Part shown: in pieces, positions 1-64,000 of the stretch
Layout of the letters: each line of letters opens with the position of its first letter
Numbering within the stretch: the stretch's first letter is position 1
Assembly: GCF_947493125.1 (NCBI RefSeq)
Contig: NZ_CANLQB010000003.1
Span: 470,858-534,857 of the forward strand
Length of the DNA stretch: 64,000 nt
Reading direction: 5' to 3'
DNA from: an uncultured Roseobacter sp.
Lineage (GTDB): Bacteria > Pseudomonadota > Alphaproteobacteria > Rhodobacterales > Rhodobacteraceae
Notes under the pieces: model-generated
Database searches by the model: none
Told to the model about the DNA's origin: nothing
What the model saw: only the letters and a program-made list of their open reading frames with translations
Position numbers and translations under genes: made by a program

Positions 1-198
1 TTCGGACTGCAGCTCGATCTCGCGGTAGGTGCTGCCCGTCTCTTCGGCCCAGCGGCTGGCGCCGTTGTGAGCCGCTTCATTGAAGGATTTGTCGAACTTG
101 CCACCCAAGTCGAAGATCACAGCCGGTTCGGCCAGCGCTGCTGCGCTTGACAGGCCAAGGGCCGCGGTCGCGCCGAGAAATTTGTGCAGGAATGTCAT
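1..198 (-). CDS. BMP-family ABC transporter substrate-binding protein (N-terminal part, cut by window edge)
   Basis: Only the first 66 codons lie in the window; the 3' end is beyond position 1. The protein starts with a Sec signal peptide ending near ALAEPAV, followed by the motif VIFDLGGKFDKSFNEAA, characteristic of the Bmp/PnrA/TmpC family of periplasmic nucleoside-binding proteins. In this family the mature protein binds purine nucleosides or related bases in the periplasm and hands them to an ABC permease. The start is the ATG at 198, about 100 bases downstream (on the minus strand) of the rimI stop at 299, so it may have its own promoter. The specific substrate cannot be told from this fragment. 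Confidence 0.85.
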   Translation of the reverse strand, partial: MTFLHKFLGATAALGLSSAAALAEPAVIFDLGGKFDKSFNEAAHNGASRWAEETGSTYREIELQSE

Positions 199-298
199 TC
201 AGGGGTCTCCCAGATTGTGATTTTGGGACGTGCGATCAGCATCTTGCTGCCCACCGCCGTCCAATACCCACAAATTAGGACCCAGGCCGCAGGCCGGG

Positions 299-748
299 TC
301 AACCGGTTTTTGAGGGGATGCCGGGGGATTCCACTGCCTGACGACGGGGCAATGCTGCTGTCATCAGCACCGCATCGGCCAGTGGTGCATCTGCGCGCCG
401 GTAATAGGCTGTGCGGCGCCCCGTTTCGGCGAATCCGTGTTTGCGGTAGAGCGCGAGGGCGGCGTGGTTGTCGGCGGCGACCTCGAGGAAGGCATGATCT
501 GCCTGCGCCGTCTGCATCCACTCGGTCAGGAGCGCGTCGGCGATGTGCCGGCGGCGGTGGTCTGGGTGCACTGCGAGGGTCAAGAGTTCGCTCTCCTGTG
601 CGACCGTGCGGCTCAGCGCAAAGCCCTGTGGACGCTGCAGCAGGCTCACATGGGGTTCGGCCAGCAGGTCTGCAAATTCAGCCGCGGACCAGGGGCGCTC
701 TGCCGTGAAGGCCAGCCGGTGCAGCGCGGCCAGATCCTGGGGCGTCAC
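299..748 (-). CDS. rimI: Ribosomal protein S18-alanine N-acetyltransferase RimI
   Basis: GNAT-fold acetyltransferase of 149 residues, the usual length for RimI. The acetyl-CoA binding segment is visible as LAVHPDHRRRHIADALL (about residues 57-73), followed by the EVAADNHAALALYRKHGF block typical of RimI. RimI acetylates the N-terminal alanine of ribosomal protein S18. It overlaps the tsaB stop by four bases (ATGA type), and rimI next to tsaB is a recurrent bacterial pair, which supports the assignment over a generic GNAT enzyme. The usual Q/R-x-x-G-x-G/A loop is somewhat altered (RRRHIA). Confidence 0.88.
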   Translation of the reverse strand: MTPQDLAALHRLAFTAERPWSAAEFADLLAEPHVSLLQRPQGFALSRTVAQESELLTLAVHPDHRRRHIADALLTEWMQTAQADHAFLEVAADNHAALALYRKHGFAETGRRTAYYRRADAPLADAVLMTAALPRRQAVESPGIPSKTG

Positions 749-1362
749 GGCAGGATGACAGGCGCCACGTCCCGCGCCGGTGCCGCGTCGGCGGGGCGCA
801 GGTAGAGTGGCGCGGGCCGAGGCTGAGGCGTGCCATGGCGTTCGGATGCGAGGTATGCAATGGCAACCGCGGTTGGGTGCGCCGGGACGATGCCGGTCGC
901 TCCGATCAGCGGCGTCGGGTGTTCGGGGAGTGCGTCCTCCGGGACCATGATGGGCGGAGATGTTTCAGTGCCATCAAAGGCTTGCAGGTAGAGGTGCCCC
1001 CGTCTCGCGGCAACTGCGGTGGTGCAGGGCCCCTGATGGCCAAAGCGCAGCGCGTCGAAGCCCGACACTCCAATCGCGGGCACGCCCAGCCCCAGAGCAA
1101 GCCCGCGCGCAGCGGAAACCGAGATGCGGATGCCGGTGAAATTGCCCGGCCCGATGCCAACCCCGATGGCCGTGAGATCCTGGAATGTCAGACCGGCGTG
1201 TCTGAGCAACTCGTCACAGAGCCCCATGAGCCGCTCGGCCTGTCCTGTCTGCATCTGCTCGTCCGCCTGTGCGACGACGTCACCGCCGACAAGAACGGCA
1301 GCCGCGCAGCAGGGTGCGGCGGTGTCGAAGGCCAGGATCGTCGGAGCCACGGGCGCAGTCAC
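745..1362 (-). CDS. tsaB: tRNA threonylcarbamoyladenosine biosynthesis protein TsaB
   Basis: 205-residue protein with an N-terminal ASKHA-type fold (ILAFDTAAPCCAAAV) and the TsaB signature GIGPGNFTGIRISVSAARGLA near residues 69-89. TsaB is the non-catalytic partner of TsaD and TsaE in making t6A at position 37 of ANN-decoding tRNAs, in the cytoplasm. It is shorter than E. coli TsaB, as is common in Alphaproteobacteria. It sits in an overlapping minus-strand run: its start overlaps the end of the GFA gene by four bases and its stop overlaps the rimI start by four bases, suggesting translational coupling. Confidence 0.93.
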   Translation of the reverse strand: MTAPVAPTILAFDTAAPCCAAAVLVGGDVVAQADEQMQTGQAERLMGLCDELLRHAGLTFQDLTAIGVGIGPGNFTGIRISVSAARGLALGLGVPAIGVSGFDALRFGHQGPCTTAVAARRGHLYLQAFDGTETSPPIMVPEDALPEHPTPLIGATGIVPAHPTAVAIAYLASERHGTPQPRPAPLYLRPADAAPARDVAPVILP

Positions 1363-1784
1363 TTGCTTTGCAGCGCGTCGCGGGCGCTCTTGTCTTCGCG
1401 GGGCAGATCATCCGTGATGTGCAGCCAAGGCAAGCGGGAGGTTGCGTGCGAATGCAGGCTGGGGGGCAGGTCCGCAGCCTGATCAAGCAACCCCAGCGGG
1501 ACGTAGGTCTGACCGGGGAGGTAGTCGTATGTCGCGGCAAGCGGTGAGCCGCAGGCGCGGCAGAACCAGCGCGTGACGCCGGCGGTGTGTGTGACGGGCG
1601 GCCCGGGGTCGGGATCGAAGCTGATGACGCCCTTAACAAACCCGGCAAAGGCAGCAACCGGCGCACCTGAGAGACGTCGACAATCTCTGCAATGACAATA
1701 ACTTACACCCTCCGGCAGCGCATCTGCAATCAGCTGCACCTTGCCGCAATAGCAGCGGCCCGTGATCGTCTGGAGACTGGGCAC
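1359..1784 (-). CDS. GFA-family zinc-binding protein (glutathione-dependent formaldehyde-activating enzyme-like)
   Basis: 141 residues with the Cys-rich pattern of the GFA/CENP-V family: CYCGKV near residue 12, CHCRDCRRLSG near 31-41, and CRACGSPLA near 75. These cysteines bind two zinc ions in the family. The founding member was proposed to help glutathione react with formaldehyde, but most family members have no established substrate, so only the fold is claimed. It overlaps tsaB by four bases and lies 10 bases after the nfu stop, so it is probably co-transcribed with both. Confidence 0.85.
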   Translation of the reverse strand: MPSLQTITGRCYCGKVQLIADALPEGVSYCHCRDCRRLSGAPVAAFAGFVKGVISFDPDPGPPVTHTAGVTRWFCRACGSPLAATYDYLPGQTYVPLGLLDQAADLPPSLHSHATSRLPWLHITDDLPREDKSARDALQSK

Positions 1785-1794
1785 TTGCGGACGG

Positions 1795-2358
1795 TCAGGT
1801 GGCGACCGGGCGCACCTCGGTCACTTCCGGGATGTAGTGGCGCAGCAGGTTCTCGATGCCCATCTTCAGCGTGAGCGTCGAGGAGGGGCAGCCCGCGCAG
1901 GCGCCCTGCATATGCAGGTAGACCACACCGCGGTCAAAGCCGTGGAAGGTGATGTCACCGCCGTCCTGGGCCACCGCAGGGCGCACCCGGCTGTCGAGCA
2001 ATTCCTTGATCTGATCGACGATGGGGCCGTCCTCACCGTCGTGCTCGGCGTGACCCGACGCAGGCGCGTGATCCCCCGCCATCACCGGCTGGCCGGACTG
2101 GAAGTGCTCCATGATCGCGCCCAGAAGCGCAGGCTTGATATGATCCCAATCGACCGCATCGGCCTTGGTCACGGTGACGAAGTCGGTGCCGAAGAAGACC
2201 CCGGTCACACCCTCGACCGCGAAGATCCGGGTCGCCAGTGGTGATTTGTCAGCGGTGTCCGCCGTCGGGAAATCGGCGGTCCCCATCTCCAGCACGGTCT
2301 GACCGGGCAGGAATTTCAGGGTGGCGGGGTTTGGGGTCGATTCTGTCTGGATGAACAT
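1795..2358 (-). CDS. nfu: NifU-family Fe-S cluster carrier (Nfu)
   Basis: 187 residues. The N-terminal Nfu_N domain begins MFIQTESTPNPATLKFLPG, and the C-terminal NifU domain carries the cluster-ligating CAGCPSSTLTLK motif (CxxC). Nfu proteins carry Fe-S clusters from the assembly machinery to target enzymes. I place the start at the ATG at 2358 because the family always begins MFIQTE and a good ribosome binding site (CTCAGGAGAG) precedes it; an upstream in-frame start at 2406 would add 16 unrelated residues. It appears to head the nfu-GFA-tsaB-rimI run. Confidence 0.94.
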   Translation of the reverse strand: MFIQTESTPNPATLKFLPGQTVLEMGTADFPTADTADKSPLATRIFAVEGVTGVFFGTDFVTVTKADAVDWDHIKPALLGAIMEHFQSGQPVMAGDHAPASGHAEHDGEDGPIVDQIKELLDSRVRPAVAQDGGDITFHGFDRGVVYLHMQGACAGCPSSTLTLKMGIENLLRHYIPEVTEVRPVAT

Positions 2359-2520
2359 CGGGTCTCTCCTGAGGCTGTTCCAGATATGCGGATCGGCCCG
2401 GCACAAGTCAAGGTTTGGAATCGTTCTAAATTGGCCGCGGCGCGCAACGGTCGGTGGCCTGCGTACGGTGGGGCGGCCCGAATCAAGGGTTAACGCCTGT
2501 TTTCCTGGTCAAACCCGCGT

Positions 2521-2570
2521 CGGTATCGTGTCGGTATCACGTCGGTATTGCGTCGGTGCCGGTGTCGGTC
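2521..2570. repeat. Tandem 11-bp repeat, about 4.5 copies
   Basis: Units begin at 2521 (CGGTATCGTGT), 2532 (CGGTATCACGT), 2543 (CGGTATTGCGT) and 2554 (CGGTGCCGGTGT, one base longer), with a partial unit at 2566. The unit length matches one DNA helical turn, so it could be a phased protein-binding array, or just a slippage tract. Confidence 0.7.
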
Positions 2571-2651
2571 TCCCCCCCCGTTAACCGACCGCTCGGCGCA
2601 AAGGTTGCCAAAGGCTTAAGGGGGCCGCTCGGCGGCGCACGCCTGGCCTGC

Positions 2652-2669
2652 GCGGGCCAAACGGCCCGC
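2652..2669 (-). terminator. GC-rich hairpin after uspA
   Basis: GCGGGCC and GGCCCGC form a perfect 7-bp stem around an AAAC loop, 17 bases downstream of the uspA stop on the minus strand. Weaker complementary arms flank it (about 2637-2682). There is no T-run, so intrinsic termination is only a suggestion. Confidence 0.4.
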
Positions 2670-2685
2670 CGGGCCTGCGTGTGCC

Positions 2686-3141
2686 TCAGGTGATCGCTTC
2701 GAGCTTTTCCTTGCTCAGATCACCCGGCACGATGGTCATGGGGATGGGCAAAGTGCCTGCGCTCTTGGTCAGCTCCGTGACCAGCGGGCCGGGGCCCTTC
2801 TTGTCGGTCCCGGCGCCCAGCACCAGCACGCCGATCTCGGGGTCTTCATGGATCTGGGCGAGGATCTCATCGACCGGGCGGCCTTCGCGGATCACCAGTT
2901 CGGGGTCGATCCCCTGGCGGTCGCGCATCCACTTGGCGAAGACCTCGTAATGCACCTCGATTCGCTCGCGCGCCTCTTCGCGCATGACCGCACCCACGCC
3001 GATCCAGTGGTTGAACTCGTCCGGGGGGATCACGGAGAGGATCTCGACCCCGCCGCCGGTGTTCGCCGCCCGCATCGCCGCAAACCGCATGGCGTTGAGG
3101 CATTCACGACTGTCATCAAGCACGACGAGAAACTTCCGCAT
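2686..3141 (-). CDS. Universal stress protein, UspA family
   Basis: 151 residues forming one Usp domain, beginning MRKFLVVLDDSRECLNAMRFA (beta1 with the conserved Asp pair) and carrying the VLVLGAGTDKKGPGPLVTEL segment near residues 104-123, which corresponds to the ATP-binding loop region, with an altered G-x2-G-x9-G(S/T) pattern. Such proteins respond to stress and growth arrest in the cytoplasm. It is divergent from the BLUF gene at 3277; the 135 bases between must hold both promoters. The deviation in the nucleotide loop leaves it unclear whether it binds ATP. Confidence 0.88.
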   Translation of the reverse strand: MRKFLVVLDDSRECLNAMRFAAMRAANTGGGVEILSVIPPDEFNHWIGVGAVMREEARERIEVHYEVFAKWMRDRQGIDPELVIREGRPVDEILAQIHEDPEIGVLVLGAGTDKKGPGPLVTELTKSAGTLPIPMTIVPGDLSKEKLEAIT

Positions 3142-3276
3142 CTTCCGATGTCCCCCTCTTTGCGCGGATCATGACCTCAGTTGCAGGGCGGCGCAATCGC
3201 AATCTCCGCCCGCGCGACTGGACAGACCGGGGATCTGGAGCGATGCTAGAGAGCAGGTGGGACATGAGGCTCCGGG

Positions 3277-3669
3277 ATGGGTGTCTTTCAACTGATCTAT
3301 ACATCGCGCCCCTTCGGTTACGATCTGAACGTGCTGGCCAACATCCTGGCCACCTCGCGCAGCCGCAATGCCCGGGACGACATCACCGGCGCGCTGATCT
3401 GCCGTGCCGATGTGTTCTTGCAACTGCTCGAAGGGCCCAAAGGCAAGGTGCAGGCCACCTATGAGCGGATCTGCGACGACGACCGGCATGTGGAGGTCAC
3501 GCAGCTGGTCGCCGAGGACGTGCCGGACCGGCTGTTTCCGGATTGGGCCATGAAGCACGACCCCGCCGTCTCCTGGATGTGGTCGCCCGTCGAGGTACAT
3601 ATGGGCGCGCTGCAGTCCGCCTCGGCGCTGGCCATCCGGGAGATCTTCGTCAGATCGGCGGTGTCATAG
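3277..3669 (+). CDS. Short BLUF-domain blue-light photoreceptor
   Basis: 130 residues, almost only a BLUF domain. The flavin-pocket residues can be placed: Tyr8 (LIYTS), Asn31 (RNARDDITGAL), Gln49 (FLQLLEG), and Trp90/Met92 (FPDWAM), matching the Tyr-Asn-Gln-Trp-Met set of AppA-type BLUF domains. On blue light the FAD-Tyr-Gln hydrogen-bond network rearranges. There is no output domain, so signalling would be by protein-protein contact. It is convergent with, and overlaps by six bases, the aminotransferase at 3664. The partner is not evident from the neighbours. Confidence 0.92.
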   Translation: MGVFQLIYTSRPFGYDLNVLANILATSRSRNARDDITGALICRADVFLQLLEGPKGKVQATYERICDDDRHVEVTQLVAEDVPDRLFPDWAMKHDPAVSWMWSPVEVHMGALQSASALAIREIFVRSAVS

Positions 3670-4530
3670 GGGCTGGGTCGCGGCCCAGTCCCAGTACATC
3701 TCACGCAGGCGCCGGGCGATGGGCCCGATCTGATAGGCGGTGTCCTCGAAGCCGGTGACCGGCGTGACCTTCGACATGTTGCCGGTCATGAACACCTCGT
3801 CGGCGCGCTCGAAATCCTCGAAGGTCAGCACGCATTCATGCACGCGCACCCCCTCCGCCTTGAGATGTGCGATGTGGCGGGCGCGGGTGATGCCGGAGAG
3901 GAAGGTGCCGTTGGGGACGGGCGTGAAGACCTCGCCATCGCGGGTCATGAAGATGTTGGCGGTGGCGGTTTCGGCCACATTGCCTATGGCGTCCGCCACC
4001 AGCGCGTTCTGGAACCCGCGCGCCCGCACTTCGGTCAGCATGCGCGCGTTGTTGGGATAGAGGCAGCCTGCCTTGGCGTTCACCACCGCATCCTCCATCA
4101 CCGGGCGGCGGAACCGCGTGCGCCCGAGCGTGACGGCGGCATCCGCGGGCGCCATGGGGATCTGCTCGAGGCTGACGGCGAAGCCGGTCGCCCCCTCTCG
4201 TGGCACGATCGCGGTCGCATCGCCGTGGATCGCCCAGTACATCGGGCGGATGTAGACCGCATCCTCCGGCCCGTAATGGGCGAGCCCCTCGCGGATGATC
4301 TCGACCATGTCGTCCACGGTGACGGTGGGCGTGATCATGAGCGCTTCGGCGGAGCGGTTCACCCGCGCGCAATGCGCCACCAGATCCGGCGCGCGCCCGT
4401 CGAAGAAGCGCGCCCCGTCGAACACCGTGGTGCCGAGCCAGGCGCCGTGGTCGGCCGCCCCGATCACCGCAAGGTCGCCCGCGTGCCAGCGTCCGTCATG
4501 GTAGGTGTGAATATGGGTGCCGACGCTCAT
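3664..4530 (-). CDS. ilvE: Branched-chain amino acid aminotransferase (class IV PLP enzyme)
   Basis: 288 residues from the ATG at 4530. Fold-type IV landmarks are a short N-terminal region with GTTVFDGARFFDGR (about 40-53), the PLP-lysine region VNAKAGCLYPNNARML (about 158-173), and the NVAETATANIFM block (about 191-202). This family interconverts Leu/Ile/Val and their 2-oxo acids with 2-oxoglutarate, though D-amino-acid transaminases share the fold. An upstream in-frame start at 4611 would add 27 residues without family support and overlap the next gene. The gene symbol is a best guess. Confidence 0.82.
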   Translation of the reverse strand: MSVGTHIHTYHDGRWHAGDLAVIGAADHGAWLGTTVFDGARFFDGRAPDLVAHCARVNRSAEALMITPTVTVDDMVEIIREGLAHYGPEDAVYIRPMYWAIHGDATAIVPREGATGFAVSLEQIPMAPADAAVTLGRTRFRRPVMEDAVVNAKAGCLYPNNARMLTEVRARGFQNALVADAIGNVAETATANIFMTRDGEVFTPVPNGTFLSGITRARHIAHLKAEGVRVHECVLTFEDFERADEVFMTGNMSKVTPVTGFEDTAYQIGPIARRLREMYWDWAATQPL

Positions 4531-4553
4531 GGATCCGTCTCCGACAGGGAAGG

Positions 4554-4781
4554 TTACTTGGCGCGATAGACGCCTTCGGGCAGGTTCAGCGCCGCGTTCA
4601 GATCGCGCCATTGCTCCGGCGAGAGGGTGATCGACACCACCTTGTCGGTGCGCGGATCGTACTGGTTGAGCAGGATCGCGCTTTCCGTGGCGTGGACCGT
4701 CACATCTTCCTGCAAGGGGGTGGTGCCGTCGTCCACCAGCGTGACCACGGTGGCGTCGAATTCATGCTCGATGGTAAACAT
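4554..4781 (-). CDS. Small conserved hypothetical protein
   Basis: 75-residue acidic protein (MFTIEHEFDATVVTLVDDG...) with regular alternating strands and a C-terminal SPEQWRDLNAALNLPEGVYR segment. No known domain is recognised. It has good coding character in the local style, sits 23 bases upstream of the aminotransferase on the same strand, and is probably co-transcribed with it. Function unknown. Confidence 0.7.
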   Translation of the reverse strand: MFTIEHEFDATVVTLVDDGTTPLQEDVTVHATESAILLNQYDPRTDKVVSITLSPEQWRDLNAALNLPEGVYRAK

Positions 4782-4899
4782 GGCGTCACCTTACGGCTCA
4801 GGCGTCCCGATGCAAGGGGGACAAAGCACCGTGAGCGGGGTGGTCGCCGCCGGGGAACCTGCTAAGATACGGATCGAGTATCAGTGCGGAGGCGTCTTT

Positions 4900-5595
4900 A
4901 TGGCCTGGAAAACCCTACTTGCGGTGATGGCCGCGATCACCCTGGCAGCCTGTGACGTGAGCGCGCCCTCTGCGCCGCTGACGGTTGAGCCCATCGGGAC
5001 TGTCCCGCGCGCGTCTGCACAGAATTTCGCGCAGGTCGTGCGGATTGTGGAGCCGGTGGCCGAGCGCGAATGCCGGGCGCGTACCTCGGGCGTGAACTGC
5101 GATTTCAAGGTGCTGGTGGACGACCGCCCGGGCCAGCCTCCCAACGCCTTCCAGACGCTCGACAGGTCGGGCCGCCCGATCATTGCCTTCACCCAGGCGC
5201 TGATTGATGACGCGCGCAACGTGGACGAGCTGGCCTTTGTCATGGGGCATGAGGCGGCGCATCACATCGCCGGGCATATTCCGCGCCAGCAGCAGAATGC
5301 GGTGGCCGGTGCGGTGATCGGAGGCCTTGGCGCGGTGCTGTTGGGGGGCAACGCCGAGGCTGTGCAGAACGCGCAGCGGCAGGGCGCCCGGATCAACGCC
5401 CGCGCGTTTTCGAAGGAGTTCGAGCTGGAGGCCGATGCGCTGGGCACGGTCATTACGGCGCGGGCCGGGTTTGACCCCCTGCGCGGGGCGGAATTTTTCA
5501 ACCGCATCCCCGATCCCGGCGACCGCTTCCTCGGCACGCACCCGCCCAACGCGCAGCGCATCGATATCGTGCGGCGGACGGCAGCGGGGCTCTAG
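4900..5595 (+). CDS. M48-family metalloprotease, probable lipoprotein
   Basis: 231 residues. The N-terminus MAWKTLLAVMAAITLAACD is a lipoprotein signal with lipobox LAAC (lipidated Cys18). The zinc-binding HEAAH motif lies at residues 117-121 and the third ligand is Glu177 in EFELEAD. M48 proteases of this kind (YcaL/LoiP/BepA relatives) act in the periplasm on outer membrane or envelope proteins. The C-terminus has the GTHPPNAQRIDIV motif typical of these proteins. An in-frame ORF begins at 4627 but the signal peptide fixes the start at 4900. Its stop overlaps the convergent DCC gene by four bases. Confidence 0.92.
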   Translation: MAWKTLLAVMAAITLAACDVSAPSAPLTVEPIGTVPRASAQNFAQVVRIVEPVAERECRARTSGVNCDFKVLVDDRPGQPPNAFQTLDRSGRPIIAFTQALIDDARNVDELAFVMGHEAAHHIAGHIPRQQQNAVAGAVIGGLGAVLLGGNAEAVQNAQRQGARINARAFSKEFELEADALGTVITARAGFDPLRGAEFFNRIPDPGDRFLGTHPPNAQRIDIVRRTAAGL

Positions 5596-5963
5596 GCCCT
5601 TTTCGCCTGTCGTCTGAGATGGCTGCGGTAGAGCAGGGGGGCGAGCACGCCTTCGTATATCCAGTGGGCGAGCCGGTAAAGGCCCGGCAGGCTGACGAGC
5701 CGCGCCAGCCAGCGGTAGCGCGGCAGGCTTTGCCACAGCACGATGAAGGCCGGCACACCGACGTAGAGCGCACCGTTCCGGCGGACATGCAGCCGCCGCG
5801 CCGCGTCGTCGGCGGTGACGCCCCAGCGCGCAAGCGTCGGTGCGTCGTTCAGGTCGTCGTAGCTGAGCGGCAGGGCCTGCGCCTCGGTCAGCCGGGCGTA
5901 GTGGTCGATCTCGCGGCTGCAGACGGGGCACTCGGCGTTGTAAAGCACATCTGTCTTTGACAT
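5592..5963 (-). CDS. DCC-family thiol-disulfide oxidoreductase-like protein (DUF393)
   Basis: 123 residues from the ATG at 5963. The N-terminus DVLYNAECPVCSREIDHY has the CxxC of the DCC family; the leading Asp of the DxxCxxC signature is Asn-Ala-Glu here. The C-terminal half (FIVLWQSLPRYRWLARLVSLPG...) contains the conserved tryptophan/aromatic region of the family. Thioredoxin-like redox activity is inferred for the family but substrates are unknown. An upstream start at 6074 would add 37 residues lacking conservation. Confidence 0.85.
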   Translation of the reverse strand: MSKTDVLYNAECPVCSREIDHYARLTEAQALPLSYDDLNDAPTLARWGVTADDAARRLHVRRNGALYVGVPAFIVLWQSLPRYRWLARLVSLPGLYRLAHWIYEGVLAPLLYRSHLRRQAKRA

Positions 5964-6016
5964 GCGCCAGAGATAGGCTGTTGTTGCGGCGTGCCCAGCG
6001 GCCAGAGTGTCGCAGA

Positions 6017-6367
6017 TCAGCGTGGCTTGTTGCCGTCGATCCAGCGGGCCATCAGCCGTTTGTCGCGAAAGCATTCCTGCGGGATGTCGCGATGTTTGAT
6101 GCGTGCGATCCGTTCGGCGAAGGCCACCTGCTTGGAGGAGGGGTAGTTCGCAAAGCGGCTGGTGTCGGCCCGCGCTTTGTGTGCGTCGATCCAGGCGGAG
6201 AGCGCCGTGCTGTTGCGCCGGCGGTCCCGCGGGATCACGGCGCCGGTCTTGGCGGCGATGGCGTGGGCGTATTGCAATTGCTTCGCGCTGGGCGCCTGAG
6301 GCGGCGCGAGCGGCAACACACCCTGTCTGGGGGCATCGAGGTGTGGCAATTGCGGTTCAACGGACAT
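6017..6367 (-). CDS. Small protein with two copies of a ~38-residue repeat
   Basis: 116 residues. After a Pro-rich N-terminus, residues 27-64 (SAKQLQYAHAIAAKTG... SAWIDAHK) and 76-113 (SSKQVAFAERIARIKH... MARWIDGNK) are clearly homologous: both start S-x-K-Q, have an Ala-rich helix, a central I-P-R/Q-x-x-x-R block, and end W-I-D-x-x-K. The repeat resembles small nucleic-acid-associated helical modules attached to some topoisomerases, but this is a weak impression. Very basic composition fits DNA or RNA binding. Function unknown. Confidence 0.7.
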   Translation of the reverse strand: MSVEPQLPHLDAPRQGVLPLAPPQAPSAKQLQYAHAIAAKTGAVIPRDRRRNSTALSAWIDAHKARADTSRFANYPSSKQVAFAERIARIKHRDIPQECFRDKRLMARWIDGNKPR

Positions 6368-6430
6368 GAGCGCTCCCTTCCCTGTTCAGGTAAAATAGAA
6401 CATAAAGAGAACATTTTCAAGACCTGCTGG

Positions 6431-6673
6431 TCAGAGGGCGTTGTGGCTCCCATCGCAGAGCGGCGGTTTCGACGTCGCCTTGCAGCCGCAGAAGAACAGG
6501 GTCTTGTCGGCTGTTGCTTCGTATTGCATCGGGTTGAATGCGGTGTCTTTGTGTGACCCATCGCAGAAGGGCTGGTTCGAGGATTGGCCGCAGGTGCACC
6601 AGAAGTAGGTTTTGCCGGCAGTCACTTCGACGGGATAGGGGGCCTTCTGGGCGATTTTCGGAGGTGTGGTCAT
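6431..6673 (-). CDS. CDGSH iron-sulfur domain protein with two CDGSH motifs
   Basis: 80 residues from the ATG at 6673. It contains two cluster-binding motifs of the pattern CxCx(6-7)PxCDGSH: CTCGQSSNQPFCDGSH and CGCKATSKPPLCDGSH. Each should bind a redox-active 2Fe-2S cluster through three Cys and one His, as in mitoNEET-like proteins and bacterial double-CDGSH (MiNT-like) proteins. It is cytoplasmic by sequence. The longer frame beginning at 6892 is ignored because the extra residues look like random translation. Confidence 0.9.
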   Translation of the reverse strand: MTTPPKIAQKAPYPVEVTAGKTYFWCTCGQSSNQPFCDGSHKDTAFNPMQYEATADKTLFFCGCKATSKPPLCDGSHNAL

Positions 6674-6814
6674 GGGCTCGGGCTTTCTCTGACAGAGTGG
6701 CGACGCGAATGGCTGGTCGTCAGCGGGCCTTTGTATGGCCCGCCAAGACTCTAGCTCGGACCGCGCTGCTGACCACCGGGAGAGATGTGTGACGACGCCC
6801 TGTGAGCTGTGCGG

Positions 6815-6862
6815 GCCTGCGCGCCTAGAAACGGGCGCAAGCGCGTTTCTAGGCGCGCAGGC
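6815..6862. terminator. Perfect 19-bp hairpin spanning the rimO stop codon
   Basis: Arms 6815-6833 and 6844-6862 are perfectly complementary (GCCTGCGCGCCTAGAAACG and its complement) around a 10-base loop. The right arm includes the last codons and TAG stop of rimO (6849-6851). No T-run follows in the rimO direction, so it may stabilise the mRNA end rather than act as a classical intrinsic terminator. Confidence 0.6.
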
Positions 6863-8249
6863 GTCCCCAGAGATCGTACTCTCCCGCCTCATCGACCTCG
6901 ACAGTGACGATATCGCCGACGGTCAGGCCCTCGGTGCCCTCGTCGATGAACAGGTTGCCGTCAATCTCCGGCGCATCGGCCTTGGTGCGGCAGGTGGCGA
7001 TGCCGTCTTCATCGATGTCGTCGATGATCACCTCTTGCCGGGACCCGACCTTTTGGGCCAGCTTATCCTCAGAAATGGCCTGCGCCTTTGCCATAAATCG
7101 ATCCCAGCGATCTTGTTTCACATCCTCGGGCACATGGCCGGGCAGGGCGTTGGAGCGCGCGCCGGCGACGTTCTCGTATTGAAAGCATCCCACCCGGTCG
7201 AGCCGGGCTTCATCCATCCAGTCGAGCAGAGTCTGGAACTCGTCGTCCGTCTCGCCCGGATAGCCGACGATAAACGTCGAGCGCAGGGTCAGATCCGGGC
7301 AGATTTCCCGCCAGGCGGCGATCTCGTCCAGGGTCCTGGCGGCTGCGGCGGGCCGCGCCATGCGCCGCAGCACCGCCGGGTGCGCGTGCTGGAAGGGAAT
7401 GTCGAGGTAGGGCAGCACAAGGCCTTCCGCCATGAGCGGGATCAGCTGGCGCACATGCGGATAGGGGTAGACGTAATGCAGGCGCACCCAAGCCCCCAGC
7501 TTGCCGAGATCGCGCGCCAGATCGGTGATATGCGCGCGGTGGTTGCGGTCTTCGGCGTGTTTGATATCGACCCCATAGGCGGAGGTGTCCTGGCTGATCA
7601 CCAGCAGTTCCTTCACACCGCTGTCCACCAGTTTTTCCGCCTCGCGCAGCACCGCATGGGCAGGCCGGGACTGCAAACGCCCGCGCATATCGGGGATAAT
7701 GCAGAACTTGCACTTGTGGTTACAACCCTCTGAAATCTTGAGATAACTGAAGTGTCGCGGTGTGAGGCTGACGCCGGAGGCGGGCAGCAGATCGACGAAG
7801 GGGTCCGGATCGGGCGGGACGGCGGCATGCACCGCTTCGAGCACCTGTTCATACTGATGCGGGCCCGTCACGGCGAGCACGGAGGGGTGCGCGCCGGTGA
7901 TATACGCGGGCTCGGCCCCGAGACAGCCCGTCACGATCACGCGCCCGTTCTCCTGCAGCGCCTCACCGATGGCTGCGAGGCTTTCCGCCTTGGCGCTGTC
8001 GAGAAAGCCGCAGGTGTTCACGATCACCGCCTGCGCGCCCGCGTAATCGGGCGAGATGCCATAGCCTTCGGCGCGCAGCCGGGTCAGGATACGCTCGCTA
8101 TCGACCAGCGCCTTGGGGCATCCGAGGGACACCATGCCGATGGTCGGCTGGCCGGGGCGCGCGGTGTCCCGCCCTGTCGCGTTCGGCGTGCGGTCCAGCC
8201 GCACCCCCGGTGCGAGATCGGGGCGCAGATTGGGTGGGTTTGTGCTCAT
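6849..8249 (-). CDS. rimO: Ribosomal protein S12 methylthiotransferase RimO
   Basis: 466 residues. It has the N-terminal UPF0004 domain with [17 protein letters not shown] (the first cluster-ligating Cys), the radical-SAM motif [13 protein letters not shown] (CxxxCxxC), and a C-terminal TRAM domain ending [13 protein letters not shown]. RimO adds a methylthio group to an aspartate of ribosomal protein S12 using two 4Fe-4S clusters and SAM. I use the ATG at 8249 ([11 protein letters not shown]); the in-frame extension to 8972 is antisense to the AsmA gene and not credible. It is divergent from the AsmA gene. Confidence 0.96.
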
Positions 8250-8315
8250 GATCTGCGCTATAGTGGAAGTGAGGGGCCCGGAAAAGGGGCCGTGAGCAAA
8301 GGGCGAGGTGCGCTG

Positions 8316-10226
8316 ATGAAATGGGTTGTGCGACTGCTGGGTGTCGTGGTGGTGCTGATCGGGGTGGCGGTGGTCTCGGTGCTGTTCCTGCCCGCGGAGC
8401 GTGTGGCGAAGATCGCCGCGGATCAGCTGCGCGGGCTCACGGGGCGCGATGTGGCGATCACCGGGGATGTGTCGCTGACGCTCTGGCCGGTCTTGGGCGC
8501 ACGCGTCGGCGGGCTGGAGGTCGGCAATGCGGAGTGGGCCAGCGACGGCCCGATGCTGCAGGCGACCAATACGGCGATTGGTGTCGATGCCATGGCGCTT
8601 CTGAGCGGTGACATCCGGATCACCAACATCGAAGCCGAGAGCCCCACCATTCGTCTTGAGCAAAAGGCTGACGGGCGGGCAAGCTGGCAGTTCACCGATG
8701 CCAGTGGCACGGCACAGATCGAGACCGAAACGGCGCCTGATCGCCCCGCGCGGTCGGTCAGCATTGAGCGGCTGCAGGTCACCGATGCAACGCTGATCTA
8801 TGACGCTGAGGGCAGCGATCTGGTGTCTTACGAGGGTGTCGACCTGTCGCTCGACTGGCCGGAGCGGCTGGGGCCTGCCGAGATCGCGGCGACCCTGCGC
8901 CCGACGGCGAACCCGGTGGAGGTGGCGGCGACCATCGACGGGTTTGCGGGCTTCATCACTGGCGAGACCCACACGCTGCGCGCGTCAATTGACACAGAAG
9001 CCGGGGCCATTGGCTTTGACGGGCGGGCGAGCACCGCCGGGGCTGTGGCTGGGGCGCTGACGGTGAAGACGGCGAACACGGGAGCGTTTCTGCAAGCGCT
9101 GGGGCTGCCTGGTGCAGATTTGCCGCCTGACCTCGGGCGCAGCATTGATCTGTCGACCACGCTGACGCTGACGCCCGACCGGCAGTTGGCGCTGCGGGAT
9201 CTGGTGGTAGGTCTCGGTGCCAACCGGGTCACCGGGGCGGCGGATATAGGGCTCAATGGGGTGCCGCAGGTGAATGCGCAGCTCGATGTGGGTGATCTGG
9301 ATCTGTCAGGCGGTGACGCATCGGCGTCGGGTGGCTCCGGCGGAGGGGGAGGCGGGTCCGCAGGCGGCGGTTGGCCCACCGACCCGATTGATGCCAGCGG
9401 GCTGGCGGCCTTCAACGGTGAGATCGCGCTGACGGCGCGGAGTATTGATCTGGGGCAGTTCGATCTGGGAGCCACGCGGGCGCTCTTGCGCAATGAGACG
9501 TCGCGCATGGTCTTCGAGCTGCGCGAGGTGGCGGCCTATAGCGGCGGGGTCACGGGGGAATTCGTGATCAACAACCGCTCCGGCCTGTCGGTGGGCGGGC
9601 AGCTGGCGGCGACGGCCATCCAGATGCAGCCCTTGCTGGCTGATGCGGCGGGGCTCGACCGGCTGACCGGGCAGGGGGAGGCGCGCCTGTCGTTTCTGGG
9701 CTCGGGCAATTCGGTCGATGCGATCATGAAATCGCTCTCGGGCGACGGATCCCTGCAGATCGGGCGCGGGACAATCCTGGGCATTGATCTGGACCGGTTG
9801 ATGCGTTCGGGGGATACCTCGCCGGGCACCACGGTGTTCGACAGCCTCGGCGGGACCTGGACGATTGCGGGTGGTGTGCTGAGCAACCGCGATCTGCTGC
9901 TGCAGCTGGCGAATTACCGGGCAAGCGGCGAAGGCGTGGTGGGCCTGGGGGCGCAAACGGTGGATTATACCGTCACGCCGGTGGCGCTGCGCGCGAACAG
10001 CGGGCAGGGCGTGTCGATCCCCGTGCGGTTTGTGGGGCCTTGGTCGGACATCTCGATCCGGCCCGACGTGGAGGCGGCGCTGAAGGCCGAGGCGGATGCC
10101 AAGGTGGATGAGCTGGAGCAGAAGGCCAAGGAGAAGATCGGCGAGCGTTTGGGCATCTCCGGGGAGGAGGGCCAGTCGGTCGAAGATGCGGTGAAGGACC
10201 GGCTGTTGCGCAAGCTTTTCGACTGA
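8316..10226 (+). CDS. AsmA-family envelope protein
   Basis: 636 residues. The N-terminus [25 protein letters not shown] is a membrane anchor, followed by the AsmA N-terminal domain ([28 protein letters not shown]) and a long beta-rich periplasmic region. A Gly/Ser-rich linker lies near residues 333-348, and the C-terminal AsmA_2 region precedes a charged helical tail ([13 protein letters not shown]). AsmA-like proteins belong to the bridge-like group thought to move lipids between inner and outer membranes. The start at 8316 gives the signal anchor; earlier in-frame codons are antisense to rimO. Ends at a strong hairpin. Confidence 0.9.
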
Positions 10227-10243
10227 GCGCTGCTGTGACCCGG

Positions 10244-10318
10244 GGTGGCCTGAAAGCCCACCCCACCTGCCAGCCCAGAGGCCCGCCACCGGCAGGTGAG
10301 GTGGGCTTTCAGGCCACC
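10244..10318. terminator. Long bidirectional hairpin between convergent genes
   Basis: Arms 10244-10262 and 10300-10318 pair over 19 bases; after a C/A mismatch an inner stem of 8 bp (10264-10271 with 10291-10298) continues, around a 19-base loop. It fills the gap between the AsmA gene (plus) and kdsA (minus). The core GGGCTTTCAGGCC recurs at 45628-45640, also between convergent genes. Confidence 0.65.
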
Positions 10319-10330
10319 TCTCGTGACCGG

Positions 10331-11164
10331 TCAGAAGGTGAGCGGGCGCTCTTTCGCGAGCCGGTCGAAGGCCATCAGCGTATCGATGAGCTGGGGCATC
10401 TGCTCGAGGTAGATCATGTTGGGGCCGTCGCTGGGCGCATTGTCGGGGTCCTGATGGGTCTCGATGAAGACGGCGGCGACGCCCACAGCAACCGCGGCGC
10501 GGGCCATCACCGGGGCGAATTCGCGTTGGCCGCCGGAGGAGCCGCCGCGCCCACCGGGCTGTTGCACCGAATGGGTGGCGTCCATCACCACCGGGTAGCC
10601 GGTCTGCGCCATCTGCGGCAGCGCGCGCATGTCGGCCACGAGGGTGTTGTAGCCGAAGGTGGTGCCACGCTCGGTCAGCAGAATGCGGTGGTTGCCGGTG
10701 GACTCGATCTTGTCGACGATGTTCTCCATCTCCCACGGCGCCAGGAACTGGCCTTTCTTTACATTGATCGCGGCGCCGGTATTGCCGGCGGCGAGCAGCA
10801 TGTCGGTCTGGCGGCACAGGAAGGCGGGGATCTGGATGATGTCCACGGCCTCGGCGGCCAGCGCGCATTGCGCCTCGGAATGCACATCGGTGATGACCGG
10901 CACGCCGTTGGCGTGGCCCACCGATTGCAGCACCTTCAACCCGTCGTCGATGCCGAGCCCGCGCGCGCCGTCGAGCGAGGTGCGGTTGGCCTTGTCGTAG
11001 GAGGCCTTGAAGACATATTGCGCACCAGCGGCGTCGCAGGCCTCTTTCATCCTGCCCGCGATCATCTGCGCGTGGTCTTCGCCTTCCAGCTGGCAGGGGC
11101 CGGCGATCACGGTCAGCGGGCGGTCATTGCCGATCGTCAGATCGGCGACGGACACATGGGTCAT
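10331..11164 (-). CDS. kdsA: 3-deoxy-8-phosphooctulonate (KDO-8-P) synthase
   Basis: 277 residues, the usual KdsA length. Landmarks are VIAGPCQLEG, FKASYDKANRTS (substrate loop), TDVHS, IQIPAFLCRQTDML, the NVKKGQFLAPWEM block, and the FIETHQDPDNAPSDGPNM region near the C-terminus. The enzyme condenses PEP with arabinose-5-phosphate to make KDO-8-phosphate, the precursor of KDO for lipopolysaccharide or KDO-linked capsule. It is separated from the upstream KpsE-like stop by one base, so here it may be tied to capsule production. Confidence 0.96.
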   Translation of the reverse strand: MTHVSVADLTIGNDRPLTVIAGPCQLEGEDHAQMIAGRMKEACDAAGAQYVFKASYDKANRTSLDGARGLGIDDGLKVLQSVGHANGVPVITDVHSEAQCALAAEAVDIIQIPAFLCRQTDMLLAAGNTGAAINVKKGQFLAPWEMENIVDKIESTGNHRILLTERGTTFGYNTLVADMRALPQMAQTGYPVVMDATHSVQQPGGRGGSSGGQREFAPVMARAAVAVGVAAVFIETHQDPDNAPSDGPNMIYLEQMPQLIDTLMAFDRLAKERPLTF

Positions 11165-11165
11165 A

Positions 11166-12818
11166 TCAGGAGGTCACCTGTTCTCGGAGGATGGACGCAG
11201 TCAGTGAGACCATCAGATATATACCGGCAAAGACGAGAAAGGCCACCAGGGTGTTTTCGAATTTGCGCGGATAGCTCGGTTCCTCCGAAGGGACGGGTTT
11301 CACGCTCACGGTGAGATACCGGACCTGGCGGTTCGCCTCCATCCGGGTCTGCTCCATCTGTTGCAGCGCCGATTGCAGCAGCATGTCGCGCGTGGCGAGG
11401 TCGGCCTGCGCCATCTGGATGCGGACGTTGAGCTGCGCCAGTGAGTTCTCGCCCTGGCTGGCATCGGTCATGCGCGCATTCAACTCGTCCAGCTGGTCGT
11501 TGAGCCGCCGCACATCGCCGCGCGCGCCATCGACCCGGCTCTGGTTCGGGCGGGCATTGTCGAGAAGTGCCGCCAGTTCCAGCTCCTTCTCCAGCAGCAA
11601 CAGTTCCACCTGATTGATCTGGGCGCGCAGGCCCGCGATCACCGCCTCGGGATCGAGCGTGTCGCCCTGCAGCTGCAGCGTCACGAGCGCCTCCTGCGCC
11701 TGGCGCCGTTCGGCGGCAGCGTTTTCAAAGCTCTCCTGCGCATCGGACATCTGGTCGTCGCGCTTTTCCGCGCTGAGCGAGTTGACCCGCTCTTCGGCAT
11801 AGCCGATGAGCGCGCGGCTGATATTGGCGCTGACGCCCGGGTCGGCGGCGATGACCTCCATGCGCAACACACCTTCGGTCGGGTCATAGCCGACCTTCAC
11901 GTTCTTCTGGTAGGTGCGGTAGGCCTGTTCGTTCGAGGGATCGGCGGTGAGCCGCTGGATCGGGTCGATGCTGTCCTGCGTGAAGTGGGATTTGAAGCCC
12001 ACCTCGTCATCGAGGCGCAGCATCGCATCTTTGGACTGCAGGTAGGACTGCACCGCGATGCTGTCCTGTGAGGTGGCGAACTGGGTGCCCGAGAGCAGCC
12101 CGCCGAGGCCGCTGCCCGAGCCTGCGCTGTCGGCCTGCAGGATCAGGAATTCCGACTTTGTCGCATACATCGGCGTGGCCACCGCGTAGAAGTACCAGCC
12201 CGCCAGAATTGTCGGCAGGAAGACGAAAAAGCTCAGCCGGGTGAGCAGCATCGCCAGTTTGCGCCGCCTGCGGCGGGTGATGTCCTGCTGGATCTCGGAG
12301 ATCTGACGGTCGCGCAGCTCCGCAGGGCTGAGGTGCTCGGTGGCGGGCAGCGTTTCGCGGTCGAGCGGCGTGGTCTGGGGCAGCTGGATGCGCCCGGCCT
12401 GCGCGCCGATCTCGCCGCCGGCCGACCCGCCGCTTGCGGGGTCGCCCGGGTTTTTCGGCACCACCAGTTCCAGCATGTTGGACCGCTGGAAGGGGTCGAT
12501 CCCGCGCTGACGCAGGAGGCGCACGGCATCGAAATCCGAGGTGGGCTCGAGCCCGTTCTTATGCGCCACGCGGCGGGCCATGCGCAGCTGCCGGCCGGTC
12601 AGGCCCTCCTTCCGGATGGTGTCGAGCTCGGTGCGGGCGGCGTCTGGCCCCCGGGTGTCGCCGGTGTCGCGGGGCGGCTCTTGGCGGGACGGCGCGGCCT
12701 TGGCGGGCGCCTCCGTCCGGGGCGCCTCCGCCCGGTCGGCGGGCTTTTTGTCCGTCGCACCCGAGGCCTGGCCCGCGCGTTTGATGCGGAACCTCCTAGC
12801 TGTCGGTTTCGTAGTCAT
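11166..12818 (-). CDS. kpsE: Capsule polysaccharide export inner-membrane protein (KpsE/Wzz-like)
   Basis: 550 residues. A basic, Ala/Pro-rich cytoplasmic N-terminal region (1-195) is longer than in E. coli KpsE. A first TM helix (LLTRLSFFVFLPTILAGWYFYAV, about 197-219) leads into the YATKSEFLILQ segment typical of the PCP family, then a long periplasmic coiled coil (about 330-500), then a second TM helix near 520-540. KpsE-type proteins link the KpsMT ABC transporter to the outer-membrane channel. Its start overlaps the KpsT gene by 23 bases. Symbol assigned by family and context. Confidence 0.85.
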   Translation of the reverse strand: MTTKPTARRFRIKRAGQASGATDKKPADRAEAPRTEAPAKAAPSRQEPPRDTGDTRGPDAARTELDTIRKEGLTGRQLRMARRVAHKNGLEPTSDFDAVRLLRQRGIDPFQRSNMLELVVPKNPGDPASGGSAGGEIGAQAGRIQLPQTTPLDRETLPATEHLSPAELRDRQISEIQQDITRRRRRKLAMLLTRLSFFVFLPTILAGWYFYAVATPMYATKSEFLILQADSAGSGSGLGGLLSGTQFATSQDSIAVQSYLQSKDAMLRLDDEVGFKSHFTQDSIDPIQRLTADPSNEQAYRTYQKNVKVGYDPTEGVLRMEVIAADPGVSANISRALIGYAEERVNSLSAEKRDDQMSDAQESFENAAAERRQAQEALVTLQLQGDTLDPEAVIAGLRAQINQVELLLLEKELELAALLDNARPNQSRVDGARGDVRRLNDQLDELNARMTDASQGENSLAQLNVRIQMAQADLATRDMLLQSALQQMEQTRMEANRQVRYLTVSVKPVPSEEPSYPRKFENTLVAFLVFAGIYLMVSLTASILREQVTS

Positions 12819-13455
12819 AAAGCCGCTTCGCTTCTTCCAATGTGTCGAACATATGCACCTTGCCGTTCAGCATGACGGCGGCGGAGCGGGCGAACTTCTC
12901 CAGCGTCCGGGCCTGGTGCGATACGATAATGATGGTGGTGGTGCGCAGGCGTTCCTGCAGGATTTCACCGGCCTTGCGGTTAAACTCCACATCCGTGGTT
13001 CCGGGCATGCCCTCGTCGATGAGGTACATGTCGAAGTCGAGTGCCAGCATCAGCGCGAAGGAGAACCGCGAGCGCATGCCGGCGGAATAGGTGCCGATGG
13101 GCTGGTCGAAGTATTCACCCAGACCGCAGAGCCAGCGGCAGAAGCTTTCCACATAGTCGGGATCGAGCCCGTAGAGCCGCGCGATGTAGCGCGCGTTCTC
13201 CATCGCCGAGACCTTGTTGACCACGCCGCCCATGAACCCCAGCGGAAAGGAGATGTTGCAGCCGCGGCGGATCTCGCCCTCATCCGGTTTCTCGAGCCCG
13301 GCGATCATGTTGATTAGCGTCGTCTTGCCGGTGCCGTTTGGCGCCAGCACGCCGAGTGAATTGCCCAGCTCGACCTTGAACGAGACACGGTCGAGGATCA
13401 CCTTGTGCTGGGATCCCGTCCAAAAAGACTTCGACACGTTCTCGAAAGACAGCAT
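12796..13455 (-). CDS. kpsT: Capsule polysaccharide ABC transporter ATP-binding protein (KpsT-like)
   Basis: 219 residues, one ABC domain of the KpsT/Wzt short type. Walker A is APNGTGKTT (residues 38-46), with Ala in place of the usual first Gly. The signature region is GTYSAGMRSRFSFALML and Walker B MYLIDEGMPG, both as in KpsT. It powers export of polysaccharide across the inner membrane. The permease partner KpsM is not in this window: upstream (13456-13695) is non-coding and the next gene is an unrelated metal permease. Confidence 0.9.
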   Translation of the reverse strand: MLSFENVSKSFWTGSQHKVILDRVSFKVELGNSLGVLAPNGTGKTTLINMIAGLEKPDEGEIRRGCNISFPLGFMGGVVNKVSAMENARYIARLYGLDPDYVESFCRWLCGLGEYFDQPIGTYSAGMRSRFSFALMLALDFDMYLIDEGMPGTTDVEFNRKAGEILQERLRTTTIIIVSHQARTLEKFARSAAVMLNGKVHMFDTLEEAKRLYDYETDS

Positions 13456-13695
13456 CTGCGCTCCGGTTGCTTCGACCCCGACAGGGTTTTCCAGGCCTGG
13501 GTTCTGGGTGTCTCAGCGGAATATTTTACCGCCCTCGGCATAATTATGTCTTAATTGGAAACAAAAGCACAACATGCACGGGGCGGCTGGGGCGCGGACA
13601 AGGGCAGAAACTTGCCGTTCTGCCACAGATGTCATGGCGCCAGGAGGCTGGAAGAGGGGTGTTTCAACCCCGGCGGGAGCTTGTTGCGGTGGCGC
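13456..13695. other. Intergenic region, probable promoter of the capsule block
   Basis: 240 bases without a gene. The AT-rich stretch around 13540-13570 (GGCATAATTATGTCTTAATT) is a likely promoter area for leftward kpsT-kpsE-kdsA transcription. A small hairpin (GGGGT/ACCCC, about 13657-13671) lies after the permease stop. Confidence 0.4.
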
Positions 13696-14724
13696 CTATG
13701 CCATGCTCTGCCAGGCGAGCCCGGCCAGCACCGCACCGATCAGCGCGTAGGTCAGATAGGCGGCGAAGACGCGCGGTTTGACCAGCGCCCAGACCGCGAT
13801 GGCGGCGGGAATGCTGCTGACCCCCCCGGCGATGACGAAGGACATGGCGGCCCCCGGTGCCATACCTTGCGCCAGCAGCGCATCGACGAGTGGGACCGCG
13901 GCATAGCCGTTGAGATAAGCCGGGGCACCGACGAGCGCGCCGAGGAAGATGGGCCAGACACCGGTGCCGCCGAGCAGCCCTGCAATCAGCTCCGCCGGGA
14001 CATAAGCGAGCATCATGGCTTCGATCACATAGGCGAGCGTGAGCCATTTCAGCAGGAAGACGGCGTTTTCGACCCCGGTGTCGCGGAAGGTGCGGCGGCG
14101 GGCGTCGTCCTGCCAGAAGCGCCAGACGGGCGCGCCGCTGAAGGGCTTTTGCGCGCCACAGCAGCCGCCCACGGCGGGGCGCGCGCGCAGCGGGTCGGTG
14201 AAGACGGGGGTCTTGGCGAAGAGCAGAGTGCCGAAGCCGCCCAGCAGGCCGAGCGCGACCGCGAAGGCGGCCTTGGCCACCGCGAATTCCCACCCCAGCG
14301 TGCCGGAGGTGATAGCGAACATCGCCGGGTCCATCAGCGGGGAGGCCAGCCAGAAGGCCATGACCGCGCTCAGCGGTGCGCCGACGGCCAGCAGTGCGGC
14401 GATGAAGGGGATGACTTCACAGCTGCAGAAGGGGGAGAGGCCGCCGAGCAGCGCGGCCATCACGATCATCCGGGCGGGATTGCCGGAAAAGGCGCGGGCG
14501 AGCAGGGTCTCGGCCCCGCTGGCCTTGAGATAGGCCACGGCGCCGACCGCGAAGAGGATGAAGGGCGCCGTATGCAGCAAGGCGTTGGCGGCGAAGACCA
14601 CGGTGGGCCAGAGCTGGGGCAGGTCGAAGACTGCGATCAGCACCAGCAGCAGGATGGCGGCACCCCAGGCGCCCGGCTTGGGCAGCCTGCGGGGGGACGG
14701 CGCGCTTTGGGTGGTCTCAGCCAT
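13696..14724 (-). CDS. Heavy-metal-type permease (DUF318/ArsP/SO_0444-like)
   Basis: 342 residues from the ATG at 14724, with two bundles of hydrophobic helices separated by a cytoplasmic loop. The first bundle has the family motif LGGLSPFCSCEVIPFIAALL and SPLMDP; the second has GAPAYLNGYAAVPL and SFVIAGGVSSIPAA. A GGCCGA motif in the loop (near residue 185) is a likely metal- or arsenical-binding site. Related permeases export trivalent organoarsenicals or Cu/Zn. It overlaps the ArsR gene by eight bases and is surely co-regulated with it. The ion cannot be decided from sequence. Confidence 0.85.
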   Translation of the reverse strand: MAETTQSAPSPRRLPKPGAWGAAILLLVLIAVFDLPQLWPTVVFAANALLHTAPFILFAVGAVAYLKASGAETLLARAFSGNPARMIVMAALLGGLSPFCSCEVIPFIAALLAVGAPLSAVMAFWLASPLMDPAMFAITSGTLGWEFAVAKAAFAVALGLLGGFGTLLFAKTPVFTDPLRARPAVGGCCGAQKPFSGAPVWRFWQDDARRRTFRDTGVENAVFLLKWLTLAYVIEAMMLAYVPAELIAGLLGGTGVWPIFLGALVGAPAYLNGYAAVPLVDALLAQGMAPGAAMSFVIAGGVSSIPAAIAVWALVKPRVFAAYLTYALIGAVLAGLAWQSMA

Positions 14725-15058
14725 GGTCGTGGTCTCCGTTTGGCGCGACGCTGTCGGCGCAGCATTCATTGAGCAGGAAGTCCGAGAGCGCCTGCACGTC
14801 TTTATAGGCGACCGCAGCGCAGATGACGCTGCGCCCCTGTTTGGCCTGGGTGACGAGCCCGGCGGAGGCGAGGATCTTCATATGGTGGGTGAGTGTCGAG
14901 CCAGTGACCCCGGAGCGCGCGCCCAGCTCGCCGATGCTCAGCCCCTCCGGCCCGGCGCGCACCAGGGTGCGCAGCACGCCGAGCCGCTGTTCGGAGCCGA
15001 GGGCCGCAAACTGAGCGGCGGCGACGGTGAGATCGGGTGGGGTCGATGACATTTCCAT
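14717..15058 (-). CDS. ArsR-family metal-responsive repressor
   Basis: 113 residues with a winged helix-turn-helix: FAALGSEQRLGVLRTLVRAG followed by the recognition helix GVTGSTLTHHMKILASAGLV. The C-terminus has NECCADS and GDHDHG, giving Cys and His ligands that could form a metal sensor site. ArsR repressors leave DNA when metal or metalloid binds. It overlaps the permease gene downstream, and a perfect 26-bp palindrome lies 38 bases upstream of its start, the obvious operator. Confidence 0.92.
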   Translation of the reverse strand: MEMSSTPPDLTVAAAQFAALGSEQRLGVLRTLVRAGPEGLSIGELGARSGVTGSTLTHHMKILASAGLVTQAKQGRSVICAAVAYKDVQALSDFLLNECCADSVAPNGDHDHG

Positions 15059-15096
15059 GATTCTAGAAATATGAAATGCTCAGGGCGCGTGCAAGC

Positions 15097-15122
15097 TTTA
15101 TTTCGATAATTATCGAAATAAA
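15097..15122. promoter_or_regulatory. Perfect 26-bp palindrome, probable ArsR operator
   Basis: The half-site TTTATTTCGATAA at 15097-15109 is followed directly by its exact complement at 15110-15122. The element is strikingly AT-rich in a GC-rich genome and lies 38 bases upstream of the ArsR start, a normal operator position. Confidence 0.8.
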
Positions 15123-15272
15123 GGTGATCGACCGCCGTGCCGTTTGGGGGGGGGCAGGCCCTGGACCGCGTGAGGGTGGGGAGCCTCTGGTGGGGGCGGA
15201 CAGAGCCGTTCACGCGCCGCGCGTCAGGTTTGCGGGCGGGCCTGTCTGGGCCGCCCGGTCGGGCGCGCGGGG

Positions 15273-15938
15273 TCAGGAGGTGCCCTGCGTCACCTTCTCC
15301 AGATATTCCTCTTCGGTGATGGTGCCGCCTTCCTGCGCGGCGCGGCCCTGATCGTCGGGGTGCAGGAAGGGCTGGATCGGCTCAATACGTTTCCAGGCGG
15401 GATAGGGCTGGTTGCCCGCGCTGTCCGGCACGTAGGGCGAGGTCTCGACGCGGGTGTGTTTGTGGATGTAGCGCGCGCAGTTCTGGAACACCACGTCCAC
15501 GGCCACATCCACCACCATATTGGCGCCGGGAAACTGTGCGACCCTCTCGGGATCGCGGGTGAGCGTGGCGGTGCCCTGGACGCGGATGCGCCAGGGTGTG
15601 ACCATGTCGATGAAGAGCATCCCGACCTTGGCCGCCTCGTCAATGTTGCCCATGGAGAGCCACATGCCGTTGCCGTCGTAATTCGGAAAGATCAGCCGGT
15701 TCGGCGAGAGCACTTTCACAAAGCCCACGTCGCCGCCCTTGTAGGAGACGGTGGGCTCGCCCTTGCCGTTCACCGTGGAGAGAAAGAAATAGTCGCGGTT
15801 GCGGATGTAGTCGGTGTGGATCTCCTCCAGCGCGTCGCGGACGATGGCGTGCACGACCACCTCGGACAGGCCTTCGTGTTTGCCTTCCTTTTGCAGGGCG
15901 CGCTGGGCGGGGGTGTAGAACTCATCAGGGGTCGGCAT
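15273..15938 (-). CDS. Pyridoxamine 5'-phosphate oxidase-like FMN-binding protein
   Basis: 221 residues with a split-barrel flavin-binding fold: RDYFFLSTVNGKGEPTVSYKGG (about 48-69), LIFPNYDGNGMWLSMGNI and GMLFIDMVTPWRIRVQGTA. Members of this group are FMN or F420 binding oxidoreductases whose substrates are mostly unknown; it lacks the specific PdxH C-terminal motif, so true PNP oxidase activity is not claimed. It follows the nitrilase gene (stop of nitrilase at 15966, 27 bases upstream) on the same strand and may be co-transcribed. Confidence 0.83.
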   Translation of the reverse strand: MPTPDEFYTPAQRALQKEGKHEGLSEVVVHAIVRDALEEIHTDYIRNRDYFFLSTVNGKGEPTVSYKGGDVGFVKVLSPNRLIFPNYDGNGMWLSMGNIDEAAKVGMLFIDMVTPWRIRVQGTATLTRDPERVAQFPGANMVVDVAVDVVFQNCARYIHKHTRVETSPYVPDSAGNQPYPAWKRIEPIQPFLHPDDQGRAAQEGGTITEEEYLEKVTQGTS

Positions 15939-15965
15939 CTCTGGGCTCCGGGGTTGGGGGCGCGT

Positions 15966-16994
15966 TTACTCCGCGGCGGCGGGCTCGTTGGGCGCGGGCG
16001 CCTCAGGCTCCGCCGGAGTGGGCTCGGCGACAAGGCCTGCGGTGTCATCGAAGGCCATGACCGGGCGCTGCGGCGCGCTGTTCAGCATCAGCCGCGTGAC
16101 GTCGGGCCGGGCGTAGTGGCCGGCGGGGTCGGCGGCGGCCTTGGCGTAGGCGATCATGCTCAGGTCGATGTCGGCCATCACCAGCCCCTCTTCGGTGTCC
16201 GGGAGGTCGGAGCCGATGGACTGGCCGTCGGGCGCATAGATGCGGGTGTAGCCGCCACCCACCGGGCAGAGCGTCTCCTTCTGCGGATCGCCCTCGCAGA
16301 GGATGTCCTGCTGCTCCTTGCTGACCAAGGCACAGGCGGCGATGACGAAGCAGCCGCCTTCGACGGCGTAGATCATCGAGGCCGCGGTGTTCACCTGATG
16401 CCCGAGCGCATAGGCGCCGCCCTCGTAGAGCTTGAGGTTGGGCCAGGCGGCGCAGTGGATCTGCTCGTCCTGCGCATACATGGCGTATTTCGAGAGCGGC
16501 TGCAGGTGCTCCCAGCAGGAGAGCTGGCCGATCCGGCCAAGGGCCGTGTCGTTGACCACCAGGTCCGAGCCGTCGCCTTCGCCGAAGACGGTGCGTTCCA
16601 CATGGGTGGGCTTCAGCTTGCGGCGGCGTTTGATCACGGCGCCGGTGGCGTCATAGTGCCATTGCGCGATGTAGAGGCTGCCGCCCGCGCGCTCAGACAG
16701 GCCCAGCGACACCTGGATGTTGTTGTCCGCGGCGGCCTGGGCGATGGCTTGGTCATGTGCGCTTCCGGCTTCGATCGAGTTTTCGAAGTAGCGCCCGACG
16801 AACTGCATCTGCCAGGCGACGGGGCCGAGCCAGATGTGGTTGGGGTAACCGGGCAGCCAGGTTTCGGGAAAGACAACCAGCCTGGCGCCCTTTTGTGCGG
16901 CCTGCTCGATGAAGGCCACGGCGCGGGCGACGCCGGCCTCGACATCGAGAAAGGACGGTGCGGCCTGCACCGCGGCGACTTTGAACTGGGACAT
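15966..16994 (-). CDS. Nitrilase
   Basis: 342 residues. The catalytic triad can be placed as Glu44 (VFPETWLPGYP), Lys126 (RRRKLKPTHVER) and Cys160 (GQLSCWEHLQPL), with spacing as in characterised nitrilases; the CWEH motif separates true nitrilases from amidases. It would hydrolyse an organic nitrile to a carboxylic acid and ammonia in the cytoplasm. The C-terminus ends in a Pro/Glu/Ala-rich tail (PTPAEPEAPAPNEP). It is divergent from an AraC-type regulator at 17121, a common arrangement for inducible nitrilases. Confidence 0.94.
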   Translation of the reverse strand: MSQFKVAAVQAAPSFLDVEAGVARAVAFIEQAAQKGARLVVFPETWLPGYPNHIWLGPVAWQMQFVGRYFENSIEAGSAHDQAIAQAAADNNIQVSLGLSERAGGSLYIAQWHYDATGAVIKRRRKLKPTHVERTVFGEGDGSDLVVNDTALGRIGQLSCWEHLQPLSKYAMYAQDEQIHCAAWPNLKLYEGGAYALGHQVNTAASMIYAVEGGCFVIAACALVSKEQQDILCEGDPQKETLCPVGGGYTRIYAPDGQSIGSDLPDTEEGLVMADIDLSMIAYAKAAADPAGHYARPDVTRLMLNSAPQRPVMAFDDTAGLVAEPTPAEPEAPAPNEPAAAE

Positions 16995-17120
16995 GGGATG
17001 CTCCTCGGCTGATCCTCGCAGTCTGCGCCATGCGGGGCCTCGCGTCTTTCGCGTTTGGGCGGAAAAACTTGTCTTTTTGGGGCGCGGGGGCAGAATGGGG
17101 GCCAAAGAGAGGGGTGAAAC

Positions 17121-18077
17121 GTGGACCAGCGGACCCGCTATGACACGGAGACGGTCGCGGCGCGCGAGCGGTTTGCCTTCTGGCGCGATGCGGTCTGTGA
17201 CAGCTATGTGCAACTGGGCTGTGAGACGGATGCGCCGCTGAATTTCCGCGGCGCCATCGACATCGCCCGGCATCGCAGCCTCTCCATTTCGCGGGTGTCG
17301 GGGCTGGCGCATCGGGTGACGCGGCGCAGGCGGGATATTCGCGCGGCCACCGAGCCCTACTTTCTGCTGAGCCTGCAGACGGCGCAGACCTCGCGGGTGT
17401 CGCAGTTCGGGCAGTCGGCGGTGCTGAAGGCGGGGGACATGGCGCTCTACTCCAGCACCGAGCCCTACCGGCTGGATCTGTCGGACGACTTCAGCCAGAT
17501 GGTGGTGCAACTGCCCGCGCAGACGCTGCTGGACCGTCTGCCCAACGCGCGGGTGCTGACTGCGCGGCGTGTGGATGGCAGCACCGGGCTGGGCCAGCTG
17601 GTGCGCCGCAACATTCTGGCCTTCTCGGAGCATCTGGAAGCGGCGGGCCCGGTGCTGAGAGAGATGGTGCAGGAGACGCTGATCGACCTGATCGCCACGG
17701 GTCTGGCCGCTGAAAGTGCAGCGGCGCTGGAGCTCTCCTCGCCCGAACAGCAGATTCTGCTGCGCGCCAGGGCGCTGATTGCGGAGCACCTCGGGCACCC
17801 CGACCTTGACCGTACCATGGTGGCGCAGGCCTTGGGCATGTCGGTGCGGCGGCTGAACGGGATTTTCGCCAAGGACGGCGGGTCGTTGTCGCGGGTCATC
17901 CGGCACATGCGGCTGGAGGCTGTGGCGCGCGATCTGCGGGACCCGCGCTGTCAGGTGCTGTCCATCGGTCAGATCGCCTTTCGCTACGGGTTTTCCAATC
18001 TGCAGAGTTTCTCGACCCAGTTCCGCAAGCGGTTCGGGATGAGCCCGCGGGCCTACCGCCGGGTGGGGCTGCTTTAG
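17121..18077 (+). CDS. AraC-family transcriptional regulator, probable nitrilase regulator
   Basis: 318 residues. The N-terminal part (about 1-170) resembles the AraC-binding-like domain 2 of FeaR/NitR/AlkS-type regulators. The C-terminal double HTH includes TMVAQALGMSVRRLNGIF and QIAFRYGFSNLQSFSTQFRKRFGMSPRAYR. Divergent placement, with 126 bases between it and the nitrilase, suggests it activates that gene in response to a nitrile or its product. It converges with, and overlaps by four bases, the GST gene. Confidence 0.88.
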   Translation: MDQRTRYDTETVAARERFAFWRDAVCDSYVQLGCETDAPLNFRGAIDIARHRSLSISRVSGLAHRVTRRRRDIRAATEPYFLLSLQTAQTSRVSQFGQSAVLKAGDMALYSSTEPYRLDLSDDFSQMVVQLPAQTLLDRLPNARVLTARRVDGSTGLGQLVRRNILAFSEHLEAAGPVLREMVQETLIDLIATGLAAESAAALELSSPEQQILLRARALIAEHLGHPDLDRTMVAQALGMSVRRLNGIFAKDGGSLSRVIRHMRLEAVARDLRDPRCQVLSIGQIAFRYGFSNLQSFSTQFRKRFGMSPRAYRRVGLL

Positions 18078-18697
18078 GAGGCGGGCGGCGTGTTGTCCGG
18101 GTGGGCGCTGCGCACGGCCGGAAGGCTCTGCAGGGTCTCGTGGACGCGCCGGATCCTGGGGAACTGCGCCAGATCCACGCCCCAGCGCGCGGCGTTATAG
18201 ACTTGCGGCACCAGGCAGATGTCGGCGAGGCTGATCCGCTCGCCGTATGAGAAGGGGGCGTCGTCCAGCATCGCTTCGTAGGCGGTGAGGCCCGAGGTGA
18301 TGAAGCGCTGCATCCAGGGTTGCGTGGCGATCGCGCCGTCACTGGCCTGCGCCACCCATTGCGCCACGCTGAGGTTGCAGATGGGCTGGATTTCCATGGC
18401 GATGGCGTAGGAGAGCGCGCGCACCCGTGCGCGGGCCGGGGCGGCCCGGTGCAGCAGGCCGAGGTGGCGCGTCTCGTCCAGATATTCGATGATCGCCAGC
18501 GATTGCGTCAGGCGATTGCCGTCGATCTCGAGCACGGGGACGAGGCCCTGCGGGTTGCGCGCCAGGTGTTCGGGCGTCCTTTGCGTGCCGGACTTCAGAT
18601 CGACGATGACGCTCTGCCAGGGCGCGTCGGCAAGCCCCAGGGCGATCCGGACCCGGTAGCTCGCCGAGGAGCGCAGATCGTGGTGCAGGGTGATCAT
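18074..18697 (-). CDS. maiA: Zeta-class glutathione S-transferase / maleylacetoacetate isomerase-like
   Basis: 207 residues: N-terminal thioredoxin-like domain with SSASYRVRIALGLADAPW (about 10-27) and LVPVLEIDGNRLTQSLAIIEYLDE, then the all-helical C-terminal domain with ISLADICLVPQVYNAARW. Zeta GSTs isomerise maleylacetoacetate or maleylpyruvate in aromatic degradation. In the usual SSCSxRVRIAL motif the active-site Cys is replaced by Ala12, while the two serines remain, so activity may be lower or different. It overlaps the MarR gene by four bases (ATGA). Confidence 0.85.
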   Translation of the reverse strand: MITLHHDLRSSASYRVRIALGLADAPWQSVIVDLKSGTQRTPEHLARNPQGLVPVLEIDGNRLTQSLAIIEYLDETRHLGLLHRAAPARARVRALSYAIAMEIQPICNLSVAQWVAQASDGAIATQPWMQRFITSGLTAYEAMLDDAPFSYGERISLADICLVPQVYNAARWGVDLAQFPRIRRVHETLQSLPAVRSAHPDNTPPAS

Positions 18698-19134
18698 TTG
18701 CCGTGCTCCATCAGCCGGTCCAGCGCGTCCTGCAGCCCGTCGTGTGTCTCGCCCAGGGTCTGTTCGAGCTCGGTCTGAAACGCCTGTGCCAGAGGGATCA
18801 GCGCCTGGAGCAGCTCCCGGCCCTTGTCGGTCAGCGTGAGGTTCAGCAGGCGCTTGTCGCGGGTGTCGGTGGTCTTGATCAGGTAGCCTTTCGCCTCGAG
18901 CCGGGAGGCGGCGCGGCTGACCTTGGATTTCTCGAGGCTGACCCGCTTTTCGATATCGCGGACCGACAGCGATTGGGTGTAGCCGACATTCAGCAACACC
19001 CGCCATTCCGGCATCGAAATCCCGAACTGGGTCTTGTAGTGCGTGGCCAGATCAGCGCTGAGTTGGCTGGCGATCACGGTGAGCCGGTAGGGCAGGTAGC
19101 GTTCCAGATCGAAGGCGGGCAGGGGGGCTGTCAT
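18694..19134 (-). CDS. MarR-family transcriptional regulator
   Basis: 146 residues with the MarR winged helix: GISMPEWRVLLNV, SLSVRDIEKRVSLEKSKVSRAASRLEAKGYL (recognition helix) and the wing KTTDTRDKRLLNLTLTDKG. MarR dimers sense small phenolic or electrophilic compounds and repress neighbouring genes. Coupling with the zeta GST downstream suggests control of that gene. The start at 19134 is preferred over the in-frame ATG at 19317, whose extra residues look non-coding. Confidence 0.9.
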   Translation of the reverse strand: MTAPLPAFDLERYLPYRLTVIASQLSADLATHYKTQFGISMPEWRVLLNVGYTQSLSVRDIEKRVSLEKSKVSRAASRLEAKGYLIKTTDTRDKRLLNLTLTDKGRELLQALIPLAQAFQTELEQTLGETHDGLQDALDRLMEHGK

Positions 19135-19657
19135 CGGGCCTCCAGATCGGTGCGGCGCGGTATTCTGTGCATGAGAAACAGGTAGCTGCAGATCGTTGCA
19201 AGTGCAACAAATACTCGGGCCGTCGCCCCCACCTGGTCGCTCTGGGAGACATGGCTGGCGGGGCGAAGGATTGGGGCGCGTGCCATCGGACGAGGGTCGG
19301 CGGGACCGGTGGGGCATCGCCTCGCTTGCAGACTGATGAACGACGATCTGCGGGCCATCCGGTCCTGCGAGGCCGATCGGGCGGCCGGGTCAATCGGGCT
19401 GCGCCTGTCCTGCTTTCATGCCCGAAGCCGCTCTTCCTGCGCCGAAGATCGGCGATGACAGTCGCGACGCGGTGGCGATGGTCGCGCGGTGTTTGGATCT
19501 GGCATTGGCCGAGGCCGTCACGCCACCGGGGGCAAGGGCCGCGCAGGTCGAGCGCGGCAGGCGTGGATTGCAGATGGCTTGCCGATCTGCGCAAAAGTTG
19601 AAATCAAGACGGCGGGGCAGTCCCGTGATCGCGGACCTTGAGGGAGGCAGCTTGCCG
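19135..19657. other. Intergenic region, no convincing gene
   Basis: About 520 bases between the divergent MarR and UDG-like genes. Open frames exist on both strands but none shows a domain or ribosome binding site of note. The stretch near 19160-19210 is AT-richer and holds a MarR-like palindrome. It must contain two divergent promoters. Confidence 0.5.
19195..19208. promoter_or_regulatory. Candidate MarR operator
   Basis: GTTGCA-AG-TGCAAC is a perfect inverted repeat with 6-base arms, 61 bases upstream of the MarR start. The TTGCAA-type half-site and spacing resemble MarR-family operators. Confidence 0.5.
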
Positions 19658-20281
19658 GTGGACCTGCAAACATTGACCTCGGAGATGCGCGCCTGCGCGC
19701 TGTGCACGGACCTGCCCCTCGGACCGAACCCGATCTTTCAGATCAGTGCAGCCGCGCGGATGCTGATCGTGGGACAGGCGCCGGGGCGGATCACCCATGG
19801 CAAGGGGCGGCCCTTCGATGATCCGTCGGGAGACCGGTTGCGGGCGTGGCTGGCGCTCGACCGTGAGACCTTCTACACCGACCCCCGGATCGGGATTTTC
19901 CCGATGGGCCTGTGTTTTCCCGGCGGCGGTCCGGGTGGCGACAAGCCGCCTCCGGAGATCTGCGCGCGGACCTGGCGGCAACCGGTTCTGGACCGGCTGC
20001 CGAAGGTTGAGCTGACGCTCGTTCTGGGGGCCTATGCCATCGCCTGGCATCTGCCGCACCTGAAGGGCAAGTCCGTCGTGCAGGCGGTGCAGAGTGCCGC
20101 CGAAGGACAGGACAAGGTCTTTGTGCTGCCGCATCCCAGCCCGCGCAACAATCGCTGGCTGCGGCAGAATGCGTGGTTCGAGGAGACGGTTGTGCCGCGT
20201 ATTCAGGCGACCGTCCGGCGCCTTCTCGACGCACCGGCGGGTCATGCGGGTCACGGGGCAGAGGAGGGGCCACATGGATGA
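19658..20281 (+). CDS. Uracil-DNA glycosylase-superfamily protein
   Basis: 207 residues from a GTG at 19658, preceded by GAGGGAGG at a proper distance. The UDG-fold landmarks are LIVGQAPGRITHGKGRPFDDPSGDRLRAWL (motif region with the GQAPG loop), PMGLCFPG, and the C-terminal VLPHPSPRNNRWL, which gives the His of the leucine-loop motif. The family removes uracil or acts on related base lesions, but this subgroup is poorly characterised. The ORF is open from 19418, but the added 80 residues look non-coding. The next gene overlaps by eight bases. Confidence 0.85.
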   Translation: MDLQTLTSEMRACALCTDLPLGPNPIFQISAAARMLIVGQAPGRITHGKGRPFDDPSGDRLRAWLALDRETFYTDPRIGIFPMGLCFPGGGPGGDKPPPEICARTWRQPVLDRLPKVELTLVLGAYAIAWHLPHLKGKSVVQAVQSAAEGQDKVFVLPHPSPRNNRWLRQNAWFEETVVPRIQATVRRLLDAPAGHAGHGAEEGPHG

Positions 20282-21068
20282 GGTGACCGCGCTGGATCAG
20301 GCCCATGCTGCCATGCAGGCCGCCCCCGAGGAGGATGCCGCGCGGCTGCGGTTTTACGATCGGCTGGCACATTGCGAGCTTTTTCTGATGCTGAAGGAGG
20401 AGGCGGGCGAGGGCGACCAGATCACTCCGGAGCTTTTTGAGGTGGGCGAGGCGCAATATGTGCTTGTGTTTGACCGCGAAGAGCGGCTGGCGGCGTTTGC
20501 CGGGCGGCAGGTGCCCTATGTGGCGCTCTCGGGGCGGGCGATTGCGGGGATGCTGGCCGGGCAGGGCATCGGGCTCGGCGTGAACCTGGAGGTGGCGCCT
20601 TCGGCGATCCTTCTGCCCGAGGCGGCGGTGGACTGGCTGAACGAGACGCTGGGGCATGACCCGCGCGAGGTCGAGGCGGCGATCTCGCAGGTACAGGCGC
20701 CCACGGGGCTGCCCGAGGCGCTGATCACCGCGCTCGACGGCAAGCTCGCCACGGCGATGGGGCTGGCGGAGAGCGCCTATCTGGTCGGCGTGACCTATGA
20801 GACAGGCGCGCGCGGGCATCTGCTGGGCTTTGTGGGTGCGGTGCCCGAGGCGGAAGGCGCGCTGGCGCGGGCGGCCTCCGAAGCGCTGACCTTCTCGGGC
20901 ATCGCGGCCGGGGCGATGGACGTGGGCTTTTTTCGCGGCAACGATCCGATTGTGGCGCGTTTGCGCAAGGTGGGGCTGCGGTTCGACCTGCCGCAACCTC
21001 AGGCGCCCCGCGCAGAGCCGGTTGTACCGCCGGGCAGCGAGCCGGACAAACCGCCGCGCCTGCGCTGA
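20274..21068 (+). CDS. SseB-family protein
   Basis: 264 residues with an N-terminal SseB-like domain (ELFLMLKEEAGEG... YVLVFDREERLAAFAG... YVALSGRAIAGMLAG) and a C-terminal second domain (SAYLVGVTYETG). A Pro-rich tail closes it. SseB N-terminal domains occur in proteins of varied or unknown function in Alphaproteobacteria. It overlaps the UDG-like gene, so the two are translated together; no functional link is known to me. Confidence 0.78.
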   Translation: MDEVTALDQAHAAMQAAPEEDAARLRFYDRLAHCELFLMLKEEAGEGDQITPELFEVGEAQYVLVFDREERLAAFAGRQVPYVALSGRAIAGMLAGQGIGLGVNLEVAPSAILLPEAAVDWLNETLGHDPREVEAAISQVQAPTGLPEALITALDGKLATAMGLAESAYLVGVTYETGARGHLLGFVGAVPEAEGALARAASEALTFSGIAAGAMDVGFFRGNDPIVARLRKVGLRFDLPQPQAPRAEPVVPPGSEPDKPPRLR

Positions 21069-21238
21069 AACACATCGGGGGCGATCTTCACGATCCCTTC
21101 ACGGACACAGCTGCGATTTTCACAAGGGCGAGAGACGCTGACACATGGGGTGCACAGGCGCCGGTTTCGCGTCTACATCGGTGCCGGAGCTGAACGCCCG
21201 CCCCTTACGATCCTCTTGAAGAACTGGAGTTTTCCCCT

Positions 21239-21763
21239 ATGAACCGCTTCCCTCTGAAAATCGCAGGTATCGCAGTTGCGCTGACCATGGCCTCCTCCGC
21301 CTTTGCCGGTGACCAATACGTGGACCCGACGGGCTATGCCGTTTCGGGCTATGACGTGGTGGCCTATTTCGACCTCGCGCAGAACCCGGTGGGCACGGCC
21401 CAGCCGCAGGCGGTTCCGGGTGACAAGGACATCACCTCGACCTACAATGGTGCGACGTTTGCGTTCTCGTCCGAGGAAAACAAGGCCAAGTTCGATGCCA
21501 ATCCTGACGCTTACCTGCCGCAATACGATGGCCACTGTGCCTATGGCGTGGCCAAGGGCGGCAAGGTGCCGGGCAACCCGCATCTGTGGCGGATCCTCGA
21601 CGGTAAGCTCTATCTCAACATCACCGAGAATGTGGTGGGCTTCTGGGAAGAGGACATCCCCGGCAACCTGCAGCTGTCGGAAGCGAATTGGGTCGACATC
21701 GAGGACGATCCGGCCTCTGACCGCGCGATCCCGCAGTTCGAGAGCCCTGCTCCGGTCAACTGA
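21239..21763 (+). CDS. Secreted YHS-domain protein
   Basis: 174 residues with a signal peptide cleaved near AFAGDQYV. The mature part has GYAVSGYDVVAYF and FAFSSEENKAKFDANPDAYLPQYDGHCAYGVAKG, the YHS-like metal-binding module seen in periplasmic proteins of roseobacters. YHS domains often bind copper or other metals. It is followed after two bases by a rhodanese gene and then an esterase gene, forming one operon. The ribosome binding site (CTGGAG) precedes the ATG at 21239. Confidence 0.85.
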   Translation: MNRFPLKIAGIAVALTMASSAFAGDQYVDPTGYAVSGYDVVAYFDLAQNPVGTAQPQAVPGDKDITSTYNGATFAFSSEENKAKFDANPDAYLPQYDGHCAYGVAKGGKVPGNPHLWRILDGKLYLNITENVVGFWEEDIPGNLQLSEANWVDIEDDPASDRAIPQFESPAPVN

Positions 21764-21765
21764 TC

Positions 21766-22254
21766 ATGGCTGAGAAGGCAGGCCCTTCCAGCGAGGCCCC
21801 GGCACGGATGACGCGCCGGGGTCTTTTGGCACTGGGCGGGATTGGCGTGGTCACGGCGGGTGCCTTTGCCACGCGCTGGTTCAACATCTGGGCGGACACG
21901 GGCGAGAATGCGCTGAGTGCGCCGGATGCGTATGCGGCGGCGCTCGCGGGCGACATCCTGTTGGTGGATATTCGCAGGCCCGATGAATGGGCGCGGACGG
22001 GCGTGGGCGAGGGGGCGGTGCCGCTGGACATGCGGCGCGAGGACTTTGTTGTGGCGCTTCTGGCGCAGGTGGAGAATGACACCAGCCGTCCGGTGGCGCT
22101 GATCTGCGCGCGCGGCGTGCGCTCGCGGCATCTGGGTGCGCGGCTGGTCGAGGCGGGGTTCACCCGGATCATTGATGTGCCGGAGGGCATGCTGGGCTCG
22201 GGCGCCGGGCCCGGTTGGGTCAAACGCGGGCTGCCGGTGCAAGAGGTGAGCTGA
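21766..22254 (+). CDS. Membrane-anchored or Tat-exported rhodanese-like protein
   Basis: 162 residues. N-terminal MTRRGLLALGGIGVVTAG resembles a Tat signal or anchor. The rhodanese domain has DILLVDIRRPDEWARTG and the active-site loop ALICARGVRSRHLG, where Cys114 is the sulfur-carrying residue. Rhodaneses transfer sulfane sulfur, and a periplasmic location matches the exported YHS protein two bases upstream. The substrate is unknown. Confidence 0.86.
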   Translation: MAEKAGPSSEAPARMTRRGLLALGGIGVVTAGAFATRWFNIWADTGENALSAPDAYAAALAGDILLVDIRRPDEWARTGVGEGAVPLDMRREDFVVALLAQVENDTSRPVALICARGVRSRHLGARLVEAGFTRIIDVPEGMLGSGAGPGWVKRGLPVQEVS

Positions 22255-22255
22255 G

Positions 22256-23089
22256 ATGAGACAGGCACTGGCGGCGCTGGCGCTGATGCTGGGCGCCGAG
22301 ACGGCCTGGGCGGGTTGCGGTGCGGAAGAAGCGGCTTGCGAGGTGGACCTCGGCAGCTATCACGCGCGGGTGCCCGAGGGCGAGATCAAGGGCGCGATCC
22401 TCTATCTGCATGGCTTTGGTGGCACCGGTGAAGGGGCCTTGCGGGCCTCACGGGACTGGGTGAATACGGCGCTGGCGCGCGGCTATGTGCTGGTGGCGCC
22501 GGATGGGTTGCCCTACGCCGAAGGGCGCGGGCGTGGCTGGTCGTTCATCCCGGGTCGTCCAGTGTTGCGCGACGAGGAAGCCTTTCTCACATCGGTGCGC
22601 GATGATGCGGCGGCGCGGTTCGGGTTTGACGCCGACCAGATGATCCTGAGCGGGTTTTCCATTGGAGGCTCGATGACGTCCTACATGGCCTGTGACGCGC
22701 CGGGCAGCTTTGCCGCCTATGCGCCGGTGGCGGGCGGGTTCTGGCGCCCGCATCCGACAGGGTGCAGCGGCCCCGTGCGCCTGCTGCATACGCACGGCTG
22801 GACCGATGGCACGGTGCCGCTGGAAGGCCGGGTGTTGCGGGGTGGGGATGCCACGACCCCCGAGGCGCTGATGCAGGGGGATATCTTCTACACTCTGCGG
22901 ATGTGGCGTGAGGTGAATGCGTGCAACCAACTGCGGGCGGATCGCTTTGTGACCGAAGGGCCCTTCCTGCGCCGGGCGTGGGACCGTTGCGCCGAAGGCT
23001 CGGCGCTGGAGTTTGCGCTGTTTCCCGGCGGGCATGTGGTGCCTGAGGGATGGGCGGAGATGATGCTCGACTGGTACGAGGGGCTTTGA
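22256..23089 (+). CDS. Secreted alpha/beta hydrolase, PHB depolymerase/LpqC-like esterase
   Basis: 277 residues with a signal peptide ending near AWAGCG. The nucleophile elbow is GFSIGGSM (Ser135), the oxyanion region LHGFGGTGEG, and the probable catalytic His lies in PGGHVVPEG. This family includes polyhydroxybutyrate depolymerases, feruloyl esterases and LpqC. One base separates it from the rhodanese gene. The real substrate, polymer or small ester, is not decided by sequence. Confidence 0.84.
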   Translation: MRQALAALALMLGAETAWAGCGAEEAACEVDLGSYHARVPEGEIKGAILYLHGFGGTGEGALRASRDWVNTALARGYVLVAPDGLPYAEGRGRGWSFIPGRPVLRDEEAFLTSVRDDAAARFGFDADQMILSGFSIGGSMTSYMACDAPGSFAAYAPVAGGFWRPHPTGCSGPVRLLHTHGWTDGTVPLEGRVLRGGDATTPEALMQGDIFYTLRMWREVNACNQLRADRFVTEGPFLRRAWDRCAEGSALEFALFPGGHVVPEGWAEMMLDWYEGL

Positions 23090-23121
23090 GCCCGAGCGCT
23101 ACGTCGATCTGCTGGAGCCGG

Positions 23122-23175
23122 CCCGGCTGACAAGCCGGGCAGCGCCCGAACTCCCTCGATGGGAGTGAGGGCGCT
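23122..23175. repeat. Dispersed two-hairpin intergenic repeat, copy 1
   Basis: 54 bases, 49 identical to the copy at 40674-40727. Hairpin 1 is CCCGGCT-GACA-AGCCGGG. Hairpin 2 is CTCCC-TCGAT-GGGAG inside the partly paired arms AGCGCCC/GGGCGCT. It lies between convergent genes (esterase and opgH), where it could act as a bidirectional terminator or a REP-like element. Confidence 0.8.
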
Positions 23176-23197
23176 TCTCCCATGTCAGGACGAGACC

Positions 23198-25126
23198 TTA
23201 CTCTGCCGGAACGTGAGGCCCACCCAGAAGCTGCTGCAAACGCAGACGTTCCATGCGCGCGCGGCCCACGATGGCGGGTTCGCGCACCGTCTGTGGGCAG
23301 TGCATCAGGAGCCCGCGCGGCAGACTCTGTGGCATGGCCCAGCCGCTGAGCGCGGAGAGCGGCACCGCGAGACAGAGGCTCGCGATGATCGGGATCAGCC
23401 ACAGGGACACAAGCCCGGCGCTGAGCCCGATCAGGAGGATGTGACCCAGCAGCGTTTCGACCCAGTGAAAGCGGAGCAGCGTGCTCAGCGGATAGGTCTT
23501 CGCGTGGCGCGCCTGGGCGGCCCAGGTGTCGGACCGGCCGAGCAGGGCGCGCAGCACTGCGCGGGTTTGCTGGATCATCAGGATCGGCGCATAGGCGATC
23601 GAGAGGACGATTTCGACCAGAAAGGACGTGAGGAACGCACCCCGCCCGCCATAGACGCGCGTCGCCTTGGGGTGCAGCGCGATGATGCCCGCACCAACGA
23701 GCTTGGGCGTCAGCAGCATCGCATACATGATGATCAGGAAGACCGCGCTGTCGATGTGGCTCATCTCGGGCGGCCAGTCGGGGAAGAGCGGGTTCGCCTC
23801 GTTGAAATAGCGCACCACATTTGTCTCGGAATCCACTCCGAGCAACGCCCAGATCACCAGCAGGATGAACCACGCCGGCGAGAGCAGATAGGCGACGGCG
23901 CCGTGAAAGAGGTGGTAGCGAGACACCGGGTGCAGCCCCTTGGTGCCCAGCAGGCGCAGATGCTGCAGGTTGCCGCGGCACCAGCGCTGGTCGCGCAGCA
24001 CGTAGTCGATGAGGGTGCCGGGGGTCTCTTCGAAGCTGCCAGAGACGCGCGGCAGGAAGCGCACCTGCCAGCCGGCGCGGCGCAAGAGGCCTGCCTCCAC
24101 GAAATCATGGCTCAGGATCAGCTCGGCCTTGCCCTTGCGGCCCTGGAGATAGGGCAGCCCGGCGGACTCCGCAAAGGCGCGGGTGCGGATGATCGCGTTG
24201 TGGCCCCAATAGTTGCCCTCGGTACGGGCCCATTTGGCGAGTCCTTCGGCGAGCAGCCAGCCGTAGGCGATGTTGGAGAACTGTTGCAGCCGGGCGAAGA
24301 CGGTCTTGGCGCCGATCAGCATCGGGAAGGTCTGGATCAGGCCCGCCTGTGGATCGACGCTCAGCTCATCGGCCATGCGGTCGATGGCGCGCCCCGTCAT
24401 CAGGCTGTCTGCGTCGAGCACGACCATGGCCTCATAGGCCGCGCCCCAGCCGGTGATCCAGTCGACCAGGTTGCCGACCTTCTTGTCGGTGTTGGCATCG
24501 CGGCGGCGGTAGTGCACGGCGAAGCCTTCGGGCGCCTGCGCCGCAAGGGCCGCGTAGGCGCGCATCTCATCTTCGGCGATCTGCGGATCGCGGGTGTCGG
24601 AGAGCACGAAGAGCGTATAGCGGTGCTGGCTGTGACGGCGGGCGAGGTCGTCGAGCATTGCCGTGGCGTTGCCAAAGACGTCGCTAGGCACCTCGTTGTA
24701 GATTGGCACCAGCAGAGCCACGTCCATGGGCGGCACGTCACGCGGGCTGCGGCTGTCGGCCTTTTCCCGCGCCAGAAGGCCTGCGATGGCCACACCCACG
24801 GTGCTGACCGAGAGGGTGACCCAGACGAAGGTCATGCCGATGAGCACCAGCAGGATCCACTCCAGATGGGTCATGCCGGTCGCGGAGAGCCAGCCGTACA
24901 TGGCTGACACCAGCAGGCCGGTGCCGAGAAGTGCGGGAATGAAGAGCGCCATGCGCCAGATGGTGGTGCGGGCGAGGCCCTGGGTGGGGGCAACCGGCGC
25001 CTCGGGCGAGGCGGTTAGGTCCTGCACCTGCATCTGCAGGGGCGCGCGCGGCGGCATCAAGCTGCGCCCGGCGTCGGAAATGATGTTGTCGGTTGTCGTC
25101 ACCCAGTTGTCCACCTGTAGAGCCAT
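23198..25126 (-). CDS. opgH: Periplasmic glucan glucosyltransferase OpgH
   Basis: 642 residues. Two N-terminal TM helices are followed by a family-2 glycosyltransferase domain with DADSLM, a DLVEAG-like EAGLLRRAGW region and DQRWCRGN (Q/RxxRW motif), then several C-terminal TM helices. OpgH polymerises beta-1,2 glucose from UDP-glucose and moves the chain into the periplasm. It is shorter than the 847-residue E. coli protein, mainly at the N-terminus. Its start overlaps opgG by 28 bases. Last gene of opgC-opgG-opgH. Confidence 0.95.
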   Translation of the reverse strand: MALQVDNWVTTTDNIISDAGRSLMPPRAPLQMQVQDLTASPEAPVAPTQGLARTTIWRMALFIPALLGTGLLVSAMYGWLSATGMTHLEWILLVLIGMTFVWVTLSVSTVGVAIAGLLAREKADSRSPRDVPPMDVALLVPIYNEVPSDVFGNATAMLDDLARRHSQHRYTLFVLSDTRDPQIAEDEMRAYAALAAQAPEGFAVHYRRRDANTDKKVGNLVDWITGWGAAYEAMVVLDADSLMTGRAIDRMADELSVDPQAGLIQTFPMLIGAKTVFARLQQFSNIAYGWLLAEGLAKWARTEGNYWGHNAIIRTRAFAESAGLPYLQGRKGKAELILSHDFVEAGLLRRAGWQVRFLPRVSGSFEETPGTLIDYVLRDQRWCRGNLQHLRLLGTKGLHPVSRYHLFHGAVAYLLSPAWFILLVIWALLGVDSETNVVRYFNEANPLFPDWPPEMSHIDSAVFLIIMYAMLLTPKLVGAGIIALHPKATRVYGGRGAFLTSFLVEIVLSIAYAPILMIQQTRAVLRALLGRSDTWAAQARHAKTYPLSTLLRFHWVETLLGHILLIGLSAGLVSLWLIPIIASLCLAVPLSALSGWAMPQSLPRGLLMHCPQTVREPAIVGRARMERLRLQQLLGGPHVPAE

Positions 25127-26622
25127 ACCTCGCTGAGCGGCGCGCCATCGAGGCGCAGCTGCGCCCGGAATTCGATGTACCGCGCCTCATCAGGCTGGAA
25201 GGTAAACGCCAGCCGGGGCCCATTGGTTTCCGGATTTCTTTGCACCAGGCCGGGCGTGAGCGATCCGTCGCTGCTGCGCAGCACGATGTCGAGGCGCGAG
25301 AGATCCTGGGGCACCAGCGCGCCATCCTCGAAATCGATGGTCACGACCTTGCCGCCCTCGGGCCGCCCGCCGAGGGCGGTGCCGAGCACGCGCAGGGGCC
25401 TGCCGGTGTGTGGTGCGGGGTCGTGGCCCCAGTCCATCAGGTAGCGCATCGTATGGCTTTGCCCGGCGGGGATGACCTCGGACGGGCGCCAGAAGGCGAC
25501 GATATTGTCGTAGATCTCTAGGTCGGCGGGGATTTCGACCAGTGTGACCGCCCCCTTGCCCCAATCCTCCTGCGGGGTGATCCAGAGCGACGGACGGTCG
25601 TGATAGAGGGCCTCGAGATCGGCGAAATCGCGGAAGTTGCGCGGGCGCTGCATCAGGCCAAAGCCTTTGGGGTTCTCGTCGGAGAAGGCGCTGACTTGCA
25701 GGGTCAGCGGGTTGGCAAGCGGGCGCCAGATGGTCTCGCCATTGCCGTTGTAGATCAGGAGACCGTCGCTGTCGTGCACCGCAGGGCGGAAGTCGTCGAA
25801 CCGCTGTCGCATGGTCTCGTCAAAGAGGAACATGGAGGTGAGCGGCGCGATGCCCACATGCTCCAGATCGGTGCGGGCGAAAATCTCGGCCGAGACCGCC
25901 ATGCGCAGCGTATCGCCGGGCGTGATGTCAAAGCGATAGGCGCCGGTGCAGCTGGGGCTGTCGAGCAGCGCGTGCAGCACCACCGAGCCCGCACCCGGCT
26001 GGGGTGTTTCCAGCCAGAAGCCGGTGAAATCGGGGAATTCCTCGCCCATCGGGTCGGCGGTTTTCAGGGCCAGACCACGCGCCGACAGCCCGTAGATTTC
26101 GCCGGTGCCGATGCCGCGGAAATAGCTTGCGCCCTGAAAAACCGCGTATTCCTGGAAGATGCCGGGCTGTTCCAGCTCGGCGCGCAGGCGCAGGCCGGAG
26201 TAGCCGAGCGTGGCGTCGATCTCCACCTCGGGGAATTTGTCGGTGCTGTCGAAGACATCCATGTCGAAGGCGAGCGGGCGGGCGGTGCCGCCTTCGACCA
26301 CGTTGATCTCCACCGCTTGCGGGAAGTAGAGGCCCGGTGGGAAGACATCGACGCGCTGAGGCCTGTCCGTGCCCTGCCAGAGCGCATTGCGCCCGTCGAA
26401 CCAGATCTTGCGGTACTGGTCATAGGTGAGGTTGCGCCAGCTCTCGGGGATCATCGGGCGCGGCGTGTAATCGACCTCGGCGAGCGCTTTCGCACGGGCG
26501 CGCACGGTCGTGGCGTCAAAGGGCTGGGCATCGCCCAGTTGCAGGCCGGGTTCCTCCGCGAACGTGGCGGTTGGGACGGCGGCGAGGGCCGCCAGGGACT
26601 TCAGGACATCGCGACGCAGCAT
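25099..26622 (-). CDS. opgG: Periplasmic glucan biosynthesis protein OpgG/OpgD
   Basis: 507 residues with the MdoG domain (DYTPRPMIPESWRNLTYDQYRKIWF near the N-terminus; LEHVGIAPLTSMFLFDE in the middle). The N-terminus MLRRDVLKSLAALAA has twin arginines, suggesting Tat export as in OpgD. OpgG/D proteins act in the periplasm on newly exported glucan, and OpgD-type enzymes can cleave beta-1,2 glucan. Placement between opgC and opgH makes the pathway firm; OpgG versus OpgD is not resolvable here. Confidence 0.94.
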   Translation of the reverse strand: MLRRDVLKSLAALAAVPTATFAEEPGLQLGDAQPFDATTVRARAKALAEVDYTPRPMIPESWRNLTYDQYRKIWFDGRNALWQGTDRPQRVDVFPPGLYFPQAVEINVVEGGTARPLAFDMDVFDSTDKFPEVEIDATLGYSGLRLRAELEQPGIFQEYAVFQGASYFRGIGTGEIYGLSARGLALKTADPMGEEFPDFTGFWLETPQPGAGSVVLHALLDSPSCTGAYRFDITPGDTLRMAVSAEIFARTDLEHVGIAPLTSMFLFDETMRQRFDDFRPAVHDSDGLLIYNGNGETIWRPLANPLTLQVSAFSDENPKGFGLMQRPRNFRDFADLEALYHDRPSLWITPQEDWGKGAVTLVEIPADLEIYDNIVAFWRPSEVIPAGQSHTMRYLMDWGHDPAPHTGRPLRVLGTALGGRPEGGKVVTIDFEDGALVPQDLSRLDIVLRSSDGSLTPGLVQRNPETNGPRLAFTFQPDEARYIEFRAQLRLDGAPLSEVWLYRWTTG

Positions 26623-27863
26623 TACGGCACCGCCTTTCTGCGCCAGGGTTGGGATTTGTACCAGCCGGCCCCGTAGGCCACGAGCACAAGCACGCCCATG
26701 CCCGCGACGTTGACGGCGACGACGGTCCAGGTGTCGCGCCCGATGTTGTCCATGACAAAGCCGCTGACGCGGGCGATGAACATGCTGGTGATGAAGACGG
26801 CGAGCGACTGCTGGCCCACCTTCAGGATGATCGCGAGGATGCGTTGCCAGAGGCGGCCCAGAACCGTCGCACCTTCGGAGATGAGCCGCGCGCCCTTGTC
26901 GCCCGCGGCCACCCAGCAGAGGTAGGCGAGCGCAAGGAAATGCGCATAGCGCAGCAGGCCGAAGTCGGATTTGTTGATCAGCCAGTTGTTGGCGATGCGC
27001 CAGTCGCGGGCCCAGTCAAAGCCCAGCTCGCGCATGCCGATGTGCGACAGCGGGATGTTGGCGAGCACCAGCGCCAGGGCGATCCCGATCAGGACGGGAT
27101 GCACGGGCGGCTTGGGCAGCCAGCCGCGCATGAAGGCGAACCCGGTGAAGAAGATGAGCTGCCAGCCGAAGGGGTTGAAGAACCAGTCCCGGTCGGACCA
27201 CGGCTCGGCGGGCAGGGCAAAATGCAGATGTCCGGCCCAGAAGATCTCCAGCAGGCCTTCCTGCGCAAAGAGCCAGGTCAGCCCGATGAAGGCGGCGACG
27301 AGGCCGAGGTGGATGCGCGAGAGTGCCATGATCAGCGGCATCATCACCAGCACAACCATATACATCGGCAGGATGTCGAAGTAGTTGGGCACATAGGTGA
27401 GCGTCAGCAACCCGACGAGCTGCGGGCCCGGGTCCTCGAAGAATTTCCACAGGTTGAGCGTGCCGATGTATTCCTTCTCGTAAAGCCCGGTCATGTCGAT
27501 GGCCGCGAGGAAGGTGGCGATGGCGAAGAAGAGCCCGATGTGCGCCCAGTACACCTGCCAGACGCGGAAGCTTACCCGGGCCGAGCCGAGCCGCCAGCCG
27601 ACGGTGTCGTAGGCGCGCCCAAAGGCGATGGCCGAGGCCATGCCGGAGCAGAAGACGAAGATTTCCGTCGCGTCGGAAAAGCCCCAGCGGGCGGGGATCC
27701 AAGAGGTGAAGAAATTTCCCGGGGTATGGGCGAAAAGGATGATGAACATCGCGATGCCGCGAAAGAAGTCGAGCCGCACGTCGCGCTGGCGCACAGCGGG
27801 TGTCGAGAGCGGGATCGCGCTGGGTTTGCGGGGCGCCATTTCTGTAGGGTCGGCAATCGTCAT
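26622..27863 (-). CDS. opgC: OpgC-family glucan succinyltransferase
   Basis: 413 residues, about ten TM helices, with RDVRLDFFRGIAMFIILFAHTPGNFF at the start, typical of the OpgC family. OpgC adds succinyl groups to periplasmic glucans at the membrane, giving them negative charge. It is the first gene of the operon, and its stop shares a base with the opgG start at 26622. The ATG at 27863 follows an in-frame stop region and gives a short cytoplasmic leader before the first helix. Confidence 0.92.
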   Translation of the reverse strand: MTIADPTEMAPRKPSAIPLSTPAVRQRDVRLDFFRGIAMFIILFAHTPGNFFTSWIPARWGFSDATEIFVFCSGMASAIAFGRAYDTVGWRLGSARVSFRVWQVYWAHIGLFFAIATFLAAIDMTGLYEKEYIGTLNLWKFFEDPGPQLVGLLTLTYVPNYFDILPMYMVVLVMMPLIMALSRIHLGLVAAFIGLTWLFAQEGLLEIFWAGHLHFALPAEPWSDRDWFFNPFGWQLIFFTGFAFMRGWLPKPPVHPVLIGIALALVLANIPLSHIGMRELGFDWARDWRIANNWLINKSDFGLLRYAHFLALAYLCWVAAGDKGARLISEGATVLGRLWQRILAIILKVGQQSLAVFITSMFIARVSGFVMDNIGRDTWTVVAVNVAGMGVLVLVAYGAGWYKSQPWRRKAVP

Positions 27864-27911
27864 GGCCGGTCTTTATGCTGAGGAAAAGGAATTGTCATCA
27901 GGGGCTTGGGC

Positions 27912-29261
27912 CTATTGCGCGGGGATCCGCCGGGCCTCCTCGATGCGGGCCATGCGGGTCGTTGTGAAGCGGTCAGCGCGCCCGGCGCGGCGGGCCAGAC
28001 GGTCGACGATTACCGCCTCGGTCTGCTCGTAGCGCCCGGCGCGCAGGCCGGCGTCGATGGTGATGCGTTCGAAGACATCGCGCTGGGCGTGGCTGCCGCC
28101 GATGCTCTGCATCGCCGGCCGGGCGGCGACAAGATCGGCAAAGGCCGCGTCATAGCGGCCCTCGGCGAATGCGTTGAGACCGGAGAGTGCGGCGACGCCC
28201 GGGTCGGCGTAGCGGCTGGGCATCTCGCCCGATTTTGCGGCATCGCGGGCAAAGCGGGCTGTCATCGCGGCCTGCGCCTCGGGACGGTCGGCGCCGGTGA
28301 GTGCGAGCATGTAGTGCAGATCGGCGAAGACGACGCAGCCGTCATCGGTGCGGTTTTGCGCGAGATCGGCGAGCTCTTCCCAACGGGGGCCGACGTCGAT
28401 GCCTTCCAGCTCGAGCCGGATGAGCAGAGAAGTCGCGTTGGAGATGTCGCGGTAATCGTCCGTCTTGTCGGCGCGGATCTGGGCGTCATAGAGGCCCAGG
28501 GCCACGTCGAGCTCGCCCCTGTCCATGTGCAGGAGCGCCTTGTGCCACCAGACGTGGTAGCGGAAATTATTGCAATGATCCCAGGCGTTTGTGTGGGTTT
28601 CGATCAGCGAGATGCCCGCGTCGGGCCGGGCGGTCATGTCGTAGACGTGGGTGACGGCGTGCAGGCCCCAGGAATCGTCTGGTGCATACAGCAGCCCTTC
28701 GCGGCCCGCAGCCTCGGCGGCTGCATAGTCGCCGGTCTCTTCCAGTGCGAAGGCGTGGCAGCCCAGCAGATAGCCGCGGCAGGCGTGATCGGGCCCATGC
28801 GCGCTGAGCACCCGTTCAATGGACCGGCGCATGCCTCCGGCGTCGCCGAGAATGAAGCGGATCGCGTGGCTGACCTTGGCCGAGAGCGTGTCTTCGGGGT
28901 GCCGGTTCAGGACCCCTTCCATGGCGGCGATGGCCTTGGAGGGGTGCCCGTCGAGCCAGTGATCGAGGGCGCGGGTCCAGGCGTCTTCGCGAAAGCTGCA
29001 GGGCGCGGCAGCCTTTGCGCGACGGGCCGCAGCTGCGGCCTCCTTGGCGGTATCAACCATCTCCGCGCGACCGAGCATCAGTGAGAAAAGACCTCGGGCG
29101 GCGTGCCCCATGGCAAAGGCGGGTTCCCGCGTCAGCACGGCGCCCAGATGCGTCGGTGTCGCGGTGCCATGGGCCAGAAAGGCACGGATCATCCCGTTCC
29201 AGTCGTCCAGTGCCGCAGGCGTGGACAGGGAAACGGGACTATTACAGATATCGAACATCAT
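27912..29261 (-). CDS. TPR protein, TTC38-like
   Basis: 449 residues built of helical repeats, e.g. GHAARGLFSLMLGR, LLGCHAFALEETGDYAAAEAAGREGL and WWHKALLHMDRGELDVALGLYD. The central region with HAVTHVYDM and HCNNFRYHVWWHKAL matches the TTC38 family, proteins of unknown function in bacteria and animals. Upstream ATG/ATG pair; the second Met could be the true start. It ends 48 bases before the opgC start on the same strand, but the gap suggests a separate unit. Confidence 0.82.
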   Translation of the reverse strand: MMFDICNSPVSLSTPAALDDWNGMIRAFLAHGTATPTHLGAVLTREPAFAMGHAARGLFSLMLGRAEMVDTAKEAAAAARRAKAAAPCSFREDAWTRALDHWLDGHPSKAIAAMEGVLNRHPEDTLSAKVSHAIRFILGDAGGMRRSIERVLSAHGPDHACRGYLLGCHAFALEETGDYAAAEAAGREGLLYAPDDSWGLHAVTHVYDMTARPDAGISLIETHTNAWDHCNNFRYHVWWHKALLHMDRGELDVALGLYDAQIRADKTDDYRDISNATSLLIRLELEGIDVGPRWEELADLAQNRTDDGCVVFADLHYMLALTGADRPEAQAAMTARFARDAAKSGEMPSRYADPGVAALSGLNAFAEGRYDAAFADLVAARPAMQSIGGSHAQRDVFERITIDAGLRAGRYEQTEAVIVDRLARRAGRADRFTTTRMARIEEARRIPAQ

Positions 29262-29435
29262 TGGGGGCGTGCCTTCTTTCTCGAACTCGTCAACGTAAGT
29301 AACCCATTAACGACACAGGCGAAGGTTCTGTCTCCGTGTTACACGCCAACGTGAAGCCCTGTGTGGGAATCCTGCCAATGTTTCAGGATTGCGGCCCAGA
29401 TTCCGGCAAAAACAAGCCGATATGCGGTGCATGTT

Positions 29436-30641
29436 TCAATCGCTCTTGGAGGGGTCTTCGAGGGTCCGCAGCACCGCCTCGGTATCCTGGCCAAAGCGCG
29501 GCGGCGCATAGCGGTACTGGACCGGGGTGCGCGACAACTTGAGCGGGTTTGCAAGGAGCTGCACGGCGCCGTTTTCGGTGCCATCGGCGGGCACATCGAC
29601 CACCGTGCCGCGCGCCTGGGCCTGATCGGACTGCAACGCTTCGGCCACCGTATGGATCGGCCCGGCGGGCACTTTCACCGCATGGCAGCGGGAGAGCACC
29701 TCGGCGCGGGGCGTGTCCTTGAGCGCTTCTGTGATGATCTCGGTCAAGGCCACGCGGTTTTCGATGCGGGCGAGGTTGGTGGTATAGGCGGGGTCTGCCG
29801 CGATCTGCGACAGGCCGAAGGCATCGCAGAAGCGGGCAAACTGCGCGTCATTGCCGATGGCGAGCAGCAGGTGCCCGTCCGCGCAGGGGAAGGCATCGTA
29901 GGGCACGATGTTGGGGTGCGCGTTGCCGCGCCGCTCGGGCAGCTTGCCGGAGGTGAGGTAGTTGCACCCCTCATTGATGAGCCAGGCCATCTGCGCATCG
30001 ACAAGGGCCAGGTCGATGTGCTGGCCTTCGCCCGTGGCATCGCGGTGACGCAGGGCGGCGAGGATGCCGATGGCCGCGTACATGCCGCACATCACGTCTG
30101 CAATGCCCACGCCGACCTTGGTGGGCGGGCCGTCGGGGTCTCCGGTCAGCGACATGATCCCGCCGTAGCCTTGCGCCATCAGGTCATAGCCCGGCTGTTC
30201 GCGGTTCGGGCCGGTTTGGCCGAAGCCGGAGATGGAGCAATAGACGAGCTGGGGGTGCGCCGCGAGAAGTGTGGCGTGGTCGAGCCCGTATTTCTCGAGC
30301 CCGCCGGGTTTGTAGTTCTCGATCACCACATCGGCGCGGGCGGCGAGGGCGCGGACGGTCTCCTGGCCGTCTTCGGTGGAGAGGTCGACCGAGATCGACT
30401 GTTTGTTGCGGTTGGCGGCCATGAAATAGGCGGAAAGGTCGGTGGGTGTGCCGTCTGCGTTGCGGGCGTAGTTGGGCCCCCAGCTGCGGGTGTCATCGCC
30501 CTTGGTTTTCGGGTTTTCGACCTTGATCACCGTGGCGCCGAAGTCGCCGAGGATCTGGGTAGCGGTGGGACCGGCGAGGATGCGGCTCAGGTCGAGGACG
30601 ACGAGGCCGCCGAGGGCCATGGGCGTGTCAGATGCGGCCAT
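29436..30641 (-). CDS. CaiB/BaiF-family CoA transferase (class III)
   Basis: 401 residues. Family III landmarks are GLVVLDLSRILAGPTATQILGDFGA at the N-terminus, the catalytic Asp153 in GYDLMAQGYGG, and FGQTGP. Such enzymes move CoA between organic acids through an aspartyl-CoA anhydride; formyl-CoA:oxalate transferase is the model. Its start overlaps by 14 bases the end of a ThDP-dependent enzyme gene. That pairing recalls the frc-oxc oxalate pair, but the ThDP protein looks more like acetolactate synthase, so the substrate is open. Confidence 0.88.
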   Translation of the reverse strand: MAASDTPMALGGLVVLDLSRILAGPTATQILGDFGATVIKVENPKTKGDDTRSWGPNYARNADGTPTDLSAYFMAANRNKQSISVDLSTEDGQETVRALAARADVVIENYKPGGLEKYGLDHATLLAAHPQLVYCSISGFGQTGPNREQPGYDLMAQGYGGIMSLTGDPDGPPTKVGVGIADVMCGMYAAIGILAALRHRDATGEGQHIDLALVDAQMAWLINEGCNYLTSGKLPERRGNAHPNIVPYDAFPCADGHLLLAIGNDAQFARFCDAFGLSQIAADPAYTTNLARIENRVALTEIITEALKDTPRAEVLSRCHAVKVPAGPIHTVAEALQSDQAQARGTVVDVPADGTENGAVQLLANPLKLSRTPVQYRYAPPRFGQDTEAVLRTLEDPSKSD

Positions 30642-32250
30642 CGTAAGCTCCCCTCTCGATCACGGCGGCGATAACGGTGAAGGTGTCGGCGGCGAGTGCG
30701 GTTTGCAACGCTTCGATGAGTTCCGCGCGGGTGGTGACGGTGTGGCCCGCGCCGCCAAAAGCTTTGCCCATGGCGGCGAAGTCGTGCTTGGCGAAGTCGA
30801 CGCCGCGGTTTTTCATCTGGCGCCCGCGTTGTTTCAGCTCGATGAGGGCGAGCGAGGCATCGACGAAGACGACGATGATGGGTTTCAGGCCCAGTTCAGC
30901 GGCTGTGGAAAGCTCGCCCGCGACCATCAGAAAGCCTGCGTCGCCGCAGAAGCCGACCACGGGGCGGTCGGGGGAGGCGAGCTTGGCGCCCATCGCGAGC
31001 GGGATCGCGCAGCCCATGGTGCAGAGGGCCGTCGATTGTGTCAGGCCGCGCGGTTCGTAGCACTGCCACATCTGGCTGAGCAGGATGCGGTGCGCGCCGC
31101 TGTCCACGGTCGCCAGCGCGTCGCGTGGCAGGACTTGGCGGCAGGTGTCCATGATGGCGGCGGGTCCCCAGTCTTCCTCTGTGGGGAAGGCGTTGGAGAG
31201 CGCGTCTTTCGTGGCCGTCAGTGCGCCGTTTTCCCATGTTTTTCTTGGGGCTACGCCTTCGGACAAGGCCGTCAGGCTGGCGGCGCAATCCGCGATGAAG
31301 CTGAGGCTCGCCTGGTGCATATAGTGGTGGTTCGGCGCGGCGGTGATGTCGATCACGCGCTGGCGGGTCGGGTCCCAGATGTCGCGCCAGCCGACGCGCA
31401 TCTCGATCGGGTCATAGCCGAGGCAGAGGATCAGGTCGGCGTCTTGCAGGAGGGGGATCAGATGTGTGTCGGCGAGCGGAGAGAGCCCGGCGCCGCCCAG
31501 GCTGAGCGCGTGATCCTCGGGCAGGAGGCCCTTGGCCTTGTAGGTCGTCACGACCGGGATGCCGTAGGTCTCGGCGAAATCTAGCAGCGCCGGGCCCGCC
31601 TCCTCGACCATCGCATCGAGGCCGACGACCATCACCGGGCGGTGTGCTTCAGCGAGCCACGTGCGGGCGGTATCGAGATCTGGCCCGCTGGGGGCGGTAG
31701 GTGCGGGTTTTGCGCGGTGCGGTGGGGCGGCGGCGGGCACGGGCGCGTCAGCCACGGTGATCGGCACGTCGATATGCACCGGACCCGGGCGGCCTTCGGT
31801 GGCGATGCCCACGGCTTTGTCGGCGATCACATGCGCGGCTCCGGGCACCAGCGAGAAGCTGGCCTTGGTGATCGGACGAAAGACGGCCTGCTGGTCGAGC
31901 ACCTGGTGGGTGTAGGTCTGCGCCTCGTCGGCATCGACAGCCCCTGCGAGGACGATCAGCGGCACGCGGTCCTGATGCGCGTTGGCGACGGCATTCACAC
32001 CGTTCAGAGCGCCGGGGCCGACGGTGGCCACGAGGATGCCGGGCGCGCCGGTGCGGTGGTAGGTGCCTTCGGCCATGAAAGCGGCGGCGTTTTCATGTTT
32101 CGCGAGGATGAATTCAATGCCTGCGTCTTCGAGCGCATCGACCAGCGTCAGCACCTCGCCGCCGGGCATGCCAAAGGCGTAGCGGCAGCCTTCCGCATAG
32201 AGCCGGCGCGCCAGAGCATCGGCGGCGCGAATTGTCGATGATATGGCCAC
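30628..32250 (-). CDS. Thiamine-diphosphate-dependent enzyme, acetolactate-synthase-like
   Basis: 540 residues with the three ThDP domains: PYR domain with the catalytic Glu in KHENAAAFMAEG (Glu53), a central domain, and the PP domain with GDAGFLMVAGELSTAAELG. FAD is probably not bound tightly, and the family covers acetolactate synthase, oxalyl-CoA decarboxylase, benzoylformate decarboxylase and glyoxylate carboligase. In the GDx25-30N Mg motif the region after GDAG is altered. It overlaps the CoA transferase gene; a joint route on an acyl-CoA or 2-oxo acid is likely. No exact reaction is claimed. Confidence 0.82.
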   Translation of the reverse strand: MAISSTIRAADALARRLYAEGCRYAFGMPGGEVLTLVDALEDAGIEFILAKHENAAAFMAEGTYHRTGAPGILVATVGPGALNGVNAVANAHQDRVPLIVLAGAVDADEAQTYTHQVLDQQAVFRPITKASFSLVPGAAHVIADKAVGIATEGRPGPVHIDVPITVADAPVPAAAPPHRAKPAPTAPSGPDLDTARTWLAEAHRPVMVVGLDAMVEEAGPALLDFAETYGIPVVTTYKAKGLLPEDHALSLGGAGLSPLADTHLIPLLQDADLILCLGYDPIEMRVGWRDIWDPTRQRVIDITAAPNHHYMHQASLSFIADCAASLTALSEGVAPRKTWENGALTATKDALSNAFPTEEDWGPAAIMDTCRQVLPRDALATVDSGAHRILLSQMWQCYEPRGLTQSTALCTMGCAIPLAMGAKLASPDRPVVGFCGDAGFLMVAGELSTAAELGLKPIIVVFVDASLALIELKQRGRQMKNRGVDFAKHDFAAMGKAFGGAGHTVTTRAELIEALQTALAADTFTVIAAVIERGAYDGRI

Positions 32251-32346
32251 TTACACCCCTCCCTTGCGGTTCACCGCATGGTCATAGCGGATGCAGGGCC
32301 GAGCGCAATTCACCATTCTGTTCGAAGTGTTTCAGCGCGCGCGGGC

Positions 32347-32913
32347 TCAGCGGCGGCGGTCGCGGCGCGAGGACATCGGCTGGAACGCCACACCCACATG
32401 CGCCTCGCAGTAGGGTTTGCCCTGTTGCACCGGCAGGCCGCAGAACCAGAAATCCTCGGTCGCGGGATCACCCACGGGCCATTTGCAGGTGCGCTCGGTC
32501 AACTCCATCAGCGACAGTCTCTTGGCCTTCTTCTCGATCTCGGAAACTTTCGCCAAGGCCTCTGGGCTGATCTCATTGGCCGAGGGTTGCGGCGGCAGCG
32601 GCTGGCCCGCGGGAATGATCTGCTTGCGCGCGGGCAGCGGTTTGGGTGCCGCCGGTTCCGCGTCAGCCTTAACGGGCTCGGCCGGTTTGGGCGCGGGCTT
32701 CGGCTTGGCCTCGGCCTTGGGGGTGGGCTTGACCTTGGGTTCGGGCTTGGCAGTCGCCGAGGCAGTGGCCCGGTTCGAAAGCCCCAGACGATGCACCTTG
32801 CCGATCACCGCGTTGCGGGTCACGCCGCCCAGCTCCTTGGCGATCTGGCTGGCGGATTGTCCTTCGCCCCACATCTTCTTGAGCAGTTCCACGCGTTCGT
32901 CTGTCCAGGACAT
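32347..32913 (-). CDS. gcrA: GcrA cell-cycle regulator
   Basis: 188 residues. The N-terminal SWTDERVELLKKMWGEGQSASQIAKEL... NAVIGKVHRLGLS is the GcrA helix-turn-helix, followed by an Ala/Pro/Lys linker (about 50-105) and the conserved Cys/Trp-containing C-terminus RTCKWPVGDPATEDFWFCG. In Alphaproteobacteria GcrA works with sigma-70 at promoters carrying CcrM-methylated GANTC sites to set cell-cycle expression. A strong sign of the taxonomic group. Confidence 0.96.
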   Translation of the reverse strand: MSWTDERVELLKKMWGEGQSASQIAKELGGVTRNAVIGKVHRLGLSNRATASATAKPEPKVKPTPKAEAKPKPAPKPAEPVKADAEPAAPKPLPARKQIIPAGQPLPPQPSANEISPEALAKVSEIEKKAKRLSLMELTERTCKWPVGDPATEDFWFCGLPVQQGKPYCEAHVGVAFQPMSSRRDRRR

Positions 32914-33286
32914 CGGCCATTCCCCAATTCAAAAGCGGCCCTGCTGGCTGCGGACCGCTTGCTGTATCGCTGAGCTCCTATTTTAGTCACTCGGGGCGGA
33001 GTTACAAGCGCTGACAGGCGCTGTGGTGAAATGTGTGGCGGGCGCTGGGAAAGGCGCTGCCGGCAAAATGAGAGGTTGCAATTTCAGCAGGCTCGCGTAT
33101 TGCGATGGACATGATGACACGCACACATATCCGGCCCCGACGACGCACAGCGCTTTAACCCCGCTGTCGCCCTGTCGTGCCCTGCGCGCGCATCCTGTCC
33201 ACCTTCCACATTAACTTATTGACCTGTCTGAGCGGCTGTTGCACCTCTTGTGCTCTCGCTGCAGACCTTCGAAAGAGGACGATCCG
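32914..33286. other. Divergent promoter region of gcrA and argD
   Basis: 373 bases, no gene. A possible -35 (TTGACC, 33219-33224) lies upstream of argD but without a clear -10. A small hairpin (AGCGG/CCGCT, near 32932-32957) and short GGCGCTG repeats (33010-33060) are present. The AT-rich block ACATTAACTTATT at 33207-33219 is the best promoter-like zone. Confidence 0.4.
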
Positions 33287-34462
33287 ATGATCCCGACGCT
33301 TCTGCCCACCTATTCGCGTGCGCCCATGAGCTTTGTCAAAGGCGAAGGCGCTTGGCTGGTCGAGGCGGACGGGCGACGCTTTCTCGACCTCGGCGCCGGG
33401 ATTGCGGTGAACGCGCTGGGGCATGCGCACCCGGCGCTTGTGGCCGCGCTGACCGCGCAGGCGGGGGCCTTGTGGCACACCTCGAACCTCTACCAGATCC
33501 CGAAGCAGCAGGAGTTGGCGGACAAGCTGACGACACACAGCTTCGCCGATACGGTGTTTTTCACCAACTCCGGCACGGAGGCTTGTGAGCTGGCGGTGAA
33601 GATGGCGCGGAAATACTGGTACGACAAGGGTCAGCCGGAGAAGACCGATATCCTCACCTTCAGCGGGTCCTTCCACGGGCGGTCGTCGGCGGGGATTGCC
33701 GCTGCCGGGTCGGAGAAGATGACCAAGGGGTTCGGGCCGCTGCTGCCGGGGTTTGTGCATCTGGAGTTTGGTGATCACGAGGCGCTGACTGCGGCCATCA
33801 CCGAGACGACCGGAGCGATCCTGATCGAGCCGGTGCAGGGGGAGGGCGGCATCCGCCCGGTGCCGGACCAATGCCTGAAGGGGCTGCGCGATCTCTGTGA
33901 TGAGCACGGGCTGCTGCTAATTTTCGACGAGGTGCAATGCGGTGTGGGCCGGACCGGCAAGCTCTTTGCCCATGAGTGGGCGGGGATCGCCCCCGACATC
34001 ATGATGGTGGCGAAGGGCATCGGTGGGGGCTTTCCCATCGGCGCGGTGCTGGCGACGGAAGAGGCGGCGAGCGGCATGACGCTGGGCACTCACGGGTCGA
34101 CCTATGGGGGCAACCCTTTGGGCTGTGCGGTCGGCTGCGCGGTGCTGGATCACGTGGCGGACCCGGCGTTTCTGGATGGTGTGAACCGCAAGGCGGGGCT
34201 GTTGCGGCAGAAGCTCGAGGGGCTTGTGGCCTCGCATCCGGACATCTTCGAGAGCGTGCGTGGCTCGGGCCTGATGCTGGGCGTGAAATGCAAGGCGTCG
34301 AATGCCGATATCGTGCAGGCGGGATATGATCAGCAGGTGTTGACCGTACCGGCGGCGGACAATGTGATCCGCCTGCTGCCGCCGCTGACCATTGACGAGA
34401 GCGAGATTGCCGAGGCGGTCGAGCGGCTGGACGCCGCGGCGCGCCAGCTCTCCGCCGCCTGA
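33287..34462 (+). CDS. argD: Acetylornithine aminotransferase
   Basis: 391 residues, class III PLP aminotransferase. Motifs are FLDLGAGIAVNALGHAHP, FTNSGTEACELAVKMARKY, FHGRSSAGI, LLIFDEVQCGVGRTGKL and the PLP-lysine loop MMVAKGIGGGFPIGA. It converts N-acetylglutamate semialdehyde to acetylornithine in arginine synthesis, using glutamate. The start at 33287 (AAAGAGGACGATCCG before ATG) is favoured over the in-frame codon at 33239. argF follows after 30 bases, so the two form an arginine operon. Confidence 0.95.
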   Translation: MIPTLLPTYSRAPMSFVKGEGAWLVEADGRRFLDLGAGIAVNALGHAHPALVAALTAQAGALWHTSNLYQIPKQQELADKLTTHSFADTVFFTNSGTEACELAVKMARKYWYDKGQPEKTDILTFSGSFHGRSSAGIAAAGSEKMTKGFGPLLPGFVHLEFGDHEALTAAITETTGAILIEPVQGEGGIRPVPDQCLKGLRDLCDEHGLLLIFDEVQCGVGRTGKLFAHEWAGIAPDIMMVAKGIGGGFPIGAVLATEEAASGMTLGTHGSTYGGNPLGCAVGCAVLDHVADPAFLDGVNRKAGLLRQKLEGLVASHPDIFESVRGSGLMLGVKCKASNADIVQAGYDQQVLTVPAADNVIRLLPPLTIDESEIAEAVERLDAAARQLSAA

Positions 34463-34492
34463 CCGATACTTGAGACACCGGACGACACGACC

Positions 34493-35419
34493 ATGAACCA
34501 TTTCCTCGATATTCACCTGACCGATCCCAAGGACCTGCGGAGCATCATCGACCATGCCTCTGCCATGAAAACTGCGCGTCTGGGGCGCCCGCGCGGAGCC
34601 CTGGACGATGATCAGCCGTTGAAAGACCGGATGGTGGCGCTGATCTTCGAGAAACCCTCGACGCGCACGCGGGTGTCCTTTGACGTGGGCGTGCGGCAGA
34701 TGGGCGGGCAGACGATGGTGCTCTCGGGCTCGGATATGCAGTTGGGGCACGGCGAGACGATTGCCGATACGGCGCGCGTGCTCAGCCGCTATGTGGATCT
34801 GATCATGATCCGCACCTTCGACGAGGCCGTGCTGACTGAGATGGCGGAATATGCCACGGTGCCGGTGATCAACGGGCTGACGGACCGGACGCACCCCTGT
34901 CAGATCATGGCGGATGTCATGACGTTTGAGGAACATCGTGGCCCGATCAAGGGCAAGAAGGTGGTCTGGTCAGGCGATGGCAACAACGTCTGCGCCTCCT
35001 TCCTGCATGCAGCGGGGCAGTTCGGATTTGATCTCACGTTCACGGGACCGCCGACGCTCGACCCGGAACCCGAGTTCGTCGATCTGGCCCGCGCGAAGGG
35101 CTCGACCATCGTGATCGAGCGCGACCCGGACAAGGCGGTGGCGGGAGCGGACCTGGTGGTCGCGGATACCTGGGTGTCGATGCATGACGCGCAATCGGCG
35201 CGCGAGCGGCGGCACAATCAGCTGCGCCCCTATCAGGTGAACGCGGAGCTGATGGCAAAAGCGAAGCCGGATGCGCTTTTCATGCACTGCCTGCCCGCAC
35301 ACCGCGATGAGGAGGCCACATCGGAGGTCATGGACGGGCCGCATTCGGTGATCTTTGACGAGGCGGAGAACCGGTTGCACGCGCAGAAGGCGATCATGCG
35401 CTGGTGTCTGGAATTGTGA
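34493..35419 (+). CDS. argF: Ornithine carbamoyltransferase
   Basis: 308 residues with the carbamoyl-phosphate motif [12 protein letters not shown] (about 52-63), [11 protein letters not shown], the SMH region and the ornithine motif [11 protein letters not shown] near residue 263. It makes citrulline from ornithine and carbamoyl phosphate. Immediately downstream of argD on the same strand. The size and motifs match anabolic OTCases. Confidence 0.97.
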
Positions 35420-35425
35420 GAGACC

Positions 35426-35884
35426 TCAGAAGTCCCGCAGGATGGCCTTGAGCTCCGGCTCGCGCACCTTTTCCGCGGCCTCGGCGGGTGAGAACCACTG
35501 GCGGTCGCGCTCGTGGCCCTCGGGGTAGTTATTGGCGAGCGCCTCCACTTCGGCGGCGTAGACCTCCGTTTCGACCGGGGTCATGCCCCCGCGCGCGTGA
35601 TACTTGGTGTAGCGATAGTGCCCGACCGGATCTGGCTGCACCTCGGCGGATTTCACGCCCGCCTCTTCCCAGGCTTCCTGCAGCGCGGCTTCGGAATTGG
35701 CCAACCCTTCCATGGGCCAGCCTTTGGGCACGATCCAGCGCCCGGTGCCGCGGCTGGTGATCAGAAGGACACGTTTGCCGGCGTGGGTCTGACGATAGCA
35801 GAGCGCCGCAACCTGTTGCGCGCGCCGGCCCGAGAAGATCAGCCGGAAGGCGCCTTCAAAGTGAGATCTGACGTATTCAATCAT
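35426..35884 (-). CDS. NUDIX hydrolase
   Basis: 152 residues with the Nudix box GLANSEAALQEAWEEAGV (about 59-76), fitting Gx5Ex7REUxEExGU except that the Arg before Glu is Gln. VLLITSRGTGRWIVPKGWP precedes it, as in diadenosine/diphosphoinositol polyphosphate hydrolases of the DIPP/NudC-like branch. The replaced Arg is common in this branch. It ends six bases after argF in convergent orientation. Substrate unknown. Confidence 0.87.
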   Translation of the reverse strand: MIEYVRSHFEGAFRLIFSGRRAQQVAALCYRQTHAGKRVLLITSRGTGRWIVPKGWPMEGLANSEAALQEAWEEAGVKSAEVQPDPVGHYRYTKYHARGGMTPVETEVYAAEVEALANNYPEGHERDRQWFSPAEAAEKVREPELKAILRDF

Positions 35885-36055
35885 TATACCCGCCGTCGGC
35901 GCTTTGCCGCTTTTTTCAACACTATATAGAATTTGCCAAGGATTTCAAATCTCTGGCTCTGTGGATAAATCGAGACGGCTCATCCACGGGTGAGATTAGC
36001 CGGAAAGTTCAAATTTTCTGTAAACGAGATTACAGATGGCCGGAGCCCAGGATGG

Positions 36056-36604
36056 TCAAATTTCGCGCGCCGGAGAGCCCACCACCCGTGCACCTGCCGC
36101 CACATCTTTCGTAACCACGGCGCCGGCCCCAACGATGGCCCCTGCGCCGATGGTGACGCCCGGCAGGAGGATCGCGCCGCCGCCGACCCAGACATCTGCG
36201 CCCAGAGTGACGGGCAAGGCGCGTTCGATACCCGCGCGACGCTTGGCGATGTCGCGGTGGTGATCCGCGCAGTAGATCTGGACCTGCGGCCCGAGCATGG
36301 AGCGCGCGCCGATTGTCACGCGCCCGCTGTCGAGGATGGTCACGCCTGCGTTGAAGAACACGCCGTCGCCCAGGATCGTGTTGCAGCCGTAGGCGGTGTG
36401 AAACGGCGTCTCGATCAGGCAGTCCTTGCCGACCGACAGGAAGAGCGCGGCCAGCTCCGGCACCATACCACCGCGCTGCTCCGGTGGGCAGGCGTTATGC
36501 GCGAAGACTGCCTTGCGCGCCGCCATGCGCAGATCGTCCAGCTCTGGCGTGAGAGCGTTGTACCAGTCACCGCTGATCATCTGGTCGTATGAACTTTGGG
36601 GCAT
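36056..36604 (-). CDS. Sugar O-acetyltransferase (maltose/galactoside acetyltransferase family)
   Basis: 182 residues: N-terminal mac domain (MISGDWYNALTPELDDLRMAARKAVFAHNACP) followed by left-handed beta-helix hexapeptides with FFNAGVTILDSGRVTIGARSMLGP and GAIVGAGAVVTKDVAAGARVVGSPAR. It transfers acetyl from acetyl-CoA to a sugar hydroxyl, as in Maa, LacA and NodL. Starts four bases downstream of the hrpB stop on the same strand and is probably co-transcribed. Confidence 0.92.
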   Translation of the reverse strand: MPQSSYDQMISGDWYNALTPELDDLRMAARKAVFAHNACPPEQRGGMVPELAALFLSVGKDCLIETPFHTAYGCNTILGDGVFFNAGVTILDSGRVTIGARSMLGPQVQIYCADHHRDIAKRRAGIERALPVTLGADVWVGGGAILLPGVTIGAGAIVGAGAVVTKDVAAGARVVGSPAREI

Positions 36605-36607
36605 GGT

Positions 36608-39046
36608 TTACTTCCTCGGTTTCGCGCGCAAGGTCGGGTCGGCCTGCGTGGGGTCTTCCGGCCAGGGGTGACGCGGATAGCGGCCGCGCATGTCCTTGCG
36701 CACATCGGCATAGGAGCTGGCCCAGAAGCCGGGCAAATCCTCGGTCACCTGCAGCGGACGCTGAGCTGGTGACAGCAGGGTCACCTGCAGCGGTGTGTCC
36801 CCGACCCTTGGGTGATCGGTGACGCCAAAAAGCTCCTGCAGACGGATCGAAATGCGCGGCTGTGCGTCCTCGTATGTGATCGGAACCTTGCGGCCCAGAG
36901 GTGTGGTGAAGTGACCCGGCACCGCCCGGTCGAGCGCCTGCTGCTGGTCCCAGCTGAGGCGCGCCTTCAGCGCGGGCAACAGATCGAAGCTTTTCCAGTC
37001 CGTGGCAGTTTTCACCCCGGAGAGGTGCGGCAGAAGCCAGTCTTCGAGCGTCTCCATCAGATGCGTTTCAGAGAAATCCGGATAGCCTGGATCGCTTCGG
37101 GACATGAGCTGCGCGCGCGCGAGGAAGCGCTGTGCCTTGGCGTCGGGCAGAAGGCCGAGCTGGCGGACGCCGTCGAGCATTGCGCGGGCGATCTCTTCGG
37201 GTGGCGCGTCGTGCCAGACGCGGTCCTCCAGCACCAGTGCGCCGAAGCGTTCCTGTTTGCGGGCCGTCACTGCATTGGCGCGCCGCGACCACTGGCAGAT
37301 ATGGTGCCAGGTGATCTGGTCGGGGAAGGTGTCGCGCAGTTCGCTGTTGGAGAGCGCGACAGCCTGCCGGATGCGCGCCTCGCGCGGGTTGCCATCGAGG
37401 TCGGTTGCCACGAGGAACGGTGTGTTCGCGAGCGGGTCGCCAGCAGGCAGGATGGCGCCCTTTCCGCCGGAGAGGATGTAGCGTGGTGTGTCTCCGGGAC
37501 GGCGGGCGCCGATCCGGTCCGGATAGGCGAGCGCTGCAAGAATGCCGGGGGTGTTCGGTCCCTTTGCCGGAGCTGATCTTGCAAGACGCTTGGCCTCCTC
37601 ACGGATGCGCGTGACAGTGGGACGGTGCGGCTCCCAACCATGATCGGTCTGGAACGTTTTCGGAGATTTAACGGCGGTGAGGCGGAGCGTCAGATCAGCA
37701 GGCGCGTTTCGCAGGATATCGCGTTCGGACAAGAGCGCGGCCAGAAGCGACGCATCGGCACCGCCTTTTGCCACCATATGGGCAAGTCGCGGATGCAGGG
37801 GCATTGCAGAAAGGGCTTTGCCATGTGCGGTGATCCGGCCCTGATCGTCCAGCGCGTCGAGCATCCGCAGCACCGCTTGCGCCTCCGCATAGCGGCCCGG
37901 GTGCGGGGGGGTGACGAAGGGCATGTGATCGGGCGTGCTGCCCCAGGCGGCCAGTTCCAGCGCGAGACCGGTCAGATCGCCTGCGTCAATCTCGGCGGGG
38001 GGATGCGATTGGAGCGCGCCGTCTTCGCCACGGGTCCAGAGCTTGTAGCAATGACCGGGCGCGACCCGGCCCGCCCGGCCCATCCGCTGCGTCGCCTCCG
38101 CGCGGGTCACCCGGGTGGTGCTCAGCCGCGACATGCCCGACGCAGGGTCGAACTCCGCCCGGCGGGCGAGGCCGGCGTCGACCACGATGCGGATGCCTTC
38201 GATGGTCAGCGAGGTCTCGGCGATGGAGGTGGCGAGCACGACCTTGCGGCCCGATCTTGCCGGTGCAATAGCGGCGCGCTGCTCCTTGAACGGCATGGCG
38301 CCAAAGAGCGGCTGCAGGGTGACGTCCGGGTCGATGTGGGGGCGGAGGGCGGCTTCGGTGCGGCGGATTTCCCCTTCGCCGGGCAGAAAGACCAGCGCGC
38401 TTCCGTCGGTCTCGGACAGGGCTGTCAGCGTCAGGTCGGCCACCGCCTGTTCCAACCTTTGCGTTTTCGGGACGGGTTTCGGCAGCCAGTGCGGCGTGAC
38501 CTCGAAGGCGCGGCCTTCGGAGGTGAGGCTGGGTGCCTGCATCAGGTCCGCAATCGGGGCGGCATCCAGCGTGGCGGACATGGCGACGAGGATCAGGTCC
38601 TCGCGCAGCGCGCCCGCCACGTCGAGGCAGAGCGCGAGCCCCAGATCGGCGTTCAGCGAGCGTTCGTGAAACTCGTCGAAGATCACCAAGCTCACGCCCG
38701 GCAGGTCGGGGTCCGACTGGATCATCCGGGTGAGGATGCCTTCGGTGACCACCTCGATGCGTGTGGCCGGCGACACCTTGGCCTGTCCACGGATGCGGTA
38801 TCCCACGGTTTGACCGACGGGCTCGCCCAGGGTCTCGGACATGCGCTCGGCGGCGGCGCGGGCGGCGAGGCGGCGCGGCTCCAGCATCACGATCTTGCCC
38901 TCTGCAAGCCCGGCCTGATGAATCGCCAGCGGGACGCGCGTGGTCTTGCCCGCACCGGGTGGGGCCTGCAGCACCAGCCGACCCGTTTCGAGCAGGGTCG
39001 CCGTGATGTCGGGCAGGATATCGTCGATGGGCAGATCAACCGGCAT
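36608..39046 (-). CDS. hrpB: ATP-dependent RNA helicase HrpB
   Basis: 812 residues. Helicase motifs are GAGKTTRVPLAI (Walker A), IFDEFHERS (DEFH, the HrpB variant of DEAH), SATLD, TSIAETSLTIEGI and QRMGRAGRVAPG, with the HrpB C-terminal domain containing QELFGVTDHPRVGDTP. HrpB is a DEAH-box helicase of unclear role; it is conserved in Proteobacteria. Divergent from meaB with 95 bases between. Confidence 0.96.
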   Translation of the reverse strand: MPVDLPIDDILPDITATLLETGRLVLQAPPGAGKTTRVPLAIHQAGLAEGKIVMLEPRRLAARAAAERMSETLGEPVGQTVGYRIRGQAKVSPATRIEVVTEGILTRMIQSDPDLPGVSLVIFDEFHERSLNADLGLALCLDVAGALREDLILVAMSATLDAAPIADLMQAPSLTSEGRAFEVTPHWLPKPVPKTQRLEQAVADLTLTALSETDGSALVFLPGEGEIRRTEAALRPHIDPDVTLQPLFGAMPFKEQRAAIAPARSGRKVVLATSIAETSLTIEGIRIVVDAGLARRAEFDPASGMSRLSTTRVTRAEATQRMGRAGRVAPGHCYKLWTRGEDGALQSHPPAEIDAGDLTGLALELAAWGSTPDHMPFVTPPHPGRYAEAQAVLRMLDALDDQGRITAHGKALSAMPLHPRLAHMVAKGGADASLLAALLSERDILRNAPADLTLRLTAVKSPKTFQTDHGWEPHRPTVTRIREEAKRLARSAPAKGPNTPGILAALAYPDRIGARRPGDTPRYILSGGKGAILPAGDPLANTPFLVATDLDGNPREARIRQAVALSNSELRDTFPDQITWHHICQWSRRANAVTARKQERFGALVLEDRVWHDAPPEEIARAMLDGVRQLGLLPDAKAQRFLARAQLMSRSDPGYPDFSETHLMETLEDWLLPHLSGVKTATDWKSFDLLPALKARLSWDQQQALDRAVPGHFTTPLGRKVPITYEDAQPRISIRLQELFGVTDHPRVGDTPLQVTLLSPAQRPLQVTEDLPGFWASSYADVRKDMRGRYPRHPWPEDPTQADPTLRAKPRK

Positions 39047-39141
39047 GGGTCCGGTCTAGCGAATGCCGGACCCGCCGCCAAGCACTGGACATTTGCCGAC
39101 GCCTGCCGGACAACCTGAGAGACGCAGAAGGGACGGGGCCT

Positions 39142-40131
39142 ATGGACATTGCCGATCTGACACGCGGTGTAATCGCGGGTGAACGCCGGGCGCTGGCGCG
39201 GGCGATCACGCTGGTGGAGAGCGCACGGGAGGATCACAAGGCACAGGCGGGCGCGCTGCTGGAGGCCCTGCCGAAGGACGCCCAAGCGCTGCGCATTGGG
39301 CTCTCGGGTACGCCGGGTGTGGGCAAATCGACCTTCATCGAGGCCTTTGGCATGATGCTGGTGGAACGCGGGCTGAAGGTCGCGGTGCTGGCGGTTGATC
39401 CGTCGTCGACCCGGTCCGGGGGCTCGATCCTCGGGGACAAGACGCGGATGGATCGGTTGTCGCGCGCCGAGGGGGCCTTCATCCGACCGTCGCCGAGCCA
39501 GACCCACCTGGGTGGCGTGGCCAGGCGGTCGCGGGAGGTGGTTGCGCTCTGCGAGGGGGCGGGGTTTGATGTCGTGCTGATCGAGACTGTTGGCGTGGGC
39601 CAATCGGAGACGGTCGTGGCGCAGATGGCCGATATCTTTCTGTTGCTGTTGGCCCCGGCGGGTGGTGACGAGTTGCAAGGGGTGAAGCGTGGGATCATGG
39701 AGATTGCCGATGTGATCCTGATCAACAAGGCGGATGGCGATCTGAAACCGGCGGCGACACGCACCTGCGCCGACTATGCAGGGGCGTTGCGTCTGTTGCG
39801 GAAGCGGCCACAGGATCCAGAGGGTTTCCCGAAGGCGATGATGGTCTCGGCTGCGGAAAACACTGGCATTGACGCGGTTTGGCAGGACCTCACCAGCTTG
39901 CGGGAGTGGCGCAAGGCGCATGGATTTTGGGATGGGACGCGGGCGGATCAGGCACGCTATTGGTTCGAGGAAGAGGTCAAGACGACGCTTCTGGCGCAAC
40001 TTCAGACACCCGCCGCCCGGGCGGCGTTGGCTGATCTCGGCGCAGCCGTTGCCGGTGGTGACAAGGCGCCGTCCGTTGCCGCAGCCGAATTCCTGGAGAG
40101 CCTGCCGGGTCGGGCGCAGGCAAATCCCTGA
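39142..40131 (+). CDS. meaB: MeaB/ArgK-family G-protein chaperone
   Basis: 329 residues. GTPase motifs are GTPGVGKST (P-loop, about residues 56-64), DPSSTRSGGSILGDKTRM, IETVGVGQSE (G3) and NKAD (G4). MeaB guards and loads the B12 enzyme methylmalonyl-CoA mutase, linked to propionyl-CoA use. The mutase itself is not in the window. It lies alone between divergent hrpB and rpmB downstream. Confidence 0.93.
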   Translation: MDIADLTRGVIAGERRALARAITLVESAREDHKAQAGALLEALPKDAQALRIGLSGTPGVGKSTFIEAFGMMLVERGLKVAVLAVDPSSTRSGGSILGDKTRMDRLSRAEGAFIRPSPSQTHLGGVARRSREVVALCEGAGFDVVLIETVGVGQSETVVAQMADIFLLLLAPAGGDELQGVKRGIMEIADVILINKADGDLKPAATRTCADYAGALRLLRKRPQDPEGFPKAMMVSAAENTGIDAVWQDLTSLREWRKAHGFWDGTRADQARYWFEEEVKTTLLAQLQTPAARAALADLGAAVAGGDKAPSVAAAEFLESLPGRAQANP

Positions 40132-40269
40132 TTTCCGCGCGCCAGCGGGTTGACCGGGCGGGCGATTCCCACTAAAGCCAGCAGACGAATTTCCGGGGCG
40201 TGGCCGATGGCTGCCCCCTTTTGTCGTCTTACGGACCGACCGGGGCGACCTTAGCAAAAGGATAGACCC

Positions 40270-40569
40270 ATGTCGCGCGTTTGCGAATTGACCGGAAAAG
40301 GCCCGATGACTGGCAACAACGTCAGCCACGCCAACAACAAGACCCGCCGGCGCTTTCTGCCCAACCTGAATGATGTGTCGCTGCAGTCCGAAGCTCTGGG
40401 CCGCGCGTTCAAGTTCCGGATCTCCGCCGCGGCTCTGCGCACGGTGGATCACCGGGGTGGGCTCGACAAGTTTCTGGCCAAAGCCAAGGACAGCGAGCTG
40501 TCGCCCAACGCGCTGAAGGTGAAGAAGGCGATTGCAAAGGCGTCCGACACGGCGGATGCGCTGAGCTAA
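40270..40569 (+). CDS. rpmB: 50S ribosomal protein L28
   Basis: 99 residues, [29 protein letters not shown] being diagnostic of L28. Part of the large ribosomal subunit. The alphaproteobacterial form carries a C-terminal extension, as here. A Shine-Dalgarno AAAAGGATAG precedes the ATG, and a textbook intrinsic terminator follows at 40594-40623. Single-gene unit. Confidence 0.98.
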
Positions 40570-40593
40570 GCCGCGCCTCTTTCGCATGATGAG

Positions 40594-40623
40594 ACCCCTG
40601 TCCGGCAACGGGCGGGGGTTTTT
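40594..40623 (+). terminator. Intrinsic terminator of rpmB
   Basis: Stem ACCCCTGTCCG / CGGGCGGGGGT (11 bp including two G-U pairs) with a GCAA tetraloop, followed by a run of five T. It lies 24 bases after the rpmB stop. Confidence 0.9.
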
Positions 40624-40673
40624 CTGTCTCTGAGTATCCGAGGATCTTCCGCGTTGCCCTCTCAAATGTCCCA

Positions 40674-40727
40674 CCCGGCTGACAAGCCGGGCAGCGGCCG
40701 ATCCCCCTCGACGGGGGTGAGGGCGCT
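40674..40727. repeat. Dispersed two-hairpin intergenic repeat, copy 2
   Basis: 54 bases matching copy 1 at 23122-23175 at 49 positions. In hairpin 2 a T-A pair of copy 1 becomes C-G (CCCCC-TCGAC-GGGGG), so pairing is kept. It again lies between convergent genes (rpmB and cobB). Confidence 0.8.
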
Positions 40728-40754
40728 TTTCGTCTGGTCGGAGACGGGCGCCGC

Positions 40755-41447
40755 CTAGCGCTCCAGGACTTCGTCGACCCAGAGTGGCAGCGTCTGGCTG
40801 GCGGAACCGATGCGGATGTCGTCGAACTGGCTGCCGACCAGCGAGGGTTCGAGGTTGAACTCGATTGTCTGGGCTCCTGCGCGCCGCGCCTCGGCGACGA
40901 AGCCGGCCGCGGGATAGACATTGCCGGAGGTGCCAATGCTTGCGAAGACATCCGCGTTTGCGAGATGGTCGAAGATTTCGTCCATGTCATAGGGCATCTC
41001 GCCAAACCAGACGATATCGGGCCGGGCGGCAGGTGCGCCGCAGGACGGGCAGGCATCCCCCGGGGCCATTACCAGCGGGGCGGGCCAGCGGTGCTCGCAG
41101 GCCGCACAGAGCGCGGACTTCAGCGCGCCATGCATGTGCATGACCTTTTGACTGCCCGCCTTCTCGTGCAGGTCGTCCACATTCTGGGTGATCACGACAA
41201 CGTCTCCATCGAAGTGGTGTTCAAGCCGCGCGAGCGCACGGTGGCCCTCGTTGGGCTCCGCGTCTGCGGCCTGTGCGCGGCGTGCGTTGTAGAAATCGAC
41301 CACCAGCTTCGGGTCCCGGGCGAACCCTTCGGGTGTGGCCACATCCTCGATGCGGTGCTGCGCCCAGAGCCCTCCTTCGGCACGGAACGTGCCCAAGCCG
41401 CTCTCGGCAGAGATGCCCGCGCCCGTGAGGATGACGATTTTCTGCAT
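40755..41447 (-). CDS. cobB: Sirtuin-type NAD-dependent protein deacylase
   Basis: 230 residues with GAGISAESGLGTFR, TQNVDDLHEKAG, the catalytic His in HMHG (about residue 117), and a structural zinc site from CAACEH and CPSCGA. Sirtuins remove acetyl or succinyl groups from lysines and consume NAD. The length and motifs fit CobB class III. Convergent with rpmB; a LysR gene lies 57 bases upstream of its start. Confidence 0.94.
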   Translation of the reverse strand: MQKIVILTGAGISAESGLGTFRAEGGLWAQHRIEDVATPEGFARDPKLVVDFYNARRAQAADAEPNEGHRALARLEHHFDGDVVVITQNVDDLHEKAGSQKVMHMHGALKSALCAACEHRWPAPLVMAPGDACPSCGAPAARPDIVWFGEMPYDMDEIFDHLANADVFASIGTSGNVYPAAGFVAEARRAGAQTIEFNLEPSLVGSQFDDIRIGSASQTLPLWVDEVLER

Positions 41448-41504
41448 TGACGCGCTCCCATCTGCCCCTGTCCAGTGATGGCCTGCCGCTCCGGCCCTGT
41501 CAAA

Positions 41505-42464
41505 TCAGGGGTGCAGGGTTTCGAGCTGACCAGAGAGAAACGGCAGATCCGAAAGCGCGGGGTTGATCATATGCGTGCGGATCAGGCGGCGCATGGTCTG
41601 CGCGACGTTCAGCGGCACATCATCTGCCCAATCGTCACTGGCAAAGAGCGAGATCTGGCGGGCAAAGCCGGGACCGGGCAGTTGGAAGGCTTCAAGCTGG
41701 CCGTGGAAGCGGTGCGCGCGCATGAAGCCGAGCGGTGTCGTGATCGTCCATCCGATGCCCCGCGCGACCATTGCCATCAGCGCCAGATGGCTGCCGATCT
41801 CGAAGCGTTCCGGATGGGGTTCCAATTGCGCGCCGAAATGAGCCTCTATCTGCTGGCGGATGAGCTGTTCGCCGTCATAGCGCAGGAAGGGCAGCCCGTT
41901 CGGGTCCGGCAAGGCGTTTTCGGTGACAGTCGTGCCGCGGGGCACGACCAGCATGAAGGGATCACGGGCGAGCGGATGCTGGACCACACCGTCGAGAGGG
42001 CGCCCGGTGCTCGCGGAAATCGCCAGATGCAGGCGCTTTTCGGCAATGGCCCTGGCGAGGTCGTTGCTGGAGGCTGTGATCATCTTGAACCGGCAGCCGG
42101 TCAGGCTTTCCGCGAGGATGGTGGCGAGTCGTGGCGTCAGGCTGTCATCGAAGTCGTCGATGATGCCGATGCTGAGGGCCTTCAGATGAGCGAGGTCCAT
42201 CACCGTGAGCTCGCTCTGGGCCAGCCGCAGTTCGGCAAGCGCTGTCTCGGCGCGGTGCAGAAAGAGCGTGCCCGCCGGCGTGAGGCGCATGGGGCGACGG
42301 CTGTGATCGAGCAGATCCGTTCCCAACGCCGCTTCGAGATTGCGCAATTGCTGGCTGACGGCAGGCTGGCTGAGGCCGGTCCGCATCGCGGTTTGGGCGA
42401 CTGAGCCGGTGCTCGCCAGAGCCTCGAACACTTCCAGCCCGCGTAGGGTCACCCCTTTCATCAT
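41505..42464 (-). CDS. LysR-family transcriptional regulator
   Basis: 319 residues: N-terminal HTH (LEVFEALASTGSVAQTAMRTGLSQPAVSQQLRNLEAALG) and a substrate-binding domain from about residue 95. Two Met codons start it (42464 or 42461). It is divergent from a nitrilase-superfamily hydrolase at 42642, and an inverted repeat lies between them, so it probably regulates that gene. The effector is unknown. Confidence 0.9.
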   Translation of the reverse strand: MMKGVTLRGLEVFEALASTGSVAQTAMRTGLSQPAVSQQLRNLEAALGTDLLDHSRRPMRLTPAGTLFLHRAETALAELRLAQSELTVMDLAHLKALSIGIIDDFDDSLTPRLATILAESLTGCRFKMITASSNDLARAIAEKRLHLAISASTGRPLDGVVQHPLARDPFMLVVPRGTTVTENALPDPNGLPFLRYDGEQLIRQQIEAHFGAQLEPHPERFEIGSHLALMAMVARGIGWTITTPLGFMRAHRFHGQLEAFQLPGPGFARQISLFASDDWADDVPLNVAQTMRRLIRTHMINPALSDLPFLSGQLETLHP

Positions 42465-42492
42465 GCCGTGCCGCCTTTCTCGCAGTTTTGGA

Positions 42493-42526
42493 TTTCTTGA
42501 GACTGTTTTCCGACGCCGTCAAGAAA
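42493..42526. promoter_or_regulatory. Inverted repeat between LysR and hydrolase genes
   Basis: TTTCTTGA at 42493-42500 and TCAAGAAA at 42519-42526 are exact complements spaced by 18 bases, in an AT-rich stretch 29-62 bases upstream of the LysR start. Could be a LysR-type binding region. Confidence 0.4.
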
Positions 42527-42641
42527 ATATGGTACTCGGTATCTTTTACCTGTCGAAAACCTGAAAGAGCAATCGGCGCAGGTCATGCTTGCGGTTGCGG
42601 GGCAAATCCGGGAGGGTGAGGTGCCTACCCAGGAGGTCGCC

Positions 42642-43517
42642 ATGAAAGTTGCCACCGCTGCCTACCCGCTCGATCAGTTGAGCTCATGGGCTCAGTATGA
42701 AGACAAGATCGGCGGATGGGTCGCCGAGGCAGCGACAGCGGGCGCGGATCTTGCCGTTTTCCCGGAGTATGGCGCGATGGAACTGGCGACCTTGGCCGGG
42801 TCTGAGATCGCGGGCGATCTGGAGGCGTCGCTCTTTGTCGTTTCGGAGCGTCTGACAGATGCGGATGCGCTGCACAGGCGTCTGGCGCAGCAGTTCGACC
42901 TGCATATTCTTGCAGCCTCCGGACCTGCGGCAACCGAGACGCGCCCTGTGAACCGTGCGCGGCTCTTTGCGCCGACCGGCCAGAGCGGGGCGCAGGACAA
43001 ACAGATCATGACGCGGTTCGAGCGGGAGACCTGGGGTGTGATCGGCGGGGGCCCCCTGCAGGTCTTCGATACGGCGATTGGCAAGATCGGTGTGTTGATC
43101 TGCTATGACAGTGAGTTTCCACTTCTGGGGCGTGCGCTGGCGGGTTGCGATCTGATCCTCGTGCCGTCCTGTACCGAGGCGCTGTCGGGGTATTGGCGGG
43201 TGCGGATCGGAGCCATGGCGCGGGCGCTGGAGAATCAATGTGTCACGGTGATGGCGTCGCTGGTCGGGGAGGCGCCCTGGTCCGAGGCGGTTGATATGTC
43301 TACGGGCACAGGCGGCGTCTTCGGTCCACCCGATACCGGCTTCCCGGCGACGGGCGTGCTCGCCGAAGGCACGCTGAACACCCCGGGCTGGACCTATGCC
43401 GAGGTGGACCTCGCCAGGATCGCCTATGTGCGCGATGACGGCATCGTGTTGGGCCGCGCGCATTGGCCGGAACAGATCGGCCGCGATGGCCCCCCACCAA
43501 TCGTGCAAATGCGTTAA
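42642..43517 (+). CDS. Carbon-nitrogen hydrolase (nitrilase superfamily amidase)
   Basis: 291 residues from the ATG at 42642, which has a perfect AGGAGG box. The catalytic triad is Glu42 (VFPEYG), Lys120 (QDKQIMTRFE) and Cys154 (LICYDSEFP). The ICYDxEFP motif marks an amidase/omega-amidase-like branch, not a nitrile hydrolase. It would hydrolyse an amide or carbamoyl compound. It precedes infA but has a clear gap, so is probably controlled by the divergent LysR. Confidence 0.9.
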   Translation: MKVATAAYPLDQLSSWAQYEDKIGGWVAEAATAGADLAVFPEYGAMELATLAGSEIAGDLEASLFVVSERLTDADALHRRLAQQFDLHILAASGPAATETRPVNRARLFAPTGQSGAQDKQIMTRFERETWGVIGGGPLQVFDTAIGKIGVLICYDSEFPLLGRALAGCDLILVPSCTEALSGYWRVRIGAMARALENQCVTVMASLVGEAPWSEAVDMSTGTGGVFGPPDTGFPATGVLAEGTLNTPGWTYAEVDLARIAYVRDDGIVLGRAHWPEQIGRDGPPPIVQMR

Positions 43518-43523
43518 TTCCCC

Positions 43524-43553
43524 TTGAAAAACCACCGAAATGCGCGCATTTAA
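43524..43553 (+). promoter_or_regulatory. Possible infA promoter
   Basis: TTGAAA at 43524-43529 and ATTTAA at 43548-43553 are separated by 18 bases, about 43 bases before the infA ATG. Only a reasonable match to sigma-70 consensus. Confidence 0.3.
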
Positions 43554-43595
43554 GCGGCGTCTACAAATGGGTGGGCGTGCAATGAAGGAGAAACC

Positions 43596-43814
43596 ATGGC
43601 CAAGGAAGATACGCTCGAATTCCCCGGTGTCGTGAAGGAACTCCTGCCGAATGCGACGTTTCGGGTCGAGCTTGAGAATGGCCATGAGATCATCGCACAT
43701 ACGGCAGGGAAGATGCGCAAGAATCGCATCCGCGTTCTGGCAGGCGACAAGGTTCAGGTCGAGATGACACCTTATGATCTGACCAAGGGTCGGATCAACT
43801 ACCGCTTCAAGTAA
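43596..43814 (+). CDS. infA: Translation initiation factor IF-1
   Basis: 72 residues, a single S1-like OB domain: [47 protein letters not shown] and [13 protein letters not shown]. Binds the ribosomal A site in initiation. Strong ribosome binding site (GAAGGAG). It starts the infA-maf-RNase E/G-yacG group, whose reading frames nearly touch. Confidence 0.98.
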
Positions 43815-43818
43815 CCCC

Positions 43819-44394
43819 TTGTTTATCTTGGGGTCTGGAAGTCCGCGCCGCAAGGAATTGCTGGCGCAAATCGGCATTGTGCCGGACGCCATTCGCCCGC
43901 CTGACATTGATGAAGACCCTTTGAAAAAAGAGCTGCCGCGCGCTTATTGCCAGCGGATCACGCGCGAGAAGGTCGGCGCCGTGCGGGCAGGTGCGGATGA
44001 CATCGTGCTCTGCGCCGACACCACGGTTGCATTAGGCCGCCGGATCCTCGGAAAACCAGCGGATGTCGAGGAAGCCGAGGCCTTCCTGCGCCTGCTCTCC
44101 GGGCGGCGGCATCGGGTGATCACCGCCTTTGCGGTACGCAGAGGAGATCACATTTGGGAGAGTGATGTGGTGAGCGCCGTGCGCATGAAGCGCCTGTCCG
44201 ATGAAGAGCTGCGCGGCTATCTGGCAACTGGCGACTGGCGCGGAAAGGCGGGGGCGTACGGCATTCAAGGCCCGGCAGGCCGGCTGATCCCGTGGATCAG
44301 TGGCTCCTTCACCGGCATTGTCGGTCTGCCGCTGGCTGAGACCGCGAACCTGCTCTCGGCGGCTGGTCTGCCCTTGTGGCATCAGGCCTCGTGA
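43819..44394 (+). CDS. maf: Maf-like nucleoside triphosphate pyrophosphatase
   Basis: 191 residues with the Maf signature [17 protein letters not shown] and the [16 protein letters not shown] motif. Maf proteins hydrolyse dTTP/UTP or modified NTPs to monophosphates. The start is a rare TTG at 43819, four bases after the infA stop, because the family Met-Leu-Gly-Ser-x-Ser motif must be near the N-terminus and no ATG/GTG fits; translation is probably coupled to infA. Its stop overlaps the next gene (GTGA). Confidence 0.93.
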
Positions 44395-45413
44395 GGGGGC
44401 GCAGCATCATACTTGACCATATTCAGGGTCGCGAAGCTGCCGCGCTCATGGTCGATGGTCAGATGGACGATCTGTTGATCGACGCAGATGCCCCGCGGCC
44501 CGGTACGGTCTATCGCGCCATTGCTGACCGACCCGTGAAGGGGCAGGGCGGCATGTTTCTGAAAACTCCGGACGGCCCGGCCTTTCTGCGGCAGGTTAAA
44601 GGGCTTTCACCCGGACAGCCCCTGCTGGTGCAGGTCACCGGCTACGCCGAGCCGGGCAAGGCGCTTCCCGTCACGCAAAAGCTGCTCTTCAAGAGCCGCT
44701 ACGCCATCGTGACGCCGGGCGCGCCGGGGTTCAACATCAGCCGGTCCATCAAGGACGAGGCTCGGCGGGACCAATTGCTGGAGATCGCGCATGACACCAT
44801 GGAGGACGGGGCGCTGGGACTGATCCTGCGCTCCTCCTGCGCCGAGGCGGAGGGGGCTGATATCGCCGACGACATCGCCCAGATGGTCGAGCTCGCAACG
44901 CGCGTTCTGGGTGACGCAGGTCGCGACATGGAAGCCCTCGCGGAGGGAGATGGGCCGCATCTTCTCGCCTGGCGCGACTGGGTGGCGCCCGCAGAGATCG
45001 TGAGTGAAGAGGGCGGCTTCGAGACGCGGGGCATTCTCGACGCGATTGACCGCGCGCGACAGGCGCAAGTGGGGCTCGAGGGGGGCGCATCGCTCTATGT
45101 CGAGCCCACCCGCGCGCTTGTGGCAGTGGATGTGAATACGGGGCGCGATGTCTCGCTGGCGGCAGGCATCAAAGCAAATATGGCCTGCGCCAAGGCGCTG
45201 CCTCGCGAGTTGCGCGTGCGGGGTCTCGGGGGGCAAATCGTGCTCGACCTTGCGCCGATGCCGAAGAAGGACCGCCGCAGTTTCGAGACCGCCTTGCGCC
45301 AGGCGTTCCGTGCCGATGACATCGAAACGGCCCTTGTCGGCTGGACGCCGCTGGGTCATTTTGAACTGCAGCGCAAACGCGCGCGAACCCCCCTGACCGA
45401 GGTCCTGAGATGA
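44391..45413 (+). CDS. Short ribonuclease E/G-family protein
   Basis: 340 residues from a GTG at 44391 that overlaps the maf stop (GTGA); another GTG at 44376 is possible. The RNase E/G catalytic domain is recognisable, with the two metal-binding aspartates Asp247 ([10 protein letters not shown]) and Asp286 ([10 protein letters not shown]). E. coli RNase G has 489 residues: this protein ends before the Zn-link Cys-x-x-Cys and the small domain, so its quaternary structure must differ. It overlaps yacG by four bases. Role in rRNA or mRNA processing is inferred. Confidence 0.88.
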
Positions 45414-45610
45414 GCTGCCCCATCTGCGGAAATGACACGCTGCCCGAGATGCGCCCTTTCTGCTCAAAGCGCTGCGCAGACCGGGATCTCGCACGCTGGT
45501 TCAACGGCAGCTACGCGGTGCCCTCGACCGATCCGGAAGACATGGATGCTCTGGAAGAGGCGCTCGACGAGGCCGCGCGAGACCAACAGCGACAAGATAA
45601 ACCGCATTAG
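45410..45610 (+). CDS. yacG: DNA gyrase inhibitor YacG
   Basis: 66 residues with a zinc finger CPICGN...CSKRCADRDLARWFNG (C-x2-C-x15-C-x3-C), characteristic of YacG, which binds GyrB and inhibits gyrase in E. coli. The C-terminus is acidic and disordered. Start ATGA overlaps the RNase stop. Last gene of this operon; a hairpin follows. Confidence 0.93.
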   Translation: MSCPICGNDTLPEMRPFCSKRCADRDLARWFNGSYAVPSTDPEDMDALEEALDEAARDQQRQDKPH

Positions 45611-45623
45611 CTGCAGGCAGGTT

Positions 45624-45644
45624 CGGCGGGCTTTCAGGCCGCCG
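45624..45644. terminator. Short hairpin between convergent genes
   Basis: CGGCGG at 45624-45629 pairs with CCGCCG at 45639-45644 around a nine-base loop. It lies between yacG and the convergent Anbu gene. The core GGGCTTTCAGGCC is identical to part of the 10244-10318 hairpin. Confidence 0.5.
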
Positions 45645-45650
45645 CGCCGT

Positions 45651-46382
45651 CTACAGCTTGAAGTCGGGAAGCTGGTCGAAGGCGGCGCGCAGCGCGTCGC
45701 CCCACCCGGTCGAGATGCTCTGATATACGTCATCCTCCGCCTCGATCCGCCGCTCTAACAGTGGCGCAAAACTGTCGTTCTCATAGACCATCAGATCGAA
45801 CGGGGGCGCCACCGAGAGGTTCGAGCGCACTGTCGAGTCAAAGGAGACCAGGAGCAGTTTCACCGCATCTTCAAACCGCATGTCCGGATCATAGGCGCGC
45901 ACGAGGATCGGGCGCCCGTATTTCGTTTCACCGATCTGGAAGAAGGGCGTCTCCTCAGTGACCTCGATGAAATTACCTTCCGGGTAGACCATGAACATCG
46001 TGGGCGCGCTGCCCCTGATCTGACCGCCAAGGATCACCGTCGCCTGGAATGCCGCATCACCGGTCTGGCCAACGGGCGCGCTCTGCGCGATCACCTCTTT
46101 CAGTGTGCGGCCCACCATGCGTGCCACCTGGAACATCGAAGGGGCATGCAGGATCGACGGGTCGCGTTCGCCCACCGCCTTCACGCGCTCTTCGATCATG
46201 CTGACGAGGGCTTGCGTGGTGGCCAGATTGCCGGCAGTCATGAGCGTGATCAGCCGCTCACCCTGTATGCCCCATTGGAACATCTTGCGCGTCTTGGCAA
46301 AGTTGTCGACACCCGCGTTTGTGCGCGTGTCGGACATGAACACAAGGCCACGCTCGAGGCGCAGGCCCACGCAATAGGTCAT
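45651..46382 (-). CDS. Anbu-type proteasome-like peptidase
   Basis: 243 residues from the ATG at 46382 (MTYCVGLRLERGLVFMSDTRTNAG). After Met removal the N-terminal Thr2 would be the nucleophile; Asp18 and Lys33 fit the proteasome beta/HslV active site. Anbu is an ancestral-type beta subunit that forms open helical or ring assemblies in studied bacteria; its substrates are unknown. It is last in an operon after transglutaminase, alpha-E and ATP-grasp genes. The in-frame ATG at 46442 is rejected since Thr must be penultimate. Confidence 0.92.
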   Translation of the reverse strand: MTYCVGLRLERGLVFMSDTRTNAGVDNFAKTRKMFQWGIQGERLITLMTAGNLATTQALVSMIEERVKAVGERDPSILHAPSMFQVARMVGRTLKEVIAQSAPVGQTGDAAFQATVILGGQIRGSAPTMFMVYPEGNFIEVTEETPFFQIGETKYGRPILVRAYDPDMRFEDAVKLLLVSFDSTVRSNLSVAPPFDLMVYENDSFAPLLERRIEAEDDVYQSISTGWGDALRAAFDQLPDFKL

Positions 46383-46416
46383 GGGGTCATTCCGTCTTCC
46401 GTCTTGCGCATGAGAC

Positions 46417-47214
46417 TTACTGCTGTATCTGCAGCGAAACAATCATCGATTCATTCGAGGCGCCCAGCCGCAGCCCGGAAATCGGCGCTGCCCGGCGGTA
46501 ATCGCGCCCATGGGCCAGCCGTACGTAGCGTTCATCCGGGCTGATCCCGTTCGACACATCGAACCCGACCCAGCCGAGACTGTCCAGATGGGCCTCTGCC
46601 CAGGCGTGGCTGGCCTCCTGATCCACGCGGTCGTCCATCAGCAGATAGCCCGAGACATACCGCGCAGGCAGGCCCGCGGCCCGCGCGGCTGCCACGAAAA
46701 TCTGCGCGTGGTCCTGGCAGACGCCGCTGCCGCCCATCAGCGCCTCTTCAGCGGTCGTGGCGGCATAGGTCTCGCCAATCCGATACGGCGCGGCCATCAG
46801 GATGGAACTGGACAGCGCATGTAGAGCGGCCAACTGATCGCGGCTCTCTGTCAGGTGTTTTGCAAGGGCTTTGATGCCCGGCCCGGCTTCGGTCAGCGGG
46901 GTGGGCTTCTGGAAGTACCACAACGGCGCCGGACCGTAGACCTTGCCGAGCACACCGGATGTATCGGTCGTCTCGACCTCGCCCGCAGCCCTGATCGCCA
47001 CCTCCTCGGCGCCCCGGTCCACGCTGACAAGATGCACCTGCCCCCCGTTGTGATCTCGATACTGTGTTTCGATCCGCCCGCCTTCGACGCTGATCTCCCA
47101 GCTGCGGACATCCTGTTGGGCGGTGTTGGGCGGGGTCAGCCGCACCTGTTGCAGCGCATAGTCCACTGGCGCGTCATAGTGGTAACGGGTGGTGTGGTTG
47201 ATTGTCAGCAGCAT
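46417..47214 (-). CDS. Transglutaminase-like cysteine peptidase
   Basis: 265 residues. Bacterial transglutaminase-like N-terminal region (TTRYHYDAPVDYALQQVRLTPP), then the papain-like core with catalytic Cys166 (GSGVCQDHAQIF), His203 (ASHAWAEA) and Asp219 (VGFDVSNG). In such operons it is thought to cut or ligate peptides made by the ATP-grasp partner. It starts 12 bases after the alpha-E stop. Confidence 0.93.
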   Translation of the reverse strand: MLLTINHTTRYHYDAPVDYALQQVRLTPPNTAQQDVRSWEISVEGGRIETQYRDHNGGQVHLVSVDRGAEEVAIRAAGEVETTDTSGVLGKVYGPAPLWYFQKPTPLTEAGPGIKALAKHLTESRDQLAALHALSSSILMAAPYRIGETYAATTAEEALMGGSGVCQDHAQIFVAAARAAGLPARYVSGYLLMDDRVDQEASHAWAEAHLDSLGWVGFDVSNGISPDERYVRLAHGRDYRRAAPISGLRLGASNESMIVSLQIQQ

Positions 47215-47226
47215 CCCGAACCCCTC

Positions 47227-48168
47227 CTAAGCCATGAACCGGAAATCTTGCTCGATCTGCGTCCCGAGGGCGTTGTTGTCGCGGATAAACTCAGTGACCA
47301 CCTCATGCAGACCCAGGTCGAAGACCGTGTTGATGTCCGTACCGGCCACCCAGCGCTTCAACCTGTCCGCCTGATCGTGACAAGGGTGCCGCTCCTGGTA
47401 TTCCTGCTCCAGATAGCGCAGGTTTTCGGTGGTTTGTTTCACGCAGAAGGCCAGCGAGCGAGGCAGGCGCTTGTCGAAGATCAGGAAGTCCGCGATGGCG
47501 GTTGCGGTCATATCCTTTTCATCGAGCCAGCGGAAACAACGGTGCGCCGAGACCGAGCGCAGGATCATCTCCCACTGCACGTTGTCGAGCGAGGAGCCCA
47601 CGGCGGAGGCGGAGGGCAGCAGCGTGTAATATTTCACGTCAATGATCCGCGCGGTGTTGTCCGCCCGTTCGATGAAGGTGCCGATGCGGGCGAAGTCGTA
47701 GATGTCATTGCGCAGCATCGTGCCATAAAGCGCGCCGCGCACCAGCGCGCTTTGCTTGCGGATGATCGCCAGAGCCGCGGGCAGATCCACCGTTGTGATG
47801 GGGTCTCTCAACAGGTCCCGCAGGGTCATCCAGTTGTCATTCACTGCCTCCCAGACCTCGGTCGTGAGCGCCGTGCGCACCAGTCGCGCATTGTCCCGGG
47901 CAGATTTGGTGACCGACATGACGCTCGACGGGTTGTCAGCGTCGCGCAGCAACCAGTCCATCACCAGCGTGTCGGTGTAGGTGTCGTACTTCGCCTCATA
48001 CCCGATGCCGTTGCCCGAGGTCGTGACCACCGATTTCCACTCCGATTCCGCGTCTGACGAGCGGGTGAGCGCCATGCGGAACCCTGCCTCAAGCAGCCGT
48101 GCGGTGTTTTCGCTGCGCTCCAGGAACCGGAACATCCAATAGAGGCCGCCTGCGGTTTTGCCCAGCAT
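47227..48168 (-). CDS. Alpha-E domain protein (DUF403)
   Basis: 313 residues, all-helical, starting MLGKTAGGLYWMFRFLERSENTARLLEAGF, which is typical of the alpha-E family; a second repeat-like segment is FARIGTFIERADNTARIIDVKYY. Alpha-E proteins are almost always found beside circularly permuted ATP-grasp ligases and transglutaminases. They have no known catalytic residues and may serve as scaffold or substrate carrier. One base separates it from the ATP-grasp gene. Confidence 0.92.
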   Translation of the reverse strand: MLGKTAGGLYWMFRFLERSENTARLLEAGFRMALTRSSDAESEWKSVVTTSGNGIGYEAKYDTYTDTLVMDWLLRDADNPSSVMSVTKSARDNARLVRTALTTEVWEAVNDNWMTLRDLLRDPITTVDLPAALAIIRKQSALVRGALYGTMLRNDIYDFARIGTFIERADNTARIIDVKYYTLLPSASAVGSSLDNVQWEMILRSVSAHRCFRWLDEKDMTATAIADFLIFDKRLPRSLAFCVKQTTENLRYLEQEYQERHPCHDQADRLKRWVAGTDINTVFDLGLHEVVTEFIRDNNALGTQIEQDFRFMA

Positions 48169-48169
48169 A

Positions 48170-49597
48170 TCAGTCCTCTAGCACCCAGGTGTCTTTCGTG
48201 CCGCCGCCCTGGCTCGAGTTCACCACCAGCGAGCCTTCGGTGAGCGCTACGCGCGTGAGACCGCCCGGCGTGATGTTGACCCCTTGCGGTGAGACCAGCA
48301 CAAAGGGGCGCAAATCCACGTGTCGTGGCGCGAGCCCCTGATCGACAAAGATCGGCACCGTGGAGAGCGAGAGGGTGGGCTGTGCGATGTAATTTGCAGG
48401 CTTCGCTTCTAGCTTTTTGCGGAAGTCGGCGATCTCTTTCTTGCTGGCAGCGGGGCCCACGAGCATCCCATAGCCGCCTGAGCCATGCACCTCCTTGACC
48501 ACCAGATCGGCGAGGTTGTCGAGCACGTATTTCAGCGCGTCCGGCTCGGCACAGCGGTGTGTCTCAACATTCTTCAGGATCGCTTTCTCACCCGTATAGA
48601 ACTCCACGATCTCGGGCATGTAGGAGTAGATCGCCTTGTCATCGGCGATGCCCGCGCCGGGCGCATTGGCGATGGTGATCCCGCCCGCGCGGTAGACATC
48701 CATGATGCCCGGCACACCCAGCATACTCTCGGGGTTGAAGCTCAGCGGGTCGAGGAAGTCGTCGTCGATGCGGCGGTAGAGCACATCGACCACGCGGTAG
48801 CCCTGGGTCGTGCGCATGGCGATCCGCCCATCGACGACGCGCAGGTCGTGCCCTTCGACCAGCTCGGCCCCCATCTGGTCGGCGAGGAACGAATGTTCGA
48901 AGTAAGCCGAGTTGTGAATGCCCGGTGTCAGCACCGCCACCCGTGGCTTGCCCACGCAGGCCTGCGGCGCCGACGCGGAGAGCGAGCGGCGCAGGTTCTT
49001 GGGGTAGTCGCTCACAGGCTGCACCCGGATTTGTGCGAAGAGTTCGGGGAACATCTGCAGCATCGTCTCGCGGTTTTCCAGCATATAGGAGACGCCCGAC
49101 GGCGTGCGCGCGTTGTCCTCCAGAACAAAGAAGTCGCCCTCACCGGTGCGGACGATATCGGTGCCGACGATGTGGGTGTAGACATTGCCCGGCGGCGTGA
49201 AGCCGATCATCTGGGGCAGGAAGGCCTCGTTGTGCGCGACGAGGTCCTTGGGAATGCGTCCGGCGCGCAGGATTTCCTGGCGGTTGTAGATGTCCCAGAT
49301 GAAGGCATTGATCGCGCGGACCCGCTGCTCAATGCCTTTGGAAAGGCGGCTCCATTCCCGATGCGACAGGATGCGCGGTACGAGATCGAAGGGGATCAGC
49401 CGCTCCTGCGCCTCTGCCTCGCCATAGACGTTGAAGGTGATCCCCGTGCGGCGAAAGAAGGCCTCGGCCTCTTCGGATTTCGACTCCAGACGCGCGGGAT
49501 CCTGCGATTTGAACCATGCGTCGTATGTTCTGTAGGGGGAGGTCACCGATCCGTCAGGTTGGATCATCTCGTCGTAGGTGGTCGGCTCTTTTGTCAT
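48170..49597 (-). CDS. Circularly permuted type-2 ATP-grasp protein
   Basis: 475 residues; DUF404 and DUF407 regions are visible in LSKGIEQRVRAINAFIWDIYNRQEILRAG, FFVLEDNARTPSGVSYMLENRETM, RRIDDDFLDPLSF and VVKEVHGSGGYGMLVGP (the glycine-rich ATP loop). These ligases are predicted to form amide bonds between a carboxylate and an amine, probably making or extending a peptide. First gene of the four-gene operon; the N-terminus has no signal peptide. Confidence 0.93.
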   Translation of the reverse strand: MTKEPTTYDEMIQPDGSVTSPYRTYDAWFKSQDPARLESKSEEAEAFFRRTGITFNVYGEAEAQERLIPFDLVPRILSHREWSRLSKGIEQRVRAINAFIWDIYNRQEILRAGRIPKDLVAHNEAFLPQMIGFTPPGNVYTHIVGTDIVRTGEGDFFVLEDNARTPSGVSYMLENRETMLQMFPELFAQIRVQPVSDYPKNLRRSLSASAPQACVGKPRVAVLTPGIHNSAYFEHSFLADQMGAELVEGHDLRVVDGRIAMRTTQGYRVVDVLYRRIDDDFLDPLSFNPESMLGVPGIMDVYRAGGITIANAPGAGIADDKAIYSYMPEIVEFYTGEKAILKNVETHRCAEPDALKYVLDNLADLVVKEVHGSGGYGMLVGPAASKKEIADFRKKLEAKPANYIAQPTLSLSTVPIFVDQGLAPRHVDLRPFVLVSPQGVNITPGGLTRVALTEGSLVVNSSQGGGTKDTWVLED

Positions 49598-49856
49598 CCC
49601 GCCATGATACCCAACGGTTAACGGCGTACAACCAATTGCTGAGGATAGGTTATTCTTCTGACCAGTTTGCCGGATTATTTGGCGATTAGGAGGCCTTCGC
49701 GTTCTCTGACAACGGCGAGGTGATCCTTGTGGGATGTGGAGTTTGTCGGCTGGGTTGTCTTGGAGATGGAGAGGTCATGCGATTGGCAAAAAGCCTCTGG
49801 ACACCTTTGCCGCAACCTCCTAGAACCCGCTCACCCAGCCAGTGATGGCAATCCGT

Positions 49857-49931
49857 GCCCGGGTAGCTCAGGGGTAGAGCAGTGGATTGAAAATCCTCGT
49901 GTCGGTGGTTCGATTCCGCCCCCGGGCACCA
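49857..49931 (+). tRNA. tRNA-Phe (GAA)
   Basis: 75 bases including an encoded CCA. Acceptor GCCCGGG pairs with CCCGGGC, the D stem is GCTC/GAGC, the T stem GGTGG/CCGCC with TTCGATT loop. The anticodon loop TTGAAAA gives GAA. The anticodon stem GTGGA/TCCTC has a T-T mismatch at its second pair. It borders the foreign island to its right. Confidence 0.96.
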
Positions 49932-50139
49932 TTTGAAACAAAATGAAACAATGACTTGTGTGGTCTCACATCAAACGCTTTTCGCGTCTTGCTATGTTGG
50001 GTGCCATATGGGTGCACTCTACTTTCCTATCATCTGAAAACTACTTCTTTGAGTAGACAATGTGATCTTGCAATTTAAAGTGGTGGCGAAGTGAAGCCGT
50101 GCACTCTTTTGCGAGGCTGGATTTAGAGAGCCATATCTG
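49932..50139. other. AT-rich leader of the reverse transcriptase gene, possible ncRNA
   Basis: About 208 bases, clearly AT-richer than the genome, with no ORF. The nonamer GTGCACTCT occurs at 50012-50020 and 50099-50107. A small hairpin CTACT/AGTAG lies at 50041-50056, and AGTG...CACT arms surround 50080-50105. Type 3 DRT systems encode a non-coding RNA near the RT genes, so this is the natural place to look. The RT promoter must also be here. Confidence 0.4.
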
Positions 50140-51489
50140 TTGTTTGATCAATCATTTTCCCCACAGAACCTAAGAAAAATTACAGAGATCGAAAACAGGC
50201 GAGGCTCAAACAAGAGCTTCGAGTTTTTTCCACCCGTTCTGGTTGCCACCGAAGAGCTAAAAGACTGCATAAGGGCGACCAAACACTTCCGAGCAACTCA
50301 CAAACACAAGTATTCGGTAGCTGACCAAGCGATTTTTGACGCACTCAAAGAAGATCGTGAAAACGCTAGGAAAGCAAGGGATCAAGAGTTACTTTCCTGT
50401 TTGGCGAACATTTCGGATGAAATATCCAAGAAGAGCTTTAGGATACGCATACGCAGGGTGGGAGGCCCCAATGGCAAGCCTGTCTATATCGTTCCTGAAA
50501 CACCCTTGGACGCCTATGCGCAGAGCTACTACGCGATCAAACAAATCGCCAATAACATATCCAGAATCTACAAAGTAAGGCAAGCGAATAGAAATCGAAT
50601 TGTAACGCAACTGAGTGACGGATTTCCATATCACGTGGTCAAATTGGATGTGCAAGAGTTCTACGAGTCGGTTGACCATTCTGTTTTGCTTACCAAGCTG
50701 AAGTCTGATCAACTCCTAAGCGCAACGACAATGCGTCTGATCGAACGCCTTCTTTGGGATTATGCCGCGGTTGCAGGAACACCTGGACGGGGATTGCCAC
50801 GTGGCGTTGGCCTCAGCGCCATCCTGTCAGAACTATACATGCGGGATTTTGATGACCGCATATCGACGCTCGAAGAAGTCGCTTTCTATGCGCGTTATGT
50901 TGACGACATCATCATACTTTTCGCCCCAACGAAAGGTTCCACAAGTGACGACTACCGAAAGGCAGTTGTCGAAGAACTTAGGCGCAAGAGGCTGGTCGTT
51001 AATGCGAGCAAGTCTACAGAAGCTCGTCCGGCTACTGAGCTGACGTACCTTGGCTACAAGTTCCGTAATGTGCGGAGTACTTCGTGTACGGTTCTGATGA
51101 GCGACGCAAAGTTTCAGAAATACAAGAAAAGGCTCAACGCGTGTTTCACGAGATACAATCGACAAAGGGCGAGGAAATCTAAGAAAGCATACAGGTTGCT
51201 CGTCAAACGTGTGCAGTACCTTACCGGAAACACGCAGCTAACGCACAGCAAGCAAAACGCGTTTGTGGGTATCTACTTCAGCAATCCACACCTAACCGAT
51301 TTGTCTCAGCTTCAAAGACTAGACGATGCGCTGGCTACACACATTGGCAAACTAGCACACAGCGCAAGTCTAAGGACCAAACTTCAGGCGTACTCATTTC
51401 ATGCTGGATATTCTGAAAGAACGTTCCGTCGGTTCCATCGCTTGCGCGAATTTGAAGAGATAACAAAGGCATGGAAATATGGTCAGTAA
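50140..51489 (+). CDS. drt3a: Reverse transcriptase, probably Drt3a of a type 3 DRT defence system
   Basis: 449 residues starting at a TTG (50140) with a modest AGAGAG box upstream. The RT palm is intact: VVKLDVQEFYESVDHS (motif A with catalytic Asp), RGLPRGVGLSAILSELYM (motif B) and YARYVDDIIIL (motif C, YVDD). The N-terminus MFDQSFSPQNLRKITEIENRRG and the basic C-terminal half match my knowledge of Drt3a (UG3-type) proteins, which act with a second RT, Drt3b, and an RNA against phage. GC is about 40-50% by eye against about two-thirds around it, a sign of transfer. The overlapping next gene fits Drt3b but is cut short. Other RT classes are less likely: no intron maturase or retron features are seen. 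Confidence 0.8.
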   Translation: MFDQSFSPQNLRKITEIENRRGSNKSFEFFPPVLVATEELKDCIRATKHFRATHKHKYSVADQAIFDALKEDRENARKARDQELLSCLANISDEISKKSFRIRIRRVGGPNGKPVYIVPETPLDAYAQSYYAIKQIANNISRIYKVRQANRNRIVTQLSDGFPYHVVKLDVQEFYESVDHSVLLTKLKSDQLLSATTMRLIERLLWDYAAVAGTPGRGLPRGVGLSAILSELYMRDFDDRISTLEEVAFYARYVDDIIILFAPTKGSTSDDYRKAVVEELRRKRLVVNASKSTEARPATELTYLGYKFRNVRSTSCTVLMSDAKFQKYKKRLNACFTRYNRQRARKSKKAYRLLVKRVQYLTGNTQLTHSKQNAFVGIYFSNPHLTDLSQLQRLDDALATHIGKLAHSASLRTKLQAYSFHAGYSERTFRRFHRLREFEEITKAWKYGQ

Positions 51490-51777
51490 ACGCTCGATCC
51501 CGGCAAGATATAGTTACCATAGACCGATACTCTCTGACGTTCATCCATTCGAGGTTCCACCGACTTTCAGCAACGGAGGGTTCTTCGACTTTGTTACTAG
51601 ATATGATGTGAGGCTGGAGCAAAGTGGTCGAAAGACACTTGTTGTATGGGAGTGCTCAAATGATCGATTGGATCAAGTCATCCAATTGTTGTTCAAAACC
51701 TGCCGAAAGCACCCTGTGGCTTCGCCACCTTCGGGAAACGACCGAAACTTCATTGAGAACCCGACGCAGAGCAACTT
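51479..51777 (+). pseudogene. Truncated second reverse transcriptase gene, probably drt3b remnant
   Basis: A frame begins at an ATG (51479) overlapping the RT stop by 11 bases, as expected for a coupled partner. Residues 1-72 (MVSKRSIPARYSYHRPILSD..., PFEVPPTFSNGGFF, DRLDQVIQLLF) look like the start of a UG8/Drt3b-type RT with the RPxLxDxxPxEVPxxFSN pattern. After about position 51694 the sequence changes character and the frame runs through repeat and IS debris to a stop at 52042. None of the catalytic RT motifs is present, so the protein cannot be a working polymerase. Confidence 0.6.
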
Positions 51778-51850
51778 TGGTCTTCCCCCACTTGAGTGGT
51801 CCTCCGCTTTCCTAAACATAGCGGAGGACCACTCAAGTGGGGGAAGACCA
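51778..51850. repeat. 31-bp perfect inverted repeat with 11-base loop, IS-end-like
   Basis: Arms 51778-51808 and 51820-51850 are exact complements, containing CTTGAGTGGTCCTCCGCT on the left arm. It sits directly at the break between the truncated RT gene and a transposase relic, so two head-to-head IS ends, or a MITE-like remnant, is the simplest reading. The structure would also form a very stable hairpin. Confidence 0.8.
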
Positions 51851-51960
51851 CACAGCCTTTCTCAGCCGCTCGCCCTCCTTCTGAAGTCGTTTGAGTTCCC
51901 TGAGTTGGTCGGTTCCCATACCGCATTGCCGCCGATGCTCGAAACGGACCGAGTCGAGGT
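51833..51960 (-). pseudogene. IS3-family OrfA transposase fragment
   Basis: Reading minus from 51919 gives MGTDQLRELKRLQKEGERLR followed by KAV, the leucine-zipper part of IS3-family OrfA, then a stop at 51833. Upstream codons (RRQCG) match the usual R-x-Y-G-G before it poorly, and the HTH part is lost. It is a relic without transposition ability. Confidence 0.7.
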
Positions 51961-52010
51961 CGGAAGTCTTCGCGCCTGCAGGTTGCCGCTTGATGGGTCG
52001 AGAAGTCGTC

Positions 52011-52039
52011 TATCCGGGCGGTTGGATGCCGCCCGGATA
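52011..52039 (-). terminator. katG terminator hairpin
   Basis: TATCCGGGCGG at 52011-52021 pairs perfectly with CCGCCCGGATA at 52029-52039 (11 bp, loop of seven). It lies nine bases beyond the katG stop. The tail has no long T-run. Confidence 0.6.
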
Positions 52040-52047
52040 TGAAGATA

Positions 52048-54334
<2,287 letters not shown>

Positions 54335-55246
54335 ATGATCAACTTGACCCTGAAACACTTCAGATATTTCGATGCTTTGGCCCGGATTGGCCATTTTGGC
54401 CGGGCAGCGGAAGCCTGCTCGATCTCGCAGCCTGCGCTGTCGTCGCAGATCAAGGAGCTGGAGACGATGCTGGGCGCGCCGCTCGTCGAACGGGCCGCGC
54501 GTCAGATCCGTCTCACCACGCTGGGCGAAGAGTTTCTGGTGCGCGCGCGCAAGGTTCTCACGGATGTGGAGGAGATGGCGGAGTTGGCCCGCCTCTCGGA
54601 TGGGCCCTTGCAGGGCACGCTGCGTATCGGCGTGATCCCGACCGTCGCGCCCTATCTCCTGCCGGCGATCATACAAGCGTTGTCCGAGCGGCTGCCAGGG
54701 CTGGAGCTGATGCCGCGGGAGTCTATCACCAAATCGTTGGTGGAAGATCTGTTGCAATCCCGACTGGATGTCATAGTCGCCGCCTTGCCCATCTCGGAGC
54801 CTGCCTTGCGGGAGTTCGCGCTTTTCGAGGAAGACTTCGTTCTGGTCCGGTCGGCGAAAGATGCCGACCGCCCTGTGCCCAGCCCCGACAAGCTGCAAGA
54901 AATGAAGCTGTTGCTGCTGGAGGAAGGGCATTGCTTTCGCGATCAGGCGCTATCGTTTTGCGACATGCGTCCCTCTGATCCCAGCCTCGTGATGGAGGGG
55001 TCTTCGCTGGCCACCTTGGTGCAGATGGTGAGCGCGGGGCTCGGCCTGACGCTGATCCCCGAAATGGCAGTGCCGCTGGAAACCGCCAGTGCAAAGCTGT
55101 CCATCTCGCGCTTTCCGAAGAAGACGCCCAAACGTACTATCGGAATGGTCTGGAGAAAGACCAGCCCTCTTCACAAGCAACTCATGACCCTCGGTGCCAT
55201 CGTGCGGCAAGTGGGGCAGGCGCGGATCGAACAACTCCAGGTTTGA
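54335..55246 (+). CDS. oxyR: Peroxide sensor OxyR (LysR family)
   Basis: 303 residues. HTH region FGRAAEACSISQPALSSQIKELE at 21-43. Regulatory cysteines are Cys200 and Cys209 in GHCFRDQALSFCD, aligned with E. coli Cys199 and Cys208, which form a disulfide on peroxide stress. Divergent from katG. This makes peroxide induction of katG very likely. Confidence 0.96.
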   Translation: MINLTLKHFRYFDALARIGHFGRAAEACSISQPALSSQIKELETMLGAPLVERAARQIRLTTLGEEFLVRARKVLTDVEEMAELARLSDGPLQGTLRIGVIPTVAPYLLPAIIQALSERLPGLELMPRESITKSLVEDLLQSRLDVIVAALPISEPALREFALFEEDFVLVRSAKDADRPVPSPDKLQEMKLLLLEEGHCFRDQALSFCDMRPSDPSLVMEGSSLATLVQMVSAGLGLTLIPEMAVPLETASAKLSISRFPKKTPKRTIGMVWRKTSPLHKQLMTLGAIVRQVGQARIEQLQV

Positions 55247-55332
55247 CGGTGCTGCGTCGTTTCTCGCGGTGATCAAGACCTTCGGCGTCGGGAGGCGGTG
55301 TAAGGGGCGCTCCCGTCAGCATGCGCGTTTCT

Positions 55333-56802
55333 TCAGCCTTCATTACCAGTGACGGGTCCGCCCGGCCCGAGGCGGACGCCGGCCCGCAACCGTGTGTAGG
55401 GGAGCGTCTCGAGGTGGCAAGGGTTGGCGCCAGGGCTTTCGGCGAACAGGATCCGGTCGGTCACGCGCAAGTAGTCGGCCATGAAATGCACGCCGGACTT
55501 TACACAGATAATCGTGTGATCTGCAGGTTCGATTCCGACCACCCGGAACATCTCCTGATCGGCGTTCTGGCTGCGGCGCGAGCCGACAACCACCGTGATG
55601 CCGGTCCCATTGAGTTTGAGCCGGGCCACGAACCCGAGATGAGCCCGCGCGCCGCCATACATCGGGCCAGTGAAGTCAAAGACTCCGTCCGAGAGGCGTT
55701 CGACAATCACCGTGGCCATGACGGGCTGTGAGTATTCGGGGAAGGCGCCGCCAAGCGCGATTTCGATCTCGGCGCCTTCGCCCGCCGCGTGAGCCTTGGC
55801 CGCGGCCTCGGGGTCGTAGAGCATCGAGAGCACCGCGTCCGGCACCTTTTTGTCGATGAGGGCCTGTAGAACGCCGGTGGTCTCACCCGTGCCCCCCGCG
55901 CCGGGGTTGTCCTGCGGGTCGGCGATCACCACCGGGCCCGGCAGGGTGAGCGCGCGGTCGACGCAAGCTTGTGCGGGTTCGAGGCGGGCGTCGAAGGTGT
56001 CTTCGGCGGCAGCGAAGGTGGCAGCGATGCGGTCGACCGCGGCCCGCGCTTTGGCCGGATCCGGGTCATAAGCGAAGAGGCTGGGACCGCAGTTGGGGAT
56101 GTCGGCGGGGGGGAAGCCCATGGCGATATCTGCGGAGGTGACATCGAGGTCGTCCAGCATGGCATAGAGGCTGCGCGCCGGTTCGAACTCCGTCGCCTGT
56201 GCCGTGATCGGCACCAGCAGATCGACTTGGGCATAGGCTTTGGCAAGTGGACCTTGCAACAGTCGGTCGAGCAGGTGTGCTGCGCGTGCGCCGGTGTCGG
56301 CCAGGTCAGTGTGCGGATAGGTCCGGTAGAGCGTGACGCCATCGGCCAGTTCCGAGATGGCGGGCGAGAGGTTCGCGTGCAGATCAAAACTGGCCACAAT
56401 TGGTATGTCCGGCCCCACAACGGCGCGAAGACGGCGCAGGATTTCCGCCTCCGCGTCGTCGAAGGCCCGGGTGACCATCGCGCCGTGCAGGTCGAGATAG
56501 AGGGCGTCGGGCTGGGCCTCTGCAACGGCGGTGACGATCTCGCCCGTAATCGCCTCGAACGCTTCATCTTCCACATAGCCACCGGGCTCGGCGCCGGCCC
56601 AGAGGATCGGCATCATCTCATGCGGGCAGGTGGCCATGAAGCCGGAGAGTGGGATGTTCAGCCCGTGCATTGTCTCGTAGAGCGACGCACCGCGGGTCAG
56701 TGCAGGCCAGGCGCCGCCCGTCTTGAAGAGGCTCAGCGGCGTGGGGAAGGGCGCAAATGTATTGGTTTCGTGCTGAAACCCCGCGACAGCGACGCGGATC
56801 AT
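55333..56802 (-). CDS. M81-family metallopeptidase (MlrC-like)
   Basis: 489 residues. The N-terminus MIRVAVAGFQHETNTFAP and DALYLDLHGAMVTRAFDDAE plus SFDLHANLSP are hallmark metal-binding blocks of the MlrC/M81 family. MlrC degrades linear microcystin peptides; most relatives have unknown peptide-like substrates. It overlaps the amidohydrolase gene by four bases and stands opposite a peptide-type ABC importer, which fits breakdown of an imported peptide or amide. Confidence 0.9.
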   Translation of the reverse strand: MIRVAVAGFQHETNTFAPFPTPLSLFKTGGAWPALTRGASLYETMHGLNIPLSGFMATCPHEMMPILWAGAEPGGYVEDEAFEAITGEIVTAVAEAQPDALYLDLHGAMVTRAFDDAEAEILRRLRAVVGPDIPIVASFDLHANLSPAISELADGVTLYRTYPHTDLADTGARAAHLLDRLLQGPLAKAYAQVDLLVPITAQATEFEPARSLYAMLDDLDVTSADIAMGFPPADIPNCGPSLFAYDPDPAKARAAVDRIAATFAAAEDTFDARLEPAQACVDRALTLPGPVVIADPQDNPGAGGTGETTGVLQALIDKKVPDAVLSMLYDPEAAAKAHAAGEGAEIEIALGGAFPEYSQPVMATVIVERLSDGVFDFTGPMYGGARAHLGFVARLKLNGTGITVVVGSRRSQNADQEMFRVVGIEPADHTIICVKSGVHFMADYLRVTDRILFAESPGANPCHLETLPYTRLRAGVRLGPGGPVTGNEG

Positions 56803-58418
56803 GCGGTCACCTCACCGCCAAGTACCGTCGCCACCACCTCGATATCGCGCAGCGCCATCGGATCCACGGTCAGGGGGTCTTGGGCTAGCACGCAGAAATC
56901 GGCGTGTTTACCGGTCTGGATCGAACCGATCTCGTGATCGAGTTTGAGCACATACGCCGCCCCGAGCGTAATGCAGTGCAGTGCCTGCGGCACCGTTATC
57001 TGCTGGCTGGTGCCCAGCACACGGCCTGTCTCCGTCACCCGGTTCACGGCAGCCCAGGCGGTCACCAAGGGCGCCATGGGCGTGATCGGCGCGTCGGAGT
57101 GGATTGCAAACTCATTGTCGAAAATCTCCACCGCATCGCGGCAAGCGTTCATGCGGCTGGCTCGGTCGGGGCCAAGGGTTTTGGTCCAGTGGATATCGCC
57201 GAAGTAATGGATGTGATTGCCGAAGATGTTGCAGGTGAGCCCCAGCGACTTCATGCGTTTGAACTGGTCGCGGGTGGCCAGCTGCACATGCTCCAGCGTA
57301 TGGCGCAGGTCTGGGTTCGGGTGTTTGAGCATGACCTCTTCGTAGACATCGATGGCGAACTCCGATGCCGCATCGCCGTTCGTGTGGATGTGGGTTTTCA
57401 CCCCCGCCTTGTGCAGCGCCTCGACCGCGCGGCGGTAGTGATCCAGATCCATATTCCAGATGCCGTTGTCCTCGCCGGTGAAATAACCGGGTGCCTTGAG
57501 CTTAGCGGTGTAGCCTTGGATCGCGCCATCAGTGAAAAGCTTGGCGCGGCCCATTGAGAGCTTGTCGGTGGAGCGTGCGCGCAAGGCTAGCGCGCGGGCG
57601 GCTTCTTCCTCCGGGTCACCGACCATCGCGTTCATGACCGGGACAAACCGCGCAGGGAAGGTGGGGTCATGCACCACCCGCTCGATCATCGTGACCTCGT
57701 CGTCATGCAGGTCGGACAGCAGCTCCGCCACCGTGGTCACACCACAGAGGCGGGCGACTTGACCGTAGGCGCGCAGGCTCGGCTCGGTTGCCATGTTCAA
57801 GAAGTTATAACCGCTCGCCTCGCACATCGGCGTCATCGCGGCGAACTCCTGCAGCTCGCCATTGGGCGTGCCGTCGGGCCCCTTCATCACCCCTTCGATG
57901 TTGGTGCCGGCATCAAACCCCGCCAGCGCAAGCGCAGCTGAGTTCGCAGTCATGAGGTGGAAGTTCGAGTGCGAGACGATCACCGGATGATCGGTCGAGA
58001 CCTGATCAAGGTGGTCCTTGTCGAACCGCCGCCCGGCGAGGAAATTCGGGTCCAGCCCCCAGCCGACGATGGGCGTGCCCTTGGGGGTGTTCGCGGCCAC
58101 CTCCCGCAGCCGGGCGATGATGGCGTCGTAATTCCCAACACCTTCCCAGACCTTGCCCTGCGGGTCCGTGCGCGCATAATGGCCGCAGTAGGTATAGTCC
58201 CAAATGCCGCCCGCCATGACATGGGCATGCGCCTCGATCAGCCCCGGCAAAATCACGTTGTCGGCAAAGCGATCATCGACCTGCGCCTCGCCCCAGCCCT
58301 CGGCGCAATCGGCCCCGCCCACCGCCAGCACGCGGCCATCGCGAACCGCGACATGGGTCGCCTCGGGGCGGTTCGGATCCATGGTGATGACCTTGGCGGC
58401 GCGGAAAACTGTGATCAT
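56799..58418 (-). CDS. Amidohydrolase (YtcJ-like)
   Basis: 539 residues from the ATG at 58418. Metal-binding motif NVILPGLIEAHAHVMAGG near residue 60, HTHIHTNGD-like segment KTHIHTNGDAAS, and SDAPITPMAPL near residue 450. YtcJ-type enzymes remove N-acyl or amide groups from small compounds; the exact substrate is not known. Upstream in-frame Met at 58499 is not conserved. Start 151 bases from the divergent ABC operon. Confidence 0.9.
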   Translation of the reverse strand: MITVFRAAKVITMDPNRPEATHVAVRDGRVLAVGGADCAEGWGEAQVDDRFADNVILPGLIEAHAHVMAGGIWDYTYCGHYARTDPQGKVWEGVGNYDAIIARLREVAANTPKGTPIVGWGLDPNFLAGRRFDKDHLDQVSTDHPVIVSHSNFHLMTANSAALALAGFDAGTNIEGVMKGPDGTPNGELQEFAAMTPMCEASGYNFLNMATEPSLRAYGQVARLCGVTTVAELLSDLHDDEVTMIERVVHDPTFPARFVPVMNAMVGDPEEEAARALALRARSTDKLSMGRAKLFTDGAIQGYTAKLKAPGYFTGEDNGIWNMDLDHYRRAVEALHKAGVKTHIHTNGDAASEFAIDVYEEVMLKHPNPDLRHTLEHVQLATRDQFKRMKSLGLTCNIFGNHIHYFGDIHWTKTLGPDRASRMNACRDAVEIFDNEFAIHSDAPITPMAPLVTAWAAVNRVTETGRVLGTSQQITVPQALHCITLGAAYVLKLDHEIGSIQTGKHADFCVLAQDPLTVDPMALRDIEVVATVLGGEVTA

Positions 58419-58569
58419 GAAATGTCCTTTGCAATGAGTGCCTGAGCTTCGGGCACATGCGGCCTTGCCGAGAGAAACAGCCCCGCGCGTGATTGACAAC
58501 CCGCCATGACGCGTGCCTCATTAACCTTGCGTAACCAAGAAACAACACAAGACCAAGAGGGAGACGAAG

Positions 58570-60156
58570 ATGCTTGGATGGATGACGCGGCGCAGTCTGC
58601 TGGCCACTCTGCTGGCGGGGCCACTGGCGCTGGGAGCGCTGCCGGGGGTGGCGCAGGCCGAAACAACGCTGCGGGTGATTCCACATGCGGATCTGAAGAA
58701 TCTCGATCCGATTTGGACAACCGCTTATATCACCCGCAACCACGGCTACATGATCTATGACACGCTGTTTGCGATGAACGAAAACTTCGAGCCGCAGCCG
58801 CAGATGGTCGACAGCTGGGAGACCTCCGAAGATGGTCTGACCTGGACATTTGTCTTGCGTGACGGGCTGACATTCCATGATGGTGCGCCGGTGACGGCCA
58901 CCGACGTGGTCGCCTCGCTGGAGCGGTGGGGCAAACGCGACGGGATGGGCCAGCAGCTCTTTGCGAACACCGCGAGCCTTGAGGCGCAGGACGACAAGAC
59001 GGTGGTTCTGACCCTGGCCAATGACTATGGGCTGGTGCTGGAGAGCATCGGCAAGATATCCTCCAACGTGCCGTTCATCATGCCCGCGCGCGTCGCGGCA
59101 ACCGACCCGTTTGAGCAGATCACGGATTTCACCGGCTCGGGGCCGTTTGTGTTCCAGGCGGATGAATGGGTGCCGGGCAGCACGGTGGTCTACACCAAGT
59201 TCGAAGACTATATACCACGGGACGAACCTGTGTCTGCGGCCTCCGGCGGCAAGTTGGCCAAGGTCGACAAGGTTGTCTGGACCTATTTCCCCGATCAGAC
59301 CACGGCGATGAACGCATTGATGGCGGGTGAAGTGGACTTCTTCGAGCAGCCCGCCAACGACCTTGCCCCATTGCTGGAGGCGAACCCCGACATCACCGTC
59401 GAGGTGAATGACCCGCTGGGCAACATCGGCTTTGCCCGCTTCAACCACCTGCTGCCGCCCTTCGACAACGCCGATGTGCGTCGCGCAGCGATCATGGCGA
59501 TGAAGCAGGAAGACTATATGGCTGCTGCTGTGGGGGACCCGAAGTTCTGGAAGACCTGCTATTCGGTCTTCCCCTGCGGCACGCCGCTCGACAATGATGT
59601 AGGCTCCGAGGTGATTGCCAAAGGCGATGTGGACGCGGCAAAGGCGGCCTTGGCCGAAACCGGCTATGACGGCACGCCGGTGGTGATCATGCAGCCGACG
59701 GACATCCCGATCCTCTCTGCCTTCTCGCTTGTGACAGCCGAGAAGCTGCGCAATGCGGGCTTCGAGGTCGAGGTGCAGGCGATGGACTGGTCGACGCTGA
59801 CCTCACGCCGCGCCTCGCGCGACCCGGTGGCAGATGGCGGCTGGAACATGTTCCACACCTGGTGGATCGGCGCGGATGTGATCGACCCCATGGCCATCGC
59901 CTTCTCAGGCAACCCGGATGCGGGCTGGTTCGGCTGGGCCGAGGATGAGGCGCTCGAAGAGGCGCGCGCCGCCTTTGCGGTTGCGGGGAGCGAGGAAGAG
60001 AAGAAGGCTGTGGCGCAGACCGTGCAGGACCGTCTGTGGTCGATTGGTGCGTCGGGGCAGCTGGGGCAGTTCTTCAACCCCGTGGCCTATCGCAGCAATG
60101 TGAAAGGTCTGATCAAATCTCCGGTGCAGTTCTTCTGGAACATCTCGGTCGAGTGA
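58570..60156 (+). CDS. ABC transporter substrate-binding protein, peptide/nickel family (SBP_bac_5)
   Basis: 528 residues with a Tat-like signal (TRRSLLATLLAGPLALG, cleaved near VAQAETTL). Family landmarks: LDPIWTTAYITRNHGYMIYDTLF, TWTFVLRDGLTFHDGAPVTATDVVASLERW, and FNHLLPPFDNADVRRA. It captures peptides or similar compounds in the periplasm. Ribosome binding site GAGGGAGACG precedes the ATG. First gene of the import operon; substrate is likely processed by the divergent M81/amidohydrolase pair. Confidence 0.93.
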   Translation: MLGWMTRRSLLATLLAGPLALGALPGVAQAETTLRVIPHADLKNLDPIWTTAYITRNHGYMIYDTLFAMNENFEPQPQMVDSWETSEDGLTWTFVLRDGLTFHDGAPVTATDVVASLERWGKRDGMGQQLFANTASLEAQDDKTVVLTLANDYGLVLESIGKISSNVPFIMPARVAATDPFEQITDFTGSGPFVFQADEWVPGSTVVYTKFEDYIPRDEPVSAASGGKLAKVDKVVWTYFPDQTTAMNALMAGEVDFFEQPANDLAPLLEANPDITVEVNDPLGNIGFARFNHLLPPFDNADVRRAAIMAMKQEDYMAAAVGDPKFWKTCYSVFPCGTPLDNDVGSEVIAKGDVDAAKAALAETGYDGTPVVIMQPTDIPILSAFSLVTAEKLRNAGFEVEVQAMDWSTLTSRRASRDPVADGGWNMFHTWWIGADVIDPMAIAFSGNPDAGWFGWAEDEALEEARAAFAVAGSEEEKKAVAQTVQDRLWSIGASGQLGQFFNPVAYRSNVKGLIKSPVQFFWNISVE

Positions 60157-60229
60157 TCTGACATGCTTTGCCCGGCGCGGCTTGGGGGCGGCGCCGGGTC
60201 TCTAGTTTTCCGACAATCGGGGAGGCGCC

Positions 60230-61174
60230 ATGACGCGCTATATCACCATGCGTGTGCTCTCGACCATTCCGGTCATGGTGCTCGTGGCCTTGTTTGTGTT
60301 CCTGATGCTGCGGCTGGCGCCGGGTGATCCGGCTTCGGTGATCGCAGGCGACTATGCCACTGCCGAAGACGTGGCGCGCATTCGTGAGCAACTGGGGCTG
60401 TCGGACCCCATCGTTGTGCAGTTTTTCCGTTGGGTTGGCGCGTTGATCCAAGGCGATCTGGGAACGTCGATCTTCTCGGGCAAGCCGGTGACCGAGCTGA
60501 TTGGCCAGCGCATCGAGCCCACCATGCTGCTGGCACTCACCACCATCCTCTTCGCCGTTGTTGTGGCCGTGCCTCTGGGCACCATCGCCGCCTTCCGCGC
60601 CGGCTCGCTGCTGGACCGGGTGGTGATGCTGTTTTCGGTGAGTGGGTTCTCGGTACCTGTCTTCGTGCTGGGCTATATCCTGATCTACACCTTTTCCATG
60701 TCGCTGAAGATCTTGCCGGTGCAGGGTTATAAATCCCCCTTCACCGAAGGGTTGGGGCCGTTCCTCTATCATATCACCCTGCCCACTGTGACGCTGTCGG
60801 TGATCTTCGTTGCCCTGATTGCGCGCATGACCCGCGCCTCGGTGATCGAGGTGCTGGAGGAGGACTATATCCGCACCGCTCGCGCCAAGGGGCAGTCCGA
60901 GCTCACGATCCTGATGCGCCACGCGCTGCGCAATGCCGCCGTGCCGGTCGTCACCGTGATCGGCATCGGCATCGCACTTCTGATCGGCGGGGTGGTGGTG
61001 ACCGAAAGCGTCTTCAACATCCCCGGCCTGGGGCGGCTCGTGCTCGATGCGGTGCTGGCGCGGGACTACCCGATCATCCAAGGGCTGATCCTGTTTTTCA
61101 GCTTCATCTATATTTTCATCAACCTGATGATCGATCTCAGCTATACGCTGCTTGACCCGAGGATCCGCTACTGA
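60230..61174 (+). CDS. ABC transporter permease (DppB/OppB-type)
   Basis: 314 residues, six TM helices, with LRLAPGDPASVIAGDYAT and the EAA loop EVLEEDYIRTARAKGQSE near residue 208. It pairs with the second permease to form the inner-membrane channel of the importer. It ends in a one-base overlap with the next gene (TGATG). Confidence 0.94.
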   Translation: MTRYITMRVLSTIPVMVLVALFVFLMLRLAPGDPASVIAGDYATAEDVARIREQLGLSDPIVVQFFRWVGALIQGDLGTSIFSGKPVTELIGQRIEPTMLLALTTILFAVVVAVPLGTIAAFRAGSLLDRVVMLFSVSGFSVPVFVLGYILIYTFSMSLKILPVQGYKSPFTEGLGPFLYHITLPTVTLSVIFVALIARMTRASVIEVLEEDYIRTARAKGQSELTILMRHALRNAAVPVVTVIGIGIALLIGGVVVTESVFNIPGLGRLVLDAVLARDYPIIQGLILFFSFIYIFINLMIDLSYTLLDPRIRY

Positions 61175-62049
61175 TGACCGATGCGACCCTCCCGGCAACG
61201 CCCGAGAAGCCACAGGATATCTCGCTCATCCGCCATGCCCTGCGCAATCGCGGGGTGTTCTGGGGAGGGATTGTCCTCTTACTGATCGCGGTGCTCGCCA
61301 TCGTCGGCCCCTTCTTCGTCGCGGATCCGACCGCACTGAACCCCATCAACAGGCTGAAACCGCCTGGCGCGGCGGGACTTTTTGGCACCGACATGCTGGG
61401 GCGCGACGTCTATTCGCGGGTCGTGAATGGAGCGCAGGTCTCTCTGGTGGTAGGGCTGTCCGTCGCCGTCGTCGCCGTGGCGCTGGGTCTCTTTCTGGGA
61501 CTGATTGCGGGCTACATAAGGCTAATGGACGCGTTGATTATGCGGCTGATGGACGGGTTGATGTCGATCCCTGCGATTCTGCTGGCAATTGCGCTTATCT
61601 CTCTTTCAGGGGCCACGCTGGCAACGGTGATCGTGGCCATCGTGATCCCCGAGATCCCGCGTGTGGTGCGGCTTGTGCGCTCCGTCGTGCTGACCGTGCG
61701 CGAAGAACCGTATGTCGAGGCGGCGATTTCGGCAGGCACCAAGGTGCCAACGATCCTTGTGCGCCATGTGCTGCCCAACACCATTGCACCGCTGATCGTG
61801 CAGGCCACGTATATTTGCGGCTCTGCGATGCTGACGGAGTCGATCCTTGGCTTTCTGGGCGCGGGGATCCCACCCGAAATCCCCTCTTGGGGGAATATCA
61901 TGTCAGAAGGGCGCACGTTCTTCCAACTTACACCCTGGATCATCTTCTTCCCCGGCGTCTGCCTTGCGCTCACCGTGCTGGCGGTGAATGTGGTCGGCGA
62001 CGGGCTGCGCGACACGCTGGATCCGCGCATTGCAAAGGCGATGCGCTGA
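61174..62049 (+). CDS. ABC transporter permease (DppC/OppC-type)
   Basis: 291 residues. N-terminal OppC-like region, LFGTDMLGRDVYSRVVNGAQVSL, and the EAA loop TVREEPYVEAAISAGTKV. Six TM helices are visible. It overlaps both neighbours by a single base, showing a tightly coupled operon. Confidence 0.94.
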   Translation: MTDATLPATPEKPQDISLIRHALRNRGVFWGGIVLLLIAVLAIVGPFFVADPTALNPINRLKPPGAAGLFGTDMLGRDVYSRVVNGAQVSLVVGLSVAVVAVALGLFLGLIAGYIRLMDALIMRLMDGLMSIPAILLAIALISLSGATLATVIVAIVIPEIPRVVRLVRSVVLTVREEPYVEAAISAGTKVPTILVRHVLPNTIAPLIVQATYICGSAMLTESILGFLGAGIPPEIPSWGNIMSEGRTFFQLTPWIIFFPGVCLALTVLAVNVVGDGLRDTLDPRIAKAMR

Positions 62050-63650
62050 TGGCGGTGCTGGAGGCCAAGGGGCTGACTGTGCAACTGCCCCCGAGCGCGG
62101 ACCGCCCCTTTGCGGTGGAAGACATCACGCTCAAAGTCGATGCCGGCGAGATCCTCTGCATCGTAGGCGAAAGCGGCTCGGGCAAATCGGTCACGGCTTT
62201 CTCGGTCATGGGACTGGCGGACAAGCGCGCCCTGACGCCAGTGGCGGGCACGATCAGCCTGGAAGGCGAGGACCTGCTGACCGCCAGCGACGAGCGCCTG
62301 CGCAAACTGCGCGGCGAGAAGATGGCGATGATCTTTCAGGAACCGATGACCGCGCTAAACCCCGTACTGCGGGTGGGTGACCAGATTGGCGAGATGCTGG
62401 AGATACATACGGATCTGTCGACGTCGGCTCGTAAAGTGAAGGTCATCGAGGCCATGCGGGATGTGAACCTGCCGGACCCGGAAAAGATGTACCGCTCCTA
62501 TCCGCACCAACTGTCAGGTGGGCAGCGGCAGCGGATCATGATCGCCATGGCGCTGACGCTGGAGCCGCAGCTGCTGATTGCCGATGAGCCCACAACGGCG
62601 CTGGATGTAACCACTCAGGCGCAGATCCTCAGCCTGGTCAAGGACATCCAGCGTCGCAAGGGCATGGGCGTGATATTCATCACCCATGACTTCGGCGTTG
62701 TGGCCGAGATTGCCGACCGCGTGGCGGTGATGAAACACGGGCGCATCGTCGAACACGGCACGGTGGCGGAGGTGCTGGGCGCGCCGAAAGACCCCTATAC
62801 GCAGCAGCTGATTGCGGCGGTCCCATCAATGACGCCGCCTGAGCGGGCGGAGGCGCAAGGCGCTGTGGCGCTGGAAACACAAGACCTGGTCAAGACCTAC
62901 GGGCAGCAGGGGCTCTTTGGCACGGGCCGCGTGGTCAAGGCGGCGCAGGATGTGGACCTGACTGTTCGACGTGGCGAGACCCTGGGAATCGTCGGCGAAA
63001 GTGGCTCGGGCAAATCGACCGTGGCGCGTTGTGTGATGCGGCTGATTGATCCGACCTCGGGCGCCATTCTGATCGACGGTGAAAACATCGCGTCCTTGCG
63101 CGAAGGCCAGCTGCGCCCGCACCGGCGTGACATTCAGATCGTCTTTCAGGACCCTTACCGCTCCCTCAACCCCCGCCGAACTGTTGGGCAGAGTATTGTC
63201 GAAGGGCCGGTGAACTTTGGGCTCAGCATGGTGGAGGCCAAGTCCCGTGCAGCGGATCTGATGAAGGTTGTGGGGCTCTCGGCGGATGCGTTGGAGCGCT
63301 TTCCGCACCAGTTTTCGGGCGGACAGCGGCAGCGTATCTGCATCGCGCGCGCGCTGGCGATGGAGCCTGCGATCCTGATCGCGGACGAGGCCGTCTCGGC
63401 GCTGGATGTGTCGGTTCAGGCACAGGTGCTGGATCTGCTCGATGATGTGCGCAAGCGTTTCGATCTGGCGATGCTATTCATCACCCACGATTTGCGGGTG
63501 GCGGCGCAGATCTGCGACCGGATCGTGGTGATGAACAAGGGGCAGGTGGTCGAGACCGGTCCGACCGCGAGCGTTTATGCAAACCCGAGCCATTCCTACA
63601 CACAGGCCTTGCTCGCCGCGGCGCCGGGCAAACAAGACCTTTCTGGTTAG
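62049..63650 (+). CDS. Fused two-domain ABC ATPase (DppD-DppF type)
   Basis: 533 residues from the ATG at 62049, two ABC domains in tandem. Walker A sites GESGSGKSV (near 40) and GESGSGKST (near 314), signatures LSGGQRQRI (near 154) and FSGGQRQRI (near 422). Oligopeptide cofactor domains follow each. Both halves look catalytically intact. The in-frame stretch from 61152 overlaps the permease and is not coding. Last gene of the operon. Confidence 0.95.
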
Positions 63651-63861
63651 AACACGTCGTCGGTCGGTCCGTACGTCAGAACGCGTACCCGTAGCGCTGT
63701 GCTTGGGCCAAAGTCAGATGACCTTCAACACACTTGCGCAGTAGAATTTGCTGTCACGGCATGACAATTGGCCATACTACTCGAGCCGCTATTCCAGAAT
63801 TGTCCCTGTCCTTCCCCGCTAAAACTTGGCCACTACATTGGCCGCGAGAGAGGGAATTGGC
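63651..63861. other. Intergenic region leading into an IS element
   Basis: About 211 bases. From about 63775 on, the sequence (TGTCCCTGTCCTTCCCCGC near 63801, then TTGGCC repeats) looks like the left end of an IS3-family element before its orfA. No gene is seen. Confidence 0.4.
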
Positions 63862-64000
63862 ATGGCGAGGAAGCGACACTCAGACGAAGACGTGCTGAAG
63901 CTGCTGCGTGAGATCGAGCTTAAGCCGATGGGGTGGATAGCTCCTGCTCCCCCGGCGTCGCAATGCGCCAAGTGCAGTTGTCTATCACTGCTAGGAAAGG
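63862..64000 (+). pseudogene. IS3-family OrfA transposase, damaged and cut by window edge
   Basis: The first 21 codons read MARKRHSDEDVLKLLREIEL plus K, a standard start of IS3-family OrfA. After 63924 the similarity is lost in this frame, while reading two bases on gives VAMRQVQLSITARK, close to the expected HTH part, so a frameshift is likely. The rest lies outside the window. Confidence 0.65.

What the first reader, a model, noticed from the sequence alone, without database searches (positions are those of the whole stretch)
50140..51489. Type 3 DRT-like antiviral reverse transcriptase on an AT-rich island
An intact RT (motif A LDVQEFYESVD, motif C YVDD) in a clearly foreign AT-rich block behind a tRNA gene, with a coupled second gene of RT-like N-terminus. 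This layout and the MFDQSFSPQNLRKI start fit Drt3a of the DRT type 3 defence systems, which I know to use two RTs (UG3 and UG8 types). A roseobacter copy would widen its known range, and a lone Drt3a would be unusual.
Basis: partly seen in the sequence, partly recalled or inferred. Interest (0 to 1): 0.85.

Follow-up and report, generated by a model that had tools for sequence, protein, structure and literature searches.

The report
Broken two-enzyme phage-defence (DRT3) remnant
Beside a tRNA gene sits one reverse-transcriptase gene (drt3a) of a known two-enzyme phage-defence system, but its partner gene is cut down to a stub and no template RNA was found in the genome, so the system is likely dead.

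Summary
Window 50140-51489 is a Drt3a reverse transcriptase: 360 bits to NCBI's Drt3a model (cut-off 200), inside the Drt3a clade, 92% identical to a Tritonibacter mobilis copy. The second gene (51479) is only the start of drt3b: it matches T. mobilis to 51774 (98 of 710 codons), then meets a 73-bp palindrome of insertion-sequence ends. Whole-genome searches found neither the rest of drt3b nor the template RNA. In 75 of 75 fetched loci with full-length drt3b (74 distinct records), ACACAC starts 31-143 nt past its last sense codon; the window has no such site. Drt3a also lacks four residues before motif A; none of the other 119 listed homologues is shorter there. This is most likely a recently broken DRT3 locus at a tRNA-Phe integration hot spot, its Drt3a left without template or partner. 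Roseobacter Drt3a proteins already bear that name at NCBI, so the range is not new. More useful by-products: a drt3a-drt3b-ACACAC layout across distant bacteria, and other copies broken at drt3b. An orphan Drt3a with a new partner is possible but unsupported.

The parts
49857..49931 (+). tRNA-Phe (GAA), the likely integration site
   Evidence: ARAGORN, Rfam tRNA. The same tRNA-Phe lies upstream of DRT3 in L042 and L045. Second copies of its 3' part (46-48 bp) lie downstream in direct orientation in same-genus genomes G395 and G403; G397 has one 28 kb away in inverted orientation.
50140..51489 (+). drt3a, 449 aa, TTG start, open frame, private 4-aa deletion after residue 157
   Evidence: NF041747 360 bits; PADLOC Drt3a 367 bits; PDB 9z6y Drt3a best sequence hit; tree; shorter segment in 1 of 120 aligned homologues, the window's own.
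51479..51774 (+). drt3b stub: first 98 of about 710 codons; keeps the residue that aligns with EcoDrt3b E22, lacks the RT catalytic motifs and the terminal tyrosine
   Evidence: Homology to intact L041 drt3b ends at 51774; NF041748 positions 1-48 only; landmarks in L041 Drt3b: E25, motif A 241, YVDD 340, last residue Y710.
51778..51850 (.). 73-bp near-perfect palindrome made of insertion-sequence ends; identical second copy at G000:C16:54113-54185
   Evidence: ends of what look like full-size copies stand at several contig ends of the genome.
51851..51931 (-). short fragment resembling an IS3-type first transposase reading frame (GTDQLRELKR...)
   Evidence: Reading of the minus strand compared by eye with the DNA at the start of the genome's own element (L144); no Pfam match for the 27-aa piece, so the name is recalled.

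Best explanation
This is the remnant of a DRT3 locus (a phage-defence system, by its relatives), likely acquired by horizontal transfer at a tRNA-Phe site, with only a stub of its partner gene drt3b and no detectable template RNA, leaving an open but probably idle drt3a. In working DRT3 (shown in E. coli, PMC13174585) Drt3a copies an ACACAC stretch of a noncoding RNA encoded just after drt3b into poly(dTdG), while Drt3b makes poly(dCdA) with its own side chains as template; the two strands pair into DNA, and the system stops growth when phage Gam inhibits RecBCD. Here an insertion sequence likely entered drt3b at codon 99, and a deletion from its end likely removed the other 612 codons and the RNA gene. 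Without template or partner, Drt3a is predicted to make no product and give no DRT3 immunity. Shown: the truncation, no Drt3b remainder and no matching RNA found elsewhere in the genome, the 4-aa deletion. Inferred: order of events, loss of function, horizontal origin.
For: Drt3a identity by models, solved-structure sequences and tree. Window and T. mobilis L041 are 90% identical from 50141 to 51774; homology stops 3 bp before the palindrome. The Drt3b profile finds only the stub and two other RTs in the genome, which are Drt6 (518 bits) and Drt8 (491 bits). A covariance model of the RNA after drt3b (9 sequences) finds all 9 training loci and 11 of 14 others with full-length drt3b (E 8e-7 to 0.06; missed: L051, L060, L067), but nothing in the window, and in the genome only a 14.6-bit, E 9.5 match in DNA without ACACAC. 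ACACAC follows drt3b in 75 of 75 loci with full-length drt3b, one record counted twice. dN/dS between window and L041 is 0.10 for drt3a and 0.12 for the stub, so most of their divergence was under selection and the break is probably younger.
Against: The drt3a frame has stayed open and has 5 private residues among 39 aligned proteins, within the 1-25 of the other 13 rows printed, so decay of Drt3a itself is slight. Lineage counts lean to relaxed selection (12 N:16 S in the window, 7 N:25 S in L041) but not significantly (Fisher p 0.10). AlphaFold keeps the RT fold (mean pLDDT 88.2). The RNA model is not perfectly sensitive: it also misses L112 and L164, which do have drt3b and ACACAC. The assembly is a draft (32 contigs) and the palindrome is a repeat, so a misjoin at 51778-51850 is not formally excluded, although the contig runs on for 12 kb.
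Confidence: 0.9

Rival explanations
1. An assembly misjoin at the 73-bp repeat hides an intact DRT3 system: the real drt3b continues elsewhere or across a full insertion sequence.
For: Draft genome; the same 73 bp occur twice in full and its halves at several contig ends; those contig ends reach about 75 bp into the element, close to the repeat's length.
Against: A whole-genome profile search finds no other piece of drt3b and the RNA model no template RNA, although the genome is rated 100% complete; a misjoin with both halves present would show the other half.
Confidence: 0.05
2. Orphan Drt3a is still in use, with an unrelated RNA as template or another RT of the cell (Drt6 or Drt8) as partner.
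For: Open frame, low dN/dS, few private residues, two other DRT-type RTs in the same genome.
Against: The published enzyme needs its RNA for product and defence needs Drt3b (PMC13174585); only 3 of 76 evaluable loci lack a full-length one-frame drt3b (L045, L059, L098); the window's Drt3a has its own 4-aa deletion next to the active site.
Confidence: 0.03
3. A non-DRT3 reverse transcriptase (group II intron, retron or another UG class).
For: Weaker matches to group II intron, Drt2, retron and other UG models.
Against: Drt3a wins by 236 bits in PADLOC and 285 in NCBIfam; tree position; neighbouring Drt3b start.
Confidence: 0.005

Closest known systems
DRT3 of Tritonibacter mobilis NBRC 101030 (L041, NZ_LNWY01000010.1)
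   Same: Drt3a 92% identical; drt3a and drt3b overlap in the same way; DNA 90% identical over 1.6 kb.
   Different: L041 has a full 710-aa Drt3b and an ACACACAC stretch 54 nt past its last sense codon, and sits among ORFs that look like conjugation genes (recalled, not family-tested) rather than at tRNA-Phe.
E. coli DRT3 (EcoDRT3, PMC13174585); Drt3a of PDB 9z6y/9z6z
   Same: A solved Drt3a (9z6y) is the best PDB sequence match; LD..FYES and YVDD motifs shared.
   Different: EcoDRT3 has Drt3b and the downstream RNA, both needed for defence in that paper; the window shows neither.
Pacificibacter marinus DSM 25228 DRT3 (L045)
   Same: Same tRNA-Phe upstream, with a phage-type integrase beside it; its drt3b is also cut (near residue 187) by a transposase with rve domains.
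   Different: Drt3a only 49% identical; the break lies at another codon with another element, so it looks like an independent event.

Membership tests
Drt3a (UG3 RT) | Profile score over NCBI's curated cut-off | tested here: met
   360.4 bits, cut-off 200
Drt3a (UG3 RT) | Placement inside the Drt3a clade | tested here: met
   35 of 35 Drt3a tips together, none of the 23 other RTs inside, support 0.88
Drt3a (UG3 RT) | Catalytic YVDD and motif A aspartate | tested here: met
   D170, D255, D256 (window numbering) invariant in 39 sequences of A1
Drt3a (UG3 RT) | Complete RT domain | tested here: inconclusive
   Full-length match, but 4 residues missing before motif A. Predicted helix 151-162 of P0002 is 151-158 in the window; mean pLDDT of residues 151-170 is about 80 against 91
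DRT3 defence system | Second RT, Drt3b, full length | tested here: not met
   98 of about 710 codons; no other piece found in the genome
DRT3 defence system | Noncoding RNA with ACACAC template downstream of drt3b | tested here: not met
   No model match in window or genome; the only ACACAC on the + strand between 49,900 and 52,100 is at 51337 inside drt3a, and none on the - strand
DRT3 defence system | Phage protection needing both RTs | not testable with these tools
   Needs phage assays

The most novel reading that the evidence does not exclude
DRT3 keeps breaking at drt3b while drt3a stays open: here, in Pacificibacter and in Chryseobacterium (L098). The freed Drt3a lives on as a solo, RNA-templated DNA polymerase that borrows a template or a partner RT from its host.
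Probability: 0.03. Interest if true: 0.7.

Novelty: new member of a known kind. Interest (0 to 1): 0.25.

Why it matters
As a single locus it matters little: a broken copy of a system whose mechanism was described in 2026. The comparison has more use. [quoted passage not shown] two passages seen). In the loci fetched here, from alphaproteobacteria to Bacteroidota and actinobacteria (record titles), every full-length drt3b is followed by ACACAC. The window, with an open Drt3a and neither Drt3b nor RNA, is a natural test of what Drt3a does alone. Its host has AddA and no RecB over the curated cut-off (RecC, RecD and AddB not tested), so in such hosts the nuclease that keeps DRT3 in check may be another one, perhaps AddAB.

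Tried and rejected
Tried without result: Rfam on the window (only the tRNA); a search of the window for the conserved ACACACAAGCTCC stretch (0 matches with up to 2 mismatches); promoter and terminator scan (2 promoter-like sites, shuffles 2.0; 5 terminator-like sites, shuffles 2.7, sd 1.8); an empty tRNA-Phe site in same-genus genomes (regions of 9 genomes, roughly 5 kb right of the tRNA and more in one, match nothing of the window's right flank, so the original right edge is undefined); Foldseek against the PDB (best hits G2L4 RT, DRT9 and group II RTs at TM about 0.4-0.56; 9z6y is not among the 50 rows shown, the library ends in April 2026); plasmids (18 records, all under 60% identity).

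Weak points: the names IS3-type, katG and conjugation-like are recalled, except where Pfam is cited; the link of the stub's residue to EcoDrt3b E22 is by alignment; the RNA model was built from 9 relatives, and the RNA of L163, which it finds at 120.6 bits, is almost identical to that of training sequence L043, so it is a weak control. In one search the model missed 5 of 8 loci (L045, L098 and L162 without full-length drt3b; L112 and L164 with it). Downstream DNA was printed for 29 loci and scanned by script for all 75. Row selection: the tree used 58 sequences picked from those fetched; A1 used 39 of the 120 listed homologues; 661 were found, from a capped candidate list; one search kept the best 80 of 160 loci.

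Full report
What is there. The open frame at 50140-51489 (449 aa, TTG start) is Drt3a. It scores 360.4 bits against NCBI's Drt3a model (cut-off 200; next family 74.9 bits) and 367.5 bits against PADLOC's (best non-Drt3a 131.5). Its best sequence match among solved structures is a Drt3a, 9z6y. In a tree of 58 reverse transcriptases, all 35 Drt3a tips, the window among them, form one clade with no other RT inside (support 0.88); the other 23 are 21 weak Drt3a-model hits from the same family of bacteria plus this genome's Drt6 and Drt8. The window groups with P0002, P0003 and P0005, next to P0008 from Aliiroseovarius. It lies in an AT-rich stretch (G+C 0.473 against 0.643), 208 bp behind a tRNA-Phe gene.

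The second gene. The frame at 51479 begins as Drt3b (29.4 bits over profile positions 1-48, far under the cut-off of 350). Compared with the intact operon of Tritonibacter mobilis NBRC 101030 (L041; Drt3a 92% identical), the DNA is 90% identical from 50141 to 51774 and then stops. L041's Drt3b has 710 residues, with motif A at 241, YVDD at 340 and a terminal tyrosine; in the E. coli enzyme the tyrosine at the C-terminal end, Y666, primes the DNA (PMC13174585). The window keeps 98 codons: it has the residue that aligns with the E. coli adenine gate E22, but none of the later catalytic motifs and no terminal tyrosine. After three more bases a 73-bp palindrome starts (51778-51850). A second identical copy lies in another contig, and ends of what look like full-size elements of the same kind stand at several contig ends. 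Right of it lies a short antisense piece resembling the same kind of transposase, then the end of a catalase-peroxidase-like gene (katG by recall).

What is missing. In E. coli DRT3 the template RNA is encoded just after drt3b and carries ACACAC (PMC13174585; I read the abstract, passages and the whole Results section). I asked where it lies in the relatives. Of 80 related loci from named genomes (the best 80 of 160), 73 have a full-length Drt3b in one frame, two of them (L063, L112) with a transposase gene between the two RT genes; of the other 7, 4 run out of contig (L050, L072, L077, L093), one has it in two frames (L059), one is cut by a transposase (L045) and one has none (L098). With L164 and L165 that makes 75 with full-length Drt3b, 74 distinct records. 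All 75 have ACACAC, the first one starting 31-143 nt past the last sense codon, and all 75 keep the glutamate that aligns with E22. A covariance model from nine alphaproteobacterial copies (22 pairs; in the alignment, 10 of 22 pairs have at least one both-sided change; model) finds the nine training loci and 11 of 14 other loci with full-length drt3b, with E-values from 8e-7 to 0.06; it misses L051, L060 and L067, and finds nothing in L045 or in the window. In a second set of 8 it finds L163 (almost identical to a training sequence), L165 and L063, and misses L112 and L164, which do have ACACAC, and L045, L098 and L162, which lack a full-length drt3b. In the whole genome it finds only a match of 14.6 bits, E 9.5, in DNA without ACACAC. 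The Drt3b profile finds no other piece of drt3b in the genome: its two other hits are Drt6 and Drt8.

State of Drt3a. The window protein lacks four residues (LSDC in its nearest neighbours) just before motif A. Of 120 listed homologues aligned, only the window's own is shorter there. In the DNA the 12 missing bases lie between two similar stretches, as slippage would leave. AlphaFold models made with the same 39 sequences give a helix of residues 151-158 in the window against 151-162 in P0002, and a mean pLDDT of about 80 against 91 over residues 151-170; the fold as a whole is kept (88.2 and 89.5). dN/dS between window and L041 is 0.10 for drt3a and 0.12 for the stub, so most of the divergence was under selection and the break is probably younger than the split. 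Counts polarised with L042 (saturated at silent sites) lean to relaxed selection in the window, 12 N:16 S against 7 N:25 S, but are not significant (p 0.10).

How it got there. tRNA-Phe looks like a hot spot: the same tRNA lies upstream of DRT3 in Aliiroseovarius (L042) and Pacificibacter (L045), in the latter with a phage-type integrase beside it. Same-genus genomes G395 and G403 carry a 46-48-bp second copy of its 3' part downstream in direct orientation, the usual mark of integrase insertion; G397 has one 28 kb away but inverted. The window's genome has no such second copy, and I saw no integrase among its ORFs between 47 and 56 kb (by eye, not family-tested), so the element has probably lost its right edge. 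Comparison did not define that edge: the nine same-genus regions I took match nothing of the window's right flank.

How often this happens. Among 394 genomes of the same family, the window's included, 5 have a Drt3a match over the cut-off. Two of the five have a full-length open Drt3b (G259, G173). In G302 drt3b is split between frames and drt3a holds a TGA; in G386 the Drt3b frame covers only positions 5-326 of my 682-column profile; the window has the stub. Some of these may be sequencing errors. Pacificibacter's drt3b is cut by another transposase.

Reading. The locus most likely was a working DRT3 island that an insertion sequence and a deletion broke, leaving drt3a without template or partner; I put this at 0.9. 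Roseobacter Drt3a proteins already bear that name at NCBI; searches of the paper library for DRT3 with roseobacter, and for defense-associated reverse transcriptase with Rhodobacteraceae, gave no paper. In E. coli, a working DRT3 plasmid could not be propagated without RecBCD (PMC13174585); this genome has AddA (1211 bits) and no RecB over the cut-off, so which nuclease restrains DRT3 in such hosts is an open and testable point. It says nothing firm on why this copy broke, since I did not test the hosts of the intact copies.

Noticed in passing
L001 (G000:C1:689766-693152), 1051-2739; L002 (G000:C9:213867-217238), 1024-2676: The same genome encodes two further defence-type RTs: Drt6 (518 bits, next to an ORF that looks like a site-specific recombinase, by eye) and Drt8 (491 bits).
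   Followed up: partly
L045, 7265-8776: Pacificibacter marinus drt3b is cut near residue 187 by a transposase with rve domains: apparently an independent break of the same gene at the same tRNA-Phe hot spot.
   Followed up: partly
L057, end of drt3b near 9526: Drt3b of Pseudooceanicola atlanticus ends ...LDKKRSR and lacks the tyrosine that stands at or within two residues of the C-terminus in the other 74 tails printed.
   Followed up: no
L098, 6001-7809: Chryseobacterium indologenes has a 602-aa frame with a Drt3a front part and an unrelated-looking tail, and no Drt3b found in the 5.6 kb downstream: possibly another deletion product.
   Followed up: no
L063, 7552-8427; L112, 7306-8223: Transposase genes (rve type; IS1595 type) lie between drt3a and drt3b in Sneathiella and Chryseobacterium.
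   Followed up: no
G000:C16:54113-54185 (L035, 1501-1573): Identical second copy of the 73-bp palindrome, at what looks like the broken end of an alcohol-dehydrogenase-like ORF (by eye); it may be a mobile internal-deletion form of the genome's own insertion sequence.
   Followed up: partly
L164 (G173), 3021-5045: A divergent DRT3 with full-length Drt3b (534 bits) whose RNA is not found by the model, though ACACAC starts 122 nt past the last sense codon.
   Followed up: no
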